The notes beneath the pieces are model-generated. The model worked only from the letters and a program-made list of their open reading frames with translations. It searched no databases and was not told where the DNA came from. A stretch of DNA of 64,000 nt from a virus, in IMG/VR virus record IMGVR_UViG_3300026382_000006, positions 122,214-186,213 of that record; one strand, given 5' to 3'. Positions 1 through 64,000 of the stretch are shown piece after piece (position 1 is the stretch's first letter; the number at the start of each line of letters is the position of its first letter). The position numbers and the translations under genes are program-made.

Positions 1-2140
1 GTAATTCTTCGGATAATATTAAGTTTGGTTTAACATAATATCCCATGCTGTTTAAAATAATATATAACATATTACAATTATCTTTTACTACTTTCTTAAT
101 ATCTATAATATCCATTATCTCTTTAGGGAAACCTTTATTGTGTAAATTTACTAATGGAAATTTGAATGTCTTAATTTCTGTTTTGTTATATTTTTTCATA
201 AACTCTCTAAACTTATTAGTAAATTCTTGATCTTCTAAACTAGATAACCAATTTTCCATATCTTTTTTACTATTAATTATGGTAGGAATTTTAACAGCCA
301 TATAAGTAGGATCAGGTGCATTACCATATTTATCTGCAAAGACATCTTGCCATAATAAATATTGTAAATAAGGAGATTTATCCATTTCTGCTTTATATGC
401 TGTAGGTTCTTTTATTTTTTCTAATTTTAATACATTAGGGCTACCTGATTTAATTGCTTTAATAATCATTTGTTCTGCTTCTACTACTTGTTTCAAATAT
501 TTTGTTAATGACAATTTTTCGTTTCTAGAGATAGTATCCATAATATCTCTCATCATTTTTTCAGCTAAGTCTCTTACCGGTTGGTAAGCATATGATGCTA
601 TAAGATGCACACCTTTCTTCTCTAGGTCTGGTTCTTTAAATACATTACCCTCTTGTATTCTAACATTAGCGAAATAGTGTTTGGATACATCTGTATTTAC
701 AAATACATCCCAGAAAAATTCATTTTTCATTTGTAAATTCTTAGCTCCCTCGTAACCAATATTCATATTTGCACCTAGTACTTTAATATAATGGTCTATT
801 GCTTGTGTATTAAATGTCATCACTATAGCAGTCAGACCTATTGCTGTAGAATTTATCACAGGTTTACCAAAATACCATTCTATCCAATTTTGATATGTAG
901 CACATGTACTATCTGTATCTGATAACACAATTACTTCTCTTAACATATCTCTTATATATGCTATAGAGATAGGAAATACCTTTGTAACAAATAATGTCTG
1001 TATTAAGTCTTTGTAATTATGAAATACTCTTTGAGCATTTAAACCTGCTTTAGCTAAATCTATTATTACCTCATCTGGTAATTTATCTTCCCCCTCTAAA
1101 ACATATTTTCTACCACGTACTATATCAGCTTTCAGATGTAGTAATAAGTTTATTATCCAATCTTCTAAAGATTTTAAGACTTCTATAGCTTGTTCGACAG
1201 TATTTATTTTTGCTTCTTTAAATAGTATACTATCTAATAACTTCCTTACAAATTCAGGATTAAATTCTCTTAGTTGGTATAAATCATTCACATATGTAAT
1301 AGCTGCTCTTTCTACGGGAGATAATCTTTTCAAAAATTCTAATATTCTATGTTCTCTATAAGTATTTCTCCAGTAATATTTACTAGACTTTAATATTACT
1401 TTATTTAATACTTCTTCAGCTGTAGGATAATATAATTCGTACTTATCCATTATCTGTTTAAAGTTATCCATGTCTATATTTGTTACAATAGCTGTTAAAT
1501 GGTTTAATGTCACATTAGGATCTCTATAATGTCTATTACCTGTAATCATTGATTCAGATATAGCATTACCTATTCCTGATACACATCTTGTAATAGATGT
1601 TAGTGTATAGTGTGCCGATGGATTATATAGTACTGTACCTGCACTAGCATATGCTCCTGATAAACTATTGTTTTTAATTTTCATAGATTTTTGCAATGTA
1701 TTATGATAATTGGATTTTTCTTTATCACCATCCATTTTATACTTAAAAGCCAATTTTTTATGTTTAGATCTTAAGGCAATATTTTCACTAATAAATTCAG
1801 CATGCAGTGATTTCTTCTTTTTACGATTAAAATATACTGTAAAAGATGGTACTAAAATATCATCATTCTGTTTTACATAATTTATATATCCTAATATAGT
1901 TGTATACTGATTATTAATTATTTTACCATCTAATGTTCTTTCCCTATATCTCACTCTAGGATTTCTAATCTGATGTTCTTGTTTTAATTTATTTAAAACA
2001 TTTTTAACTTTCTTTTTTGCTTCTTCTATAGGTAAATGATTTTGTGTTGCTATGTATTTACTAGCTTGCTCTATATAGTGGTTAATAGGATCTATATCGG
2101 TGGTATATTTATCTTTCTCTAATTTAAATACTTCAAACAT
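1..2140 (-). CDS. Family B DNA polymerase, C-terminal palm/thumb part (3' end outside window)
   Basis: This polypeptide carries the C-terminal landmarks of family B DNA polymerases and should copy the phage genome. Reading from ATG at 2140 (AAAGGA upstream) the frame stays open to position 1, giving 713 residues without a stop. Motif B appears near residue 157 (KIKNNSLSGAYAS, compare KxxxNSxYG), motif C near residue 405 (LSDTDST, compare YGDTDS), and a thumb KxY-type signature (SKHYFANV followed by KKGVHL) near residue 520. No 3'-5' exonuclease motifs and no motif A (DxxSLYPS) are seen in the 155 residues before motif B, so this looks like the second half of a polymerase split into two polypeptides. 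The family assignment is firm. That the first half lies elsewhere is inference. Confidence 0.8.
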   Translation of the reverse strand, partial: MFEVFKLEKDKYTTDIDPINHYIEQASKYIATQNHLPIEEAKKKVKNVLNKLKQEHQIRNPRVRYRERTLDGKIINNQYTTILGYINYVKQNDDILVPSFTVYFNRKKKKSLHAEFISENIALRSKHKKLAFKYKMDGDKEKSNYHNTLQKSMKIKNNSLSGAYASAGTVLYNPSAHYTLTSITRCVSGIGNAISESMITGNRHYRDPNVTLNHLTAIVTNIDMDNFKQIMDKYELYYPTAEEVLNKVILKSSKYYWRNTYREHRILEFLKRLSPVERAAITYVNDLYQLREFNPEFVRKLLDSILFKEAKINTVEQAIEVLKSLEDWIINLLLHLKADIVRGRKYVLEGEDKLPDEVIIDLAKAGLNAQRVFHNYKDLIQTLFVTKVFPISIAYIRDMLREVIVLSDTDSTCATYQNWIEWYFGKPVINSTAIGLTAIVMTFNTQAIDHYIKVLGANMNIGYEGAKNLQMKNEFFWDVFVNTDVSKHYFANVRIQEGNVFKEPDLEKKGVHLIASYAYQPVRDLAEKMMRDIMDTISRNEKLSLTKYLKQVVEAEQMIIKAIKSGSPNVLKLEKIKEPTAYKAEMDKSPYLQYLLWQDVFADKYGNAPDPTYMAVKIPTIINSKKDMENWLSSLEDQEFTNKFREFMKKYNKTEIKTFKFPLVNLHNKGFPKEIMDIIDIKKVVKDNCNMLYIILNSMGYYVKPNLILSEEL

Positions 2141-2159
2141 TTTTTTCCTTTATGTCCTT

Positions 2160-2520
2160 TTCTAAAATAATGTTCTTAATGAAAAAATTTTAGACAAATG
2201 CAATATGTATGATAGCAAAAGCTATTAGGACCTTAAATTGTACTGTAGGTACGATATCAAAATACTACTCAAGATTGAGATAGTTGCGATCACTCTACTA
2301 GTATAGCTGTAGCGAGGGGCTATACGACCAGTCAGTACATGCTTTATACCTGTAGTACCTGCCTCCATGAGGTAAGGGCTACAGGTATGGAGTGGTCTGG
2401 ACCATATTAGCTGGTATGGAATCTGGGAGGAGCAGAGGAGCGGGAGTCCCTCGCTGGGCGGAGGGTGGGTAATGCGACAGCATGTAGTACCGAATTATAT
2501 AAATATATAATAATGAGACA
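2160..2520. other. Structured, relatively GC-rich intergenic region, possible noncoding RNA
   Basis: Between two divergent genes lie about 360 bases with no credible reading frame and clearly more G+C than the flanks. Several stems are visible: a 10-bp hairpin ATACCTGTAG/CTACAGGTAT around 2350-2385 with a nested TACCT/AGGTA stem, a 7-bp GTATAGC/GCTATAC hairpin around 2300-2325, and a long-range pairing of GTACATGC (about 2336) with GCATGTAGTAC (about 2480). It also holds a 14-base sequence shared with the 47.4 kb region. Strand and function are unknown. It may be a noncoding RNA or a leader and promoter region for both neighbours. Confidence 0.35.
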
Positions 2521-2543
2521 TATATATAAATAAAGGATGATAT

Positions 2544-3017
2544 ATGAAGAAATTAGTAAAATTATTTATGAATAAATTAAATATTAAAAAAGAAGATAAA
2601 TTAGTAATAAGGACATTAGGAATAGGTAAAGATTATTTAAGTAATGTCTACTTATCCACTACATTAGACTCAGAGTTAAGAAAAGAATTTATAGAGGAAA
2701 ATCGTGATGTAGAAATATTAAATATAGGTAATGAAGATATTACAATAGTTGATTACAAGTTGTATAATAAATGGAGTACAAAACAAAAAGAAAAAAATTG
2801 TAATTGTAGAGAGTATGAAATTAAATTACATAGTAAACTGATAAAAGAATTAATTTTAAATTTGATTAAAAAATTAAATATAGAAATATTAGAAAAGGAA
2901 ATGAAGTATGAAAATAAGTATTTATATTTAAAAGTAAAAAAGAATGAAAATATAGCCATATTTGAGGATGCGTTAAATAAAATATTAGATATGGATAATG
3001 AAAGAGATCAAATCTAG
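2544..3017 (+). CDS. Hypothetical protein, 157 aa
   Basis: I do not recognise this protein. It is lysine- and glutamate-rich, has no membrane segment or signal peptide, and contains a CNC motif near residue 85. The start ATG follows AAAGGATGATAT at normal spacing. It is a lone plus-strand gene facing the minus-strand gene at 3044, and its TAG stop lies inside the shared terminator hairpin. The structured region 2160-2520 is directly upstream and probably contains its promoter. Confidence 0.75.
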   Translation: MKKLVKLFMNKLNIKKEDKLVIRTLGIGKDYLSNVYLSTTLDSELRKEFIEENRDVEILNIGNEDITIVDYKLYNKWSTKQKEKNCNCREYEIKLHSKLIKELILNLIKKLNIEILEKEMKYENKYLYLKVKKNENIAIFEDALNKILDMDNERDQI

Positions 3018-3042
3018 ATAGGATATTAAATCCTATCTAGAT
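3012..3042. terminator. Bidirectional hairpin terminator
   Basis: A perfect 13-bp inverted repeat (ATCTAGATAGGAT and its complement) with a 5-base loop sits between convergent genes. It contains the stop codon of the plus-strand gene. Confidence 0.75.
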
Positions 3043-3043
3043 A

Positions 3044-3406
3044 TTATAATTTAAATTCTGTTGTAATTTCATAATTAGCTATAATGTGTTTAAGACATAA
3101 CTTAGACAATATTTCTTCTAATTCTGAAATAGTTAGATTTATATTTTTTAAGTAAATAAATAATTTTTTATTTTCTATTTTTAGTATTAATTTACCAGGT
3201 ATGTATTTGTATTTATATTTGATAGTGTTTTCTGATACATCTGATACAATTTCATATCCAGTTAAATGTTTGTATAGTGGAATACCGTTTATTTGTCTTT
3301 CTAGAGCTGGTATATGTTTTAATTGTTTTCTGATATGGTAAGTTATATCTTCTATGGACTCACTTATTAGAGAGTCTTCTAGAGTACAAATAGCTGCTAA
3401 AATCAT
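3044..3406 (-). CDS. Hypothetical protein, 120 aa
   Basis: The product is not recognised. It is a soluble-looking mixed alpha/beta protein with no clear motif; the middle is rich in lysine and tyrosine (residues 62-88). The start is supported by AAAGGAGAATAAAA directly before the ATG. It ends two bases after the convergent terminator hairpin and follows the MazG-like gene, separated from it by another hairpin at 3442-3469. Confidence 0.75.
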   Translation of the reverse strand: MILAAICTLEDSLISESIEDITYHIRKQLKHIPALERQINGIPLYKHLTGYEIVSDVSENTIKYKYKYIPGKLILKIENKKLFIYLKNINLTISELEEILSKLCLKHIIANYEITTEFKL

Positions 3407-3441
3407 TTTTATTCTCCTTTAATTTAAAATTTAGATTAATC

Positions 3442-3469
3442 AGTATAGTAGGAAGTTTCCTACTATACT
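3442..3469 (-). terminator. Hairpin at the end of the MazG-like gene
   Basis: A perfect 13-bp inverted repeat with a 2-base loop contains the TAG stop of the gene at 3468. The downstream minus-strand tail is not T-rich, so it may work as an RNA 3' end or processing site rather than a classical intrinsic terminator. Confidence 0.55.
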
Positions 3470-4085
3470 ATTTTTTACCTGCTAGGATTTGTCTTTCTTT
3501 TTCTAGATTCCTATTTAGAGTATTTTCGACAGTAAATTTTTCTGGATATCTAGCTTGTAATTTTTCGATGTTGATTCTACATATAGTAGGTAATTCGAAA
3601 TCTTTTACATCTTTAGGTAAATCTAGATTAATATCGTTTTGTAGTTTAAATTCTACTAATTGGATATTTTGTTTTATATAATCTTTTATAATATTTAAAT
3701 CTAGTTTTTTACCATAGAATAATGTAGCTTTAATAGCAGATATGACTTCACCGCTATCAGTATCAAAATTAGAAAAATCATCAGCGTCTATATCACCTAC
3801 ATACAATTTCTTATAAAATTCATCTACCTCATTTGTGAAATTATCATCGTTTATTGCATCAGTTAAGATTGCAATAAACCATAAAATATCGCCTAACTCT
3901 TCAACACCATTCACATAGTCTTCTGCATTTAAAAATTCCATCCATTCTGACTCTACACCCAAAATAGCATGCAACATTCTATGGTTTAAACCTAATTCGT
4001 TTACAGAATCTTTTAATGGATTTATAGTAGATTCTGTTCTTTTAGCTAATTCGATGTATTGTCTAAATGACATAATGTTTTCCAT
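3468..4085 (-). CDS. MazG-like nucleotide pyrophosphohydrolase
   Basis: Proteins of the all-alpha MazG/dUTPase superfamily hydrolyse nucleoside triphosphates to monophosphates with Mg2+. The metal-binding pattern is visible: E47-x2-E50 in GVESEWMEF, then E63-x2-D66 in VEELGDILWF. The C-terminus has the family-typical block with NIEKLQARYPEKF around residues 170-182 followed by NRNLEKERQIL. At 205 residues it is somewhat longer than a minimal single-domain MazG. A role in nucleotide pool control or in lowering host (p)ppGpp is known for some phage members; here it is inference. The start ATG follows AAAGGATTAAT. Confidence 0.75.
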   Translation of the reverse strand: MENIMSFRQYIELAKRTESTINPLKDSVNELGLNHRMLHAILGVESEWMEFLNAEDYVNGVEELGDILWFIAILTDAINDDNFTNEVDEFYKKLYVGDIDADDFSNFDTDSGEVISAIKATLFYGKKLDLNIIKDYIKQNIQLVEFKLQNDINLDLPKDVKDFELPTICRINIEKLQARYPEKFTVENTLNRNLEKERQILAGKK

Positions 4086-4114
4086 ATTAATCCTTTAAAT
4101 TGGTATTTGCATTT

Positions 4115-4136
4115 GAATAATATATAAATGAAAAAT
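4115..4136 (-). promoter_or_regulatory. Promoter-like A/T motif
   Basis: On the minus strand it reads TTTTTCATTTATATATTATT, lying after the terminator of the upstream gene and about 30 bases before the MazG-like gene. It matches the motif seen before many minus-strand units in this window. Confidence 0.5.
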
Positions 4137-4140
4137 ATTT

Positions 4141-4163
4141 ACTATAGGGACATACCCTATAGT
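4141..4163 (-). terminator. Hairpin terminator overlapping a stop codon
   Basis: A 9-bp stem ACTATAGGG/CCCTATAGT includes the TAG stop of the gene at 4157. The minus-strand tail is A/T-rich. Confidence 0.65.
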
Positions 4164-5110
4164 AAATTTAGATTATCATCTATTACGGTATTTAATACCT
4201 TTTTAATCTCTTTTGTTTTATAAAGAGATTTTTTACCTTCTAATAATTTTCTTATCATACTTCTATTGTTTATTCCTTCATTTATTACTGATAAAACAAT
4301 TGCTAAATAAGTAGGTAAATGTTCAGTCATTGCTAAGGCCAATTCTTTAGCATTTATTGCAAAAAATGTCCTACTTAATGCTTGGACTAACATATCAGCA
4401 GTAATACCTCTAGCTCTTTTACTATCTATTAAGGCACCTATATTATGCGTAAGGTCGGTAATGTATCTACTAGGTATGATTAAATCTTGGTTATAGAGAA
4501 TTCCGTCATCTATATCTGTTAAGTCGCCATTCATTAATCTTCTAGGATAAGGATCAGGTAAAGCATCTATAATATCTTCTTTATCAGTTATTTCACTATC
4601 TTCCATATCCATTGTAAGATAGTGAATCATTGCTAAAACAGTCACTGCTTCTTGTAATTGTTTATCATATGTCATCACTGTTACAATAGTACCTATTATG
4701 TTACCAAATAATAGATTTAATTTATTATTTATACTTAATAGAAAACTGTCATCATTATCTAAAATTAATTTATTAAAAATTAACCTGTTTAACTGTAATT
4801 TACCATTATATTTATCAGCTAGATAATCAGTAACATTTATCATATCGTCTAGATTTTGTCTCATATACAATCTCATATCTACAGCAATAGTAGTTCTATG
4901 TTTATGGTCTTCAAAAATTATTGGATGTTGAAATTCTGGTAAATCTTTTTCTTGTTCATTTTTACCAGTAATTATAACTACCCTAGCTTTATCTTCTTTT
5001 ACTTCATAATTTAAAGGTTCGTTATTATTAATTAAATACGTATTTAAAGATTTTATTATTTTATCTGTATTTATAGATTCGCCTAATGTACCATCATATA
5101 CATTTAACAT
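4157..5110 (-). CDS. Conserved-looking hypothetical protein, 317 aa
   Basis: I do not recognise this protein. It starts with MLNVYDGTLG after a clear TAAGGAGAATAGC site. It looks mostly alpha-helical from about residue 75 on, with a hydrophobic stretch near residues 130-160 (NLLFGNIIGTIVTVMTYD and LQEAVTVLAMIHYL) that is amphipathic rather than clearly membrane-spanning. The acidic segment MEDSEITDKEDIIDALPDP follows. It is the first gene of a group of short genes running toward 3468 and could be a virion or internal head protein, but nothing in the sequence proves this. Confidence 0.75.
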   Translation of the reverse strand: MLNVYDGTLGESINTDKIIKSLNTYLINNNEPLNYEVKEDKARVVIITGKNEQEKDLPEFQHPIIFEDHKHRTTIAVDMRLYMRQNLDDMINVTDYLADKYNGKLQLNRLIFNKLILDNDDSFLLSINNKLNLLFGNIIGTIVTVMTYDKQLQEAVTVLAMIHYLTMDMEDSEITDKEDIIDALPDPYPRRLMNGDLTDIDDGILYNQDLIIPSRYITDLTHNIGALIDSKRARGITADMLVQALSRTFFAINAKELALAMTEHLPTYLAIVLSVINEGINNRSMIRKLLEGKKSLYKTKEIKKVLNTVIDDNLNLL

Positions 5111-5182
5111 GCTATTCTCCTTAATATATCTTGTTAATATTCAGATTATTACATTATATCTTTAAAGAAAAAAGAAAAAGAG

Positions 5183-5395
5183 TTAAGGAAGTGTTAATTC
5201 TACTTCCTCACTTTCATCCCCTCTATGAATTACATACTTATCCATTTTATGTAAGATTTTATATAATTCATTCTCCATTTCTTCTAAATCAGTCACAGCC
5301 TTTTCTAAGATAGAAGCTTCTTTATACATAGAGTTTGCCTCTATATTACCTTTCACAGATAATATATCATCAATAATGTCTCTTAATTTTTTCAT
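5183..5395 (-). CDS. Small helical protein, 70 aa
   Basis: The product is not recognised. It is short, charged and almost entirely predicted helix (about residues 5-55, ending in MENELYKILHKMDKY), so a coiled-coil partner or assembly factor is possible. The start follows AAAAGGAGACAAG. It lies downstream of the genes for the 118-, 119- and 604-residue proteins in the same direction, and a good intrinsic terminator follows at 5186-5208. Confidence 0.7.
   Translation of the reverse strand: MKKLRDIIDDILSVKGNIEANSMYKEASILEKAVTDLEEMENELYKILHKMDKYVIHRGDESEEVELTLP
5186..5208 (-). terminator. Intrinsic terminator
   Basis: The stem AGGAAGT/ACTTCCT is followed on the minus strand by a strongly T-rich tail (CTCTTTTTCTTTTTTC). 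It overlaps the end of the 70-residue gene and closes the 604-residue-protein cluster. Confidence 0.65.
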
Positions 5396-5406
5396 CTTGT
5401 CTCCTT

Positions 5407-5763
5407 TTATTCATAGTCTCCAAACAACTCATCTTGCAATTGAATAACTTTATCTTCAATATTACTAAATCTTTTACATATATATTTATCTATGGAATAC
5501 ATTCCATGTTCAATAGTGAAGATAATGCTGCCATTGAGTTCTATCTCATAAATAAACTTCACAGAACCTTCATATTTTTGATTTATTTTTGCTTTTATCA
5601 TCCTTTTAAGTTCATCATTCGACATTACTGAAAAATCATCAACAAACATCTCGGCGCCATTACTACTAACATTTGTGACAAGAAATAAGTCTTTATTAGC
5701 TAATACATTTAAGACATTTTCTGGAATTCTATTTTCGTCCCTGATTTCTATTTTTATAGGCAT
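5407..5763 (-). CDS. Hypothetical protein, 118 aa
   Basis: I cannot name this protein. It is a mixed alpha/beta, acidic protein with no membrane segment; the N-terminus reads MPIKIEIRDENRIPENVLN and a beta-rich core follows (SVKFIYEIELNGSIIFTIEHGM). The start follows AGAAGGAGTCTATC. It is third in the short cluster behind the gene for the abundant-type 604-residue protein and is probably co-transcribed with it, though a hairpin at 6204-6219 would attenuate that. Confidence 0.7.
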   Translation of the reverse strand: MPIKIEIRDENRIPENVLNVLANKDLFLVTNVSSNGAEMFVDDFSVMSNDELKRMIKAKINQKYEGSVKFIYEIELNGSIIFTIEHGMYSIDKYICKRFSNIEDKVIQLQDELFGDYE

Positions 5764-5789
5764 GATAGACTCCTTCTACTTGTTTAAAT

Positions 5790-6149
5790 TTAATCTTCAT
5801 CAGTGCTTACTTCATAACCTTCTAAATCGACTAAATCATTGTCTAGATAACTTATGTTACCAGGATTAGCCACTACAATTGTACCCTTAGCAAATAGCAA
5901 CGGATCGTGTTGATCAGTAGCTACTACAAATTTTTCTTCATTTATTTTATCTATATCCATGTCAATATCTGATTCAGATAGAAAATTTTTAATTCTTTCG
6001 TATTCTTCTTGTAATAATTTTTGTGCATTGTTGTAGGTATCTACAAATTCCAATCTCGCATTACAAGTAGGAGAACTCTCACCTCTATCTTGTTGTAACA
6101 TTAAAACACCGTATACTGGTTCTACTCCGTCAAATGTAGGTTTACTCAT
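5790..6149 (-). CDS. Hypothetical acidic protein, 119 aa
   Basis: The product is not recognised. It is acidic, especially in the middle (SESDIDMDIDKINEE) and at the C-terminus (ending SDIDED-like STDED), and has no cysteine cluster or membrane segment. The start follows AAAGGAGTTCAAA. It is immediately downstream of the 604-residue-protein gene, so it may be a partner or accessory of that protein; this rests on position only. Confidence 0.7.
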   Translation of the reverse strand: MSKPTFDGVEPVYGVLMLQQDRGESSPTCNARLEFVDTYNNAQKLLQEEYERIKNFLSESDIDMDIDKINEEKFVVATDQHDPLLFAKGTIVVANPGNISYLDNDLVDLEGYEVSTDED

Positions 6150-6203
6150 TTTGAACTCCTTTTTTTTATTTTTTATTTGTTTAAAAAGAAAATTTAAGAT
6201 CCA

Positions 6204-6219
6204 GAGGATTAGAATCCTC
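6204..6219 (-). terminator. Intrinsic terminator at the end of the 604-residue-protein gene
   Basis: The stem GAGGATT/AATCCTC with a 2-base loop overlaps the last codons and stop of the gene. The minus-strand tail is T-rich (AAATTTTCTTTTTAAAC). Confidence 0.6.
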
Positions 6220-8023
6220 CGAATCCAAACATACCGACATTAGGTGTATAGTATTGCTGTGGCTGAGCACTATATCCGAAATTGATATTCTGCATTTTTG
6301 CATTACCATATGCAGCAGCAATTGCTTGTAGGTTGTTGTAGTTAGTAAATCCAACTTGACCAATATCAGATTTAGGATTATAACCTGCAGCCATTGCTTT
6401 CTCTACTATTTCAGATACGAATGCTGCGTTTAACGGAATCCTTACTGCTTTACCAGTAATTACCGCATTTGGAATTAGCGCATTAATTACTTCTAGTTTA
6501 AGCAGATATGGATCCATTCCAGTTACTTTACCAGGTACATTACTCATAATCCATTTGAATACTAGATTAATATCATTTGTTTTATCTAGTACAAATGCTA
6601 AATCGATTTCCCTAATATCTCTTTTTGTACCTGTATTATCTACCCATTCACCAACTGGTACTACAATACCATCATTTGCTGCTACTTGTCTGTTTTGAAT
6701 TTGTTGTCCTAATAGTAACTCTGCTGTTTTAACAATTTCATCATTTGCTTTAGCGGCTACACCTGGTACGGCCAACGCAGCAAATGGCGCGAGTGTTCCA
6801 AAGTTAGGACCAAAGTTTTCAATTTCAATAGCAACAATTGGTTGGAATTGTACCATGTTAGTTAGAATTTGATAAACTTTATCATCTGTTAGTTTACCAT
6901 CTTTTAGTTTAATTTTCTTACCATAACCAGATTTGTCTTGGTCCATATTCGCTAGTACATTCAATACACCTAAATCTCTATTAACACCAGTCAATAATCT
7001 TAATAACATACTCGGGTTACTGAATGTTGCACTGTTGATTATACTTAGTAAAGTCATTTCACTAGTTGGTCTACTAGCATGGAACTCGTCTAGGATAATC
7101 ATTGGTGTAAACATCTTTTTAGTAACTCCTGGTGCTACTGCTACATCTTCAGGTAGATACTCCATATAACCTACTACTGTAGATGTTCTCTTTCTAGTGT
7201 CTCTTGGCATAATGCCTTGTACGTTTACATTTGTAACTTTATATAGGTCTAATTCAAAATCAGCTCTGATTGGTTTACCAACAGCATTGATTGTAACACC
7301 ATTATTAATAGCTACATCTAGTTGTAAATAACCGTTTTTACTTCTTAGGTTTTGAACATAGTTAGGTAAATTAATTGGTTTAATAATTCCTTGTTCAAGT
7401 CCTAGTTTAGCTACATTTGCATTATATGCAATTACAGCTGCTGGAACTGCTACGGTTTCTGGATCTTGGTCATATGGCACTACTAGACCTTCAGTTGGTC
7501 TTAAGTCTTTTTCTGTTACACCATATGCGTCTACAATTACTTTATTTACCAATTGTCTTAACATTGGATCTGCAAATGTATCAGCAGCTACATAAATTAA
7601 TGTACTGTTTTTGAATTTAATTTCTTCTAATATATGACTAACTTGTACTGGTTTTCTACCAGTAGCTTCAAGTAGTATTACATGGTAATATACCGCACTG
7701 CTTGCAGCTGATTTTGACGCGAGAATAACATATGAATATGGTAAATCCATAAAATCATTGTTATCTAGTTTAAAGATTCTAGTCTGGATTTCATTACCTG
7801 CTACTCTAGCTGGTTCTTTGAAAAGCTCTTTAGCTTTCTCTGTAAATTTGTTTACATATTCACTACCACTTGTAGTAGTTTTGAATAGTCCAGGTATAAA
7901 GTCATCATCGAATCCCATTGTTCCACCTGTAGCTCCACTAGTAGTACTTCCAGTATCAGTACCACCAAATACTTTTTCTACTTTTTCTTCTATGGTTGCT
8001 TTAGTTTTGTCTTTTAAAGCCAT
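6209..8023 (-). CDS. Abundant-type 604-aa protein: candidate phage-nucleus shell (chimallin-like) or major structural protein
   Basis: The exact family is not recognised. The protein is 604 residues, soluble, with a disordered Gly/Thr/Ser-rich N-terminus (residues 20-37), a conserved-looking core, and a flexible aromatic C-terminus (QPQQYY then GMFGFGGF). Its codons are noticeably richer in G+C than its neighbours and it has a long, structured leader (8024-8328), both expected of a highly expressed gene. Length near 600, unstructured terminal tails and the presence of a PhuZ-type tubulin and phage RNAP in the same genome are what would be expected of chimallin (ChmA), the shell protein of phiKZ-like phage nuclei. 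I cannot confirm homology by eye. The alternative is a major virion protein. The start follows AAAGGAGTACGAA. Confidence 0.45.
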   Translation of the reverse strand: MALKDKTKATIEEKVEKVFGGTDTGSTTSGATGGTMGFDDDFIPGLFKTTTSGSEYVNKFTEKAKELFKEPARVAGNEIQTRIFKLDNNDFMDLPYSYVILASKSAASSAVYYHVILLEATGRKPVQVSHILEEIKFKNSTLIYVAADTFADPMLRQLVNKVIVDAYGVTEKDLRPTEGLVVPYDQDPETVAVPAAVIAYNANVAKLGLEQGIIKPINLPNYVQNLRSKNGYLQLDVAINNGVTINAVGKPIRADFELDLYKVTNVNVQGIMPRDTRKRTSTVVGYMEYLPEDVAVAPGVTKKMFTPMIILDEFHASRPTSEMTLLSIINSATFSNPSMLLRLLTGVNRDLGVLNVLANMDQDKSGYGKKIKLKDGKLTDDKVYQILTNMVQFQPIVAIEIENFGPNFGTLAPFAALAVPGVAAKANDEIVKTAELLLGQQIQNRQVAANDGIVVPVGEWVDNTGTKRDIREIDLAFVLDKTNDINLVFKWIMSNVPGKVTGMDPYLLKLEVINALIPNAVITGKAVRIPLNAAFVSEIVEKAMAAGYNPKSDIGQVGFTNYNNLQAIAAAYGNAKMQNINFGYSAQPQQYYTPNVGMFGFGGF

Positions 8024-8328
8024 TTCGTACTCCTTTAAATATTTTTCTAGATTTCAGATCTGAAATCTCTTACCTTACTAAGAGATTTTTTACAACTTAG
8101 GCGTCAATAACCTTTAACACACCGGCACAGTTTTTTACTCTGTGCCAACTAAATAATATATACCGAAAAAAATTTGAAATTCATCAATTCGGTATATACT
8201 ACCATATACCGCTGAGTCAATTATGACTCAGCATGATAGACTTAACATCTATCATATCAATAATATAGTAATAAAAAAACTTTGATCCAATAATCGGAAT
8301 GGAATGAAAAAGTAAATTATAAGGATAG
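8024..8328. promoter_or_regulatory. Divergent promoter and leader region
   Basis: This 305-base gap separates a minus-strand gene (8023) from a plus-strand gene (8329). It holds, for the minus transcript, an A/T promoter-like motif at 8150-8172 (minus strand CGGTATATATTATTTAG), a hairpin GGCACAG/CTGTGCC at 8124-8146 and a hairpin AATCTCTTA/TAAGAGATT at 8064-8087. For the plus side, TTCGGTATATACTACC lies at about 8188-8203, followed by stems CTGAGTCA/TGACTCAG and GATAGA/TCTATC. The two promoter-like sequences resemble each other in opposite orientation. Confidence 0.5.
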
Positions 8329-9396
8329 ATGATGTTAAGATTATTTACAACAAATATTACCACTGCTAGACCAATATTGACTAATTTAAAATTAGAAAAC
8401 TATTTGGATAAATTTAATAAATATATAGATGTAGTAATTAATTACTATAACAATACACATATATATGTCAACAGACCAAATAAGCTAGTAGACTTGATAA
8501 ACAGTTTGCCTGTAAAGGTAAATTCTAGTATAGAAGATATTATCTTTGATTTACAGACCAATGAAGATTATCTTTTAAAACATTTTGGAATAGCTAGTGA
8601 TATATCGAAGTCTAAAGTATTTAAAAATACCATATTAAACAATACTAAAGAATTTTATATATCTATGGAAATAGATATAGATGATATTACATATAATAAT
8701 TATAAAGATATAAGTACCGTAAAATGTGTATATCATAATCTAACAGAAATAGGTCCTTTTTATCCACAAAATTCTAAAACAACTATTAAAGATTTTACCA
8801 CTGCTATTTATGAAATAGATGTTGTAGCATTAGGTATTCAGTTCTATTACTGGCTAAGAGAACAGTATATGTTAGATAATGATACAGATATAGCTAGATT
8901 TGTAGCGACAATAGTAATACCTAATACGATTAAATCAATTACCAATTATTCGCTAATTAACAGATATATTTTAAATATGGAAAAGGATCCTAATATTAGT
9001 AAAATACCTATTGATATACCCGATTTTACAGATAAGTTAGATAGAGAATATGAAAAATTGGTAGATAGAATATTTAGTTTTAAAAAAGAAAAATATGAAG
9101 ACTATTTATTTTCTATCCCGTTAATAGAAAGTAACGTTTTGGAAGTATTAAAATTTAACAATACATTTTGGTCTAGTAATAATAAATGGATTTTATGGTA
9201 TTCCAGAATAGATATAATTAAAAAACTATTATCACTTAGTAAGGATGCAAAAAGAATAAATAATAAATGGATAAGCTATTTGAAATTAGAATTAAGGAAT
9301 GCTATTAATTCTAATATTATTAGTAGAGTACCTGACGATGAGATTGAATTAATATTAGAAATAGAATTAAATAACTTATTAAAGGAGACAAAATGA
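8329..9396 (+). CDS. Hypothetical protein, 355 aa, probable virion component
   Basis: I do not recognise the family. The protein is asparagine-, isoleucine- and tyrosine-rich, has no signal peptide, and looks alpha/beta with a helical C-terminal third. It overlaps the next gene by four bases (ATGA), so the two are translationally coupled and likely act together. That next protein has the look of a neck or tail structural protein, which suggests a virion role here as well. Two ATG codons are adjacent at the start (AAGGATAGATG ATG); the first is used here. Confidence 0.75.
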   Translation: MMLRLFTTNITTARPILTNLKLENYLDKFNKYIDVVINYYNNTHIYVNRPNKLVDLINSLPVKVNSSIEDIIFDLQTNEDYLLKHFGIASDISKSKVFKNTILNNTKEFYISMEIDIDDITYNNYKDISTVKCVYHNLTEIGPFYPQNSKTTIKDFTTAIYEIDVVALGIQFYYWLREQYMLDNDTDIARFVATIVIPNTIKSITNYSLINRYILNMEKDPNISKIPIDIPDFTDKLDREYEKLVDRIFSFKKEKYEDYLFSIPLIESNVLEVLKFNNTFWSSNNKWILWYSRIDIIKKLLSLSKDAKRINNKWISYLKLELRNAINSNIISRVPDDEIELILEIELNNLLKETK

Positions 9397-10202
9397 TACC
9401 AATTCAAAAAGCAATACAAGATATAATTTTTGAAATACCTATGCAAATATTAGAATTAGCTTTTTTAAGAAAGATAAACCAGACTAACGTAATTAGACCT
9501 ACCGTTGAACAACAAATAGAAACACTAGTAATAAAACCTAAAGTCTTAGTAGATGCTAGTTTAGTAGGTGGTACTACTGTTACAATACCTGTAGATAAGT
9601 GCTATCAAGAATTAATACCGTATAATCCAACTGGTAATTATTTAGTAATTTATATTCCACCTGAGTTAAGAGATAATAGAAATATAATTTCAGCATTATC
9701 GCTAACTTATAGTGTTTATAATCCTACTTATCTAGGATACGGTTTATACGGTAATCCAGGTTTAAAATTAGTAGAACGTGCTATGGATGGTATAGACACA
9801 AATGTAGGAGGATTTACTACTAGTAATTTGGAATTAATAGGACCAAACACTATATTAGTACATGAATCTTTATTTACAAATATTGGAGGATATTTAAGAG
9901 TAAAACTAGAATATCAAGAAGATATGAGAGATTTAAATCCTAGAGTATATCCACAATTTAGTAGATTGTGTTTATTAGCTACACAGGGATATATTTACAC
10001 TGATTTAGTAACTGAATTAGATAAAGGTCTAATTTATGGAGGACATGAATTAAATAAATTAACAGAAATTGTAGAGAGTTATTCGGACAAGTGGGACGAA
10101 TATAGAGAGTTTCTTAATACTGTTTGGAGAAAGATAGCATTTATGAATGACACTGAAAGTTATAGCAGATTTATAAAAAGTAGTATAAATCCAGTTATAT
10201 AG
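9393..10202 (+). CDS. Probable virion structural protein, 269 aa
   Basis: The product is not identified to family. The central part is beta-rich with many Gly/Pro/Tyr turns (TYSVYNPTYLGYGLYGNPG around residues 105-123), followed by a helical C-terminal domain from about residue 200 (SRLCLLATQGYIYTDL and on). This arrangement is common in phage neck, tail-completion and connector proteins. It overlaps the upstream gene by four bases and ends at a bidirectional terminator. The start follows AAGGAGACAAA. The structural assignment is inference. Confidence 0.65.
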   Translation: MIPIQKAIQDIIFEIPMQILELAFLRKINQTNVIRPTVEQQIETLVIKPKVLVDASLVGGTTVTIPVDKCYQELIPYNPTGNYLVIYIPPELRDNRNIISALSLTYSVYNPTYLGYGLYGNPGLKLVERAMDGIDTNVGGFTTSNLELIGPNTILVHESLFTNIGGYLRVKLEYQEDMRDLNPRVYPQFSRLCLLATQGYIYTDLVTELDKGLIYGGHELNKLTEIVESYSDKWDEYREFLNTVWRKIAFMNDTESYSRFIKSSINPVI

Positions 10203-10214
10203 AAAAAAAATAAA

Positions 10215-10243
10215 TCTATAGGGAATTATTCGTTCCCTATAGA
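10215..10243. terminator. Bidirectional hairpin terminator
   Basis: An 11-bp perfect stem TCTATAGGGAA/TTCCCTATAGA lies between convergent genes and overlaps the minus-strand stop codon. Confidence 0.75.
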
Positions 10244-10981
10244 CCACCTAAAATAATTTCCTGGATTTATTTTTCTTATAGTAGGATAACCATAAACGGA
10301 CATCATAATTGTATAAATGTTATCATGATCTGTGAATACTAGAATTTCATAGTTTGCATTTTCTTCTATTTTAGGTTTCAACAGCTTATAGAGTTTTCTA
10401 TTACTAGTTAATCTATAAGCTTTACCTTTTTCCAAATCTGTGTTTTTAGGTATCATATCCTGTTCTACTAATACGCCATACGCCGGTGTAGTCCATCCTG
10501 CTGCCTTTAGACCTTCTACTTTGTAACCATCTATAGAATCGATATCGTCTATCTCAGATTCTTTGTCAGTAAAGTTATCAAAGAGTTCTATGAATTTTAG
10601 ATATCTTTCATCTGTTCTGGCAGCTACAATTATATCCTGTCTATCTATACTGTAGTCATCAATCTCTACTTCGCCTATCATGCTTTTTAACTTCCTATTA
10701 CACTCATTTGTTAGTTGTGCATTCACAAACTCTTTTACAGCTGGATCAAGATCGCTTTTAATTTCAGGCAACATTCCGCCAATTTTTAAATACTCACTAG
10801 GTTTAATCATTAATTCTGATTTTTTGTCATCTATTTTAGATATAGGTTTAATATTAATAAGATTAATATTCGCAAGACAATATTCATTTTTACCTAACAA
10901 CATATTTTCATACGCTAACAAATTTTTAACCCCGTATATATTATCAAATCCAAGAATATCATTAATTTCTTTAAGTACCAT
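10226..10981 (-). CDS. Hypothetical protein, 251 aa
   Basis: I do not recognise this protein. It is acidic and soluble-looking; the middle contains DNFTDKESEIDDIDSIDGYK, and the C-terminal half is beta-rich with VFTDHDNIYTIMMSVYGYP. The start follows AAAGGAGACGTT. It lies 10 bases downstream of the glutamine-rich protein gene and is probably in the same transcript, so the two may cooperate. No catalytic motif stands out. Confidence 0.7.
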   Translation of the reverse strand: MVLKEINDILGFDNIYGVKNLLAYENMLLGKNEYCLANINLINIKPISKIDDKKSELMIKPSEYLKIGGMLPEIKSDLDPAVKEFVNAQLTNECNRKLKSMIGEVEIDDYSIDRQDIIVAARTDERYLKFIELFDNFTDKESEIDDIDSIDGYKVEGLKAAGWTTPAYGVLVEQDMIPKNTDLEKGKAYRLTSNRKLYKLLKPKIEENANYEILVFTDHDNIYTIMMSVYGYPTIRKINPGNYFRWSIGNE

Positions 10982-10991
10982 AACGTCTCCT

Positions 10992-11600
10992 TTAAATGTT
11001 TTTATTTTTTACGATAAATTTGTAAGTTTGTTTAATGTCATCAAAGACGATTTCTAGAATTTCTTTAGTTTCGTCATAAAGCGGTGGATATTCATGACCA
11101 GTTTCTGGTTTATAATTAGACCTATCGATCTGTTTGGCAGGATTACACGTTTGTTGTTGAACTGTTTGTTGTGCTTGCTGTTGTTGAGCAAAATTATTAT
11201 CAAACCCCATTGGTCCTGCTACTGGTTGACTGGCAGGCATTCTCATACCGCTTTGTCCAAAACCTATATTTTGCATTCTAGTTTGAACATTTTGCATCCT
11301 CTGATTCATCATCTGTTGTTGATACATCGGATACATTTGCTGTTGATACATTGGGTTTACTTGTTGCATTTGTTGCTGATACATCGGATTCACTTGCTGC
11401 TGGTTAAATGCTGGATTCATCTGTTGTTGTTGGTACATTGGGTTTACTTGTTGTTGAAAACCAGCATTCATTTGCTGTTGATACATTGGGTTTACTTGCT
11501 GCATTTGTTGTTGCTGAAACCCTTGTCGCTTATATTGCTGGTACATATTCTGTTGGTTAGGAAAACCCTGACCAAACTGATTAAATTGGTTGTTCCACAT
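10992..11600 (-). CDS. Glutamine-rich, prion-like repeat protein, 202 aa
   Basis: Residues 1-110 are a low-complexity domain of Gln, Asn, Met, Tyr and Pro, built on a repeated unit close to QVNPMYQQQM (at least five copies). Such regions tend to be disordered and to self-associate. Residues 110-150 hold MQNIGFGQSGMRMP and GPMGFDNNF, and the last 55 residues (from KQIDRSNYKPETGHEYPPLYDETKE) look folded. Short elements match the 604-residue protein: MGFD(D/N)(D/N)F and MQNI(N)FG. This suggests a shared binding surface, which is inference. The start at 11600 is chosen because AAGGAGTCTAAA precedes that ATG; an upstream in-frame ATG lacks a site. Confidence 0.75.
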   Translation of the reverse strand: MWNNQFNQFGQGFPNQQNMYQQYKRQGFQQQQMQQVNPMYQQQMNAGFQQQVNPMYQQQQMNPAFNQQQVNPMYQQQMQQVNPMYQQQMYPMYQQQMMNQRMQNVQTRMQNIGFGQSGMRMPASQPVAGPMGFDNNFAQQQQAQQTVQQQTCNPAKQIDRSNYKPETGHEYPPLYDETKEILEIVFDDIKQTYKFIVKNKNI

Positions 11601-11650
11601 TTTAGACTCCTTCTTAATGTAAATCTTTCCGGAAAGATGCTCATCGAGCA

Positions 11651-11676
11651 TATTAATAATATACCAATAAAAAACA
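11651..11676 (-). promoter_or_regulatory. Promoter-like A/T motif
   Basis: On the minus strand it reads TTTTTTATTGGTATATTATT, just after the portal terminator and about 50 bases before the glutamine-rich protein gene. It is a divergent member of the repeated promoter motif. Confidence 0.45.
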
Positions 11677-11678
11677 TT

Positions 11679-11705
11679 AGATTACAGGAATATTTCCTGT
11701 AATCT
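11679..11705 (-). terminator. Intrinsic terminator after the portal gene
   Basis: The 12-bp stem AGATTACAGGAA/TTCCTGTAATCT is followed on the minus strand by AATGTTTTTTATT. Confidence 0.75.
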
Positions 11706-11732
11706 GTATTAATAATATATTTTTCAAAAATA

Positions 11733-14240
11733 TTATAAATCAGGCAACTCTTCTTCTCCAGTACCAGTATCTTCTTCACTACCGGTATCCTCTTCTTCTG
11801 TATCGATGCCTTCTTCCATACCCTCATCTTCTTCTGTATCAGATTCTTCCGTATTGTCCAATTCATTATCATTTTCTTCACTACTACCTGTATCACTGTT
11901 TTCATTTTCATCTTCATCTTCGTTATCTTCTTCTATTTTAGATAGTTTTTTGTCTATTTGTTCAGATTTTTTCTTAATAGTTTTTAGGAACGGCAATACA
12001 GCTTTTTCTAATACTTCTACATAAGTCTCGTATTCTTCCAATAGATTTAGTGTCGGTTTTCCGTCATCCCCTATGGTCATAAGTTCTGTTACATCTGTTA
12101 GATATCCATTTTCACTTATCCATTTCTTAATTAAAATTGTCTTAATTACGTTTTTAATATTTTCTATCTTACCAGAGAATTCGCCAATTAATTCTTCAGG
12201 TAACGCGTCCTCGCTAAACAGTAAATCTAAAACATTATCTAAAGAATCTTTATATTTATTAAATAGATCACCTAGATTATCATTATCTTTTATTTCGGGC
12301 TTAGGTAACGTAATATCTAGACCTTTTATACTATTTCTTATTATAAAATCTACTAGCGTATCATCACCTATTTTTAATAATTCTTCTATATTTATATTTA
12401 GGTTATGTTTTATTCTTTTTAAATATGTTTTAATAGACTTAATGTTAGGTCTTATAATGTCTTCTAACTTTCTCTTTAGTAAACCGTCCGCAATAGCTTG
12501 TTTTTTAATATTTTTTGTAATTAATTTGTTAAACTGTTCTTGGTATTTTGATATACGTTTATTTAATAATGTGTTATTAGCTACTATTGTAGTAGCAAAA
12601 TCAGGACTATAGGCATTATCAATAATTTCAGGAGTTAAACCTAATGCTAATATTATATGTTTATCTATCATCTGTTTTAAATCAGTATTAACTGGTTCTA
12701 CTTCAGGATTTTTTTCTTCAATATTTATATCTATATCTGGTAAACCTGGATGCTTAAAGTTAAATGCAAATCCTATTTTATGTACCCAATCTACTAAGTC
12801 ATCAACTTTTAATATTCCTATAGGTAAATTTAATTGTCTGTTTTTTAGAACTTCAGACATTATTTTTTCCATAGTCTTTTCATAATCTACATCATTTTCG
12901 TCTAATTGAGCATTTACATTTGTAATAGGTATAGATGACTTAATAAAGCTTAACAAGCTTACAAATATAATAATAGCTCTAAAGCTAGATAAAACAGTTA
13001 TTCTCTCTAATAAAGATTCACCAGTACCATTCTTTCTATATCTGATAGCATAATAAGCCAGTAAGTTTTCAGGTACAAATAGAATTTTAGTTTTTTTACT
13101 TTTTAATATTCTATCCAGCAAAATATCAATTATTTCTTCTCTATCATTAATGTCTAATTTGGCTATTTTTCCAATTTTACTATCTTTTAATACTGTCTGT
13201 AATTTTTTAATTACTAGTTCTTCTTTTAATTCGTTTAAATTAGATAATGTAGGTTCTTTACCTAGTGTGTCGTATAATAATTTTTTAGCTCTATTTAAAA
13301 TTTTTTTGGTAAGCATTGAATTTTCGTTTTTACTATTATCTAATCCCACAATAGGATCATTAGTTAATTCAGTATTTAAAGGTGCACCTGTTTCATCTAC
13401 TAATATAAAATAACCAAAATGTTTAGATGGATCTGTTTTACTACAGATAGGTATTACTGATTCTGGAAAAACTTTTTTAACCAACGGTATTCCTGAATTA
13501 TTACCATCATTTGTAATTGTTACTACTTCTTCTACTTCATTTCTAAATGCTTTATTTAACACTACGTTAGCTTCATAACCTACTGTAGTGCCTGCTAAAT
13601 TATTTTCTAAATTTTCTTCTATTTGTTTATAATAAATATCTTCTGCTAAAAGTACTGATGAATTATCTGTTATCTCTAAAATAGACTCGTTACCGTCTTT
13701 TAATAAAGATTTAGTTCTAATTATTCCTGTGTTATTAATTTTAGATATTGCATCTACAGTACTTTCTAATCCTGCTGTAATTTTTAATTTGGATTTACTG
13801 ATGAAAGAGTCGGGAATAATTATTTCTGCATAACTACCCTTACTAAATAAAGTTTCTTCTATAATAGTAGGTAATTTATCCAAATAATTATACTCTTCTT
13901 TTACATGGTTTCTTATTGTATCTGAAATCATAGTTTTTATATCAACAGGTAACTGTATATTCTTAATTTTATAATTTAAATTCACAGACACCATGTCATT
14001 AGGCGATAATATAGAAGATACTAAAATCTCTTTTGCTAATTCCAAATCTGGAAAAATATTTAAAATATCCTCATTATTCTCTATTACATTTTTACTGTAT
14101 TTTTTTATTTTAAAAATATCTGCATAACTAACCTTAGTCTCTTTTTCTTTTAATTGTTTTTTTGCGTTAAATTGTTTTTCTAACAAATTTAAAACCGGAT
14201 CTTCTACTGGTATTTTATTTTTTAATTTTACTTTTGCCAT
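11733..14240 (-). CDS. Portal protein with long acidic C-terminal tail
   Basis: Portal proteins form the dodecameric ring through which DNA enters and leaves the capsid. At 835 residues this is in the size range of phiKZ-type portals. Features consistent with a portal are the central wing/stem part (LFVPENLLAYYAIRYRKNGTGES near residue 390, then a hydrophobic helix FVSLLSFIKSSIPITNVNAQ), a block ALGLTPEIIDNAYSPDFATT near residue 540, and the following long helix (NNTLLNKRISKYQEQFNKL) typical of portal stem and wing helices. The last 80 or so residues (from about 755) are almost entirely Glu, Asp, Ser, Thr and Gly. The start follows AAAGGAGAATAA. It diverges from the 858-residue gene 66 bases away. 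The portal call rests on pattern and size, not on a search. Confidence 0.65.
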   Translation of the reverse strand: MAKVKLKNKIPVEDPVLNLLEKQFNAKKQLKEKETKVSYADIFKIKKYSKNVIENNEDILNIFPDLELAKEILVSSILSPNDMVSVNLNYKIKNIQLPVDIKTMISDTIRNHVKEEYNYLDKLPTIIEETLFSKGSYAEIIIPDSFISKSKLKITAGLESTVDAISKINNTGIIRTKSLLKDGNESILEITDNSSVLLAEDIYYKQIEENLENNLAGTTVGYEANVVLNKAFRNEVEEVVTITNDGNNSGIPLVKKVFPESVIPICSKTDPSKHFGYFILVDETGAPLNTELTNDPIVGLDNSKNENSMLTKKILNRAKKLLYDTLGKEPTLSNLNELKEELVIKKLQTVLKDSKIGKIAKLDINDREEIIDILLDRILKSKKTKILFVPENLLAYYAIRYRKNGTGESLLERITVLSSFRAIIIFVSLLSFIKSSIPITNVNAQLDENDVDYEKTMEKIMSEVLKNRQLNLPIGILKVDDLVDWVHKIGFAFNFKHPGLPDIDINIEEKNPEVEPVNTDLKQMIDKHIILALGLTPEIIDNAYSPDFATTIVANNTLLNKRISKYQEQFNKLITKNIKKQAIADGLLKRKLEDIIRPNIKSIKTYLKRIKHNLNINIEELLKIGDDTLVDFIIRNSIKGLDITLPKPEIKDNDNLGDLFNKYKDSLDNVLDLLFSEDALPEELIGEFSGKIENIKNVIKTILIKKWISENGYLTDVTELMTIGDDGKPTLNLLEEYETYVEVLEKAVLPFLKTIKKKSEQIDKKLSKIEEDNEDEDENENSDTGSSEENDNELDNTEESDTEEDEGMEEGIDTEEEDTGSEEDTGTGEEELPDL

Positions 14241-14306
14241 TTATTCTCCTTTTGTTATCATCAAGATACCAAATTGGCTTGAAAAGCCAAAAATTAAGGA
14301 AGTACC

Positions 14307-16883
14307 ATGATAAATATTTACGATTATATCAAATCAACCATTAACCTAGTAAATAGTTTAACAATTAAATTTAACGATGAAGCAGTATTTACAAATATGA
14401 TTGTTGAGAAAACATTAAACATAAAAATAGACGATCCTAATGAATGGAAATATTATAAAAATATGAATGGCGAATATACGAATATCGATATTCCAATTAT
14501 AACATATATTCCAGATATTGACAAAACTGATGTTATTACAAAAGACAACATAAAAAAGTATCCTATTCTAAAAAATGAATTATTAAAATTTGATAAAACA
14601 TTTAACAATTTGGTAGAAAATTATCCATCGCAGGCATTGTTAATAAGAGGTATATTAAATCCTATTAGTCCAGAGATTAGTTTACCTGCTAAAAATGGTA
14701 CTATTTTATACTATAGAAAAGATCTAGTACAAGAAAATGAAATAAACCTAATTTCAGATATAGAAACATTTATAAATAATTTTTTTACTAGATACCATGT
14801 AAAAGATTACACAATAGATGAATTATACTTATCAGCTATGCTAAGTAACTTATATTCTTTATTACCTGGTTTTATAATTGCTAGAAGAATAAGTTACGTT
14901 TTAACTAACAGTGTGGATAGATTCCATTTATTAAACCATCTCTATACATTAAAGAAATTAGACCCTACTGGTTTATTGGACTTAACTACACAAATATGGT
15001 TATACGGTAATTTAAACGATATTAAAACAAACGTAGGACACAATAGAATATTAAATTATTTAATAAATAAAATACTAGACTATAATAATATAGGAGTTGG
15101 AAATTTACATATAGGTAAATTAAAACCTAAATTAATAGAAGAAAATATATATAAACCAAATAAATCAATTTTAGACTTGGATAATAAGCACAGTGTATAT
15201 ATGATGCCTCTGAATAGCAATTATGTAAAAGAAGACGATAATAAAGCTACTATTGAAAATATCCTAGAAACAGAAAAAGATTTAGGTTTAATTAGTGAAA
15301 ATATAAATTTAAAACATTTAGCCGATGTTTATAAAAAACGTTTAATATCAATAAACGAAAACGATAGTCCTACAAAAGTTTTATACATAGATAGAAAAGA
15401 TTTGGGCACATTTTATCAAGACTCTTTAATAGTGATGGCTTGGTTTAATTTAATTTATTACCTAAAAAAGAAAAACATATACATAGGTATGAATTTTATA
15501 GATCCATACACAATGAAATTAATAAAATTAGATAATGAAAAATTATTTTATTTAATCATTTACTATATGCTATATATATCGGATATAAATTTAACTGGAG
15601 AACTAAAATTAAGTAGTTATCTTTTCGATATGGTATATAAATCTCCTAACGATATAAATGACCTAGTAAAAGATTTAATGTATGAAAAACAGTTATTACC
15701 ATTCGTAAAGGAACTTGTAAACACATTAGATAATGTTTGTAATTTTAATCAAATTACTAAATTTAAAGAATATATATCTACTATGGCAGTAAGTATTTCT
15801 TATATGTGGTATCTAATTACAAATGTAAATGATAATATGTTATCTGCTGATTTAAAACTATTATTTAATCGTTTATTTACAAGAGGTAAAATTGTAGAAG
15901 ATATACCATACGATTTAAATAAATTTATAGATAACCTAGGTTTATCTAGAAAGATAACTTCGGAATTCGCATATGCAGGATTAAGAACTTTATTTAAAGA
16001 TGTAATAGGTATACCGGTTAGAGAAATTGATACTATAATAGATAAATTAAAAGCTTACATAAAACTATCTAATAAATTTAAGTCTTATACTTTACAGTTT
16101 GTCTTCGATACGCAGTTATTAGATATCCAAAAAACATATAGTACTAGCTTACAGATGGGTAATACTAACAAAGGTATAGTTACTGTTCAATATGGGCATT
16201 ATAGATATTACATTCCTACGAGAATATGGGAACATTATTATCAATTACCAAATGGTAATATAACTACTAATGATTATAATAAAATGGACAATTTTAAAAC
16301 AGTAGAAAAAACTTATATAAATTATAAACATACAGATATATTAGTAAATTGTGAAAATTTTATGTCCAGACATTACGGTATCTTATTAAATACAATAAAT
16401 ACTAAATCATCAGCATATACTAGTAAAACAACCATTACTACAGTAGATAGTAAAACAATAAACGAAATAAGTGTGAAAAGACCTATTTTAAGATACAATA
16501 TTAAAGATATGCAGACATATTTAGACGAAGAATTTGAATTAAACGCTGTCTACGCCAATTATAAAACTGAAAAAACTATGACTTATAATAAAAAAGAAAA
16601 ATTAACTAATGATATAATTCTAAATCCTGATATTGAAACATATATAGAACCTAAGATAAAATCAGGTAATAGCGAAATAACTACTTTAAATAGCGTAACT
16701 AATAATAAAAAATCTGATCCTGATAATACAAGTAGTAATATAAATTCTAAAACAGATAATATTCTAAATACCGATAATAATGATAAAGAAACAATTGCTT
16801 TGGTAGATAGTAATACTGTAGCTCAAGAAGACAATATAATAACTGTACCTACAAACACAATGTACACTGTAGATCCAGATTAG
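14307..16883 (+). CDS. Large hypothetical protein, 858 aa, probable virion protein
   Basis: I do not recognise a family. The protein is long, rich in Asn, Ile, Leu and Tyr, and mostly helical with several hydrophobic amphipathic helices (for example around residues 165-200 and 370-430), but without a clear signal peptide. The last 130 residues are Asn/Thr/Asp-rich and probably disordered. It diverges from the portal gene and ends in a strong terminator. Size and context suggest a virion component such as a tail or inner-head protein; this is inference. The start follows AAGGAAGTACC. Confidence 0.7.
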   Translation: MINIYDYIKSTINLVNSLTIKFNDEAVFTNMIVEKTLNIKIDDPNEWKYYKNMNGEYTNIDIPIITYIPDIDKTDVITKDNIKKYPILKNELLKFDKTFNNLVENYPSQALLIRGILNPISPEISLPAKNGTILYYRKDLVQENEINLISDIETFINNFFTRYHVKDYTIDELYLSAMLSNLYSLLPGFIIARRISYVLTNSVDRFHLLNHLYTLKKLDPTGLLDLTTQIWLYGNLNDIKTNVGHNRILNYLINKILDYNNIGVGNLHIGKLKPKLIEENIYKPNKSILDLDNKHSVYMMPLNSNYVKEDDNKATIENILETEKDLGLISENINLKHLADVYKKRLISINENDSPTKVLYIDRKDLGTFYQDSLIVMAWFNLIYYLKKKNIYIGMNFIDPYTMKLIKLDNEKLFYLIIYYMLYISDINLTGELKLSSYLFDMVYKSPNDINDLVKDLMYEKQLLPFVKELVNTLDNVCNFNQITKFKEYISTMAVSISYMWYLITNVNDNMLSADLKLLFNRLFTRGKIVEDIPYDLNKFIDNLGLSRKITSEFAYAGLRTLFKDVIGIPVREIDTIIDKLKAYIKLSNKFKSYTLQFVFDTQLLDIQKTYSTSLQMGNTNKGIVTVQYGHYRYYIPTRIWEHYYQLPNGNITTNDYNKMDNFKTVEKTYINYKHTDILVNCENFMSRHYGILLNTINTKSSAYTSKTTITTVDSKTINEISVKRPILRYNIKDMQTYLDEEFELNAVYANYKTEKTMTYNKKEKLTNDIILNPDIETYIEPKIKSGNSEITTLNSVTNNKKSDPDNTSSNINSKTDNILNTDNNDKETIALVDSNTVAQEDNIITVPTNTMYTVDPD

Positions 16884-16895
16884 GATCTACAGTGT
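16864..16895 (+). terminator. Strong intrinsic terminator
   Basis: The 13-bp perfect stem ACACTGTAGATCC/GGATCTACAGTGT is followed by ATTTTTT on the plus strand and contains the TAG stop of the 858-residue gene. The convergent gene at 16887 also ends here. Confidence 0.85.
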
Positions 16896-17558
16896 ATTTT
16901 TTAAATGCATCCCAGTTAAATAATTTTTAAGAGATTTTGTGGATAAAGCACCTTCAGCATACATATCTATTAGTTTTCTAGAAATTCTACCATACTTAGA
17001 TATTGAATTTAACATAATGCTATTAGATGTTACATCGCCGCCTCTGTCTCTCATTAATTCTATTAGACTATCTTTTAAACCTAAACCTATTAAAACTTGT
17101 AATTCCGGAAATGAGATCTTTGATACTCTATCATCTCCTTTTACTTGTCCTGTGATAGAATCTACTTCTTTTGCACTATCAGCCACAGATAGACCTTTAT
17201 CCAAAGTTTGTTTAGTACGTCTAAATGGTAAATCTATTACCATATACTTTTCAGGAGTCTTATATTTAGGAAAATCATCACCTGGACCAATGATTAAGTG
17301 TTCGAAAAAGTTAAATCCTAATTCTTTAGCTAATTTGTAATTATTTTCTAAATCTACCTTTCCATCAAATCCATCTACAGGTATGATTACTTGTAAGGTC
17401 TTCTTACCTGATTTTAAATCTTCCATCAATTGTTTAAATTCGTCGTCATTCATAGATTTAAATAAGTCTTCATATAGTTCTACATTCTTCTTAGATTTTG
17501 TAATTTTATAAATCCAATCCTTAATAAATTTTTCTACTTCTTGCCTTTTTTTATTCAT
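16887..17558 (-). CDS. Possible RNA polymerase beta C-terminal (clamp) polypeptide, 223 aa
   Basis: Residues 105-175 can be laid against the end of bacterial RNAP beta with only a few gaps. YMVIDLPFRRTKQTLDK matches the position of YMYMLKLNHLVDDKMHA, ITGQVKGDDRVSKISFPELQ matches the GGKAQFGGQRFGEMEVWAL region, and the final GLKDSLIELMRDRGGDV matches TLQEMLTVKSDDV. The N-terminal 60 residues are helical and charged. If correct, this polypeptide supplies the beta clamp segment that is missing from the beta piece at the right end of the window, which stops before it. I made this alignment by eye and the identity is low. The alternative is an unrelated phage protein. The start follows AAAGGATAACAA. 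Confidence 0.4.
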   Translation of the reverse strand: MNKKRQEVEKFIKDWIYKITKSKKNVELYEDLFKSMNDDEFKQLMEDLKSGKKTLQVIIPVDGFDGKVDLENNYKLAKELGFNFFEHLIIGPGDDFPKYKTPEKYMVIDLPFRRTKQTLDKGLSVADSAKEVDSITGQVKGDDRVSKISFPELQVLIGLGLKDSLIELMRDRGGDVTSNSIMLNSISKYGRISRKLIDMYAEGALSTKSLKNYLTGMHLKNTL

Positions 17559-17610
17559 TTGTTATCCTTTAAAAATCTTTTTCAGACAAAAAAGAAAAAG
17601 GAGAAGAAGA

Positions 17611-18276
17611 TTATGAACAATACCTGTAATCAACAACATCTATTGTTCTTCTTCTTAACTCTCCCAAAAGATGCGCAGCTAACTCCTCATCGCTTACGGT
17701 ATAACCATCATCTGTAACGTTATTAAAAGAACAAGTGCCGTCTAAATAGAACGACACGATGTCACCGTCGTACTCATAAGTGAAAATTGGACTAACTGAC
17801 CCCAAAGAGTCAGCATATGTTGCATCCATTACCCATTGGATCGCCATCTCTATCAAGGTCAACTCTACCTTGATACACGTATTAAAACTGTAAACAACTT
17901 TTTCAAAAATTTCCTTTAGCATTCTCTCCATATCTGCCTGAGTTGTCAAAATAGTACCAAAAACATCAGTTTTCCAGAGGATGAAACTTACAGCAATATC
18001 TTTTGGTAATATTTCATATTCAAATTCCATCGGGATTATCTGATCGCCATAATTTTTCTTAATCCCTCTGGAATGACAAAACTCCTCATAATTGGTATGG
18101 CCTCTTGTTTTTATTTTAACATCTTTTGTCACTTTGGCAGAATAAACTTTACCTACATATTTTCTAGCTTCTCTTATTAACTCCAACACAATAGGAAAAT
18201 GTTTTTTGTTAAATTTCTTAATGAACTTTCTATTTCTTTCTCTTTGTGTCGTAACTTCTCTTTTTCTTCTAGCCAT
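17611..18276 (-). CDS. Hypothetical basic protein, 221 aa
   Basis: The product is not recognised. The first 60 residues are very basic (MARRKREVTTQRERNRKFIKK start), which suggests nucleic-acid binding; the C-terminal 90 residues are acidic and beta-rich. Base composition is more GC-rich than in most neighbours, as in other probably well-expressed genes here. It has a GGAGGTTTAAA ribosome site and a long structured leader (18277-18395), so it may be controlled at the RNA level. It is transcribed alone behind a promoter-like motif at 18413-18440. Confidence 0.7.
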   Translation of the reverse strand: MARRKREVTTQRERNRKFIKKFNKKHFPIVLELIREARKYVGKVYSAKVTKDVKIKTRGHTNYEEFCHSRGIKKNYGDQIIPMEFEYEILPKDIAVSFILWKTDVFGTILTTQADMERMLKEIFEKVVYSFNTCIKVELTLIEMAIQWVMDATYADSLGSVSPIFTYEYDGDIVSFYLDGTCSFNNVTDDGYTVSDEELAAHLLGELRRRTIDVVDYRYCS

Positions 18277-18395
18277 TTTAAACCTCCAATGTCATGGACG
18301 CCATATTAAGAGCTCACGAAGAGCGCTCAATTCTATAGGCGGCTTAAGAGCTTCCGCCTGACGTTACCCATGACGAAATTATATAGACAACTCAT
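18277..18395 (-). promoter_or_regulatory. Structured 5' leader, possible cis-regulatory RNA
   Basis: The leader of the 221-residue gene is unusually GC-rich. In transcript order it can fold as a three-way junction: GTCATGG (18374-18368) pairs with CCATGAC (18297-18291), enclosing a GGCGG/CCGCC hairpin (18358-18338) and a GAGCGCTC/GAGCTC-type hairpin (about 18328-18310). The GGAGG ribosome site follows directly. I could not match it to a known riboswitch class. Confidence 0.4.
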
Positions 18396-18412
18396 TTTCC
18401 AGTCGTCTTCTA

Positions 18413-18440
18413 TCTTAGTAATATATAAATGAAAAAAATT
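18413..18440 (-). promoter_or_regulatory. Promoter-like A/T motif
   Basis: The minus strand reads a T run then CATTTATATATTACTAAG. It lies between the upstream gene's terminator and the structured leader. It is one of the best examples of the repeated motif. Confidence 0.55.
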
Positions 18441-18447
18441 GGAGTTT

Positions 18448-18473
18448 AGTATAGAGGATATATCCTCTATACT
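18448..18473 (-). terminator. Intrinsic terminator
   Basis: A perfect stem starting AGTATAGAGGATA overlaps the stop of the gene at 18467. The minus-strand tail contains AATTTTTTTC. Confidence 0.75.
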
Positions 18474-19192
18474 GTAATAGGTATATATATGTTATCTAAT
18501 TCTTTTAACGAATTATATTCTACTCTAAATTTTACTTCACTATCTGGTACTAGTGTAGATACTGGTAATTTTACAGAATTAGTGTAAAGATCACTAGTCT
18601 TTATTTTCAAGAATAAGACCATGTTTACATCTTTATACATTACTACACCAGTACTAAGATTTTTTCTAATTCTTTGTTTAAAACCGTTATAAATCCCGGG
18701 TACGTTTAATAGTAGACCATCATAATTTTCAATAGTCTTATCAGGTTCTGGTAAAGATACCTTATTTATACCTTGTATAGAAATTTCATAACCTGTACCG
18801 AATTTAACATCCGGTTTATTACTACCTATGGTAAATGATGTAATATGGTACACCTTATTTTTAATATTTGATACATCTATTAAATCTGGATTAGGAAATA
18901 CAATAAAATCATTATACTTTTTATCGTAATAAACAACAGAACTAATATCTCTCTGTAAAGATTTAAATTCTAATATAAATTTAAACCTATCATCCATTTC
19001 AACATCATACGGTTTATTGTTAGGTTCTTCATTTTTTACAGTAAAACTATCTAACAATAAGTTATCCACTAATCCATCTGAAAAATTCATAATTGGTACA
19101 GAAGATGTCAGTTTTAAATTATACTCAATATCGAAATCATTCTTATTATTACCGTTACTAATCTTAAATTCTCTATTTTCTAAACTACTCAT
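18467..19192 (-). CDS. Hypothetical beta-rich protein, 241 aa
   Basis: I do not recognise this protein. It is beta-rich throughout with many polar and aromatic residues and no helix-rich part, resembling small virion or baseplate proteins in overall character. The start at 19192 (MSSLENREF) is preferred because AAGGAGAAACTA precedes it; an in-frame ATG 21 bases upstream has no site. It is the last gene of a unit running 21102 to 18467 that also holds the RecA-like ATPase. Confidence 0.7.
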   Translation of the reverse strand: MSSLENREFKISNGNNKNDFDIEYNLKLTSSVPIMNFSDGLVDNLLLDSFTVKNEEPNNKPYDVEMDDRFKFILEFKSLQRDISSVVYYDKKYNDFIVFPNPDLIDVSNIKNKVYHITSFTIGSNKPDVKFGTGYEISIQGINKVSLPEPDKTIENYDGLLLNVPGIYNGFKQRIRKNLSTGVVMYKDVNMVLFLKIKTSDLYTNSVKLPVSTLVPDSEVKFRVEYNSLKELDNIYIPITV

Positions 19193-19220
19193 TAGTTTCT
19201 CCTTAAATTTCAATAATTCA

Positions 19221-19640
19221 TCAGATTACATTACTATTTACTAGTAACGGTAAAGTATGATTTACCATACACTCTGTAAAACTCTCGTTATCCATGTAAT
19301 AAGGAATCAAAGTCAATATTGGCAATATATTAAAACCAGGATCCTCTGCTTTCAATTGGTATAACCTAGTAATTAAGAAATCAGATATAATTAATTTCTG
19401 CACCGTATCAATTTTTTCTTCTATATTTGGTTCTATACTTTTAATCATTATTTCAAATCTTTGTGCTTTTTCTTTACTTATTTTCTTTAATGTATCTACA
19501 ATTATACTAAATAGGTTTACATCATTATCTGTTTTCTTAGCTAAATATAATTTGTTACCTATAGCTCTTAATTGTTTACTGGCTTCTTCTAGCTCTTTCA
19601 GGTAGTTAGCTTGCTGTTCTAAAACTGGATTATTTTCCAT
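19221..19640 (-). CDS. Hypothetical helical protein, 139 aa
   Basis: The product is not recognised. It is mostly alpha-helical and charged, with the N-terminal 60 residues (LKELEEASKQLRAIGNKL and on) likely forming a coiled coil. Its start lies 11 bases inside the end of the RecA-like gene, and the site GAAGGAGAATAAAG is within that gene, so the two are translationally coupled. A recombinase loader or partner is one possibility, supported only by position. Confidence 0.7.
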   Translation of the reverse strand: MENNPVLEQQANYLKELEEASKQLRAIGNKLYLAKKTDNDVNLFSIIVDTLKKISKEKAQRFEIMIKSIEPNIEEKIDTVQKLIISDFLITRLYQLKAEDPGFNILPILTLIPYYMDNESFTECMVNHTLPLLVNSNVI

Positions 19641-21102
19641 CTTTATTCTCCTTCTCTACAAAATGATGTTTATACTCTTTCTTAACTTCTTTTGTTTTCT
19701 CATCTATCCAATATGGAATATAAAGTCCTTTTCTCATTTTTAATAAATCTACAGTGGATAAAAATGGTTTTATTCTTGGATTATATTGTTTAATAGTCCA
19801 CCAACCTCTTGTATTTAATAAGATATCCCAATTATAACCCATTTTTTCTAGGTCTTCTCTTAATTCTTTAGGACTACATAGTAAATCCGTCATATGCGGT
19901 CTAAAAGTATGTAATTGCAATAGTTCAGCTGTTATATTAACTGCTCTTCTTAATTTATAATCTTCTTGTAATTTTTTTCTTACAGTAGTTCTGGATAATT
20001 TTACATCAGGATACAATTCTAACCAATAACTCCTAACAGAACCATCTAATCCAAATTTATTAGTCTTAATATAATGGAATTCTGTTAAATCAGGTAAGAC
20101 ACCTTCAGTTTGCGATACCACTATAGGTAATACAAATCCCGAAGGCCCGGATTTACTTCTCACCTGTTGTAAATTTATTAAGTTCAAATCTGTTTCTACA
20201 TCACTATCATAAATAGGATACTCAGGTTGTTTTGTACTTTGATTTATTAACACAGACGGACTATATGTTTTCCAATAATGCGTAGTTAAAAACATTACCT
20301 TATCAGTAGCACCTTTTATTTTTTCATCTTGTTTCATAAATTGTAAATCTTTAGTAGGTTTGGCAAAAGGGTTTCCTGACATATCTATTTTTTTACCTAG
20401 ATGCGTCGTTAACAGAAAATATATATTAGCTCTATTGGATAGACCTGGTAAATCTTTCATTACCTTTGTTTTATAAAGACCCTGTTTCATAAATAAAGTA
20501 TTTGTTTTATCTTCAGATAACTCTTTTAACATATCAATAGTTGTCTCAGATTCAAATTCTGTTAAGCTATCTATTTCTATAAAAGTAGGTATTAATGCTT
20601 TTAGTGGTTTACCAGTGTCTTTATCTTTAAAAGCTTCAAATTCTACTACCAAGTCTTTGGAATTTTGTTTTTCTTCTACCAATGGGTATAAATCTTCTTC
20701 TAACCATTTATCTGCTGTTTTTTGCGATTTTTGGACAATAGACCACTGTCCTGTTTCTATAGGATTTCTATCCAAACATTGTGTATGTTTATTTACAAGA
20801 TTGTTATATCTATCTACATTTAATAACATGTTATCTTCAGTATCATATGTTTCCATCATAATCATATCGTTATAACTACATGCCAACCTATCAGCAGCAG
20901 TATACATCATATGGTGCATTAAAGTAGATTTAAATGTATTACCTAGACCTGCAAATCCTTCAATATTAGATAGACCTCCGTTTATAATTGATTCTCCCTT
21001 TGCTCCAGTAATAATAGCTCCTGTAGGTATATCTAATAACGCCCCTACGTTTATCATTGGTCTAATTTTTAAGTCATTCTTTTTTCTAAAAATTTTAGCC
21101 AT
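19630..21102 (-). CDS. RecA/UvsX-like recombinase ATPase
   Basis: RecA-family ATPases coat single-stranded DNA and drive strand exchange, used by large phages for recombination-dependent replication. The Walker A loop is at residues 52-60 (GLGNTFKST), preceded by a typical strand and turn (NIEGFAGL). A Walker B-like segment lies near residue 170 (IPTFIEIDSL), and the following strand ends in FLLTTHLGKK near residue 235, where RecA-family sensor residues sit. The 490-residue length exceeds UvsX and RecA, with about 200 extra C-terminal residues of winged-helix character (RRAVNITAELLQLHTF and on). The start follows AAAGGAGATATT. The ATPase family is firm; the exact function is inferred. Confidence 0.7.
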   Translation of the reverse strand: MAKIFRKKNDLKIRPMINVGALLDIPTGAIITGAKGESIINGGLSNIEGFAGLGNTFKSTLMHHMMYTAADRLACSYNDMIMMETYDTEDNMLLNVDRYNNLVNKHTQCLDRNPIETGQWSIVQKSQKTADKWLEEDLYPLVEEKQNSKDLVVEFEAFKDKDTGKPLKALIPTFIEIDSLTEFESETTIDMLKELSEDKTNTLFMKQGLYKTKVMKDLPGLSNRANIYFLLTTHLGKKIDMSGNPFAKPTKDLQFMKQDEKIKGATDKVMFLTTHYWKTYSPSVLINQSTKQPEYPIYDSDVETDLNLINLQQVRSKSGPSGFVLPIVVSQTEGVLPDLTEFHYIKTNKFGLDGSVRSYWLELYPDVKLSRTTVRKKLQEDYKLRRAVNITAELLQLHTFRPHMTDLLCSPKELREDLEKMGYNWDILLNTRGWWTIKQYNPRIKPFLSTVDLLKMRKGLYIPYWIDEKTKEVKKEYKHHFVEKENKDGK

Positions 21103-21207
21103 AATATCTCCTTTAAATATACTATTCAGAGAATGATTTATAGAAAAAAATAAGTGCTGAAATCGTTTGTATGAAACTTTACCTATAATATAATAAAGGA
21201 TAATAAT

Positions 21208-23040
21208 ATGGCAAACGTGAAAATTATAAACATAGGACCATGGGATTCAGGAGATTCTGGTTTAACTCATTATGCTACCACATGGCAAGTGTCTGACAAT
21301 CTAAACTTTTCAAATGTATTATTAGAAGAAACATCTGAAGAACAATTAAACACTTGGATAGTTGAATTAGCTATTCCTAGTGATAGTATTTACTATGTTA
21401 GAGCTAAAAGACACTTTAAAGATTCAAATGGTAACGAGGTAGATAATCCAACATGGTTGGGGCCTGAACCTATTATAGAAACAGCTGAAGTTTCTATAGA
21501 ACCATTAAAACCAAAAGTATACGTAGAAGATCCTTATGTAGAATTTATATCTGTAGATCCTGATAACGGTTTGAAGTTAAAAGCTATCGAACCTCAAGAT
21601 GGTATTGGCGTAACAGGAGTTGATTGGATAATTAGAGTAAATAACAAAGTCGTTTATTCAGAAATGAATAAAACTGATGATATGTTTAATTTAACTGTAT
21701 CTAACGATATTTATAATTTTACAGCTACTAAAGATATAGAAGTATTAGTAAGATACAGAGGACATTTAGGTAGTTGTAGTAAATTTTTCAGAGATAAAAT
21801 AGAAATCTCTAAAACGTATTATAAGTTTGATAAAGATTTAAATAACATACCTATTAATGAAGATTTTGAACTTAAATTAATTTCAACCACAGATAACGGA
21901 ATTACTGTATTAGGTGGTTATCTGTTAAATCTAGATAAAACAGTAGAAACAAATTTATCTATTAAAGATAATACAATAACAATACCATCTAATCCATTAA
22001 AACCTAATAGTAGTTATATATTGTCTCTTAACATACAATATATAGAACCTGTATCCGGTAAGCTAATTACAGAAAATGTAGAACATTATATTAAAACTAT
22101 GAGAGTATCTGAAAATCAATATTTTAATTTCGATTTTGATTATGTAAATGGGTTTAAATTTTTAAAAGATGTACTAGTTGATGATCTTGATTTAAATATT
22201 GATATCTTACAAGTATCAGAACAAATGATTACAGGTCTAATACCAATGTTAAATAGTAATAAAAAATTAGATTTAGAACTAATGATAAATAGTGGTGAGA
22301 ACTTACGATTTAAAACAATGTATAATCTAGGTTTAACATATGATGCTAAACAAATTAAATTTGAATTATTACCTAACTACATTGGTTTATTTGGATATAT
22401 AACAAATGATGATAAAATAAAATTAGATTTTTATAAGTATGACGTATATAAGGAAACATTTACATTATTAAAAACACATGAAATATCTGATAAATCAGTA
22501 ATAAAAAATAACAACTTCTTTCTTATAAATAACGATTTACATTTTATAGAAATTACTGGTGAAAAATCGGTAACTATTAAGAAAATAAATTTACTAGATC
22601 CTAATCTTAAAATTAATATCGTAAAAACTTTTGATATAAATACAGATGTTGAATTAACCGAAATAATTGTTAATCTAATTGATTATGACACAGTTACAAT
22701 AATTCCAATACCTAGTTTAAGTACAGGTAGATGTATAATCTATGATTTTAGTAGAGACGACATAACAGAAGGCCCTACTATACCTGCCGAATATAGAAAT
22801 ATTTCATTGTTGAGTTTTAATTTATTAAATGGAAATGTATTGTACTTTAGAAAAGATGATCCTAGATCGTTTATGGTTTATAATAGAAAACAAGCTACGT
22901 TTACTGTTTATGAAAATGATATAATTGACACTAAACCATTTAATGGATTTATTAAATTAAAAAATGGTAACATATTAGCTTACTATAAAGATAAAAATAA
23001 AAATGATGAGGATGTTTATGAATTTTATATGTACTACTAG
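21208..23040 (+). CDS. Beta-sandwich (fibronectin III-like) virion protein, 610 aa
   Basis: The N-terminal 95 residues read like a fibronectin type III-type domain (THYATTWQVSDNLNFS, then YYVRAKRHF, then WLGPEP), a fold common in tail-fibre and tail-tube proteins. Two further beta-rich segments follow to about residue 300. The C-terminal 250 residues are again beta-rich with repeating blade-like units (YKYDVYKETFTLLKTHEI), compatible with a propeller. It is directly upstream of the sheath gene, in the same direction, but separated by a terminator. A surface or tail-fibre role is inferred. The start follows AAAGGATAATAAT. Confidence 0.65.
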   Translation: MANVKIINIGPWDSGDSGLTHYATTWQVSDNLNFSNVLLEETSEEQLNTWIVELAIPSDSIYYVRAKRHFKDSNGNEVDNPTWLGPEPIIETAEVSIEPLKPKVYVEDPYVEFISVDPDNGLKLKAIEPQDGIGVTGVDWIIRVNNKVVYSEMNKTDDMFNLTVSNDIYNFTATKDIEVLVRYRGHLGSCSKFFRDKIEISKTYYKFDKDLNNIPINEDFELKLISTTDNGITVLGGYLLNLDKTVETNLSIKDNTITIPSNPLKPNSSYILSLNIQYIEPVSGKLITENVEHYIKTMRVSENQYFNFDFDYVNGFKFLKDVLVDDLDLNIDILQVSEQMITGLIPMLNSNKKLDLELMINSGENLRFKTMYNLGLTYDAKQIKFELLPNYIGLFGYITNDDKIKLDFYKYDVYKETFTLLKTHEISDKSVIKNNNFFLINNDLHFIEITGEKSVTIKKINLLDPNLKINIVKTFDINTDVELTEIIVNLIDYDTVTIIPIPSLSTGRCIIYDFSRDDITEGPTIPAEYRNISLLSFNLLNGNVLYFRKDDPRSFMVYNRKQATFTVYENDIIDTKPFNGFIKLKNGNILAYYKDKNKNDEDVYEFYMYY

Positions 23041-23058
23041 GAAATTTCCTAGTAGTAC
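23031..23058 (+). terminator. Intrinsic terminator
   Basis: A 14-bp perfect self-complementary stem beginning GTACTACTAGGAAA contains the TAG stop of the 610-residue gene. A short tail ATAATGTTTTTT follows. Confidence 0.8.
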
Positions 23059-23116
23059 ATAATGTTTTTTAAACTTCTTATGATTATATTTCAAAATTAA
23101 ATGTAAAGGAAAAACA

Positions 23117-25273
23117 ATGGGATACACAATTGTAAATGCAGCACCAATGTTCGTACCATTAGGTACAGATGATAAGTCTATAAAACCAATTACACCACAA
23201 CCAATTCCTATTCCTAGTCATTTGCCTTTATTCTATCTTTGGACAGAAAAAGGACCGGCTAAAAATGAAATGGGATTAATAGTTAAAGAACTTTGCGATG
23301 GTGGAAAACTTATGAGACTTTATGGAGAAAACACTGTAAATCCAAAAAGTAAGTATTATAATCACGCCACTAAATTTGCTACAAAAATTATAGGTACTGG
23401 TAACACAATTATGGTACAAAGATTAATACCTGAAGATAATGATAAATTAGCTAATGTAACAATATATGTGGATTACATTAAAGATAAAGTTAAAAAATAT
23501 AAAAGACATGAAGACGGTAGTATTGCATACGATACCGATGGAAATCCAATTGAAGACTCAGATTCACCAATTGATGGATACAGAGTAAAAGTATATGCGG
23601 TAGTAGATGAACATAAAGTAGGTCAAGCTCTAGGTAATAAAACCATGAAAACAGGTTATATGACTGATAGTGATGGTAATCCATCTACTATGGTGCCTGT
23701 AGTAGAATTTGTTGCAGCTTATGAAGGTCAAGCGTATGAAAATACAGGTTTTGCATTTAGTTTACAAAGTAAAGATGACGTAAATGAAGATGTATTAGCT
23801 AGTATAAAAGCATTACCATTTGAACTATTCGTTTTCGAAAAACAAAATGGTATTCCTGTAATTAAAAAGGACTTATTCGGTAGTACAAAAGAACATTTTG
23901 TATTTAGAAAAGATGTAACTGATCCGGTTACAAATAGTAGTTTGGAATTAAAAGATGTGATTCAGAACTGGTACAATACTAAAAACCCTGAATTACCATT
24001 AGTATATCCAGATATTAAAACACCATATGTTTATTATAAAAATATCGATAGTATTTTATCTAAAGTTCTAGAAACTGAAAAACCTTATATTGCTGCTGAC
24101 GTTAAAACAGTGGAAGGTAGCATTGTTAATACAACAGACTGGTTTGATTTTATTCCTGATTTAGAAGACAAAGATCAAAAATACCTGTTAAATGTATTTA
24201 ACGCATTTTCTACTAAAAGAGTGAAATACTTTAGTGTGGTATACGACAACACAGCTGTCACGCTACCTGAAGGTACAAAAGAAGTATTCTTTAGTAATAA
24301 CCTACCATTCTTTTTAGGTAATGGTACTGATGGTGAAATTACTGATGAAAACTTTGAAAAACTAGTAAGAAACGAAATGAATAAATATATAGATCCAAAC
24401 AGTGAAGTAATGGATTTAGCTGTAAATGTAGAATCTGTATTCTACGATAGTGGATTCAGTATTGATACTAAAAAATCTTTAGTAAATTTCATTACTGTAA
24501 GAAAAGATACTTTCTTAGTATTATCCACTAGAGAAGATAAATTAGGCGACAAATTCAACGACTTAGTAACTGAAAGAGCTATAGCTATTAACTTAAAAGC
24601 TAGATGTCAATTAGCTCCTGAAAGTACATTCTTTGGCACGCCAGTAGCTAGAGCATGTATCGTAGCAGGTAATGGTTTAGATAAAAATGACACAACAGGA
24701 CATAGATGGCCTTTATCACTTCACATAGCAGTTAAAGCTGCTAGAATGATGGGAGCAGGTAACGGTAAATGGAACCCTGATTATCTATTCGATAAAGGTG
24801 AAGATAATATCATTGATGATATGGTAGATATTCAACCAGCTTTCGTACCACAAGGTGTTAAACCTGCATTATGGAGTTCTGGTCTAATCTGGCCTGAGAG
24901 ATATGACATTGAAAGATATTACATTCCTGCTATGCAAACAGTATATGAAAACGATACATCTGTATTGAATAGTTTCCCTGTAGGTATGGCGTTGACTAAA
25001 ATTACAAAAGTAGCAGCTGCTTGCCATAGGAAATTCACAGGTGTAACTAGATGGACATCTGAAGAGTTAATTGAAAATGTAGAAAACTATATGAATAGTG
25101 AGTTAGCTGATACTTTTGCTGGAATTATTAAAGTAGTTACAAAAGCTATGATAACTGATTTTGATAAAGAAAGAGGTTATAGTTGGACAACTGTTGTTAA
25201 GCTAGGTGCTAACAATATGAAAACAGTTAACACATTCTATATCGAAGCTTATAGATTGGAAGAGATGGCTTAA
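23117..25273 (+). CDS. Contractile tail sheath protein
   Basis: Sheath subunits form the contractile outer layer of myovirus tails. At 718 residues this is close to the length of phiKZ-type sheaths. The N-terminus has a sheath-like start (FVPLGTDDK, then PLFYLWTEKGPA). An inserted acidic domain spans about 110-300. The conserved C-terminal sheath domain is recognisable from residue 480: TERAIAINLKARCQLAPES, HIAVKAARMMGAG, IWPERYDIERYYIPAMQT, then the handshake-type end FNTFYIEAYRL-like NTFYIEAYRLEEMA. The tail tube gene follows 41 bases later, the usual pairing. The start follows AAAGGAAAAACA. Confidence 0.85.
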   Translation: MGYTIVNAAPMFVPLGTDDKSIKPITPQPIPIPSHLPLFYLWTEKGPAKNEMGLIVKELCDGGKLMRLYGENTVNPKSKYYNHATKFATKIIGTGNTIMVQRLIPEDNDKLANVTIYVDYIKDKVKKYKRHEDGSIAYDTDGNPIEDSDSPIDGYRVKVYAVVDEHKVGQALGNKTMKTGYMTDSDGNPSTMVPVVEFVAAYEGQAYENTGFAFSLQSKDDVNEDVLASIKALPFELFVFEKQNGIPVIKKDLFGSTKEHFVFRKDVTDPVTNSSLELKDVIQNWYNTKNPELPLVYPDIKTPYVYYKNIDSILSKVLETEKPYIAADVKTVEGSIVNTTDWFDFIPDLEDKDQKYLLNVFNAFSTKRVKYFSVVYDNTAVTLPEGTKEVFFSNNLPFFLGNGTDGEITDENFEKLVRNEMNKYIDPNSEVMDLAVNVESVFYDSGFSIDTKKSLVNFITVRKDTFLVLSTREDKLGDKFNDLVTERAIAINLKARCQLAPESTFFGTPVARACIVAGNGLDKNDTTGHRWPLSLHIAVKAARMMGAGNGKWNPDYLFDKGEDNIIDDMVDIQPAFVPQGVKPALWSSGLIWPERYDIERYYIPAMQTVYENDTSVLNSFPVGMALTKITKVAAACHRKFTGVTRWTSEELIENVENYMNSELADTFAGIIKVVTKAMITDFDKERGYSWTTVVKLGANNMKTVNTFYIEAYRLEEMA

Positions 25274-25314
25274 TGCCTTCTTCCTATTTAATAAAAAATA
25301 TAAAGGATTAAACA

Positions 25315-26247
25315 ATGGCTGATAAAGTAACAAGTAATAGCAGAAACATAACTGTAAACCCATTTAGTAAAGTATCTGCTGATGATAAAACTGGAGTATG
25401 GGCTCAAGATTTACCAACACTCGACTTAAGATATGGAGGTCAGTGGGGATACTTACCTAAGATAGGTGGAGTAAGAGATGGTAAAGCAATACATTCATAT
25501 ATGTATAATCAAAGATACATAAGAAGAGATATTATACCTGTAGTATTACAAACACCTAGAGTATTTGATTTACTACCAAATAGTAAAGCATGGCATGCTA
25601 GCTATAAGGCAATGTGGGAAAGGCATGCAAGAGTAATTGAGGGACTAAACAGTAGTTTAACTGTAGAATCTGGTGAAACAGAAACAGGATTAGAAGGTGC
25701 TAAATTTAAAGAACCTACTAACGTTACTAGAGAAGAAACAAATGTAAGTATTACGTTAGATGAAAAATATGGTATTCCTTTTGAAATTCTAATAGATACA
25801 AATATTAGATACGGATTTATGGATCCAGATACTAAAGCGCCACTATTAACAACATTACCTGGCGGTGAGAATATTGATGTACATACACCTGAATGGTGGA
25901 CATCTACAATCTTATTTATAGAGCCAGATGTACTACAAAGAAAACCTATTCATGCGTGGTTAGTAAGTAACTTATATCCTACTAGCTTACCAGATATTAT
26001 CGGTAAAAAAGATAAAAAAGCAGCTAAAGAAATGAAAGAAATGACTATCGAGTTCGGTGGGTTAGCATTACCACCTACTAATGTGAACGTAATGAATCTT
26101 GCTAAAACAATTCTTGATAGTCTTAAACTTTATACGCTTACACCTGATAAAATCCTATTACCAGCAGACACGATTGCTAGTACACTTAAATCATTCGACG
26201 ATATGGATGTTTATTATCAAATGGACAACACAAACAATAAAAAATAG
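25315..26247 (+). CDS. Tail tube protein
   Basis: The inner tube of the contractile tail is made of this type of subunit. The assignment rests on position directly after the sheath gene, length (310 residues, similar to the phiKZ tube protein) and a beta-rich sequence with a short helical C-terminus. It contains RRDIIPVVLQTPRVFDLLPN (residues 80-99) and a stretch of beta strands from ETNVSITLDEKYGIPFEIL, typical of tube beta-barrels. The start follows AAAGGATTAAACA. It shares a transcript with the sheath and ends at a bidirectional terminator. Confidence 0.75.
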   Translation: MADKVTSNSRNITVNPFSKVSADDKTGVWAQDLPTLDLRYGGQWGYLPKIGGVRDGKAIHSYMYNQRYIRRDIIPVVLQTPRVFDLLPNSKAWHASYKAMWERHARVIEGLNSSLTVESGETETGLEGAKFKEPTNVTREETNVSITLDEKYGIPFEILIDTNIRYGFMDPDTKAPLLTTLPGGENIDVHTPEWWTSTILFIEPDVLQRKPIHAWLVSNLYPTSLPDIIGKKDKKAAKEMKEMTIEFGGLALPPTNVNVMNLAKTILDSLKLYTLTPDKILLPADTIASTLKSFDDMDVYYQMDNTNNKK

Positions 26248-26273
26248 TATTCGGGATATAATTCCCGAATACT
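26246..26273. terminator. Bidirectional hairpin terminator
   Basis: The stem AGTATTCGGGA/TCCCGAATACT lies between convergent genes and contains both stop codons. Confidence 0.75.
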
Positions 26274-26829
26274 ATAATTCTTCTTCTAATATAGTTGGTA
26301 AAAGAACTTCTATCATTTGTTTCATCAATAATAGTCTTTTCTTTAACAACTTATTCTCAATTATTAATTTCTCATGTTCATTAGTAGGCTTACTAACTTC
26401 AACAGGTTTATTAGATACTGTTGTGTATTCATTGCCTTTTCTTTCGTTATTGTTTTTATTTTCTAGTAGAAATATTTCATCAACAACAATACTTAATCTA
26501 CCATTAGAATTCTTCTTAACACCATCTAGTTTACCGGATTTATATTTATCAAACACGTAGTTATAGTCTAATCCTAATATTTCAGCATACTTTTTCAGTG
26601 GTATCTCTATTTTTCTTTGTGTTCTATTATTAATAACATTCTCTAATCTTTTGTACCATTCAGGCGTAACTTTGTCCAGTATCTTTTTCTTATCCTCTAA
26701 TTTTCTTTCTGTGCTATAATCATCTACTACTTCAACTATACCAAAATTTTTAGGCAAATTACCAAGATATGTGTCAAAATCTATTATTGACACTTTTTTA
26801 GTTTCTATATCTAAAACTCTTAAATACAT
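26272..26829 (-). CDS. Putative DNA-binding protein with helix-turn-helix, 185 aa
   Basis: Residues about 85-125 read IPLKKYAEILGLDYNYV followed by KSGKLDGVKKNSNGRLSI, the pattern of an excisionase- or MerR-type winged helix-turn-helix: a recognition helix, then a basic wing. The C-terminal 30 residues (ENKLLKKRLLLMKQMIEVLL) form a likely coiled coil for dimerisation. It could be a transcription or packaging regulator; the target is unknown. The start at 26829 is chosen because GGAGAAAGAAA precedes it, and the upstream in-frame ATG has no site. It follows the HU-like gene in the same direction. Confidence 0.6.
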   Translation of the reverse strand: MYLRVLDIETKKVSIIDFDTYLGNLPKNFGIVEVVDDYSTERKLEDKKKILDKVTPEWYKRLENVINNRTQRKIEIPLKKYAEILGLDYNYVFDKYKSGKLDGVKKNSNGRLSIVVDEIFLLENKNNNERKGNEYTTVSNKPVEVSKPTNEHEKLIIENKLLKKRLLLMKQMIEVLLPTILEEEL

Positions 26830-26852
26830 TTTCTTTCTCCAAAAAAAATAAA

Positions 26853-26875
26853 CCAAAGGAATTAGCATCCTTTGG
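26853..26875 (-). terminator. Intrinsic terminator
   Basis: The 8-bp stem CCAAAGGA/TCCTTTGG overlaps the stop of the gene at 26862. The minus-strand tail is TTTATTTTTTTTGG. Confidence 0.7.
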
Positions 26876-27311
26876 CTAGTACCTCTTCTAAATCTTCTCT
26901 TAAGGCTCTTATATGGGATTTACTAATTCTTGTAGCCTTAGTGTTTACAGCCACTTTAATAGCAGGTTTTTTCACTACCTCTCCGGTAGTAGGAATTCTA
27001 ACATCTTTTTCTCTTTGAACATGAACTTCTACTACATCAGATTTATTTACGCCAAAAGGAAATTTCACATTTACAGCTTCAGCATCGCAATGGTTAATTA
27101 GTTCTTTACCTGCTTTATCTACAGCTGTATCTACCACAGCTTTAAGATAGTCATTCATACCGACTGATACTTTTTTGATTTCTGCCTTTGTAAGTTCTTT
27201 TTCATTTTTCATATAGTCTATAAATGCATTCTCATCTGCATTTACTACAACAGTATTTCCTTCTACATTAACCTCAAATTCTACACCGTTTAAAATTACT
27301 TTGTCAGCCAT
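26862..27311 (-). CDS. Possible HU-like DNA-bending protein, 149 aa
   Basis: The C-terminal half resembles the HU/IHF arm region. FPFGVNKSDVVEVHVQREK parallels the GFGTFEVRERAAR segment of HU, RIPTTGEVVKKPAIKV parallels the NPQTGEEIKIPA arm tip, and a basic helix ends the protein. The N-terminal 45 residues are a small beta-rich extension not found in HU. HU-like proteins bend DNA and can organise phage genomes or replication origins. The codons are relatively GC-rich, suggesting good expression. Similarity was judged by eye, so an unrelated fold is possible. The start follows AAAAGGAGTAAACA. Confidence 0.4.
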   Translation of the reverse strand: MADKVILNGVEFEVNVEGNTVVVNADENAFIDYMKNEKELTKAEIKKVSVGMNDYLKAVVDTAVDKAGKELINHCDAEAVNVKFPFGVNKSDVVEVHVQREKDVRIPTTGEVVKKPAIKVAVNTKATRISKSHIRALREDLEEVLAKGC

Positions 27312-27438
27312 TGTTTACTCCTTTTTTGTTTTTTGTTCAGATTAGATCTAAGCTGAAAAAATGTTGGATGTTGTAATCCAAATTAATGATATACTAATAA
27401 ATAATCATTGATTTCAATGATTGTAATAGTATATCTCC

Positions 27439-27465
27439 TATTAATAATATATGATTAAAAAAAGT
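27439..27465 (-). promoter_or_regulatory. Promoter-like A/T motif and dyad
   Basis: The minus strand reads TTTTTTTAATCATATATTATTAATAG-like sequence upstream of the HU-like gene. A dyad AATCATTG/CAATGATT lies at about 27396-27420 between motif and gene. It may serve the minus-strand unit; the plus-strand gene at 27485 starts 20 bases to the right. Confidence 0.4.
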
Positions 27466-27484
27466 TTAATTTAAAGGATATGAA

Positions 27485-28555
27485 ATGGGTATAAACTTAG
27501 ATGATTTAAGTTTTGTAAAAAAAATAAAAGGTAGCTTTACTGATTATTTAACAGACAAAGATAGTAAGAATGCTACAATAGATAGTGTAAAAACCACACC
27601 AGTTAAAACTAATAAAAAAGAGAAAACAAATTTAGATAGTGACTTAAATACTAAAAATACAAACACGATTTCTATAGGTAGTTTCAAAAAGATGGATAAC
27701 GATGCTGTATCTAAAATGAGTAAAGAAGATAGTGATAAAAGCGTTTTAGATAGTTTAAGAACTGCGGTAAGTAAATCGGTAGATAATAGAACAATTATTA
27801 AATTAGCTAAAGACTACGCTGATGATTGTAAAATTGATTTAAATAGTGACGTAGTATCAAAATTAAGAGAAAACCTAATAAACAATATAGCAAACGAGCT
27901 AGTTAGTAGAAAGTTATCTATTAAAACAAAAAGCGATTTACAAAAGTTAATTAAAAAATTATGTAATATAGATTTGGATAATAAACTAAATAATAACCAA
28001 GCTATAAAAAACGTTCTATCCACTTTAACTACAGCTGATCTATTAAAAATATTAGAATGTTTATCCGATCCCAAAACGAGTAGTTCTTTAATAGGTAATT
28101 TCCTAAATAAAAACGTAGATAATAAATATGTCAGAAAGGCAGCTAATAAACTTATAAAAAGTAAAAAATTAAATTTTACTACGATTGCTAGTATAACTAA
28201 ATCAACAACACGCGAGGCAGCCTATAAAGAAGGAATAAAAATAGGTAAAAGTTTAGTTAATAAAATTATTCCGGATACATGGAAAAAAGATAAAAAAGAA
28301 CTTGATTTAAAGGATGAAGATATAAATAAATCATTTCTACTAGCTAGTAAGGATGTCAGCATTGATGAGGTAGATAAAAATAATAATAGCGTCACATATT
28401 TAACAAACACATCCACAAAGTCCAAATTAGCCACGGAAATAAACGATAAAGATGTATCCAGGTATTTAGCTTTTAACGATGAGTTAATGAAGTCTAGGAA
28501 ATTGCCTAAAAATAAAACGATGATTAATGATAACCCAATATCAAATTTTGCCTAA
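27485..28555 (+). CDS. Hypothetical protein, 356 aa
   Basis: I do not recognise this protein. The first 110 residues are polar, low-complexity Lys/Asp/Thr/Ser-rich and probably disordered; residues 115-275 are helical (repeated LxxxI patterns); the C-terminus is again polar. Such proteins are often internal virion or tail-measure-related components, but nothing specific supports that. The start follows AAAGGATATGAA. It is followed nine bases later by the 140-residue gene and both end in the terminator at 28981. Confidence 0.7.
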   Translation: MGINLDDLSFVKKIKGSFTDYLTDKDSKNATIDSVKTTPVKTNKKEKTNLDSDLNTKNTNTISIGSFKKMDNDAVSKMSKEDSDKSVLDSLRTAVSKSVDNRTIIKLAKDYADDCKIDLNSDVVSKLRENLINNIANELVSRKLSIKTKSDLQKLIKKLCNIDLDNKLNNNQAIKNVLSTLTTADLLKILECLSDPKTSSSLIGNFLNKNVDNKYVRKAANKLIKSKKLNFTTIASITKSTTREAAYKEGIKIGKSLVNKIIPDTWKKDKKELDLKDEDINKSFLLASKDVSIDEVDKNNNSVTYLTNTSTKSKLATEINDKDVSRYLAFNDELMKSRKLPKNKTMINDNPISNFA

Positions 28556-28564
28556 GGAGAAAGA

Positions 28565-28987
28565 ATGTATTTATGGACTATAGAAGAATTAAAAAGTGAT
28601 AAAATACCTAATATTCTCGGAAATAACTTATTTAAAGTAGTATTCATAGGACCTAAAATAAAATCTATAATGGAAAGATTTAACAAAATTAAAGAATTTA
28701 GATGGTTAAAAGAGATTAATAGAAAAGAAAAATTCTGGTTAGATAATAGGACTCTTTTAATAGCATACTTATTAGGCGGTGGGTATAAAAATAAAATGTT
28801 AACATATTTAATATTGTTTAAACAATTATTGGATGCAGTAAAAGTAAAAAATGAAATGATTTTATTGGCTACACCAATACCATTACCAAATGAAATAGAC
28901 AAATATACAGAAATACTAGAAAATAATAAGAATATAAAATATAGGGATATTTATATCAAAAATAAAACCAAAGATAATGACGAATAG
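28565..28987 (+). CDS. Hypothetical protein, 140 aa
   Basis: The product is not recognised. It has a basic, helical N-terminal half (FNKIKEFRWLKEINRKEKF), a central hydrophobic helix around residues 80-100 (NKMLTYLILFKQLLDAV) and a polar tail. The hydrophobic part is short and amphipathic, so membrane association is uncertain. The start follows AAGGAGAAAGA. It shares a transcript with the 356-residue gene upstream and its stop lies in the terminator hairpin. Confidence 0.7.
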   Translation: MYLWTIEELKSDKIPNILGNNLFKVVFIGPKIKSIMERFNKIKEFRWLKEINRKEKFWLDNRTLLIAYLLGGGYKNKMLTYLILFKQLLDAVKVKNEMILLATPIPLPNEIDKYTEILENNKNIKYRDIYIKNKTKDNDE

Positions 28988-29006
28988 GAGTAGATACTCC
29001 TATTCG
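28981..29006. terminator. Bidirectional hairpin terminator
   Basis: The 12-bp stem CGAATAGGAGTA/TACTCCTATTCG, containing the plus-strand TAG stop, lies between convergent genes. Confidence 0.75.
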
Positions 29007-29008
29007 TC

Positions 29009-31198
29009 TTAATAATGTTCTGTATAGTTTACGGCCTTTCTTTCTAAAGCATCTTTTAAAATATCAGGAGTAGCATCATATAACTTAGCTGCTGCATAAC
29101 TACTACTAAACATCATATCCATATTAGCTTTAAATCTGGCAAAATTTAATTTCATCTTTGGTATAAAGAATTTTGATGTATATAAATCTCTAGCACATAA
29201 TGTAGCAATATATTTATTAATAGGACTATCTTCGTTAAAAGATGTAAATGCTTCTTGTCCTATTTCTGTAACTACCGGCATAGCTAATATTTTACTAAAG
29301 TCTGTTACTGTAAAGGTGACATCAATTGCTAAAGGACGTCTCTGTTTGTTAAAAGGTAAGTTAGATACTCCTCTAGTAATAGTAAGATTAGTAATCATAC
29401 CTAATTTTATTTCGTTATATCCCCTAATAAACATACTACATAAAAATGGTGACGTATAACTGGATGGACCAGCTGCTTTAGGTAATGCTGCCGCTAATAT
29501 TGCTGCTAACGGTATATAAATATTCCTTAACTGACTAATTGGATTACCATATGGTGCTTGTAATCTCATTTTGAATGTATGTTCTGGGAAACTAGCGCTA
29601 CTATCTATCCAACGTTTAGGCATATCCATATTTGCATTTCCTAGTAATGCTGTTAGAACATTTGATAAACCAAATGTAATCATATCTAACGCACCAGAAG
29701 CGAAATCTTTTATTCCTTTTAAAAGATCACCCATACCAGGCACTACCCCGCCTGCTAAATCGTACTGCAAAGCTTTTGCTTTACCACCGATTGATTTTAA
29801 CATACCCTCTAATTCAATATCGCCTGTTTCATTACTAAATGATTCAGATACGCTGCCTGGATTTTCTACTCTAAACACAGCATAAGCTGCACCGCCTTGC
29901 ATCATATCTCTATAATGTGTGAAAACCTCATTAATAAAACTAGGATCGTCTTCTTTAGATCTTTTTATAGTACCATCTTTATCATATGTAATATGTTGTT
30001 TATCAGATGGTTTTGTTGTATTTGTGTCCTTGTTATTAGTTTCTTCTTTCTGTTTAAAACCATACCATTTACTATTTTTTGTAGATTTTCTTACTCTCTC
30101 GAAAAAGTCACTAGGTCTATTTTTTACATTATCGGATATCTTAAGTAACTCTTTACCTAGATTGTCGGATACACTTGTTATGTTATTTATATTCTCATAG
30201 AGTTCTAATTCTTTTTTATGCATTTCGTTATATAATCTTTGTGTCTTAGTAACCATATTAAAAACGTCTATATAATTATCTTTAGTAATTATATCTGGCA
30301 TATACTCACGTAGAAATTCAGTATCTTTTTTATCTAATTTAATAGGTACTCCCACATTATCTTTATTAGATGGCATTAAAGAAGGCGTCACTAGTCCTAA
30401 TTCCGTAGCCATCATAGTGACTAAACTATTGACTGTAGACCAATACATAAACATAGTAGGTTTAAGATAATAATAACTAAATCTACCTGGACCTGCTACA
30501 ATATCATATACAGTAGACACTACTTTTCTTAAAACAGTAACTGCTATTCCCACAATACCAAAACCAGCAGCAACAGCCACTAGTCCCCATATCTGTCCTA
30601 GGTTATACATAAAAGGACTCCTACCTTCATTTGCTACTACTGATTGTTTATAATCCATACTGTTTAGTATAAAAGTAAATAGACTATTAAATTCAGGTAC
30701 TCCGAATGTGAAATATACATCAAAAGCATTATCGTCTATCACTTCTCCATAGTATCTACCCATACCTATATTTCCAGAAATATTATTCACTCTTACATCG
30801 TTTCTATTTGATAATCTACCTTTTAATCTAATATCAGCATACCTAGTAAATTGTGGATAAACATTAATAGCAATATTACCACCTAAGCTGGTATCAGTAA
30901 ACTTTGTTTCAGTAATGCTCCAATATCTATGTAATTCATCTATTGGATCTAATTCAATTCTAGGTACTAAAAAAGAATCGAATACCCAATCCTCATCTTT
31001 CACACTTACATCATTATTTACTATGTTCTCATAATTCCTTGTTTTTCTCATTACGTAATCTGATACTACCATTGTCTCCTCAACGGGATCAATATCTGTT
31101 TCTTTAGCTTCTTCCTGTATGCTCTTTGGTTTTAAATTATTATTTCTCCAATTTTCAGATACTTCATTTAACCATTTATTAACATCTTTATTTCCCAT
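29009..31198 (-). CDS. Large baseplate/tail-type structural protein, 729 aa
   Basis: The exact family is not recognised. Near the C-terminus is a block common in tail-tube-initiator and baseplate hub proteins: GMITNLTITRGVSNLPFNKQ followed by PLAIDVTFTVTDFSKI (residues about 620-665). The middle has hydrophobic stretches (AVAAGFGIVGIAVTVLRKVV near residue 230 and IYIPLAAILAAALPKAAG near 590) that could be membrane-active or buried. It is first in transcription after the 31248 gene and directly downstream of the small baseplate-like gene cluster. The start at 31198 is chosen because AAGGAGAATAAAA precedes it; the upstream in-frame ATG lacks spacing from a site. Confidence 0.6.
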   Translation of the reverse strand: MGNKDVNKWLNEVSENWRNNNLKPKSIQEEAKETDIDPVEETMVVSDYVMRKTRNYENIVNNDVSVKDEDWVFDSFLVPRIELDPIDELHRYWSITETKFTDTSLGGNIAINVYPQFTRYADIRLKGRLSNRNDVRVNNISGNIGMGRYYGEVIDDNAFDVYFTFGVPEFNSLFTFILNSMDYKQSVVANEGRSPFMYNLGQIWGLVAVAAGFGIVGIAVTVLRKVVSTVYDIVAGPGRFSYYYLKPTMFMYWSTVNSLVTMMATELGLVTPSLMPSNKDNVGVPIKLDKKDTEFLREYMPDIITKDNYIDVFNMVTKTQRLYNEMHKKELELYENINNITSVSDNLGKELLKISDNVKNRPSDFFERVRKSTKNSKWYGFKQKEETNNKDTNTTKPSDKQHITYDKDGTIKRSKEDDPSFINEVFTHYRDMMQGGAAYAVFRVENPGSVSESFSNETGDIELEGMLKSIGGKAKALQYDLAGGVVPGMGDLLKGIKDFASGALDMITFGLSNVLTALLGNANMDMPKRWIDSSASFPEHTFKMRLQAPYGNPISQLRNIYIPLAAILAAALPKAAGPSSYTSPFLCSMFIRGYNEIKLGMITNLTITRGVSNLPFNKQRRPLAIDVTFTVTDFSKILAMPVVTEIGQEAFTSFNEDSPINKYIATLCARDLYTSKFFIPKMKLNFARFKANMDMMFSSSYAAAKLYDATPDILKDALERKAVNYTEHY

Positions 31199-31240
31199 TT
31201 TTATTCTCCTTACATCATTCATTCACAAAAAGAAAAAGTT

Positions 31241-31268
31241 ACTACATCTACTCTGAGGTAGATGTAGT
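31241..31268 (-). terminator. Intrinsic terminator
   Basis: The 11-bp stem ACTACATCTAC/GTAGATGTAGT overlaps the end of the gene at 31248. The minus-strand tail AACTTTTTCTTTTTG follows. Confidence 0.75.
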
Positions 31269-31646
31269 GTCTATATCAAAATTTTTATAACCCATAGCTT
31301 CCAACATATTCCTAATATTGATTATATCCTCAGTAGTAATATTTTCAATTCTGATATTTGCTACTATACTGTCTATTAGTGTTATTGAACTGGTATTTAT
31401 CCAGTCATTTGCTAAAACAATAGTCTTCTTATCCACTGTTTCAAACATTGTGTATAAAACATCTCTCGGGTCTAGTAAATTTATATCTGTTTCTTGTTTA
31501 ATCTTATTTCTAATAGAAATTATATCTGCAAATTTTATAGCTAAATCAAAAGTTAAATTAGCAGTAGCTTTTACATTACTATATACAGCACCTAGCGTTA
31601 CTGGAGCTATTGTAGTAAAACTATATCTTTTACCTATTTCAAACAT
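31248..31646 (-). CDS. Small baseplate-type protein, 132 aa
   Basis: Family not proven. The N-terminus (MFEIGKRYSFTTIAPVTLGAVYSNVK) has the look of small baseplate or tail-completion proteins: a short beta-rich start followed by helices. The start follows GTAAGGAGATAAA. It is the last of eight tightly packed, mostly overlapping minus-strand genes (34902 to 31248) that together resemble a baseplate-assembly operon. Confidence 0.65.
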   Translation of the reverse strand: MFEIGKRYSFTTIAPVTLGAVYSNVKATANLTFDLAIKFADIISIRNKIKQETDINLLDPRDVLYTMFETVDKKTIVLANDWINTSSITLIDSIVANIRIENITTEDIINIRNMLEAMGYKNFDIDTTSTSE

Positions 31647-31647
31647 T

Positions 31648-31968
31648 TTATCTCCTTACAGAATTAATGTGTTTAATTATAATCAAATTTTTATTTATTA
31701 CAATATCTACTACGTTATTCACATTATACGATTTTAATATAGGTTTTAGATAATTTTTTACGTAGTTGTAAACAAGCCTAGCCTGTCTAGGTCTATCAAA
31801 AATTTTAACAATTCGAACAATATCTGTAAAAATAAAATTATCATTAGTAATTGCTCCTAAAAGCAAAGTAAAGAAATATAATTTATCTTTACTACTAGTT
31901 AAATTTAATTTATGAAATAAATTTCTAAGATTATCATCTATAGGTAAAACCAGCGTACCTGTTATCAA
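31648..31968 (-). CDS. Hypothetical protein with TTG start, 106 aa
   Basis: The product is not recognised. It is a basic, Ile/Asn-rich protein of mixed secondary structure. The start is a TTG codon at 31968: AAAGGAGTCTAAA precedes it, and TTGA overlaps the TGA stop of the upstream gene. No ATG in this frame has a site. It is coupled to its upstream neighbour and sits one base from the next start. Confidence 0.65.
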   Translation of the reverse strand: MITGTLVLPIDDNLRNLFHKLNLTSSKDKLYFFTLLLGAITNDNFIFTDIVRIVKIFDRPRQARLVYNYVKNYLKPILKSYNVNNVVDIVINKNLIIIKHINSVRR

Positions 31969-32498
31969 TTTAGACTCCTTTCTACTCCTAAGAGTATTTC
32001 TAGTTGTTTATCAGTTATCCATCTTGTTGGGATTGCTAATAATAACTTTCTATTAGGAATACTTATAGTATCTAGAATTAGTTTTTTAAATATTTTATCA
32101 TCTGCCAAATTTAACAACAATTTAATAAAATCATCTTTATCTACAAAGTTATTATTGTTAGGATACCCAATAGTATCTAAAATCTCATCTGCTAAACCAG
32201 GAATCATATTTTTTAAATCGAGAGATAGATTTTTATCTAAAAAACCAACTATAAAATTCTCTATAAGAATATTAAGGATAGACGTTAAATGTTTAGGAGA
32301 TAAAACATGAAATCTTGGGGTCATTTTTAAATAAATTAACAAGTAGTTCTCTATCAAATATGTATTAATAGGTTTATAGACAATTTCTCCAATATCAAGT
32401 ATTTCATCTATTAATACATCTATTACGTATGGTTCCAAATCCTCGCTATATAAATTAAATCTGGACAAAATTTTTAATAAAACCTTATCTCTGCTCAT
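31965..32498 (-). CDS. Hypothetical protein, 177 aa
   Basis: I do not recognise this protein. It is helical and leucine/isoleucine-rich with no signal peptide (for example VDVLIDEILDIGEIVYKPI). The start follows TTAGGAGTCTAAA. It overlaps the next gene by four bases. As part of the 34902-31248 cluster it is likely a baseplate or tail component, by position only. Confidence 0.65.
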   Translation of the reverse strand: MSRDKVLLKILSRFNLYSEDLEPYVIDVLIDEILDIGEIVYKPINTYLIENYLLIYLKMTPRFHVLSPKHLTSILNILIENFIVGFLDKNLSLDLKNMIPGLADEILDTIGYPNNNNFVDKDDFIKLLLNLADDKIFKKLILDTISIPNRKLLLAIPTRWITDKQLEILLGVERSLN

Positions 32499-32499
32499 T

Positions 32500-32943
32500 T
32501 TAGACTCCTAATAAAATTTCTTTAATATTATTTCCTAAGTCCTTACCTGGAAATATATTAAATCCTGACTGCTTTATTAAATTCAATATTTTATTATTTC
32601 TAAGAAAGAATGAATTATATAAAAAAGCAGTTAAATCGCTTTTGAATTTATCTTCATTAATCATATATCTTATTTCATAACTATATTTATTATTATTCTT
32701 TTCTAAAACATCATTAATAGTGGATATTAGTTCTTCTACCATATTGTGGAGATTGTTGTCATAGCTTAAATAAAAATCAATTATAGAATTTGCTAATAGA
32801 TTACTAAATTCTATAGCGTAATCTTTCAAATCCGAATTAAATAGAAAATCTTCTACTTCTTTTATTAGCAACGTATAATCAAGATTTACTACTCCAATTA
32901 CTGATACACCAAATTCATCCTCATACATTATTTTTTTATCCAT
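32500..32943 (-). CDS. Hypothetical protein, 147 aa
   Basis: The product is not recognised. It is acidic at the N-terminus and helical, with a C-terminal LIKQSGFNIFPGKDLG segment. The start follows AAAGGAGTCTACT. It lies one base from the following gene in the cluster of small minus-strand genes. Confidence 0.65.
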   Translation of the reverse strand: MDKKIMYEDEFGVSVIGVVNLDYTLLIKEVEDFLFNSDLKDYAIEFSNLLANSIIDFYLSYDNNLHNMVEELISTINDVLEKNNNKYSYEIRYMINEDKFKSDLTAFLYNSFFLRNNKILNLIKQSGFNIFPGKDLGNNIKEILLGV

Positions 32944-32954
32944 AGTAGACTCCT

Positions 32955-33275
32955 TTAGTCTTCGTATTCTATTTCAACAGTAGCCTCAAAATTTTCATTA
33001 ATATCTACTACCTTTATAGATAATAAATATTTACTAACATCATCGCATTCAGGTATAATTCTATGTTCTAAGTATGTTATAAACAATGTTAGAACATCAT
33101 ACTTAGGAGATATTCCATATTTATTTTCCAAAAATAATATAAAGTTATCTAACGTGGTAGCAAAATTAGGATATTCAAACTTTTTTGCTAAAGCTATTTC
33201 AGTTTTTAAACCAGGGACTATTTTACCATAAAAATCTTTAATAAAGGAGAGATTTAATTTTCTACGAATTTTCAT
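32955..33275 (-). CDS. Hypothetical protein, 106 aa
   Basis: The product is not recognised. It has a basic N-terminus (MKIRRKLNLSF), a helical middle and an acidic beta-rich end (FEATVEIEYED). Its start overlaps the end of the 192-residue gene by 14 bases and the site AGGAGAGATAA lies inside that gene, so the two are coupled. Small size and packing suggest a structural or assembly role in the same module. Confidence 0.65.
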   Translation of the reverse strand: MKIRRKLNLSFIKDFYGKIVPGLKTEIALAKKFEYPNFATTLDNFILFLENKYGISPKYDVLTLFITYLEHRIIPECDDVSKYLLSIKVVDINENFEATVEIEYED

Positions 33276-33840
33276 TTATCTCTCCTACGTATAATACTTT
33301 TAAAATATTATCTGTAACATCATAAATTATACCTATACTTTTATTTGGTATAATAGTAGATAGTAGATTTCCATTTATTTCGGTAACCAGTCCCATGTTC
33401 TCTGGAGACTCTACAATTGCGATGCAATCCATTCTGGAAATTACCTTATCACATTTAACAAACATATCTATACTATGCCGTACATTGCTTAAGAAATCTA
33501 AAATTATTTGCTTAATTCTTTCCTTGTTAATATTGAAAACTAATGTAGTTAAAAATCTGTCATTTAAGCAATAATCAAACTGCATGAAAAAATTTTCTAT
33601 ATATTCACTCGGTTCATCAGGAGATACATAAAGACTATCTATTAGGGCTGTTCTACAGACCGAAGCAATGTCATTAATATAATCAGTTCTATACATAATT
33701 TCTATTTCATTTGCTAATAAATTAGCATAGTTATCTATAAACTTTAATTCGACAAAACCTACACCTCTAATGGTAGTTATACCTTTTAACGTGTTCACTA
33801 ATTCACTCAGTTTTTCTACACTAAATAAATAATTAAACAT
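33262..33840 (-). CDS. Hypothetical protein, 192 aa
   Basis: The product is not recognised. It begins with MFNYLFSVEKLSELVNTLKG and has a mostly helical N-terminal two thirds, then a beta-rich end (NGNLLSTIIPNKSIGIIYD). It contains three cysteines without a metal-site pattern. The start follows CAAGGAGTCTAAA. It overlaps the next gene and belongs to the baseplate-like cluster. Confidence 0.65.
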   Translation of the reverse strand: MFNYLFSVEKLSELVNTLKGITTIRGVGFVELKFIDNYANLLANEIEIMYRTDYINDIASVCRTALIDSLYVSPDEPSEYIENFFMQFDYCLNDRFLTTLVFNINKERIKQIILDFLSNVRHSIDMFVKCDKVISRMDCIAIVESPENMGLVTEINGNLLSTIIPNKSIGIIYDVTDNILKVLYVGEINENS

Positions 33841-33841
33841 T

Positions 33842-34600
33842 TTAGACTCCTTGTTTTTGTTTCTCCATGTTTAAAAAATATCTTCTACTACTAGGACTAG
33901 GTAATTTTTCTATATAGATAAAACTATTTTTCACTTTTGCCCTATATGTAGACAAGATATCTTCTCTTAACTTACTATAAATTACATCTTCTAAGTATTT
34001 TACTCTTTCCATAATTAAATTTAAATAATCTTGATTAACAATTCCCAATCCTAAAATATAATCATATACAGAGTAGTATTGTTCGATATACGGTGGTAAC
34101 AATTTAATATTATTACTAATACCCATAAAGTCTTCGAATATTAAATTTGACTCAGGATTCTCTTCTACCTGAAAATTACCTATTATAAAATCAATTATAC
34201 CGCTAAGCACTACAGGATATGTTACCCTATCTGATAATAAATTTCTAATACTTAGGAATGCTTCTTTACTTAATATAGTTTTATTACTTACCGTTATAAA
34301 ACTATACTTAGTAAATGCATCCTCTAAATCTTCTAAACTATTAATAACTACTGTTTCGCCTGTATTTGTTTTATAAGGCATATTAAATTCAAGTATAGGT
34401 AATTTACTTTCAGGTAGGTAAAGACCATCACGTATATATATTTCTGGAAATATATCTTTAAAAATATCTTCTAAATTCAATACCATTGCTGGTATAGGAA
34501 TTGTAAATATTTCTGTAATAAAATATTCAGATTCATCTATTAACACATTATCTTCCATTCTTAATTTTAAGTTTATGGGTCTTCTATATTCTGTTACCAT
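33842..34600 (-). CDS. Hypothetical protein, 252 aa
   Basis: I cannot name this protein. It starts beta-rich (EYRRPINLKLRMEDNVLID) and then turns helical, with a proline/serine-rich basic end (KLPSPSSRRYFLN). The start follows TAGGAGAAAAAAC and overlaps the end of the 102-residue gene by seven bases. It is the largest member of the 34902-31248 small-gene cluster. A tail or baseplate role is inferred from the cluster. Confidence 0.65.
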   Translation of the reverse strand: MVTEYRRPINLKLRMEDNVLIDESEYFITEIFTIPIPAMVLNLEDIFKDIFPEIYIRDGLYLPESKLPILEFNMPYKTNTGETVVINSLEDLEDAFTKYSFITVSNKTILSKEAFLSIRNLLSDRVTYPVVLSGIIDFIIGNFQVEENPESNLIFEDFMGISNNIKLLPPYIEQYYSVYDYILGLGIVNQDYLNLIMERVKYLEDVIYSKLREDILSTYRAKVKNSFIYIEKLPSPSSRRYFLNMEKQKQGV

Positions 34601-34902
34601 GTTTTTTCTCCTAAAAATATAATTACATAATCATCTCTTGTCATAATTTTACCTCTATCCGGAATATGGATACCTAAAGATGCCAACATATCAAAAATTC
34701 TATTTTCTATTACTAAAAACTGATTAATATTTTCTAAATATAATTTATTAAAAACTGTTTCATCTGGAAAACTTTTATTCTCTAAATTTATAAATGGAAA
34801 CTGTTCTTTTAATGTCTTTCTGATAAACCAATCGTATAGTTCCTGGTTATATAGATTAGGACTCAGAGTAGACATATCTATTACTATTCCATAATTTTCC
34901 AT
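34594..34902 (-). CDS. Hypothetical protein, 102 aa
   Basis: The product is not recognised. It is a small mixed alpha/beta protein with MTRDDYVIIFLGEKTW at the end. The start has the strong site AAGGAGGTATT. It is the first gene of the baseplate-like cluster. A short leader with CTCTTAGTTGACTGCCTAAG-type dyad symmetry lies upstream after the tubulin terminator, so a promoter for the cluster probably lies at about 34910-34945. Confidence 0.65.
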   Translation of the reverse strand: MENYGIVIDMSTLSPNLYNQELYDWFIRKTLKEQFPFINLENKSFPDETVFNKLYLENINQFLVIENRIFDMLASLGIHIPDRGKIMTRDDYVIIFLGEKTW

Positions 34903-34946
34903 AATACCTCCTTAGGCAGTCAACTAAGAGACTAAAAATGAAAAAC

Positions 34947-34973
34947 AGTACTATAGGTTTACCCTATAGTACT
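34947..34973 (-). terminator. Intrinsic terminator after the tubulin gene
   Basis: The 11-bp stem AGTACTATAGG/CCTATAGTACT overlaps the tubulin stop. The minus-strand tail GTTTTTCATTTTTAG follows. Confidence 0.75.
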
Positions 34974-35998
34974 AAGCCGAATTCCTCATCATCTACGGAA
35001 TCAGATAATTTTTCTAATGTAGACGATTTTGTATTTTTAATAGCCTCTAGTTTCTTATAATCTTCTTGTAATGTTTCAACTACCGTATTGAATTCGTTTT
35101 TCTTTAAAGTTAGGAATACCGGAAATGATTTATTTCCAAATACATCAATATGTGTATCCATTACTGTACCCACTTTATTATGCAATAATGGTAAGTCGAT
35201 AGTAAAATCCTTACCTTTTATTATTGCTGTTCTGACAATAATTGCATTACCATCATCCATCTTAGATACTTTTGTACCTAATCTGTAAATTCCTGGCTCT
35301 ACATCAAAACTTTTATATCTAGACGGTATGAAGAAGTTATTCATATCTTGTTGGTCTATATCTTGCACATCTCCAGATACAAACATAGATACTACCGATA
35401 GATATCTCTTTATATCAAGATTTACTTCTTTTTCATATTTAGGAGTAGTGACTCCATTTATACTGTTGCTAATGTAGAATACACCTAATGCCGAATTTGT
35501 TTTTCTAGCAATGTTGTTAAATCCCACAATTGTGTTAATTGTATTTGTAATATTTAACAATGTAGATTCATCACCAACAATTACTGGTAATACGTTGTAA
35601 TCATGTTGTCTTAACATGGATAACAGAATACTGTTTATAAGACTCCCTGAACCACCTGATGCTGACGAGATTAAAATATGATACTCATTTTTCTTATTCT
35701 CACCTACCACCTCATCTAGATATTTCTTCATAGATGTTTGAATAGATTTCACTGCATCTAGATTTTTTCTTTCGCCTGCCATGCCGTCTAAACCATTAGT
35801 AGAGACCTTATTAGACTCTACTTTATAAAATGTATCCGCTAAATCATCATACTTTTTAACTGTTTTATCAGTGGTATCTATTGTCCTAACACTAATGTCT
35901 GAAAATCCTTCTCCTAAATTCATTAGGTCATTTTTTATATCAGATACAATGTTAATCCCGGCACCACCAATACCATAAAGAATCATTTTACCTTTCAT
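34964..35998 (-). CDS. phuZ: Phage tubulin/FtsZ-like GTPase (PhuZ type)
   Basis: Phage tubulins such as PhuZ polymerise with GTP into a spindle that centres the phage nucleus and carries capsids. The fold signatures are visible in the right order. A glycine-rich first nucleotide loop is at residues 10-16 (GGAGINI). The tubulin signature loop is at 113-119 (SASGGSGS, compare GGGTGSG). A helix with TNTINTIVGFNNIARKTNS follows, as in the FtsZ/TubZ N-L-x-x-x-x-x-D region. The protein is 344 residues, a little longer than PhuZ (about 315), and ends in an acidic tail (SDSVDDEEFG), as PhuZ tails are acidic. The start follows AAAGGAGAGTAAT. The tubulin superfamily is firm; a PhuZ-type role is inference. 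Confidence 0.75.
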   Translation of the reverse strand: MKGKMILYGIGGAGINIVSDIKNDLMNLGEGFSDISVRTIDTTDKTVKKYDDLADTFYKVESNKVSTNGLDGMAGERKNLDAVKSIQTSMKKYLDEVVGENKKNEYHILISSASGGSGSLINSILLSMLRQHDYNVLPVIVGDESTLLNITNTINTIVGFNNIARKTNSALGVFYISNSINGVTTPKYEKEVNLDIKRYLSVVSMFVSGDVQDIDQQDMNNFFIPSRYKSFDVEPGIYRLGTKVSKMDDGNAIIVRTAIIKGKDFTIDLPLLHNKVGTVMDTHIDVFGNKSFPVFLTLKKNEFNTVVETLQEDYKKLEAIKNTKSSTLEKLSDSVDDEEFGLVL

Positions 35999-35999
35999 A

Positions 36000-36251
36000 T
36001 TACTCTCCTTTTGCTTTTTTACATTTTATACTGGCGTATGTTATTTCATCTTCTGTTTCAACAAAGAACTTAACTTTTTCACGTTTTACTTTATTTACTT
36101 TTTCTACTAAACCAAAATCAGATACATTACCTTTATTAAATGTTATGTTTAATTTACCATCTTCAAATTTAATATTAAATACTGAATCATTAACTACTAA
36201 CTCATATTTATCACATTTGCTGAAATCCAATTCAAAAATTTTTCTATTCAT
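36000..36251 (-). CDS. Small hypothetical protein, 83 aa
   Basis: The product is not recognised. It is a compact beta-rich, lysine-rich protein with three cysteines (CDKYELVV early, IKCKKAKGE at the end). The start follows AAAAGGAGTAAAA. Its stop is one base from the tubulin start, so it is in the same transcript and might modulate the filament; this is inference from position. Confidence 0.65.
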   Translation of the reverse strand: MNRKIFELDFSKCDKYELVVNDSVFNIKFEDGKLNITFNKGNVSDFGLVEKVNKVKREKVKFFVETEDEITYASIKCKKAKGE

Positions 36252-36273
36252 TTTTACTCCTTTTAGTTTTATT

Positions 36274-36993
36274 TTATTTTTTATTGTTTAGTTTTAATTT
36301 AAGATTTTCAATACTTAGATTAATTAGATTTGTAGTAAAATATTTGACAACTGATACTATTTCAAACCTATCGGATGCACAACCTTGTAACCATGCAAAA
36401 AACAATACCAGAATTACATCTAAATATTCGTTTTTACTATATTCTACTTTTATTACATACATACCGTCTTTGCAAGTTCTGTTTACATAAACATATTTTT
36501 CCAACAATTCTTGCACTTTCTTACCTAATTCTTCACTTTCTTCTTTTGCATCTAATACTATATCTTCAAACATTTCTTCCTTAAATGTTTCTATATTTGT
36601 ATCTGAATTCATATAACATACAATATCCCGGTTTTCATATGTCATACCAGATATATTTCTTACCATTTTCTCTAAAAGTTCAATCGAGAAATTTGTCATT
36701 AGAGTTTTAATATTGTTGGACCTAACCATTTGGATAACTAAATCTTTTAGATTATACTTACCAAAAACAGCTAAACTAGTTAAGTCCAAAGTATTTTCAA
36801 CAGAGTTATCATTTAGGACAACTAAATCTAAATAATCAATAAGAGCTTTTTCTACTACCTCGTAAACGTTATAATCCTCCCAGTAATTTAACAATAACTG
36901 AAATCCATCATTAGGTCTGTTAATATACAATTCTGTTCTAAACTTATTGGCTAATGTTTTTGTTAGGACAATTTCATACACAATATTCTTCAT
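36274..36993 (-). CDS. Hypothetical protein, 239 aa
   Basis: I do not recognise this protein. It is helical, acidic in the middle (DIVLDAKEESEELGKK) and has a C-terminal hydrophobic helix (LDVILVLFFAWLQGCAS) that could insert in a membrane. The start follows AAAGGAGTCTAAA and a promoter-like motif lies at 37023-37042, so it heads the unit that contains the tubulin. Confidence 0.65.
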   Translation of the reverse strand: MKNIVYEIVLTKTLANKFRTELYINRPNDGFQLLLNYWEDYNVYEVVEKALIDYLDLVVLNDNSVENTLDLTSLAVFGKYNLKDLVIQMVRSNNIKTLMTNFSIELLEKMVRNISGMTYENRDIVCYMNSDTNIETFKEEMFEDIVLDAKEESEELGKKVQELLEKYVYVNRTCKDGMYVIKVEYSKNEYLDVILVLFFAWLQGCASDRFEIVSVVKYFTTNLINLSIENLKLKLNNKK

Positions 36994-37022
36994 TTTAGAC
37001 TCCTTTATTGTTTTTATCCTCT

Positions 37023-37042
37023 AAATAATATATAAGTAAAAA
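37023..37042 (-). promoter_or_regulatory. Promoter-like A/T motif upstream of the tubulin unit
   Basis: The minus strand reads TTTTTACTTATATATTATTT, right after the terminator of the metallopeptidase gene and 30 bases before the first gene of the unit. Confidence 0.5.
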
Positions 37043-37048
37043 TATTTA

Positions 37049-37077
37049 GATTACCAGGAGTTTGCCTCCTAGTAATC
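37049..37077 (-). terminator. Hairpin terminator
   Basis: A 12-bp stem starting GATTACCAGGAG with one mismatch overlaps the end of the metallopeptidase gene. The minus-strand tail TAAATATTTTTAC follows. Confidence 0.6.
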
Positions 37078-39084
37078 ATTAGGTACTAACTTACCATACT
37101 CTCTACGATTATAAACTGGATCTAAAATTACAATTTTATTATCCCTATTTATAGCAAAATTACCTCCGTGTATATCGAGAACTACATCATCATCTTCTGT
37201 TAAATTAAGTGTTTTAGTCATTTCTAATAAAACTTCAAATTGATCTTTTATCTCACTAGGTAAATCTTTTTCTTCTATATAATTAATAAACATAGGTAAC
37301 ATCTTATCTATACGTAATGAGCCAAAATCATCGAATATTTTATTTCTTATGGATTCTATTTCACTTATTACCTTATTTAATTCTTCCTTTTCTTCTTTAG
37401 ATAATGTTTGAAATGTATTTAACTTTTCAGTTCTAATTATATATATGTTTTTAATTTCATTAATTGGTATCTTTATAACATCTAATAACTTAATATATGG
37501 ATTCATAGATAACCATTTATTTTTCATTCCGTCTACTGTTATAATAATTACTTCATTGGTTTCTTTATTAGTCAGAGCTATTGAAAAATAACCACTATTT
37601 AATACTATATATTCTTCGGTAATTATCTGTCTATCTTCAAAGTCTATAGCTACACCCAAATCTTTTAAAACGTTATTTAATTTCTCAGATACTGAATTTT
37701 TATCTTCATCGTTCAGTATTTCATAAATTCTATTATCAGGTAGTTTATATACAAATTCTTCATTACCTACTTCTAGTTTTGCAGACAAATAATGTAAATC
37801 ATTATCTATTAACTTCCTTATTAATAATTTAACTTGTTTCTCATTATTTAACTCTAGTCCCATATTTAATATATTACTAGCTGCTAGTATGAAGCCTCTA
37901 AATGATCTTTCTTCAAATACTTTTTTTACAATAAAATCAACATCTTCAATATCGGATATTATTTTTTTCACATATTTTTTATCTAAATTATAAGTACGTA
38001 ACATTCGTATCATTTCTAGTTTCATTTTTTCAAGACGTTCGTGTAATTTATCATATGTTCTATAAGTATTAGCTGTAAGCATTAAGAAGACCATGTCTAA
38101 GAATATAATCAACAATGCTCCTATTACAATTTGTCCAAAACCACTAATTATAGTTATGCCAACGCTAGAAGCTAATAAAACACTTCCAATAAGTTTAATT
38201 AGATTGTTAAAAATTAATTTTAAATATTCTCTTTTAAAATTATAAGATTTATAAAAATCTGATAAAGCGGTAGCTAGATATTTACCAAAACCAAATTTAA
38301 CAGCAAAACTATCCGCCAAAACTTCAGAATCAGAAAACATACCTTCAGGATTACCTAATTGCTGTGTAACTGGTAAAATAGAGTTATTAAACTTATTAAT
38401 TAAGTTATACATCACGTTTACTTTATCATCATCTGGTTTAGAATTAGTAATTTTATAAACATTTTTCATAGCTTTATCAGGCTTTCCTGATTTATATAAA
38501 ATTATAGCTTCTAGTAATTCAGTAGTATTTCTAACAGCTCTACCCTGTACTTCTATAAAAGTAAACATATGCCCTATTTCATGCAGTATAATTGCTACGT
38601 ATTCTTCAGCAGATACAGTAGGAGCATTAAAAAGATTTTTACCTATGAACAATAAAGATTTCATATCTTTCTTAAGACCTTTTATAACCGCTTTATCAAA
38701 ATCTATTTCTAAATTTAGTTTCTTTAATTCTTTATACATTTCCATCACATATTTAATTGTTTTATCCCCTTTACTCCACTCTTTAATAACTTCACCTGGT
38801 ACTAATCCTTTATCTAAAGAATCAGCTAAAACACCTATAGTAATTGTACCAAAATCATCTAGATTAGCCAATCTACATTTTACCGGTATTCCAAATCTTT
38901 TTTCTATGTTATCCTCTAATTCTTTAAATGTGTCTTCCATTTTTTTACTAGATTTTATTTTTCCTCTTACTTTATTTACCCAATCCAATAAAAAAACACT
39001 AAACCAGTCATCTAGTTGAGGTTTTATTAATGATTCGAAACCTATTGTGGTATTTTCTACTCCATACTTACTAAGAATATCCAT
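37069..39084 (-). CDS. Membrane zinc metallopeptidase (M48-like) with kinase-like C-terminal motif, 671 aa
   Basis: The protein has a zincin HExxH site at residues 168-172 (ILHEIGH). A second ligand-type glutamate follows about 90 residues later in SDSEVLADSFAVKFG, the M48/HtpX arrangement. A hydrophobic block near residues 295-340 (LIKLIGSVLLASSVGITIIS, then GALLIIFLDMVFLML) probably forms two membrane helices. The C-terminus carries VVLDIHGGNFAINRDNKIVILDP (near residues 640-662), which resembles the catalytic loop of kinase-like phage proteins (D-x-H-x-G-N ... D-P). The combination suggests a membrane-anchored protease that may act on host envelope or shut-off targets; that role is inference. 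The start follows AAGGAGAAATT. Confidence 0.6.
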   Translation of the reverse strand: MDILSKYGVENTTIGFESLIKPQLDDWFSVFLLDWVNKVRGKIKSSKKMEDTFKELEDNIEKRFGIPVKCRLANLDDFGTITIGVLADSLDKGLVPGEVIKEWSKGDKTIKYVMEMYKELKKLNLEIDFDKAVIKGLKKDMKSLLFIGKNLFNAPTVSAEEYVAIILHEIGHMFTFIEVQGRAVRNTTELLEAIILYKSGKPDKAMKNVYKITNSKPDDDKVNVMYNLINKFNNSILPVTQQLGNPEGMFSDSEVLADSFAVKFGFGKYLATALSDFYKSYNFKREYLKLIFNNLIKLIGSVLLASSVGITIISGFGQIVIGALLIIFLDMVFLMLTANTYRTYDKLHERLEKMKLEMIRMLRTYNLDKKYVKKIISDIEDVDFIVKKVFEERSFRGFILAASNILNMGLELNNEKQVKLLIRKLIDNDLHYLSAKLEVGNEEFVYKLPDNRIYEILNDEDKNSVSEKLNNVLKDLGVAIDFEDRQIITEEYIVLNSGYFSIALTNKETNEVIIITVDGMKNKWLSMNPYIKLLDVIKIPINEIKNIYIIRTEKLNTFQTLSKEEKEELNKVISEIESIRNKIFDDFGSLRIDKMLPMFINYIEEKDLPSEIKDQFEVLLEMTKTLNLTEDDDVVLDIHGGNFAINRDNKIVILDPVYNRREYGKLVPNDY

Positions 39085-39122
39085 AATTTCTCCTTAATAT
39101 TATTAATTCATTCTATCTTTTC

Positions 39123-39279
39123 TTTGAGTACGGGTTTAATAGTTCTCATTACCTTACTAAGAGATTTTCATTTTTAGGGGATGTTATAGGTATAATGCTA
39201 TATGCTAAAAGTTGTAAAAAAAAATAAAGAGACTACATATGTTATTTAAAATTAAATATTTAAGATGCCCGTACTCAAA
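39123..39279. repeat. Inverted repeat in an intergenic region
   Basis: The 222-base gap between two minus-strand genes holds a perfect 12-base inverted repeat: TTTGAGTACGGG (39123-39134) and CCCGTACTCAAA (39268-39279), 133 bases apart. Between the arms is a 20-base sequence (39149-39168) identical to 8070-8089 in the leader of the 604-residue-protein gene. No reading frame of note is present. It is probably the promoter and leader region of the metallopeptidase gene. Confidence 0.6.
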
Positions 39280-39287
39280 ATTTTATT

Positions 39288-39317
39288 ATACTGGAGTAGT
39301 AGATACTACTCCAGTAT
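39288..39317 (-). terminator. Hairpin terminator after the RecJ-like gene
   Basis: The 14-bp perfect stem beginning ATACTGGAGTAGTA overlaps the stop of the gene at 39306. The minus-strand tail AATAAAATTTTG follows. Confidence 0.7.
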
Positions 39318-41171
39318 GTCTAATTTTTCAACATTTAACAATATCTGATTGTTACTCATATATGTATTAATAGATATTGTATAAACCAACCTAAGTTTCT
39401 TTACATTTTTTATTTCATCATGCAGATTATTTTCTATATCGTTTTTAGTAAGTGAATAAAATAAATTTACTTTAAAATCGGAAATAGGACTCAACAATAC
39501 CTTAGCATTTAAATATTTTTTATTCTTCTTAGTAAATATTCTAAAACTATGTAGATAAACATCAGATACAAATAATGGTTTAGGATAACCCATACCATAT
39601 GGTCCTGCTACTTTTACATCAAAAAGACTAGTAAACAATTTTCTATTACTATAAATTACTTCGTCTATGAAGAGTTTATCTTCTTTTTTAATATCATGTT
39701 CATTTACTAATTTGTTTATTGATTTAAAAAATTCTTTTAATTTAGGTTTTATTTTAATACCGCATGCTTGTTTATGTCCACCATAATCAATAATGATATC
39801 CTTTTCTTCGTTTATTTTATCTAACAATTCTTTTAAATTTCCATTGCCAGATAATCTACCTGAACCTATAAATATTTTACCTCTTTCATTTACCTGTTCT
39901 GTAAAACAAATTACCACACTATAATTACTATTAAACAAAATGTTATTAGCAATATTACCCTGTACGCCTTCGCTATCTTTTATTAAAGCTACATATACTC
40001 TATCTGATTTATACTCCAAAATATCCTCTCTTAACATAGCTGTATTTTGTATGTCTTTTCTTTTATTATTTAGTTCTAAGATATTATCCTCAAATTCTAT
40101 AGCCTTTTCTTTATGTTCAGTTATTAAAAGTTCATATGCCAATCTAGGATTATCTATTCTACCAGCACTATTTAAAGCTGGAACAATATCAAAACCTAAT
40201 ACTGTTTCATCGATAAAATAACTAGTAGATAGTCTTTCTTTTGCTAATTCCCAGAATACTTCATGAATGACAGTTTTACTATTTATAGTAGATAAACCTT
40301 TTATCAGAAGTTTGCGATTAACATAGAATTTAACATCCACTACATCAGAGATAATTGTCATAGCTACATATGATAAAAGATAATATATATAATCTAATTT
40401 TGTTAATGTGTTTATATTTACAATATCTTTATTTACGATTGTTTTATACTCTGGGTGTTTAGTAATATAATCTAAATAACTATAAAGTAACGTAAAGTAT
40501 AATACATTAGCACCAGTAATTTGTTTTAAATCTTTATTATCGTTTCTTTGTGGATTTACAAAACCATCAACTACTGACTGTACGCTATCTTTTTCATCAA
40601 ACAGATGATGGTCTGTTACTACTATTTTACAATTTAACTTATCTTTTAATATCTTTAATCTGTCTTTATCATGGCTACCGTGATCAGAAGTAATTATTAA
40701 GTCTATTTTTCTAGTTTTGCTTAATTCTAATATTTTATTTACTATTGTATTATTTATACCATTACTCCACTCTCTACGATTTACCATTATTTCAAAATTA
40801 GTATGTTCAAAAAGATTTTTATACATTTTGTATCCAATAGCACCTGATGTTACTCCATCTACATCGTAATCACATATATGTAAAATAAAACCATTATTTT
40901 CGATTACCTCATTTATAGCATTGCTGGCATCTTGTATTCCTATTAACCTACTCATAAACGGTCTACTTAAAATTGTGGATAATTTTGTATCTTTAAATAA
41001 CTTATATTCCTCATAATTGTTATACCTGCTAGATATAATTCTTTTAACTAAATCTCTATGTTCCTCTTTACTTAATTTTTCATATATTTCAGAATTTACA
41101 GGTTTTAAGAAAATATTGTCATGTTCTAGTTCTTTTAAATATTCATTTATTTTTTCCTCACTTACCATCAT
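39306..41171 (-). CDS. RecJ-type DHH single-strand exonuclease
   Basis: DHH/DHHA1 phosphoesterases of the RecJ branch degrade single-stranded DNA 5' to 3'. The metal-binding motifs are all present: I at residues 101-106 (DYDVDG), II at 163-167 (DHGSH), III at 186-189 (TDHH), and IV near 275 (SDVVDVK). The DHHA1 domain has its GGH signature (IIDYGGHKQACGI near residue 495). The length of 621 residues is in the range of bacterial RecJ. With the RecA-like ATPase it suggests a phage recombination and repair pathway. Two adjacent ATGs begin the gene after AAGGTAAGGA. Confidence 0.85.
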   Translation of the reverse strand: MMVSEEKINEYLKELEHDNIFLKPVNSEIYEKLSKEEHRDLVKRIISSRYNNYEEYKLFKDTKLSTILSRPFMSRLIGIQDASNAINEVIENNGFILHICDYDVDGVTSGAIGYKMYKNLFEHTNFEIMVNRREWSNGINNTIVNKILELSKTRKIDLIITSDHGSHDKDRLKILKDKLNCKIVVTDHHLFDEKDSVQSVVDGFVNPQRNDNKDLKQITGANVLYFTLLYSYLDYITKHPEYKTIVNKDIVNINTLTKLDYIYYLLSYVAMTIISDVVDVKFYVNRKLLIKGLSTINSKTVIHEVFWELAKERLSTSYFIDETVLGFDIVPALNSAGRIDNPRLAYELLITEHKEKAIEFEDNILELNNKRKDIQNTAMLREDILEYKSDRVYVALIKDSEGVQGNIANNILFNSNYSVVICFTEQVNERGKIFIGSGRLSGNGNLKELLDKINEEKDIIIDYGGHKQACGIKIKPKLKEFFKSINKLVNEHDIKKEDKLFIDEVIYSNRKLFTSLFDVKVAGPYGMGYPKPLFVSDVYLHSFRIFTKKNKKYLNAKVLLSPISDFKVNLFYSLTKNDIENNLHDEIKNVKKLRLVYTISINTYMSNNQILLNVEKLDILE

Positions 41172-41254
41172 TCCTTACCTTTATTATTTTTTACATTCAG
41201 AAAATGTAAATGTTTTAAAAATGATGTGAAACATTAAGATTTAAAGGAGCAAAG

Positions 41255-41635
41255 ATGAAAAACATAGTAACTGGAAATGAAGGTTTTTTAGATGGATTAC
41301 TAGAGGTATTAGGAGCTATAGGTGACGCGATGACTGGTAAAGACAAAATAAGAGAATTTCACATAGCAATGAAAAATTTAGAGAAATGTCCTGCAGGTAA
41401 AAAATTTATAGAAGAATATGAATTAAGTTTATTAATTATGCTATGGTTAGAATTACCAGTAAAAGCTAAAATAGTCTACGATAAAAAAAGTAAAAAATAT
41501 CTATTGGCCGTAAATAGAGAATTACATTCAATAACTCAATTTGAGGCTTACGAATATAATTATAAAAATAATTTCTATTTAGAAGAGGTAAATATTGTAG
41601 AATTAATAGAAAAATCTTTAAAAAATAAAAAATAG
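41255..41635 (+). CDS. Hypothetical protein, 126 aa
   Basis: The product is not recognised. The N-terminus is GFLDGLLEVLGAIGDAMTGK, a glycine-rich amphipathic helix; the rest is mixed alpha/beta and ends in a basic helix. The start follows AAAGGAGCAAAG. It is the first of three plus-strand genes (41255-43188), all unrecognised, probably one transcript ending at 43181-43205. Confidence 0.7.
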   Translation: MKNIVTGNEGFLDGLLEVLGAIGDAMTGKDKIREFHIAMKNLEKCPAGKKFIEEYELSLLIMLWLELPVKAKIVYDKKSKKYLLAVNRELHSITQFEAYEYNYKNNFYLEEVNIVELIEKSLKNKK

Positions 41636-41643
41636 GATACAAA

Positions 41644-42861
41644 ATGGAAAAATATAAAGACATAAAATCCTTTTTCTCCTATTATCTAAAAGATATAAAA
41701 TTCGATAGGACATTAATAAATAAATTAAAAAATTTTAGATTAGAATGGAGCACTAAAGATGAAGAATATATAGAATTTTTGGGTAGTAATCTTGTTGGAG
41801 TACATAGTATAAGATTTTCATCAATAGACGATGAAAACCTATTGAGTATTTTCAATATACAAGATCCAAAAAAGTTACAAGAAGACTTATATAAAGTAAA
41901 CGGAATAGATAAAAAATGGAAAGTAGCTAGCAATCTAATTTACCAGTTATTAATTTATACAGCGCATAGATTCTTAAATAATAAAGAACTAAGTGAAAAT
42001 GAAAGACATAATGGAGTAAAAGAAGCATGTTTAATAATGCAGTATAGAATGTTTTCGTCTCTTTATAGCTGGTACTTTAAGTATGCTGTAGATGAAAACA
42101 CAGCATTAACAGTATATGAAAAATTATCTCATAAATACCTAATTAAAAAACTTGAATCATGGCAAGATGTATTTTTATATAGAGTAAAAATGTGTTTAGA
42201 TAAAAAATCACAATTTTACAATAGAATACTTAGACTAACTACTGAAGATGCAGTTAGAATAATTATAGATACACAAACCAAATTAAGGTCAATGTTAGTT
42301 AGTATTTATAAAGTATTGGTAGATGTAGTAAAAAATAAGACTACCATATCTACAGAAGATACTACGTATGTAGGTGGAGAAAAAAATGAAAAGCAGATAC
42401 GTGAACGTACTAACGAAACAGTCTACATTTCTATATTAAAAAATATCATTTATAAACCTAATGACTTTTTAGATAATAACTTATTGTACGTAGTGAGTAG
42501 TTTATTTCCTAATGTAAAAGAAAAGTATATTCAGGATGCTATAAAATGTATAACAAATGAGAAAATAAATAAACCAAAAGATATGTTTAAAATTATAGAA
42601 TTAGTAATATCTATTAACATGGAATACTTACAAAGAATGAATGTAAGTATATCGAATAGAGCTAATATACCTAATGCACTAGTGTTGTTAAGAAATTACT
42701 GGAGTAGTAGTAAAGTAAAAAATAAGGATATGGATACAGTTAAAAAATATTTTAAGAAAGTATTAAGAAAATGCATGACTGTGAAAACGTCTTGGGTCAT
42801 AAGTTCATTGATTATAATAATTGTAATTTATATGTTTTTAAGAATGTTAAAACAAAACTAA
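41644..42861 (+). CDS. Hypothetical protein with C-terminal membrane anchor, 405 aa
   Basis: I do not recognise the soluble part, which is helical, polar and basic. The last 20 residues include a clear hydrophobic helix (WVISSLIIIIVIYMFLRML), so the protein is probably tail-anchored in the inner membrane with its bulk in the cytoplasm. The ribosome site (AAATAGGATACAAA) is weaker than usual here, and the gene starts eight bases after its neighbour. A tail-anchored protein could tie phage structures to the membrane; this is inference. Confidence 0.65.
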   Translation: MEKYKDIKSFFSYYLKDIKFDRTLINKLKNFRLEWSTKDEEYIEFLGSNLVGVHSIRFSSIDDENLLSIFNIQDPKKLQEDLYKVNGIDKKWKVASNLIYQLLIYTAHRFLNNKELSENERHNGVKEACLIMQYRMFSSLYSWYFKYAVDENTALTVYEKLSHKYLIKKLESWQDVFLYRVKMCLDKKSQFYNRILRLTTEDAVRIIIDTQTKLRSMLVSIYKVLVDVVKNKTTISTEDTTYVGGEKNEKQIRERTNETVYISILKNIIYKPNDFLDNNLLYVVSSLFPNVKEKYIQDAIKCITNEKINKPKDMFKIIELVISINMEYLQRMNVSISNRANIPNALVLLRNYWSSSKVKNKDMDTVKKYFKKVLRKCMTVKTSWVISSLIIIIVIYMFLRMLKQN

Positions 42862-42873
42862 AAGGAGACAACA

Positions 42874-43188
42874 ATGGAAAACATATTAACGAAATATTTA
42901 GGTTTCGAAGAAAACAAACCTAAAAATAATAAAAAAGAAAACGATAAAAATAAAAAACCTAAAATAGAAATTAAACATCCTGGAGCATTTACAAAATGGT
43001 GTATAGAACAAGGTTTTGAAGGTGTCACTTGTGAATGTATTTGTAAAGCATTGGAGACTGATGATCCTGTTTTACACAAAAGAGCTATATTTGCTAATAA
43101 TTTTGGTATTAGAAAAAAGCTTGGTAAAGATTGTGAGTGTGTCAAAAAGTGGAAAGATAAAAATAAGAAAAATAAAAAGAGGAGATAG
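42874..43188 (+). CDS. Small basic cysteine-containing protein, 104 aa
   Basis: The product is not recognised. It has lysine-rich N- and C-terminal ends around a compact core (PGAFTKWCIEQGFEGVTCE, then CICKALETDDPVLHKRAIFA) with five cysteines including CECIC and a later CEC. A disulphide-bonded or zinc-binding mini-domain is possible. The start follows AAAGGAGACAACA. It is the last gene of the three-gene plus-strand unit. Confidence 0.65.
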   Translation: MENILTKYLGFEENKPKNNKKENDKNKKPKIEIKHPGAFTKWCIEQGFEGVTCECICKALETDDPVLHKRAIFANNFGIRKKLGKDCECVKKWKDKNKKNKKRR

Positions 43189-43205
43189 GAGTCTTCCTAT
43201 TCTCC
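43181..43205. terminator. Bidirectional hairpin terminator
   Basis: The 10-11-bp stem GGAGATAGGA/TCCTATTCTCC with one mismatch lies between convergent genes and includes the plus-strand stop. Confidence 0.6.
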
Positions 43206-43922
43206 GTTTTTAAATTCTCTTTTTATAAGAGTATTCAAAAATATTTTAAATAACACAGCACTATTTGGAGAAATTTTTTCTTCATTATCTAAAATGACTA
43301 TTTCATACCCCCACTTAGGCATGGTGAATGGAAAGACCATGTGATAGATTCTTCCATCATAATCATAAGTTACTTTAACTCTACCCATAACATCGCAATT
43401 GTCATTTTTTTCGAACCTTAGTTCTACTAAATCAAAATCAAATTCATCTATCATTTCTTTTAACCTAGTCTTAATAAAATTACTATGTAAAAGTAATTGT
43501 AAATCCTCATCGGCTAATTCTAAGATTTCAATCCCTTCACCGTTAAAATCTAGTTTACCATCCCTAAATATTAGGTTGTTAATAATATAGTTTGTCATTT
43601 CATAATTCAACGTTACGTTCACGCCCGCTACTTCCCATTCATCTAGTAGAACTACTTTTGGTTCACCACTAAATTTCATTTCCTTAATTTTACCAGTTTC
43701 ATTATCGGCGTGAAAACTGTCTATATTTATAACTTCCATTTCTACTCCTGGGACCCATATGGTACCTCCAGGAATTGAAATAAACGTATCAAGGCTGTAA
43801 TTATCAATAATAGCTTTTACCTGTGATTTCTTCTCTACCGAATAACCGCTTTCTGTAACCGGGAAACTTGATAGCAAGAATGTACTGTTGTTGTTGAGAG
43901 ATGATTGTTGTCCAAACATCAT
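43197..43922 (-). CDS. Hypothetical protein, 241 aa
   Basis: The product is not recognised. The N-terminus is Gln/Ser/Asn-rich (MMFGQQSSLNNNST), followed by a beta-rich body with acidic loops. Its base composition is less A/T-biased than the flanks. The start follows AAAGGAGTCT. It is transcribed alone behind the promoter-like motif at 43949-43970. Confidence 0.7.
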   Translation of the reverse strand: MMFGQQSSLNNNSTFLLSSFPVTESGYSVEKKSQVKAIIDNYSLDTFISIPGGTIWVPGVEMEVINIDSFHADNETGKIKEMKFSGEPKVVLLDEWEVAGVNVTLNYEMTNYIINNLIFRDGKLDFNGEGIEILELADEDLQLLLHSNFIKTRLKEMIDEFDFDLVELRFEKNDNCDVMGRVKVTYDYDGRIYHMVFPFTMPKWGYEIVILDNEEKISPNSAVLFKIFLNTLIKREFKNGE

Positions 43923-43948
43923 AGACTCCTTTAATTAATTTATTTACA

Positions 43949-43970
43949 TCTTAGTAATATATAAATAAAA
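43949..43970 (-). promoter_or_regulatory. Promoter-like A/T motif
   Basis: The minus strand reads TTTTATTTATATATTACTAA, 27 bases before the gene at 43922. The downstream AGATGTAAATAA is shared with the site at 47323. Confidence 0.5.
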
Positions 43971-43974
43971 TACT

Positions 43975-44460
43975 TTAGATGTTATCTAATTTTATCCCAT
44001 TCTTGTAAGCATAAGCTAATTCTAAAATTCTACCACCTACAACAGGTAATAACTCTCTCATTATTTTAATTTTATCTACTAAACCATATTCGTCAGACTC
44101 TATAGTAAATTGAATTTTATTCCCATTCTCCAATTCCCTAAAACAACCCTTGATCTTTTTACCCTCATGCCACGTAATGCCGCATATTTCTCTTTTTAAT
44201 ATATCATCTATTAAACTACTATACCTAATATCTCCACTCCTTAATGCTTTAACAACAAATTTAAACTCAGCTTGTCTTAGAAAAAACTCTAAAAGTCTTA
44301 TAGTAGTCAATGGTTCTACTTCACCATGATAATACTTTATAAACAGTGTATTATCCTTTGGATCTATGTCTATAATGTCTTGTAAACTATGTAAATCGGG
44401 ATAGCTATTCTTTTTAGCCTTATTTAGTCTATCTCCTAACCATTTATCTATTATACTCAT
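43975..44460 (-). CDS. Hypothetical protein, 161 aa
   Basis: The product is not recognised. It is a mixed alpha/beta, slightly acidic protein with two cysteines (REICGITWHEGKKIKGCF). The start follows AAAAGGAGTGCAAA, inside the upstream gene, which it overlaps by 17 bases. It is the last of three overlapping minus-strand genes from 45452. Confidence 0.65.
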   Translation of the reverse strand: MSIIDKWLGDRLNKAKKNSYPDLHSLQDIIDIDPKDNTLFIKYYHGEVEPLTTIRLLEFFLRQAEFKFVVKALRSGDIRYSSLIDDILKREICGITWHEGKKIKGCFRELENGNKIQFTIESDEYGLVDKIKIMRELLPVVGGRILELAYAYKNGIKLDNI

Positions 44461-44893
44461 TTTGCACTCCTTTTAAATATTTTTCTTGTAATTCAAAATC
44501 TAAAAGAATTTTTAATATTTCTACACCTATTATGTTAGCAATTTTAATCATGTCGCTATCAAGTGTCTCAAATTCATCTTTGTTTATAGATAGAGTAATT
44601 GAATGTGTTTCAATATCATATCCAACAAATATCATGTATTCTCTATTTTCTATTTTTATGTATTTCGTAATATTACATATTGCTTCTTTCCATAAAGAAT
44701 AGATACGGGTTAAATTATTATCGATATTATCTAAACAATGTTCTCTTAACAGTTGTAAGAAAATATCACCAGCTTTATGTTTTATCTTAAAAAACTTGTT
44801 TACCGATACCAATTTGTCATCTATTATGACAAACTTATATCCTGTTATGCCTAGAAAATCTTGAATACTTTTTACTATACTAACTATTGTCAT
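44444..44893 (-). CDS. Hypothetical protein, 149 aa
   Basis: The product is not recognised. It is an alpha/beta protein beginning MTIVSIVKSIQDFLGITGYK, with no membrane segment. The start at 44893 is preferred because AAAGGAGTGATT precedes it; the in-frame ATG 15 bases upstream has no site. Its beginning overlaps the end of the 190-residue gene and its end overlaps the next start, so the three are translationally coupled. Confidence 0.65.
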   Translation of the reverse strand: MTIVSIVKSIQDFLGITGYKFVIIDDKLVSVNKFFKIKHKAGDIFLQLLREHCLDNIDNNLTRIYSLWKEAICNITKYIKIENREYMIFVGYDIETHSITLSINKDEFETLDSDMIKIANIIGVEILKILLDFELQEKYLKGVQNEYNR

Positions 44894-45452
44894 AATCACT
44901 CCTTTCATTGTTAGTATTTAGTATCCTATATCCGTTTACATCAATATTAAAAAACACTAATATAGTAGACAACAACATTCCTATTTCAGATTCTACGTAA
45001 GGTTCTAACCACATATTAGTCTTCCACCACAACAAAAACTCTTTTATAGCTCCTGCTTTATTTTTATCGTTCTCATTGTTCCTTTCCTTTAAAACATATA
45101 GAATGTTTTTATAGATTTTTATTATTGATAAATATTCATCAGGTATTAAACCATATCTTCTAAGTAAACTACCTATTAAACCAATTTTCAAATCTATGTA
45201 ATCTCCAAAATTATCTTCAGTAATTTTAATATATTTTGGAAATAGAAATTCTGTTAACATTTCAAAATCTCCTAAAAATATCAACTCCCCCTCTATTAAA
45301 AAACTAAAATCCTTCCATAAATATTCACCTAGTGTATCTTTACTATATGTTTTACCACACCATAGACCATTATACATTACAAACAAATCAATTACATCAC
45401 TTCTTCTAATGCAATAGACCATTAGTCTGTCATTCACCATACCAGTTGCCAT
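44880..45452 (-). CDS. Hypothetical protein, 190 aa
   Basis: The product is not recognised. It is a mixed protein with VYCIRRSDVIDLFVMYNGLWC near the start and a tryptophan-rich helix (FLLWWKTNMWLEPYVE) near residue 140. The start follows AAGGAGTTTGTA. It heads a set of three overlapping genes behind the promoter-like motif at 45491-45513. Confidence 0.65.
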   Translation of the reverse strand: MATGMVNDRLMVYCIRRSDVIDLFVMYNGLWCGKTYSKDTLGEYLWKDFSFLIEGELIFLGDFEMLTEFLFPKYIKITEDNFGDYIDLKIGLIGSLLRRYGLIPDEYLSIIKIYKNILYVLKERNNENDKNKAGAIKEFLLWWKTNMWLEPYVESEIGMLLSTILVFFNIDVNGYRILNTNNERSDYDNS

Positions 45453-45490
45453 TACAAACTCCTTATTTTAGAAAACACTGACTATCTCGT

Positions 45491-45513
45491 ATTAATGATA
45501 TAAAAATAAAAAA
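45491..45513 (-). promoter_or_regulatory. Promoter-like A/T motif
   Basis: The minus strand reads TTTTTTATTTTTATATCATT, a weaker match to the repeated motif, just after the terminator at 45521-45543. Confidence 0.35.
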
Positions 45514-45520
45514 GAGTACA

Positions 45521-45543
45521 CTATCAGGATTTTATCCTGATAG
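45521..45543 (-). terminator. Intrinsic terminator
   Basis: The 10-bp perfect stem CTATCAGGAT/ATCCTGATAG is followed on the minus strand by CTCTTTTTTATTTTTAT. It lies 47 bases beyond the KH-protein gene. Confidence 0.75.
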
Positions 45544-45589
45544 CATCTTTAACTATCTTTTCATTTTCTTTATTTAAATTAATTTTGTT

Positions 45590-46036
45590 TCATTCTTCAT
45601 CTTCTTTTTTCACTATGTACCTCAATTTTCTGTTTAATTTTAAATTAAAAAATTTTGCTACATTTTTTATATTCTCACCATTTTTACCAATTAAGTATCC
45701 AGGATCATTTGTAAAAATGATGACATCATTATTTGTATTCTTGTTTAGGAAAATAAATTCTACATTATTAAAAAGGTACTCCCATTTACCTCGAGTTATC
45801 ATTGAACCAACATCTCCTAAATTATGTAGAAATGAGTAAACAATAAAATCAGTTCTACAAAATCTGATTTCGTTTAGATCCTTGGTAATTTGCTCATCAG
45901 GATCATGAATACCTAATACATTCTCAGCATATTCTTTTACCTCTGTTAATTTCAATACTTTTACTTCATTTTTATACAAACCTTTATCCTCTAAAAATTT
46001 AATTATTAGATTTTTATTTTTATATTCTTTTTCCAT
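45590..46036 (-). CDS. KH-domain (RNA-binding) protein, 148 aa
   Basis: KH domains bind single-stranded RNA or DNA through a GxxG loop between two helices. The signature is at residues 112-127: PGYLIGKNGENIKNV with GKNG at 117-120, followed by FFNLKLNRKLRYIV as the next strand. The first 90 residues are helical and of unknown function. A second KH protein (52612-53220) has the same architecture with the KH loop near the C-terminus. A role in phage mRNA handling or translation is inference. The start follows AAAGGATTAAGC. Confidence 0.65.
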   Translation of the reverse strand: MEKEYKNKNLIIKFLEDKGLYKNEVKVLKLTEVKEYAENVLGIHDPDEQITKDLNEIRFCRTDFIVYSFLHNLGDVGSMITRGKWEYLFNNVEFIFLNKNTNNDVIIFTNDPGYLIGKNGENIKNVAKFFNLKLNRKLRYIVKKEDEE

Positions 46037-46090
46037 GCTTAATCCTTTATATTATTTATTATAAGAAAAAAAGACAGAAGAAGTCAGGAA

Positions 46091-46246
46091 TTATTCGATG
46101 TCTACTTCTTCTGTTTTGGAGAAGATATCCTCTAATTTGTCCTTACTCCATTCATAGATATCTTCTCCATACTTAGCTGCTACTACAACGGCCGGTACAG
46201 CAATGACCACCACCGCAGCTGTTTTTAGGAGGTCTTTAATTTTCAT
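46091..46246 (-). CDS. Tiny membrane protein, 51 aa
   Basis: An N-terminal hydrophobic helix (LLKTAAVVVIAVPAVVVAAKYG, residues about 6-27) is followed by a charged C-terminal tail (YEWSKDKLEDIFSK), so this is a single-pass membrane protein. The start at 46246 is chosen because AAAAAAGGAGGTAAAG precedes it; a longer in-frame start lacks a site. It overlaps the upstream 49-residue gene by 11 bases. A holin-like or membrane-anchor role is possible but unproven. Confidence 0.65.
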   Translation of the reverse strand: MKIKDLLKTAAVVVIAVPAVVVAAKYGEDIYEWSKDKLEDIFSKTEEVDIE

Positions 46247-46385
46247 CTTTACCTCCTTTTTTTCCGTCATTCTCATCTTTGTCCAATAATTTCTTACCTA
46301 CCAATATAGCTCCACCAGTAACTAAACCAGCTACAGCACCCACGACTACGCATTTTAAGTCAATATCTTTAATAAAATCAAACAT
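46236..46385 (-). CDS. Tiny membrane protein, 49 aa
   Basis: This short gene starts MFDFIKDIDLKC, continues with one hydrophobic glycine-rich helix (VVVGAVAGLVTGGAILVG, residues about 13-30) and ends in a charged tail (KDENDGKKGGKDEN). The site AAAGGAGTAGAGA precedes the ATG. It overlaps the start of the 51-residue gene, so the two tiny membrane proteins are coupled and may form a pair. A promoter-like motif and a leader hairpin (GCGA/TCGC near 46426) lie upstream. Confidence 0.65.
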   Translation of the reverse strand: MFDFIKDIDLKCVVVGAVAGLVTGGAILVGKKLLDKDENDGKKGGKDEN

Positions 46386-46446
46386 TCTCTACTCCTTTGT
46401 TTGGATTTAAATAGACTCCTAGCAGCGATTACTCGCCACTAGTCTG

Positions 46447-46468
46447 TCTTAATAATATATAAATGATT
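46447..46468 (-). promoter_or_regulatory. Promoter-like A/T motif
   Basis: The minus strand reads AATCATTTATATATTATTAA, about 60 bases before the pair of tiny membrane-protein genes. Confidence 0.45.
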
Positions 46469-46486
46469 TATATTGGAAACACTTAT

Positions 46487-46819
46487 TCAATCTTCTAGTA
46501 CTACGTTTACAGCAAATATCGGAGGTATTACGTAATATGTCCAATTTACCAGACCACCTTCACTTATATGGTATTGTAAAGCAGCCAGCACATAAGCAAC
46601 TACATCAACGTTTAACAAGGACACATCATTAATTTCATTATCCGTTAAAACGGTATATTCCTTAACAACACGTAGTACTGCTTCATAGTCGTTTCCTAAC
46701 GCGTACTCGATATCAATATCATCCCCTAATTTCCTTAACCTTTCTAATAAATCATCTTTTGCAACCAAACCTTTATCTTTTAAAACTAGGTATTCTCCAT
46801 AGGATATTCTTTTCTCCAT
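46487..46819 (-). CDS. Hypothetical protein, 110 aa
   Basis: The product is not recognised. It is acidic and helical (YLVLKDKGLVAKDDLLERLRK, then VVAYVLAALQYHISEGG). The start follows AAAGGAGACAAAT. It lies 11 bases downstream of the 153-residue gene, in the same unit. Confidence 0.65.
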   Translation of the reverse strand: MEKRISYGEYLVLKDKGLVAKDDLLERLRKLGDDIDIEYALGNDYEAVLRVVKEYTVLTDNEINDVSLLNVDVVAYVLAALQYHISEGGLVNWTYYVIPPIFAVNVVLED

Positions 46820-46830
46820 ATTTGTCTCCT

Positions 46831-47292
46831 TTAATTTTCATTATTTCTATCGTATACCTTTTTAAATAATGTAATCAAAATGTTTGCATCAAATTCATCC
46901 AACTCAATACTTTTATATTTAGATCTTATAATCCTCACAAAACCTCTTTCTTCCAACCATGTACCGATTTCGCATAACAATGCTACGACCACGTGATGTT
47001 CATAACTACCTTTATCTACAACCGTATCTAAGTAAATTTCATCATTCTTAGATGTTTCAAATATTATTATCGAATTTACTATTTTTCTTATTTGTCTTAT
47101 TAAATCCTGGTTTGTACTTAAATTTAAAACATTCCTTAATTTAAGATGTAAACCATTAAACTTATACTTTAAAATTTCATATATAGTATCAGGTAGTAAT
47201 AACCTGATTGTTTCCGTTACTATCTTTTTATCGGATACCTTAAGTTCCACAGAATACTTTGTTGTTCTTTCCACAGTATTTGTTGCTACCAT
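46831..47292 (-). CDS. Hypothetical protein, 153 aa
   Basis: The product is not recognised. It is a mixed alpha/beta protein with a basic middle (LHLKLRNVLNLSTNQDLIRQIRK). The start follows AAAAAGGAGTTTAAT. It is first in the unit behind a clear copy of the promoter-like motif (47323-47350), at the left edge of the 1.6 kb non-coding region. Confidence 0.65.
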   Translation of the reverse strand: MVATNTVERTTKYSVELKVSDKKIVTETIRLLLPDTIYEILKYKFNGLHLKLRNVLNLSTNQDLIRQIRKIVNSIIIFETSKNDEIYLDTVVDKGSYEHHVVVALLCEIGTWLEERGFVRIIRSKYKSIELDEFDANILITLFKKVYDRNNEN

Positions 47293-47322
47293 ATTAAACT
47301 CCTTTTTAATTAGTTTGTTTAC

Positions 47323-47350
47323 ATCTTAGTAATATATAAATGAAAAAAAA
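47323..47350 (-). promoter_or_regulatory. Promoter-like A/T motif
   Basis: The minus strand reads a run of T followed by CATTTATATATTACTAAG and ATGT, identical over 18 bases to the site at 18413. Confidence 0.55.
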
Positions 47351-47360
47351 TCAAATATTA

Positions 47361-47388
47361 TCAATGTGGTCTATTTTGACCACATTGA
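47361..47388 (-). terminator. Hairpin terminator with no gene before it
   Basis: The 11-bp perfect stem TCAATGTGGTC/GACCACATTGA is followed on the minus strand by TATTTGATTTTTTTTC. It would end a minus-strand transcript coming from the 47.4-48.8 kb region. Confidence 0.65.
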
Positions 47389-48500
47389 CGTATATGAATG
47401 TTTTAACTAAATTTCATTGCGATAGATTACTCACTATCTCCAATCTTGAGTAGTTTTCGTCTATCGCTACATACTACCTAAATACTGTGTTTATGACAGA
47501 AATGTGATTTTATTTACCTTGTTTTTGTATTCTTTTTCCACATGCTATTAATTTTGTTTGGTGTTTCAAAATGCTTTCACAATTTGTCACACTTGTTTGT
47601 TTCAAAGCTATCATAGTTCTACACAAAAATGATGCTAAATGAATTTGTTGTTTTTGATTTTTTTGTTACGTTTATCACATTTCTGTCATGTTATAGTATC
47701 TTCAAAAAAGTTTGTAAACGATTGTTTGCTATTACTTTAAAACTCTATCAAGGTAATTTCTTTCTAAGTAATTTCTCAGAGTAATAGCTTTTCAATTCAT
47801 TTTCCATTTCTTTCACTAAAACTTTCAAGCTTGCTTGAAAGAAATGGAAAATGAATTATCTAACTACAAAACAACTGAGTAAAATGCTTTTAAGGAGTGA
47901 GTAATTTAAAACTCACTCCATTAGGGAATATTTTTACTCAGGTATACTCAGTTGTTTTGTTTTAGGGTTTTTCAATCTTTTTTACAGGTTATGTATATTG
48001 AGATCGTTCATTTTTGAAAAACCCTATTAATTAATGTTAGTACAATATATACGAAAAGATATACGAAGTAATATATATAAATTTTATATTTATATATATT
48101 ACGAAGTATAGATTTGAGTATATATTGTCTCACCTTGTAGATAATATTATATATAGCTTTAGCTATATATATATACCTTGTAGTTTTTCTTTCTTTTCTT
48201 TTTTTGGTTCTTTTTTTCTTTTCTTTCTTTTGCAACTAAAATTTGGTGTTCAGTTTTTTTTTTCAAAATTTCGAAATTTGAAATTTTGAGAAAAGAGTTT
48301 GGATTGTCATGTGGTTGACATTTGTAGTTTTTCACAAACTTTTTTTCGATGACATTACTATGACAGATCGTAAAAAGATCGAAAGCAAGAACCAAAAAAC
48401 CACAGCTAGTAGATCACGATGAATGAATTACGATCTGTTAAACTTTTTTTGGGACTATTAGTTTGAAACCAGAAATGGTTTCGGAGAGAGCGCAAAGTAG
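47389..48500. repeat. Non-coding region dense in long inverted repeats
   Basis: About 1.1 kb without a credible gene contains at least nine inverted repeats. They are: 16 bp at 47493-47508/47674-47689; 22 bp at 47794-47815/47836-47857; 16 bp at 47866-47881/47945-47960 enclosing 9 bp at 47894-47902/47911-47919; 11 bp at 48042-48052/48118-48128 enclosing 12 bp at 48070-48081/48089-48100; 10 bp at 48148-48157/48162-48171; 9 bp at 48264-48272/48280-48288; and 11 bp at 48363-48373/48428-48438. A pyrimidine-rich tract lies at 48184-48234. It could be a replication origin, a large structured RNA or both. Confidence 0.7.
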
Positions 48501-48506
48501 TCGGGT

Positions 48507-48617
48507 TTAACAACGCACGCATTCTGGGAACAAAGATTCAACGTAGCCGCATTGAGAGCTTGCAGGGTTTGGGGATTGAAAAAGATTTAGCTGGCCAGCG
48601 AGAAATTGGATGGGCAT
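48507..48617 (-). CDS. Tiny gene, 36 aa
   Basis: This short frame (MPIQFLAGQLNLFQ start, three cysteines near the end: SSQCGY and PECVRC) is preceded by CCAAGGAGTCTAAA, the exact start context of many larger genes here. The frame extends upstream in phase to an ATG at 48659, itself preceded by AAAGGAGGTT, which would give 50 residues. The stop of the upstream 47-residue frame lies inside this ribosome site, so the pair would be coupled. Function unknown. The codons are richer in G+C than the neighbourhood. Confidence 0.5.
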   Translation of the reverse strand: MPIQFLAGQLNLFQSPNPASSQCGYVESLFPECVRC

Positions 48618-48618
48618 T

Positions 48619-48762
48619 TTAGACTCCTTGGTTTGAATTGCTAAGTAATTTTTGGACATAACCTCCTTTGAGAATTAATGAAATCAAGTTTGCAAATTTC
48701 ACCACACGGGTGTTATATACGTTAAGATTTAGCACCCGTGATTTGAAGTAATTTACATTCAT
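48619..48762 (-). CDS. Tiny gene, 47 aa
   Basis: This short frame begins MNVNYFKSRVLNLNVYNTRV and ends SNSNQGV. It has the canonical start context AAAAAAGGAGTCCAAA. It contains a basic, weakly hydrophobic middle (VVKFANLISLILKGG). It directly precedes the 36-residue frame and would be transcribed leftward from the gap in front of the terminase. Function unknown. Confidence 0.5.
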   Translation of the reverse strand: MNVNYFKSRVLNLNVYNTRVVKFANLISLILKGGYVQKLLSNSNQGV

Positions 48763-48860
48763 TTTGGACTCCTTTTTTAGAGGATAGGTTTATTTATTTT
48801 TTTTTTGAGACATTGACGGCCTCCGCACGAGCAATAATTTGTAGGAACATTTTTTGTTAT

Positions 48861-48883
48861 CTAGACAGGAAGTTCCTGTCTAG
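48861..48883 (+). terminator. Hairpin upstream of the terminase gene
   Basis: The 11-bp perfect stem CTAGACAGGAA/TTCCTGTCTAG has a one-base centre and is followed on the plus strand by TGTGTTTTCTATTTTTC. It would end a plus-strand transcript entering from the non-coding region, insulating the terminase gene. Confidence 0.6.
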
Positions 48884-48936
48884 TGTGTTTTCTATTTTTC
48901 TCGCATTCCATGAAATATATTGTTTAAAGGGTGAAG

Positions 48937-51063
48937 ATGATATTGTTTTATGAAGATTGGAAAAAATACCCGAACGCTATCGTGCATTTGGAAACTAGAA
49001 ATGAGAGTTTTTTAAGATTAGCTAGATTGTTAAAATATATGGGAATTAAAAATCATGCATTTATGTTAGCTTTACATAATCCATTATTAAGAAATGTAGA
49101 TCCGCATGATCCCAATTTGGATTTAGAGACTAAACAAATGATAGCTGAAGAATGTAAGATAAATTTTTGGTATTACATTAGAGAAGTAGCTAGAGTACCA
49201 GCCGTAGCCGGTAATGACCATGTGCCGTTTAGGGCTAATAGGGCAAATATAGCGGTATTTTGGCTATTTTTTAATCATATTACGACTTATCTCATACAGC
49301 CTAGACAGACGGGTAAATCTTTATCTATTGGAGAATTATTAGCGTGGGCACTAGATTTAGGTACTCAAAATACTAGTCTTTCTGTTTTAACAAAAGATGA
49401 TAAACTCAGAGCTAAGACATCATTGACTATTAGAGAAATAATTAATGTGCTACCTGAATATGTACGGTTTATGACGAAAAAGGATATTAAAAACAGTGAG
49501 AGAATTACTGTTAAGTTGTTTAATAATATTTTAGATTTATACGTAGGTAGAAACGATCCTAAAGCAGCAGATAACGTAGGTAGAGGTATGACCACTCCAA
49601 TTGTGCAAATAGATGAGTTTGCATATATTCCTAATATAGAAATTACTTTACCGGTATTACTAGCGGCTACTACAGCAGCTAGAGAAGCTGCAGAAAGAGC
49701 AGGAGCACCTTATGGTACTATATTTACTACTACTGCTGGTAAATTAAATACCAAGGAAGGTAAATTTGCATATGAAGTTTATAAAGCAGCAATGCGTTGG
49801 ACAGAAGAACTCTATGATTTAAAAGATCAAAAAGAATTAAAAGAAGTAGTAAATAAAAATTGTAGAGGTCCTCAGAAATTAATTTTATTAGAATTTAATC
49901 ATAGACAATTAGGTTTTACGGACGAATGGTTGAAAGAAAGAATGGCGGCAGCGCTAGCAGATGGTGAAGATGCAGAATGTGATTATTTAAATAAATGGAT
50001 AGCAGGTAATACACAACATCCATTAGACAAAGAATTATTAGAGATTATTAAAAATAGCGAAATTAAAAATCCTAGGATAGAAATTACTGAATATGGTTAT
50101 ATTATTAGATGGTATGTTACTGAACAAAGACTAGGCGAAATTTTACATAGTGATTCTTTAATATTATCTTTAGATACGTCAGATGCAGTAGGTAATGACG
50201 ATATAGCATTAGTAATCAGATTAGCCAGCACCGGCGAAGTGGTAGCTGCTGGTACATATAACGAAACTAATTTAATTACATTTTCAGATTTTATTGTTTC
50301 GTTATTAGAAAAATATGATAACATGGTATTTATACCTGAGAGAAGATCATCTGCTATCGCTATGTTAGATTACATTCTAAGGATTATGCATAGTAAAAAT
50401 ATTAATCCATTTAGAAAAATATTTAATTGGGTCTATGATGATATTAATAAGTATAAAGATAAATATAAAGACCTATTAAGTAAAAGATCACCTAGCATGG
50501 AAACAATTGCAGAATTGAAAAAGTATTTTGGTTTTGCTACATCTGGTGCTGGTAAAACTAGTAGGTCTTTATTATATGGTAATATTTTTAAATCATCTGC
50601 TAAATATACTGGTGACAAGGTAAGAGATAGTATCCTTATAGAACAAATATTATCTCTAACAGTTAGAAATGGTAGAATAGACCATACTAAATCAGGAAAA
50701 GACGATATGGTAATGTCGTGGTTATTAGGATATTGGTTTTTAACTAATGCTAATAATAAACACTTGTACGGTATAGATGTAGATAGAGTATTAAGGAATG
50801 TAGCTGACGTTGAATTAATAAATAAAACAGGTTTAACTAAAGAGTATATTAGAAAACAGGAATTATTAAAACGTAAGATAACAGCACTATTTGATTTACT
50901 TAAAAAAGAAAATAATGAATTAGTAGCTCTTAGAATAATAAATAAAATTAAATTGTTAGAAAAAGATATTGATACTAGAATAGTAAAGAATTTTAACTTA
51001 GATAGTATGTTGAAAGATTTAAAAATAATGAAAAGGTTAGAAAAATATACCAGAGCAGCTTAA
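48937..51063 (+). CDS. terL: Terminase large subunit
   Basis: The DNA-packaging motor ATPase and nuclease. The ATPase domain has Walker A near residues 121-128 (QPRQTGKS), Walker B near 223-230 (VQIDEF) and the coupling motif TTTAG near 268. The RNase H-like nuclease domain has its metal-binding aspartates in SLDTSDAVGNDD near residue 405, an acidic PERRSSA segment near 445, and GKDDMVMSWLLG near 580. At 708 residues it is in the range of jumbo-phage terminases. The ATG at 48937 is preferred over the GTG six bases upstream because AAAGGGTGAAG spaces well to it. The gene stands alone after the 1.6 kb non-coding region. Confidence 0.9.
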   Translation: MILFYEDWKKYPNAIVHLETRNESFLRLARLLKYMGIKNHAFMLALHNPLLRNVDPHDPNLDLETKQMIAEECKINFWYYIREVARVPAVAGNDHVPFRANRANIAVFWLFFNHITTYLIQPRQTGKSLSIGELLAWALDLGTQNTSLSVLTKDDKLRAKTSLTIREIINVLPEYVRFMTKKDIKNSERITVKLFNNILDLYVGRNDPKAADNVGRGMTTPIVQIDEFAYIPNIEITLPVLLAATTAAREAAERAGAPYGTIFTTTAGKLNTKEGKFAYEVYKAAMRWTEELYDLKDQKELKEVVNKNCRGPQKLILLEFNHRQLGFTDEWLKERMAAALADGEDAECDYLNKWIAGNTQHPLDKELLEIIKNSEIKNPRIEITEYGYIIRWYVTEQRLGEILHSDSLILSLDTSDAVGNDDIALVIRLASTGEVVAAGTYNETNLITFSDFIVSLLEKYDNMVFIPERRSSAIAMLDYILRIMHSKNINPFRKIFNWVYDDINKYKDKYKDLLSKRSPSMETIAELKKYFGFATSGAGKTSRSLLYGNIFKSSAKYTGDKVRDSILIEQILSLTVRNGRIDHTKSGKDDMVMSWLLGYWFLTNANNKHLYGIDVDRVLRNVADVELINKTGLTKEYIRKQELLKRKITALFDLLKKENNELVALRIINKIKLLEKDIDTRIVKNFNLDSMLKDLKIMKRLEKYTRAA

Positions 51064-51081
51064 ATTATTAAAGGAGTCAAC

Positions 51082-51564
51082 ATGTGTGATATTGTACGTA
51101 TCTATGTATGCAAGGTGAAAAACTGTAGTAATAAATTAAAAATAATAACAGAAGACTTCATAGATGTAGAAAAAAGATATTTTAAGTTACTAAAAAAGAT
51201 GTTTAAAAAACTATCTATGATAGGGCAAAATTGTTTTTTGTTATGCGATAAAAAAGATATAAAGAAATTTAAGTTATTACTTAATTTTGTTAAAGAAATA
51301 GAAGAAGCCAATCGTCGACGCAAGTGTTACGAGGTGTTTAATGGTATTTCTTTTAATAATCTAAATAATGAACTTCTTAAAAATCCTGATAAAATACTTA
51401 GAAAAATAGTAAAATTGTCTAATATTTTTGAAGATGAGTTTGATATTATAGTTAGTCCGATGTTGGATGTTTTACGCGTTAAGTCTAAAAAAGACTCATT
51501 TCTTAATTTAGGAATTTTAGTTACATATATTCAGTATTTAATAGATGAAAATAAAAAGAAATAG
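51082..51564 (+). CDS. Hypothetical protein, 160 aa
   Basis: The product is not recognised. It is basic and helical, with cysteine pairs at the start (MCDIVRIYVCKVKNC) and many lysines. The start follows AAAGGAGTCAAC, 18 bases after the terminase stop, so it shares its transcript; an accessory packaging role is possible from position only. It ends in the bidirectional terminator at 51561. Confidence 0.7.
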   Translation: MCDIVRIYVCKVKNCSNKLKIITEDFIDVEKRYFKLLKKMFKKLSMIGQNCFLLCDKKDIKKFKLLLNFVKEIEEANRRRKCYEVFNGISFNNLNNELLKNPDKILRKIVKLSNIFEDEFDIIVSPMLDVLRVKSKKDSFLNLGILVTYIQYLIDENKKK

Positions 51565-51586
51565 ATAGACCACACGGTCTATCTAT
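51561..51586. terminator. Bidirectional hairpin terminator
   Basis: The 11-bp perfect stem ATAGATAGACC/GGTCTATCTAT contains both stop codons of the convergent genes. Confidence 0.75.
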
Positions 51587-52130
51587 GTATAGATTTTTTC
51601 CATTGCTTAAAAGCTATTATTCTATTTAAAATATGATTGGCATAATGGTAATTTGGTTTACTACCACCGTTATATCTACCCCATATTCTGATCCAATCAC
51701 CGTTTTCTTCTTGTTTTAGTTTCAATAGTTTAGATATGGCGTATTGAATATTATATTCATCATCTTTAATCAATCTGGTGGCGGCTTCAATGCGTTTATA
51801 TCTATTCTTCCATGGTAAATTGTTATCTAGCATATACCAATATAAATTTATACCCATAAGACCATAATCCTTTGTTAGTGGATTAAATGCCCATTTATTA
51901 AACTTGGTTTCTTCCCAAGCTATTGCCACGCACGTATAACTCAGACCGTACTTACTACATCTAGTATATAGTAAATTCATCCAGTATTGTTGTAACGGGC
52001 TTAAACGAGTTAGTTCATATTTGTATTCTTGGATTAATTTAGTATCATGTTTTATATTTTTTCTACTACCATGATTAAAACTTAATAAAAAAGAAAAACC
52101 AAGAAAAAAGGTAATTATTATTTTATTCAT
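51579..52130 (-). CDS. Secreted lytic transglycosylase (SLT domain), probable endolysin
   Basis: Lytic transglycosylases cleave the peptidoglycan glycan backbone. An N-terminal signal-like hydrophobic stretch (residues 4-17, IIITFFLGFSFLLS after a lysine) should send the protein to the periplasm. The SLT core follows: catalytic-type glutamate at residue 73 or 74 (AIAWEETKFN), then DYGLMGIN (compare S-x-G-L-M-Q-I), then the substrate-groove block WGRYNGGSKPNYHYANHIL. At 183 residues it is a minimal single-domain enzyme. Its gene is convergent with the terminase unit and lies upstream of nothing lysis-like, but two KH and coiled-coil genes precede it. The start follows AAAGGAGAATAA. Confidence 0.75.
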   Translation of the reverse strand: MNKIIITFFLGFSFLLSFNHGSRKNIKHDTKLIQEYKYELTRLSPLQQYWMNLLYTRCSKYGLSYTCVAIAWEETKFNKWAFNPLTKDYGLMGINLYWYMLDNNLPWKNRYKRIEAATRLIKDDEYNIQYAISKLLKLKQEENGDWIRIWGRYNGGSKPNYHYANHILNRIIAFKQWKKSIHR

Positions 52131-52140
52131 TTATTCTCCT

Positions 52141-52599
52141 TTATGCATACTTTTCAAATTTTTGTTTTAAACAATCTCTAACATCTTTTAATTTTATATC
52201 GAAAGATGTTTCAACTGTATTGTTTAAAACATTTTCTTTTTCTACCCCGACCTCACGAATGATTTCTTTTATAATCGGTTTTTCGACCTCTATTATTTTT
52301 TCTTTAACAAGTGGTTTTTTATCTAGCTCCACTTTTAGTTCAGTTAGTAGAGCTTTTAAAGCTTTGTTCTCTCTTTCCAGGGCAATGTTTCTTAGTTTTT
52401 CATCTTGATATTTTTTAAGATAAATACTTGCTTGTTCTTTCCAATGTTTAAGTTCTTTCATAGTTTTTTCCCATTGTTGTAAAAGATTCTCTTTTTCTTT
52501 TATTAAATTATCAATCTTCATTCTTGCTTTATTTATAGCTTGGTTTCCTAGATTAACTAGGTATTCCAACCAAGCTATTCTTTGTTTTGCTTGCTCCAT
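52141..52599 (-). CDS. Coiled-coil protein, 152 aa
   Basis: Residues 1-105 form a nearly continuous heptad-rich coiled coil (LIKEKENLLQQWEKTMKELK). There is no signal peptide or membrane segment, so it is not an obvious spanin. The function is unknown. A valine/glutamate-rich linker (EKIIEVEKPIIKEIIREV) follows. The start follows AAAGGAGAAAAAGA. It lies 10 bases upstream of the lytic transglycosylase gene. Confidence 0.65.
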   Translation of the reverse strand: MEQAKQRIAWLEYLVNLGNQAINKARMKIDNLIKEKENLLQQWEKTMKELKHWKEQASIYLKKYQDEKLRNIALERENKALKALLTELKVELDKKPLVKEKIIEVEKPIIKEIIREVGVEKENVLNNTVETSFDIKLKDVRDCLKQKFEKYA

Positions 52600-52611
52600 T
52601 CTTTTTCTCCT

Positions 52612-53220
52612 TTATTTTATAATTACTTTTTTCCCTATGGCTTCTCCAACAAATTTCACATTTATTCCTTTTTTACCAATGAACAATCCTTTTTTATCTT
52701 TTGGATAAATTAAAATTACATTATCGTTTTCTTCTATTTCAAAGTCTTTTGGCTCGATGATGGTTTTTTCCAATAGAAATTTATAGAGACCAACTATCTG
52801 TTCTTTTCTGTTATTAAATAGTTCTGTATATTCTGAATTACGGATATACGGAAATGTTTTCCCAGCTCTACTATATACTCCATCAGAATAATGAAATGGG
52901 GTATTTTTTGCTAAAACACCCCATCTCCTAGTTGGATGAATAACAGCGTCTTTTTTGATATAGTCAGGAGCGTGATCTACTAATCGCGCTCTATGAAAAT
53001 AGGTTATATAATATGGAGTATAGTATTTATGTTTTTTAATCATTTCTAATCTTTTTTCCATATCTTCTAATTCTTTTTTCCATACATCCGGTTTTTCCAT
53101 AAAAAAATCATCTTCATTCTCTAGTCCTCTTTTGATCTCGTCTATCCAATTTGTAAGTTTGTCAGGATTATAAGTAAGTCCTGATTTTTCATAAATTTCT
53201 TTAATACTTTTTATTTCCAT
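52612..53220 (-). CDS. KH-domain protein, 202 aa
   Basis: The last 25 residues carry a KH-type loop, GLFIGKKGINVKFVGEAIGK (GKKG at 182-185), at the extreme C-terminus, so only the first part of a KH fold is present unless the upstream strand EENDNVILIYPKD completes it. Residues 1-150 are charged and contain FHRARLVDHAPDYIKKDA, which resembles no domain I know. It shares this C-terminal layout with the KH protein at 45590. The start follows AAAGGAGAAAAG. Confidence 0.55.
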   Translation of the reverse strand: MEIKSIKEIYEKSGLTYNPDKLTNWIDEIKRGLENEDDFFMEKPDVWKKELEDMEKRLEMIKKHKYYTPYYITYFHRARLVDHAPDYIKKDAVIHPTRRWGVLAKNTPFHYSDGVYSRAGKTFPYIRNSEYTELFNNRKEQIVGLYKFLLEKTIIEPKDFEIEENDNVILIYPKDKKGLFIGKKGINVKFVGEAIGKKVIIK

Positions 53221-53272
53221 CTTTTCTCCTTTAATTAGATTTTTTGTTTACTATGCCCTCTAAGGGCTCTTC

Positions 53273-53297
53273 TTATTAGTAATATATAAATAAAAAC
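53273..53297 (-). promoter_or_regulatory. Promoter-like A/T motif
   Basis: The minus strand reads TTTTTATTTATATATTACTA followed by a short leader hairpin GCCCT/AGGGC (about 53254-53266) before the KH-protein gene. Confidence 0.55.
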
Positions 53298-53314
53298 AAA
53301 TAGAGGCTAGAGGA

Positions 53315-53905
53315 TTATTCCTCTCCCTCTTCTTTAATTATTACTTGTACTTTTTCTTCTTTCTTTTTATCTGTTAGTTTTACTGTACCGCTTAACCATC
53401 CTTTTAATAGGTGTTTAAATTCGCTGACATATGGTCTATCTTTTTTCCATAATTTAATTACTGATGTGTTTTTACCTTTTTTAAAGAATTTTTCATTTTG
53501 TATTTTAAATTTTTCACCTAGAGTCTCTAATTTGTTATGCGAGTTTAATTCTTTCATAAAGTTTATTATTGTACTTAATGTATCTCTATTTAATTCTTTA
53601 TCTAAAAACCCATAAATGCAGTCTATAATTTTGTTTAATTCATCTAGTTCCACGTAATCAAAATACTCCATATCGCTTGTTCTGATTTTTGTTTTATTTT
53701 TACCCAATAAATCAAATTGTAATCTTAAATATTCATTTTCTATTCTTTTTACTGTTCTATAAATTCTAACTTGTATTGTTGAATCTTCATAAAGTGTAAT
53801 ACTTCTGACCTCTAGTCCTTTATCTATGTTTTTTAATAATACTGTTAGTTTATCTAAACCTAAATCATCTAACAAAATATCGAGAGTGTTTTTATCTAAT
53901 TTCAC
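53315..53905 (-). CDS. Hypothetical protein with GTG start, 196 aa
   Basis: The product is not recognised. It is charged and mostly alpha-helical with a beta segment (SITLYEDSTIQVRIYRTV) near residue 40, and a basic C-terminal third. The GTG at 53905 follows AAAAAAGGAGAAATA and overlaps the TAG stop of the upstream gene by one base (TAGTG), so the two are coupled. A weak hairpin (AGAGGA/TCCTCT, 53308-53323) marks the end. Confidence 0.65.
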   Translation of the reverse strand: MKLDKNTLDILLDDLGLDKLTVLLKNIDKGLEVRSITLYEDSTIQVRIYRTVKRIENEYLRLQFDLLGKNKTKIRTSDMEYFDYVELDELNKIIDCIYGFLDKELNRDTLSTIINFMKELNSHNKLETLGEKFKIQNEKFFKKGKNTSVIKLWKKDRPYVSEFKHLLKGWLSGTVKLTDKKKEEKVQVIIKEEGEE

Positions 53906-54276
53906 TATTTCTCCTTTTTTATTTCAGTATTGTATAGATTTCTTAATAATGTTTCTAAGCTTACTAGAGTATCATATAGGATTTTAAAATCATTTTCAGA
54001 CATTTTATCTAATTTAATTTTTTCTGTATAGATTGTATTAAAATATTCTAACATAGGAAACATATCTTGTAATATACGCAAACCTATGATTGCATCTTTT
54101 CTACAATCTTCATATTCAGCTTTATCATTCTCATTTGGTTTTTCAACTATATGCAATGTGTCGAATGTCGCTATAGTTATTGCTAAACCTTTTTTAAACT
54201 TATCAGCTCTGTTTTTAAAATCGGGTACTTTTTTATTTCTAATAATTGAATAACCTAAGTCTAAAATATTCTCCAT
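53905..54276 (-). CDS. Hypothetical helical protein, 123 aa
   Basis: The product is not recognised. It is helical and acidic, with VEKPNENDKAEYEDCRKDA in the middle. The start follows AAGGAGAAATA. Its stop overlaps the GTG start of the next gene. Both may work together; nothing indicates the role. Confidence 0.65.
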   Translation of the reverse strand: MENILDLGYSIIRNKKVPDFKNRADKFKKGLAITIATFDTLHIVEKPNENDKAEYEDCRKDAIIGLRILQDMFPMLEYFNTIYTEKIKLDKMSENDFKILYDTLVSLETLLRNLYNTEIKKEK

Positions 54277-54328
54277 TATTTCTCCTTATATGTAATTTTT
54301 CATAGTAGTATTCTATAATAAAAAAGAA

Positions 54329-54357
54329 ATATAGACAGGATATTAACCCGTCTATAT
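54329..54357 (-). terminator. Hairpin terminator
   Basis: The stem ATATAGAC/GTCTATAT with a GG/CC extension overlaps the stop of the gene at 54352. The minus-strand tail TTTCTTTTTTATTATAG follows. Confidence 0.65.
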
Positions 54358-54963
54358 CTTATTATCTTTATCTGGATTAGTAGGATCTATTCCTGCTGCT
54401 ATTTTAGTTAATCCTACTTCCCAAGCATCTTGGATAATTAGTCTTTCAGTAATATTAAATGGATTATCCACTTCTAGACTACATTGTGTAATTATTGCAT
54501 CCTCATTTTCGAATCTCATTATTCCATCAATTGCAAATAGATAATCATCTCTCCATTTTGGATCAGTAGTTTGTTCCGGAACAAATACTTCATCCATCCA
54601 ACCATCCAATCTATTATTCATATACATGTTAAACATAGTTGGCTCTGCTAGAATATACTCTCGCATTAAATAACCCGCATCATGTATCGTATCCCAAGTT
54701 ACACTATAGACTCTATCGTTAAACACAGTATTAGTACTTCTAGCAATAATTTCTTTTGCCTTTTGTATTATGCTGTTGTTATTGAAATAATTTACAATTT
54801 GATCTACCCTTTGTCTAAAACTACTGGATAAATTACTAGCCATTTGTGTAAACTGTTCATAATTGTGTCTAAAATAATTTAGCACATCAGGTGGTTGTGC
54901 TGCAGATATAGCTAGATCTGCTACTATATTAGGGTCAATATCCCCGGTTAAAATTACAGCCAT
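54352..54963 (-). CDS. Hypothetical protein, 203 aa, possible virion component
   Basis: The product is not recognised. The N-terminal half is helical (PDVLNYFRHNYEQFTQMASN), and the C-terminal half contains an acidic tryptophan/phenylalanine-rich segment (DDYLFAIDGIMRFENEDA) and ends in GIDPTNPDKDNKI. Overall composition is less A/T-biased than neighbours, as for the structural genes here. The start follows AAGGAGTCCAAA. Confidence 0.65.
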   Translation of the reverse strand: MAVILTGDIDPNIVADLAISAAQPPDVLNYFRHNYEQFTQMASNLSSSFRQRVDQIVNYFNNNSIIQKAKEIIARSTNTVFNDRVYSVTWDTIHDAGYLMREYILAEPTMFNMYMNNRLDGWMDEVFVPEQTTDPKWRDDYLFAIDGIMRFENEDAIITQCSLEVDNPFNITERLIIQDAWEVGLTKIAAGIDPTNPDKDNKI

Positions 54964-54973
54964 TTTGGACTCC

Positions 54974-56020
54974 TTATTTCTGCATAATAAATGCCTTTAA
55001 CGTACTACTAGCTATTTTATCTATAATACTTAATACCTCTTCTACGTATTTATTTTTTGGTATTAAGTCATTTATAGTAATTTCTTCTTTAGATTTTAGT
55101 TCTAATTTCTCATCAGTCAAGGCTTCATATAAGTAATATATGGCTAAAAATAATAGCATTTTACTATCATTTTCTATCTCTCTTAAATACCTACTGATGA
55201 ATGGTATTTTAAATTCTGTTATCATTTTTTGTATCAAGACTAACCAATAAACAAATTTTATTAGTTCGTCTCTCTTTTCCTTTTCTATAGGTGATTTCTT
55301 TAATATCTCTTCCGGTATTTCTGTAAACGAGATACCGTTTAATAATCTGTTTAATCTGTTCATTATTAACTGGATATAGTCATAGTCTTTTAATACACTG
55401 TACTTATTCAATTTGTTATATATTTTTATATAAGGTTTTAAAAACTCATTTTCGCAATCTACATTTAACAACCTAATAGCAGTTACACGTTTTTTATTTT
55501 TTTCTTTTATAAATACTAATACATATTCATAATCTGTTTTTAATCCTATATCCAGTTTTCCAATATTCACTCTTTGGAAACAATATACCAGATAATAGAT
55601 TACGCTATTCCATTTCAAATCCTTGAGGTCATGTTTTGTAAATGGTTTTATGATTCTTAAGTGCTTGCTATTCTTTAGATTTGTAATCAATGGTATATTT
55701 TTATCTATATCGTTTAGTTCCTCAATTATTGTATCTTTAACGTCCATGTTATTCTCTAATCTGTTTTCTACACTTTTACAGAATTGAGGCTTATATTTAC
55801 CTATTAAACAATTACCATTTTCATCTTTAAATATACAGGGATACTTGAATAAATCAAATGTATCCCCGGTATTCCATTCGTTCTTTAAGACAATTAATTT
55901 ACCTAAATCAGGTATTATAGTAAAATTGCCTTTAGCTAATACATCTGTTTCGTAATAGACCTTAGCTAGTTCTTCAGTATCAAATATTGGTTGGACATTA
56001 AAATCAATTTTACATTTCAT
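54974..56020 (-). CDS. Hypothetical protein with YkgJ-like cysteine cluster, 348 aa
   Basis: The family is uncertain. Residues 60-85 read PCIFKDENGNCLIGKYKPQFCKS, the second part of the YkgJ-type pattern (C-x-F-x-x-x-G-x-C-x-I ... P-x-x-C) that binds zinc or an iron-sulphur cluster; the usual upstream CxxC pair is not visible. The remaining 260 residues are helical and unknown. The start follows AAGGAGTCTAAG. It precedes the 203-residue gene in the same direction. Confidence 0.6.
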   Translation of the reverse strand: MKCKIDFNVQPIFDTEELAKVYYETDVLAKGNFTIIPDLGKLIVLKNEWNTGDTFDLFKYPCIFKDENGNCLIGKYKPQFCKSVENRLENNMDVKDTIIEELNDIDKNIPLITNLKNSKHLRIIKPFTKHDLKDLKWNSVIYYLVYCFQRVNIGKLDIGLKTDYEYVLVFIKEKNKKRVTAIRLLNVDCENEFLKPYIKIYNKLNKYSVLKDYDYIQLIMNRLNRLLNGISFTEIPEEILKKSPIEKEKRDELIKFVYWLVLIQKMITEFKIPFISRYLREIENDSKMLLFLAIYYLYEALTDEKLELKSKEEITINDLIPKNKYVEEVLSIIDKIASSTLKAFIMQK

Positions 56021-56041
56021 CTTAGACTCCTTGGAATATTC

Positions 56042-56185
56042 TTACTTAGTAATATTTTTAAATTCACCTTTTGTAAAATAATCTTCGTCTTTTGGACATT
56101 TTGTCCTAACTAACCATTCTTTTATTTTTCTATTCTTTATTCTTCGTTTTTTCAGTCTTTTTAAAAAATCTTCTAATTTTACCAT
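56042..56185 (-). CDS. Tiny basic protein, 47 aa
   Basis: A short gene with the very strong site AAGGAGGGAATATG encodes a lysine/arginine-rich peptide (FLKRLKKRRIKNRKIKEW) with one cysteine (RTKCPKDEDY). The highly basic helix suggests RNA or DNA binding. It lies directly downstream of the RNAP beta' gene and upstream of the YkgJ-like gene, all in the same direction. Function unknown. Confidence 0.6.
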   Translation of the reverse strand: MVKLEDFLKRLKKRRIKNRKIKEWLVRTKCPKDEDYFTKGEFKNITK

Positions 56186-56214
56186 ATTCCCTCCTTAAGT
56201 CAAAGTTAGACATA

Positions 56215-56242
56215 GTATCTACGAGATTTAACCCGTAGATAC
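56215..56242 (-). terminator. Hairpin at the end of the RNAP beta' gene
   Basis: The 9-bp stem GTATCTACG/CGTAGATAC contains the TAA stop of the last beta' exon. The tail is not strongly T-rich. Confidence 0.6.
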
Positions 56243-59200
56243 CAATTTTTCAAATACTGGATCTTTATCTACCTTATTGTTATCTTCATTATGTAAATAA
56301 TTAGATAACGTAGCAATAATACTAGATGGTAGATATAGATTTTTATTTACCTTAAAATAATCTAAATCCACAATATTGAACTCAGGACTAAATGTATCTG
56401 CTAGTCTCACCATTTCATTGTCTAGCAATATTGTGGCATTCATCTCGTCCGTGATGTTCAGACAGGGTCGTTACTCCTGTCCCGCGGCATTACCCGCAGC
56501 TCTAGCTTTCACTAGAGACCAGACTACACCATCACCCTTTACCATAGGATATTTTATCCCTTAGGCAGTCGGGTGCCCTCCGTTTCGAACTCACTTGAGT
56601 CCTACTCTACTCGGTTTTCACTATTCCGTTTCCAGAATAGCTATCCTTTCGACAGTCGTTGAACACACACCATATCCAATAGGACGTAGGTGCTTCGCTG
56701 CGGATTGTCCCATACTAACGAGCTTTTTACTATACCATGGAGCACTCGCCTCTCCATGCCCTTATCTAGTTTCCCAGATAAGTTAGTACTCGTTAGCTTT
56801 AGGATGTCTCCGCAATTAGGAGGGTTTTTGACTAGAGTATTCCTACTCTAGGACAGCCAACATTAACCGTCGAACGAGTACATTGTACCCGGACCATATC
56901 TTCATCCCTTACCATAGGACAATTCATCCCTTAGGCAGTCGGATGCTCCCCGTTTCCCATCTATATAGATGGTACCCTACTCGCTTTACCAGTAGTCACA
57001 CTACCAGCGGGCAGTCTTACCTTACCCTCACTATTACTATGTCTTTCGACATAGTCGCAGCTTTCGGTGGCCTCTGAACATATCCCATATCTATAGAAGA
57101 CGTAGGGACTTCGCTGCGTCGATCCCGCAACACTATGACGTTTTCACCATGCTCATCACCTCCATTACTGGGATGAGTATCATACTCGGTTTCCCGGTAT
57201 GAGTGGTAGCCATAGCTTTTACACGGTTCCCGCAGTTAGGGGAGTATTTTGCTAGAGTATTACTACCCTAGGGTGACCTCGACCCGTTAAACTTTAACAA
57301 TTCTTTTAATACCCAGAGAATCTATTATAGGAGCATTCTTACCTTTCATAAAGTTAATAATAGTCTTTTGATTTACATTAAGATGTCTAGCTGCCTCCCG
57401 TATACCATTGAATTCCTTTTTTGTTCCATCTTTAAATTCTACCAATACAGGTGTATTTCTACTATAATTAATTAAGTCATCCATACACCATTTACCATTT
57501 TTCCATAGCACCCAGCCATTTATGTTATAACACTTGTCATCGTTTAGAAATTCTGCTAACTTAGTAGTACTTATCTTTAAAAGCTTTTTAGCCGGTTTTA
57601 TACCATTAAATTCTTTTACTTCACCTGTAACCAAGTTTTTGACTTTCACTGGTTCCTTAGACTGCTTTTTGTGTAGTTTAAATAACTCATACTTTTCATG
57701 GTCTTTTAAGACGTCCAATAAGTCAGAATCTTTATATAAGTATCCTTTTTCACCAGTCAATTTTCTCCATAATTTAGTCTTATTGTTATAGAACTCTAAT
57801 TCACCAGTTTCCTTGTTTTTAACAATCACACCCCATGGTAAATCTATTAAACTGGGATCCATGAGATATTGTCTGTAACTATTGTCATCTGTTAGATAAT
57901 ATAACTCATCAGGTTCTGTCTCTGAATTAGATGTCTTGTTAAACCAAGATGGTGTCTTTTTCTCGGATATGGTGGATTTACTCAATCCTAATATTTCACT
58001 CACTCTGTTTAAGTTATCGCAAAACCATATCTTTTTATCTAGCACATTTGTTAACACATACATACCTAATTTTAGGTTTGTTCTACTATGTACGTTAGCA
58101 GAATTCTGTTCCATAGTAGTCCAGTGAATGTTTTCTAAACGATTGTCCTTTTTGTCATTATTTTTATGGTCCACAATGTAATCTGTAACAAAGTCGTTGT
58201 TTGGTAACCACGCATAAGCCATAAGGCGGTGCACCGTTGTTCTGTACTGGGGATGTGTTTGTGTTGTGATTACGACATATTCATATTCGCTGTTATGACC
58301 ATGTGTTTTTAGTTTGGTTTTTGTTAGTAGGTCATAAACATTACCAACTTTATCCACGACATATCTAGGCGCTATTGGGACAACAGCATATTCTTTTCTT
58401 GTTTTTATACTGCAAAATACAACAGGTGCGTCAAACATCGGTATGCGAACTATTTCATACGGACCATTGCCTTGTCTTATTTTGGCAGGAACGTATTTTA
58501 TAGCATCCTTTAACCATTCTAAACCTTTTGGGTATTTGTGAATCTCTGGGTATTTTATAAATTGTTTTTTGATTTTTGTTTTCATTCTTAACTCCTTTTT
58601 TAAATATTCAATATAAGGAGTCATAATAATAAAATTTATTAAGTTTAACGGGTAGTCAATGGATCACCGTTTGGCGCCTTTATTACTAGCATACTTACGC
58701 TGATAGTTTTATCTCTAACATCCTTTTTGAATTTGGTTATATATTGTAGCTGAATTGAACCTTGAAGAAGGCTTGGATTTCTGTTAAACAATATAGGTAT
58801 TCCTTTATAAGGACTCTCTTTTATTAATTCGATTAAGAGCTCGTCTATTAGTGGATCATACTTGTTTACTGAATTAAATAACAGTCTACTAGCTTTCTTA
58901 TAGGTAAATCCTCTTTTTAACAGTTTGTTTAACAGATGCGGTCTAAATGCTGTTACTCCTATTGTCCACGGTACCCATAATTCATCATAGTCAGCAGTAG
59001 ATGGTAATGACGTAATTACTGCTCTGAATGTAAAATGGGATCTACTACCATAAATATGTTTTCTTACCATACCTTTTTTACCAGCTAATTTTTCTTTTAC
59101 ATACTTGTTAAATAAGTTACTTAAATTAGCTATTAGGGTAGCTGTACCGTTTTCTACCTTTTTACTGTTTTTATCCAGATTAGCTAACTTGATAGCAAAT

Positions 59201-59877
59201 AATGCTATGTCTATTGTATCGGCTAACATGGATGTAGTATAATTACCCTTATTAGTGACTTCCATTACAAATAGTCTTTTATTTATCAGTGGTAGATAAC
59301 TGGAAAACAGTTTATCTTTATTCTCCTGATATTCTTTTAATAGCTTTTTAGCTTTAACATCTTTACCATTAGCTCTGAAAAGACTATTATTGGCTACGTA
59401 TAGTAAAATCTTTTCTATATTGGAAATTAGATTTTTATATCCTCTACCTCCTATTAATTCTTTAATAGTTTGCATAAATGCAGGTACTCCTGGTGGATTG
59501 TATGATGTATCACCTAACCATCTTACGCAATCTATTTTTCTGGATAATAGATACCGCATCTGTGTCCAAAAGTGAGGATTTAAAAATGGTAAATCATCTC
59601 TAAATTGTTCAATCCAGAGTAATGGTTTAATTTCATCAAACGTCTTGATTACTGTGGTATTGCATTTAGGACACACTTTACCTAATAGATAAGCTCCTTT
59701 ATAATTACCACACTCACATTGTGGTATTAATGTGATTTCATCCTCGTATTTAGTATAGAGGAGTTTTACTAGGTCTTCTGGATTAGTCTCTAAAAGACTA
59801 AAATTATTCAGCAACAACTTTCTTTCTGTAGCGTGAAAGTATTCGTCCAGATTTTTTATACGTTGTACAACAGGCAT
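56228..59877 (-). CDS. RNA polymerase beta' subunit, N-terminal polypeptide, in three exons
   Basis: This is the N-terminal half of a split beta' subunit of a phage multisubunit RNAP. The exons are 59877-58663, 56874-56866 and 56449-56228, joined to 481 residues. A zinc site is at Cys54, 56, 69 and 72 (CECG, CPKC). YGSRSHFTFRAVITSLPS (near 285) and FNRNPSLLQGSIQ (near 370) correspond to the GRSVI and NRAPTLHR blocks of bacterial beta'. Exon 1 ends NGD, exon 2 encodes FDG, exon 3 starts DEMNATILLDNE, restoring NGDFDGDEM, the equivalent of NADFDGDQM. Unspliced, the frame stops five residues after NGD. The start at 59877 has AAAGGAGGCCCA; a longer in-frame start has no site. The C-terminal beta' half must be elsewhere. 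Confidence 0.85.
56450..56865 (-). ncRNA. Group I intron 2 (no endonuclease gene)
   Basis: 416 bases. P1: the exon end GACGGT pairs with GCTGTC in the intron, with the U.G wobble at the splice site. The core P element is CTAATTGCGGAGA (about 56819-56807). The R element GTTCAACGACT (56664-56654) and S element GATGGTGTAGTCT (56533-56521) pair as P7 (GACT/AGTC). Three P9-type hairpins follow (CTCTAG/CTAGAG, GCGG/CCGC, GACAGG/CCTGTC). The last base is G, as required. No reading frame is present. Confidence 0.85.
56866..56874 (-). other. Nine-base micro-exon of the beta' gene
   Basis: TTCGACGGT, coding Phe-Asp-Gly, lies between the two introns. It ends in T (group I 5' splice rule), its first six bases pair with the intron 1 guide (P10, GTCGAG at 57283-57278), and its last six pair with the intron 2 guide (P1). 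It supplies the middle of the RNAP active-site motif. Confidence 0.85.
56875..58662 (-). ncRNA. Group I intron 1 with homing endonuclease gene in the P1 loop
   Basis: 1788 bases. Exon 1 ends GGTGAT, which pairs with GTCACC (57277-57272) with U.G at the splice site. The adjacent GTCGAG pairs with the start of the micro-exon (P10). A 13-bp perfect stem (58641-58653 with 57282-57294) closes the loop that holds the endonuclease gene. The core P element is CTAACTGCGGGAA (57239-57227), and R GTTCAGAGGCCA (from 57079) pairs with S AAGATATGGTCC (56902-56891) as P7 (GGCCA/TGGTC). The last base is G at 56875. Confidence 0.85.
57287..58585 (-). CDS. HNH homing endonuclease, 432 aa
   Basis: Intron-encoded HNH endonucleases cut intron-less alleles to spread the intron. 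The HNH core is at residues 119-154: VHRLMAYAWLPNND, YIVDHKNNDKKDNRLENIHW (His119, His140, Asn149). The C-terminal 250 residues carry three NUMOD1-like DNA-binding repeats (FCDNLNRVSEILGLSKSTI, EFNGIKPAKKLLKISTTKL, EFNGIREAARHLNVNQKTI). The start at 58585 follows AAAGGAGTTAAGA; an upstream in-frame ATG lacks a site. Its last codons form one arm of the intron stem. It is separate from, and not fused to, exon 1. Confidence 0.85.
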   Translation of the reverse strand: MKTKIKKQFIKYPEIHKYPKGLEWLKDAIKYVPAKIRQGNGPYEIVRIPMFDAPVVFCSIKTRKEYAVVPIAPRYVVDKVGNVYDLLTKTKLKTHGHNSEYEYVVITTQTHPQYRTTVHRLMAYAWLPNNDFVTDYIVDHKNNDKKDNRLENIHWTTMEQNSANVHSRTNLKLGMYVLTNVLDKKIWFCDNLNRVSEILGLSKSTISEKKTPSWFNKTSNSETEPDELYYLTDDNSYRQYLMDPSLIDLPWGVIVKNKETGELEFYNNKTKLWRKLTGEKGYLYKDSDLLDVLKDHEKYELFKLHKKQSKEPVKVKNLVTGEVKEFNGIKPAKKLLKISTTKLAEFLNDDKCYNINGWVLWKNGKWCMDDLINYSRNTPVLVEFKDGTKKEFNGIREAARHLNVNQKTIINFMKGKNAPIIDSLGIKRIVKV

Positions 59878-59938
59878 TGGGCCTCCTTTTAGTAGAATAA
59901 TTGTGATCACAATTAGTCTAGAAACTACCTAGACCAAA

Positions 59939-59961
59939 TTAATAATATATACTTAAAAAAA
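59939..59961 (-). promoter_or_regulatory. Promoter-like A/T motif before the beta' gene
   Basis: The minus strand reads TTTTTTTAAGTATATATTATTA, followed by a leader with a TGATCACAATTATT segment, about 60 bases before the beta' start. Confidence 0.45.
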
Positions 59962-59977
59962 GATTGGAAAAAAGAAA

Positions 59978-60006
59978 TACCAGAGGGATAGTTTATCCCT
60001 CTGGTA
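59978..60006 (-). terminator. Intrinsic terminator
   Basis: The 13-bp perfect stem beginning TACCAGAGGGATA overlaps the stop of the gene at 59993. The minus-strand tail TTTCTTTTTTCC follows. Confidence 0.8.
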
Positions 60007-61854
60007 CTGTATTTGATTTTTGATATTCTTCGGTTGTTGCCACAGTAAGCTTTGATAGTAACATAGTAAATACTAAATGTAAATCATCTACCAAGTTCAT
60101 ATGGTCTTCTTTACTCTCGTCTGCCATATAAAGTTCAATCCCATTAAATAGAACCGTATGGAAATCTTTTAGGTAACCTACTTTTTTGGCAGTATTTAAG
60201 TATTCATTTACTGTATCAAACACCTCATCTAGTTTAGAAGATAGATCAGGAAATGTCTTTACTGCATTTAATATCCAGCAAATTCTAGAATAAATAGCAA
60301 TTATAAATAGTCTCATTTCTTCATTACTTATTGATTTTTTATTCGAAATTTTGTTTTCGATGTATTGGATCACATATCCGTTCTCTTCATTAGTTAGTTT
60401 TTTATTTTCTTTAAATTTACTGTAAATGTTTGTTATGTTGGTTTCTATTTCTTTAAACTCTTCTAATTTGTATTTTGCTATAAATTTTCTTTTTCCATCG
60501 TGGGACACGTAAGTTTCATATTTGTATCCGTCTTTTACTTTAATTTCTGAAAGTATTAAATTTTCCATTTCTGGTAATTCCTTGTTGTTAGGTTGCTCAT
60601 AACAGTAATTTAAATCAGGCAATACGCTTGTAACTAGACATACGTTAGTTGTAACAGTATGCTCTGGATCAAACTCACGTTGAATTATAGGAATTATAGT
60701 CTCCACTAATTTTATAGCTTGTTCATTGTTCAATGTTACAAAGAAGTTTGCAAAATTACCAGATATATAATGGTCCATATTTCCATGATTGTTTATCCTA
60801 GCGCCTATTTTACAATCCTCTAAGTCCAAATCTAGAAATGTATTTGTATCTCTTAATACTTTATAGAGTTTGTCGATTGCTTCGTCCTTATTTTTGAAAT
60901 TCATTTTTACTCCTTCTTCGTATAATGTTTCTTTTAATTCTTTAAGATTATTCCACCAATCTTCTGTAGTTTTTATACCAATTCTTTTTCCAGTATCGGA
61001 TTCAATAATTTTTATTCCTTTACTGTTAGAATCAAATTCAGGGTTTATTCTATACAGAATAAAATCACGTTTTTCAGTTTCTTTTAGAAGATATTCTGCG
61101 TTAAGTGGTAATTTTGATATTAAATCAATTGCTAAAAAATCATCATCTTTACGTTTATACGCTAAGTAGTCAGAAATATTCAATAGGCAGTAGTTTAATG
61201 ATTTAGCTTTAATAATAAATCTTAGATAATAATCTTTTATTGTCTTTAGATAAACAGTGTATTTTCTGCTTTTACTTGTTCTTGCTATTTCTGTTCTAAT
61301 ATATTCTACCTGTCTTTTGAATTCTTCATAATCCATTTTTAACAGTTGATTTCTAACAGGTATTGGTATATAATCCATCTGGTCTTCTTTGTCCGTAAAA
61401 CATAATTCACCTTCAGAAGTTAAACAAATGCTTTTGTTTGTTTCTTTTAATATATCTTCTAGACTATTTAAAAATTCATTTTTTACAATAATTTCTTGGG
61501 AATTGTTGTTTAAATCTGGTTGTTTTGTTTCCGTTGTTGTTTCATAAAGTTCAAACTGTGGTCTTTCCCATTTTATCCAATTAGCAAATTTCGGATATTT
61601 TGTTTTAGATATAGTCATTACCTTTTTACCATTTTTATCAAAAACTGCTAATTCTGAGGTATTTAAATCTTTTATTAGATAATCGCAGTCACTGGTATGG
61701 GTAGTTAGTGATAGCTCTAGATCGGTATTAAACTTTCCATTAGGTAATGTTGTTATTAGTTTATTTAGCACGTCTAGGAAATCGCTAGGTGAGCGTACAG
61801 TGACTTTTAGAAAGTTGCATCTATTTACTTTAAGCAGAATGTTAGTTTTTCCAT
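59993..61854 (-). CDS. Hypothetical protein, about 619 aa, frame broken by one base near the start
   Basis: I do not recognise this protein. It is helical, charged, with six or more scattered cysteines. The only good start is ATG at 61854 (AAAAAAGGAGTTCAAA upstream), but that frame reads MEKLTFCLK and stops. The long frame, open to 59993, begins in the other phase just after the ATG. One extra A in the A5 run (61846-61850) would give MEKTNILLKVNRCNFLKVTV and fuse start to body. Either a -1 ribosomal slip, an A-tract indel in this isolate, or a sequencing error explains it. It lies between the RNAP beta and beta' genes, so an RNAP-associated role is conceivable but unproven. Confidence 0.6.
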
Positions 61855-61900
61855 TTTGAACTCCTTTTTTAGTTTTTAGTAAAATCCTTAGATTCTCGTT

Positions 61901-61924
61901 TTAATAATATATAGATAAAAAAAG
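61901..61924 (-). promoter_or_regulatory. Promoter-like A/T motif
   Basis: The minus strand reads TTTTTTTATCTATATATTATTA, immediately after a terminator and 50 bases before the broken gene. Confidence 0.5.
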
Positions 61925-61933
61925 AATAAAATC

Positions 61934-61961
61934 AGTATAGAGAGTCAATACTCTCTATACT
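61934..61961 (-). terminator. Intrinsic terminator
   Basis: The 12-bp perfect stem AGTATAGAGAGT/ACTCTCTATACT overlaps the stop of the gene at 61955. The minus-strand tail GATTTTATTCTTTTTTT follows. Confidence 0.8.
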
Positions 61962-63469
61962 ATTCTAATTTGATTTGTTAACCATCTAAGTAGAGTTTCT
62001 ATACTACCTAGAAAATATCCTTCATCTGGATCAATATCAGTTTTACCTAATAGTTTTTGTATATCCTCTAGTCCCCATAAAAACCATACATAACCTGTAT
62101 TATTTGTTTTAATAGCATATTCAGTTATGATTGATTTAGCTGTAGCGTTTATATCGGATAATGTTGATAAACTTAATTCGTCTGTCAGATTAGTTATAAT
62201 TTCTGTTAATAAACCATCGTTAGCTTTACCGTTTGGTAGTAAATGTTTTGGTATTAAGTACATGCTAGCTAATTTGGTTTTTTCTTTTTGTTTATTTCTC
62301 AATGTTAACATGTCTATAAATTTAGTAATAGCATTATCATATGTTTCTTTATTTATTATTAAATCGTCTCCTTTAACATATCTTACTATTTCAGTAGTAC
62401 CAGGATTCTCACTAGCAATTGTTAATGCTAATCCATATAGCGTATTCAGATTTACTTCAGGATGTTCATTTTTTAATTCAGACCATACTGGTTTTGTTAC
62501 TACAATTTCATAATTGTACTTATCTAATATGTTTACACCAGATACTACTATCTTGTTATTCATAAAGTTTTCTATTCTATCTATAAAATATTTTAGACGA
62601 TTATTTACTTCAGTTAGTAAACCACCTAATGCCTCTCTTAACATAGGTAAATTTTTATCACTTGTTAAATCGAATAGGTTATCCAAAATAATCTGTACTA
62701 CTGTTAATACATATACATCTTTTATTTTTAATTTTGTTATTTTATTATAAATATCTGTTGCTGTAGGTAATGTTAAAATATCAATTGCTTTTGATACAAT
62801 TTCTTCACTATCTTCCAATTGTGTTATCATATCTTCAATAGCCATATTTATTTCTATTTTGTTATTAGCTATCAAATCTGGTAAACTTACAATGTCTAAA
62901 TCTGCATAATTTAATGTAACTACTTTATTAGGATCAAATTTATAAATAGTAGGACTTAACTTATCAAATTCTTTTAGTATATCGAAATAGTATAATTTAT
63001 CCAAAAATGTAATTTTAAACATTTCATTAGGATTTATTGTTTCACTACTGTTTAATAGGTTTTTTAAACTAGCTATATAAGCTTTTAATCCACCATTAAA
63101 CTTTCTATATAGATAAATTTCGTTTAGCATCTTTTTTGCAATCATTTCTATTAGATTACTATCTACATCTGGTATCAATGGCATAAAGTTATCATTATCT
63201 ACCGACTCTAGTTTAACAGTACTAAATATACTATTTAACATTGTCTTTATAGTCCCAGTACATGCTGGATTTTTCTCAGCACATTCTTGTAACATTTCTT
63301 TTATTCTAGTCTCTACTTTAGTGTCTACATAATCTTTTAGTACGTTATTATCCATTCCAGTCAATACTTTTTTAAAATCATCATCCTCAACAGCTATTCT
63401 TTTTAATGTTAGGATAATAATTTCTTTCATTAACGTTTTTATTTTTTTATTGTTTACCTGTCTATCCAT
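61955..63469 (-). CDS. Hypothetical protein, 504 aa
   Basis: The product is not recognised. It is largely helical, with a CAEKNPACTG segment near residue 65, and no membrane segment. The start follows AAGGAGTAATTA. It sits between the RNAP beta piece (upstream) and the broken gene and beta' (downstream), all in the same direction. Phage non-virion RNAPs of the AR9 type carry an extra promoter-recognition subunit of about this size; the position makes that one possibility, but no sequence match supports it. Confidence 0.7.
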   Translation of the reverse strand: MDRQVNNKKIKTLMKEIIILTLKRIAVEDDDFKKVLTGMDNNVLKDYVDTKVETRIKEMLQECAEKNPACTGTIKTMLNSIFSTVKLESVDNDNFMPLIPDVDSNLIEMIAKKMLNEIYLYRKFNGGLKAYIASLKNLLNSSETINPNEMFKITFLDKLYYFDILKEFDKLSPTIYKFDPNKVVTLNYADLDIVSLPDLIANNKIEINMAIEDMITQLEDSEEIVSKAIDILTLPTATDIYNKITKLKIKDVYVLTVVQIILDNLFDLTSDKNLPMLREALGGLLTEVNNRLKYFIDRIENFMNNKIVVSGVNILDKYNYEIVVTKPVWSELKNEHPEVNLNTLYGLALTIASENPGTTEIVRYVKGDDLIINKETYDNAITKFIDMLTLRNKQKEKTKLASMYLIPKHLLPNGKANDGLLTEIITNLTDELSLSTLSDINATAKSIITEYAIKTNNTGYVWFLWGLEDIQKLLGKTDIDPDEGYFLGSIETLLRWLTNQIRIV

Positions 63470-63514
63470 TAATTACTCCTTATTTATCGTATTATTTCAA
63501 CGAAACTAATATTT

Positions 63515-63540
63515 GTATCTGGGAAAATCATCCCAGATAC
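63515..63540 (-). terminator. Hairpin terminator after the RNAP beta piece
   Basis: The 10-bp perfect stem GTATCTGGGA/TCCCAGATAC contains the stop region of the gene at 63528. Confidence 0.65.
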
Positions 63541-64000
63541 ATATCAGCAGCTTTTTTACTGATTTCTCTTAATAATCTAGCAGTAGTACCCATTAGACTA
63601 GGACTGTTAACTATCCTAGCGTAAATTGCTCTAGCACTAAATAATGCATCTATTTCTTTACCAGAGTCAGATACAATCGGATAATTAAATATTTCACCTA
63701 CTGTAGTTTTTAACTGGTTACCAAAAATAGCTTTATCACCTGTTACCATTTTAGATCCTAATCTAAAGTAATATTTAATTTCTATTTTACCTGGATCTAG
63801 AGGTTTTCCTTTTATACTATAACTACTATCTACCTTACCAGTATATTTTTTACCAGTATTTTTATCTACTAAAAATTTCTCAGCATATTCTACTATTTCT
63901 CTTATTGACTCACTCATGTTTTCTTTTTCACAATGGTAAAATACTTTTACATCTATTATTTCACCTTTTACTTTAGCTTTAGGAGTAGTCTTTATAAATC
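63528..64000 (-). CDS. RNA polymerase beta subunit, C-terminal-proximal segment (5' end outside window)
   Basis: The frame is open across the window edge, so the gene begins beyond 64000. The visible 156 residues match the beta segment that follows the hybrid-binding domain. GKIEIKYYFRLGSKMVTGDK followed by AIFGNQLKTTVGEI aligns with the KVYVA ... GDKMAGRHGNKGVISKI block, and GKEIDALFSARAIYARIVNS aligns with the DIVLNPLGVPSRMNIGQ block. The protein then ends, so the beta C-terminal clamp is absent and may be a separate polypeptide (compare 16887-17558). Split beta and beta' subunits are known from phiKZ- and AR9-type phages. An internal ATG at 63917 is not a credible start because the upstream frame continues the match. 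Confidence 0.7.
   Translation of the reverse strand, partial: FIKTTPKAKVKGEIIDVKVFYHCEKENMSESIREIVEYAEKFLVDKNTGKKYTGKVDSSYSIKGKPLDPGKIEIKYYFRLGSKMVTGDKAIFGNQLKTTVGEIFNYPIVSDSGKEIDALFSARAIYARIVNSPSLMGTTARLLREISKKAADMYLG

Follow-up and report, generated by a model that had tools for sequence, protein, structure and literature searches.

Group I introns bearing HNH endonucleases are already known from the polymerase genes of chimalliviruses, and micro-exons lying between two group I introns have been described elsewhere. In phiKZ (PHIKZ055/056/056.1), the same gene as the one analyzed here is interrupted in the same motif by a group I intron carrying an HNH endonuclease in its P1 loop, a known intron implicit in the gene names and in the construct deposited in the PDB. 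It is the single motif intron of that phage, located at KAPN^ADFDGD, 6 nt upstream of intron 1 of our locus, and it leaves no micro-exon. The phiPA3 endonuclease gp210 is also of the HNH type, and its group I intron likewise interrupts a chimallivirus polymerase gene at conserved Asp residues, in this case the virion RNA polymerase (vRNAP) beta gene; the endonuclease harms the competing phage phiKZ (Birkholz et al. 2024, PMC11620839). The phiPA3 case differs from ours in subunit and motif, and its intron is single. 

Very short exons flanked by two group I introns are documented in three further systems. Introns 2 and 3 of Twort orf142, cited in PMC10136302, enclose an exon of 23 nt, in another gene, and the introns are near-copies between which exon skipping is observed. 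For the phiNIT1 ribonucleotide reductase, another gene in another host phage, cDNA likewise revealed two group I introns with a small exon between them (PMC11878797). The placozoan mitochondrial cox1 gene contains a micro-exon between two group I introns that is supported by RNA-seq and restores an essential residue, a 1-nt exon confined to a single lineage of animal mitochondria (PMC5436844). In the openly licensed literature, we found no description of micro-exons in a polymerase catalytic motif. 

Here, we describe such an arrangement in a window of 64,000 nt, the whole stretch of DNA analyzed, taken from the metagenome assembly IMGVR_UViG_3300026382_000006; coordinates are positions in this window unless prefixed C1. 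The evidence makes it highly probable that the locus is a non-virion RNA polymerase (nvRNAP) beta' gene with two group I introns 9 nt apart, predicted to be spliced under the direction of their own guides, in a motif that has received introns repeatedly and independently.

An nvRNAP beta' gene in three exons

Direct reading of the minus strand reveals a three-exon gene at 59877-56228. Exon 1 (58663..59877, minus strand) encodes the 405-residue beginning of the nvRNAP beta' N-terminal subunit and ends in ..KAPNGD, its last codon specifying the first catalytic Asp; its 3' end reads CCAAACGGTGAT (also given as ..AAACGGTGAT). Profile searches matched it to phrog_2987, RNA polymerase beta subunit (E 7.5e-103); it is 36% identical to its counterpart in Burkholderia phage FLC9, and its relatives are non-virion polymerase subunits of the phiKZ gp55 type. 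The micro-exon TTCGACGGT, 9 nt long (56874..56866, minus strand), is read directly as Phe-Asp-Gly and supplies the second catalytic Asp. Exon 3 (56228..56449, minus strand; 73 residues and a stop codon) opens with the third, starts at its 5' end with GACGAGATGAAT, and matches the end of the phrog_2987 profile (positions 424-478, E 0.0069). Joining the exons gives a single open reading frame, 481 residues long, that includes KAPNGDFDGDEMNATILLDN (spliced reading KAPNGDFDGDEMN), in which the motif is split as NGD/FDG/DEMN and the Asp codons GAT, GAC and GAC each fall on a different exon.

The spliced protein finds its best PDB match in 7ogp_A (E 3e-70); the alignment covers it from end to end and is gapless across both junctions. 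This chain of PDB 7OGP carries the molecule name 'PHIKZ055, DNA-directed RNA polymerase, PHIKZ056.1', a phiKZ055+056.1 fusion that can arise only once the intron in phiKZ's own motif is taken out, and the match therefore supports the spliced reading here. The published numbering of the phiKZ motif, 417-DFDGD-421 (PMC8287921), equals the phiKZ junction that we predict, which provides an outside check on how junctions were called. Both the family and the D-F-D-G-D metal-binding motif of the phiKZ-type subunit are present, and the genome holds only one nvRNAP-type beta'; judged by sequence, the gene is the beta' N-terminal half of a phiKZ-type non-virion RNA polymerase. 

The genome was assembled as a 186-kb contig with an exact overlap of 125 nt between its two ends, suggesting a complete circular map. 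A homologue of ChmA, the nuclear shell protein, was recognized by similarity at C1:128533-129501 (E 2.5e-23 with a profile of five relatives), and we class the virus, on its genes, as a nucleus-forming phage of the phiKZ/chimallivirus type. An upstream ORF of 592 aa was considered for the shell protein and rejected, having no PDB match and being unlike the upstream genes of relatives. 

Intron 1 (58662..56875, minus strand; 1788 nt) interrupts the motif at AD^F. Its ribozyme core (P3-P8 region, 56892..57238, minus strand) was aligned with the cores of intron 2, of the Vibrio phage pir03 intron and of introns in the relative L050, and is alignable to intron 2 along its length. Upstream of the core, the two halves of the internal guide, GTCGAG for P10 and GTCACC for P1, are contiguous (57272..57283, minus strand). 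They form P1 with exon 1 (GGTGAT/GTCACC, 6 bp) and P10 with the micro-exon (TTCGAC/GTCGAG, 6 bp), the best P1 and P10 combination among all G positions of the intron. When random junctions in the window were scored by the same criterion (P1 of at least 6 bp and P10 of at least 6 bp in the 80 nt preceding the intron 1 core), 385 of 200,000 (0.19%) matched this quality. The P1 loop accommodates an ORF of 1.3 kb (57287..58624, minus strand; 445 aa as listed), with the 5' splice site on one side of it and the guide, at intron position 1385, on the other. It contains HNH_3 (E 3.4e-8), NUMOD1 (5.2e-9) and I-HmuI-like NUMOD (2.4e-6) domains, matches phrog_59 (3e-21), and is a putative I-HmuI-like HNH intron-homing endonuclease. 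A match to RF02667 inside this ORF lay far under its cut-off and was rejected.

Intron 2 (56865..56450, minus strand; 416 nt) is ORF-less and interrupts the motif at FDG^D. Its guide GCTGTC (56852..56857, minus strand) pairs with GACGGT to give a P1 of 6 bp, the best site in the intron; P10 is essentially absent, with 0 contiguous bp. Both introns have a U.G wobble at the 5' splice site in P1 and a terminal G. With Rfam model RF00028, intron 2 scores 74.7 bits (E 1.6e-18), above the cut-off of 50, and intron 1 aligns with the whole model at 41.6 bits (E 2.3e-9 when searching 441 bases), below that gathering score. A default-filter Rfam run over the whole window missed both introns, which were detected by narrower, more permissive searches. 

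These results bear on an earlier, sequence-only reading of the locus, which had proposed that two group I introns split the beta' gene and set each catalytic Asp on its own exon, the middle one on a 9-nt FDG micro-exon. The division by two introns is backed by about 100 relatives, the reading frame, the guides and RF00028, and the distribution of the triad is visible directly in the sequence. The pairings it drew (P1, P10 and the contiguous guide halves of intron 1; P1 of intron 2) and the terminal G of each intron are exact; with RF00028, the model it named as a check, intron 2 alone scores above the cut-off. It equated the joined NGDFDGDEM with the universal NADFDGD; the catalytic motif is indeed restored, and the letters here are NGDFDGD. 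Its further claim, that no active polymerase forms without splicing, applies to the non-virion enzyme but not to the virion polymerase, whose beta' gene in the same genome has an uninterrupted DADFDGD.

Intron insertion in relatives and the origin of intron pairs

The survey of relatives covered IMG/VR contigs and phage records. A scan of viral contigs with a single protein found no relative; querying with an alignment yielded 106, and 80 of them were retained. A search with the DNA pattern TWYGACGGT followed by TTGCCGTC gave hits that were mostly due to chance, and no group I core followed any locus examined. The tree was built from 99 distinct exon 1 proteins; in 66 of these relatives the motif is uninterrupted, 25 have one insertion position, and eight have stacked introns with micro-exons, counts that are approximate because a few contigs (e.g. 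L128) end near the motif and introns at RN^P were counted as single. 

At least nine insertion sites lie within about 25 nt. The sites read from the sequences are an upstream one at RN^P, KA^P (LucasX), the F codon of GFN (L026, L170), N^A (phiKZ, L050, L073), A^D (L098), AD^F (window, L033, L037, L044, L046, L050, L051, L169, L170), one nt into the F codon (L039, L062), FD^G (L159), FDG^D (window, Serratia phage BUCT660, L026, L029, L033, L038, L046, L048, L058, L069, L098, L167) and D^Q (PS119XW, PA7, OMKO1, KEN49, L024, L025, L050, L170). Each of the two sites used in the window is occupied singly in other genomes, and the nearest relative, L022, has an empty site, its motif being uninterrupted. 

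Micro-exons range from 6 to 20 nt. The 9-nt arrangement is common to the window, L046 (TTTGACGGT) and L033 (TACGACGGT), and L026 has a micro-exon of 20 nt (TTAATGCAGATTTTGACGGT). In Pseudomonas phage KEN49 (PP456877), an isolate and the only phage record whose sequence extends past its micro-exon in both directions, the same motif holds two introns that enclose GCTGATTTTGACGGAGAT (18 nt), an arrangement not so reported in the record; its sites are N^A and D^Q, the whole Asp triad lies on this one exon, and the predicted cDNA across the motif is KAPNADFDGDQLN. Three introns enclose two micro-exons in L050 (GCGGAT, 6 nt; TTTGATGGTGAT, 12 nt) and in L170 (TCAACGCTGAT, 11 nt; TTCGATGGTGAT, 12 nt). 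L098 has GATTACGACGGT (12 nt), a probable 15-nt exon and a fourth intron at RN^P. Two genomes carry three tandem introns, and one probably carries four. RF00028 detects all introns in L008, L026, L033 (one at 49.5 bits), L046 and L170 and three in L098, and it finds introns 2 and 3 of L050 weakly (33.1 and 21.8 bits). Guides are strong in L046 intron 2 (P1 7 bp, P10 8 bp) and the last intron of L098 (6+4) and weak in L033 intron 1 and in introns 2 and 3 of L170, which leaves a few of the exact boundaries outside the window less certain.

The eight micro-exon genomes are scattered on the protein tree and none is sister to another, which points to a recurrent origin of micro-exons. The polymerase active-site motif looks like an intron hot spot, and its crowding appears to have an independent origin in each of at least seven related viruses besides the window virus. 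The process that we favor is repeated independent insertion of mobile group I introns, which would be borne by HNH homing endonucleases, into one conserved target. 

Alternatively, paired introns might descend from a local duplication, in which one intron moved by 9 nt, through reverse splicing or transposition, and had its guide re-specified, rather than from two invasions. An intron-core tree of 223 columns, with weak deep nodes, bears on this point. The two introns of L046 are sisters (support 0.95) and 82% identical, and those of L033 are also sisters (support 0.85), which fits local duplication or gene conversion in these two genomes; Twort introns 2 and 3 are highly similar as well (PMC10136302). 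The window introns, by contrast, are not sisters, intron 1 grouping with the intron of Vibrio phage pir03 and with intron 2 of L050, and the pairs of KEN49 and L026 are non-sister too. Local duplication is therefore unsupported by the intron tree as the origin of the window pair, and we regard it as unlikely; the mixture of sister and non-sister pairs suggests more than one route to the architecture.

Predicted splicing around the shared micro-exon

The two ribozymes would each rely on their own guide to locate their splice sites: intron 1 would pair with GGTGAT in exon 1 and TTCGAC in the micro-exon, and intron 2 with GACGGT in the micro-exon. The guides discriminate between the sites, that of intron 1 forming 6+6 bp at its own and 3+0 at those of intron 2, and that of intron 2 forming 6+0 bp at its own and 1+1 at the intron 1 sites. 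The P10 of intron 1 takes up six of the nine micro-exon bases and the P1 of intron 2 likewise takes up six, with GAC common to both. Because both pairings need GAC, the fully formed complexes are mutually exclusive, and we infer that in the cell the two introns are probably spliced sequentially, one after the other, with a continuous NGDFDGDEMN as the expected end product. 

Much of the RNA could instead skip the micro-exon, joining the 5' site of intron 1 to the 3' site of intron 2 and giving a catalytically dead protein without FDG, so that the ratio of the two products would regulate the polymerase level. Skipping between two phage group I introns is known from the 23-nt exon of Twort orf142 (cited in PMC10136302) and from SIOphi TerL (PMC11878797), and loss of 9 nt would preserve the frame, yielding NGD-DEM. 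Skipping would, however, forfeit P10, since the P10 guide half of intron 1 forms 6 bp with the micro-exon and none with exon 3. A chimeric ribozyme is also disfavored between introns that are not sister sequences, and differing guides favor exon inclusion in tandem introns (PMC10136302). Extensive skipping thus seems unlikely, and inclusion of the micro-exon remains our preferred reading. With a metagenome contig, three exons and one very long intron, it might also be suspected that this copy of the gene is inactive or decaying, or results from misassembly, and yields no functional nvRNAP beta'. This is highly improbable given intact exons, good guides, the same design in seven other genomes (one an isolate), and its status as the sole copy of this beta' type in a genome that looks complete.

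Putative homing introns at a conserved polymerase motif

A third group I intron of 350 nt (C1:756-1105) splits the virion polymerase beta gene of the same genome at TTDDSKR/LN, near the Asp-Asp position where the phiPA3 gp210 intron is inserted, so that all three introns are found in polymerase genes at conserved motifs. We see the likely driver in repeated homing to a single conserved target, which a nucleus-forming phage would tolerate. A more speculative extension, which we put forward tentatively, is that the motif is a battlefield of homing introns: endonucleases would aim at differing positions of one 25-nt target, introns at two or three positions would protect against several attackers at once, and stacked introns with exons of 6-20 nt could splice free of ribosome interference because the phage nucleus keeps transcription apart from translation.

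Group I micro-exons being known elsewhere, the locus is a striking variant and establishes no new principle. What appears to be new, from the sequences compared here, is a catalytic triad divided over three exons, recurrence in eight lineages, phage exons of 6 nt, triple tandem introns and the density of insertion sites. In practical terms, roughly one in three of the relatives surveyed will have this essential nvRNAP subunit truncated by automatic annotation. Most of the rare group I micro-exons known are isolated examples; in these phages they recur, at the motif that is most conserved in cellular-type RNA polymerase. With the relatives as a natural series, one can ask how neighboring ribozymes share a few nucleotides and still avoid skipping, how intron pairs originate, and whether homing endonucleases serve as weapons between phages with a common target.

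Introns stacked in the polymerase motif of relatives

The metal-binding motif of the non-virion RNA polymerase (nvRNAP) β′ gene is also interrupted by stacked introns in relatives. In one relative, L050, three group I introns lie in tandem in the motif (7249–8668); the two exons that separate them are GCGGAT (6 nt) and TTTGATGGTGAT (12 nt). A second relative, L098, probably carries four group I introns (7194–8740) spanning the end of β′ exon 1 and the motif; its small exons are one of 12 nt and a probable one of 15 nt, the latter with uncertain exact edges. The nvRNAP β′ gene of an isolate, Pseudomonas phage KEN49, contains three introns (L008, 2651–4887), with the whole Asp triad on a single 18-nt exon, and this intron-split region is annotated as scattered hypothetical proteins. 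An intron akin to intron 1 of the window is present in Vibrio phage pir03 (L009, 2850–4390); the two are related, but the pir03 host gene differs and adjoins an RNA polymerase beta annotation. The ORF within the pir03 intron looks unrelated.

A third intron and the contig ends

The virion polymerase beta gene carries the third group I intron of the genome (C1:756–1105 of the whole contig, L001; RF00028, 100.2 bits), just beyond the window across the circular junction. It cuts the coding sequence at TTDDSKR|LNFINIQNSH; the Asp-Asp pair at which the phiPA3 gp210 intron sits lies three codons away. The first 125 bases of the contig (C1:1–125) are identical to the last 125 (window 63876–64000), and the genome is therefore probably complete and circularly mapped.

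A nucleus shell protein homologue

Immediately upstream of the polymerase gene, a minus-strand ORF of 592 aa (59993–61771) had no match in PHROG, Pfam or PDB and was rejected as a shell-protein candidate. The phage nucleus shell protein profile matches a 614-aa ORF, also on the minus strand (window about 6320–7288, C1:128533–129501; E 2.5e-23). On this evidence the 186-kb phage is probably nucleus-forming, despite a size below 200 kb.
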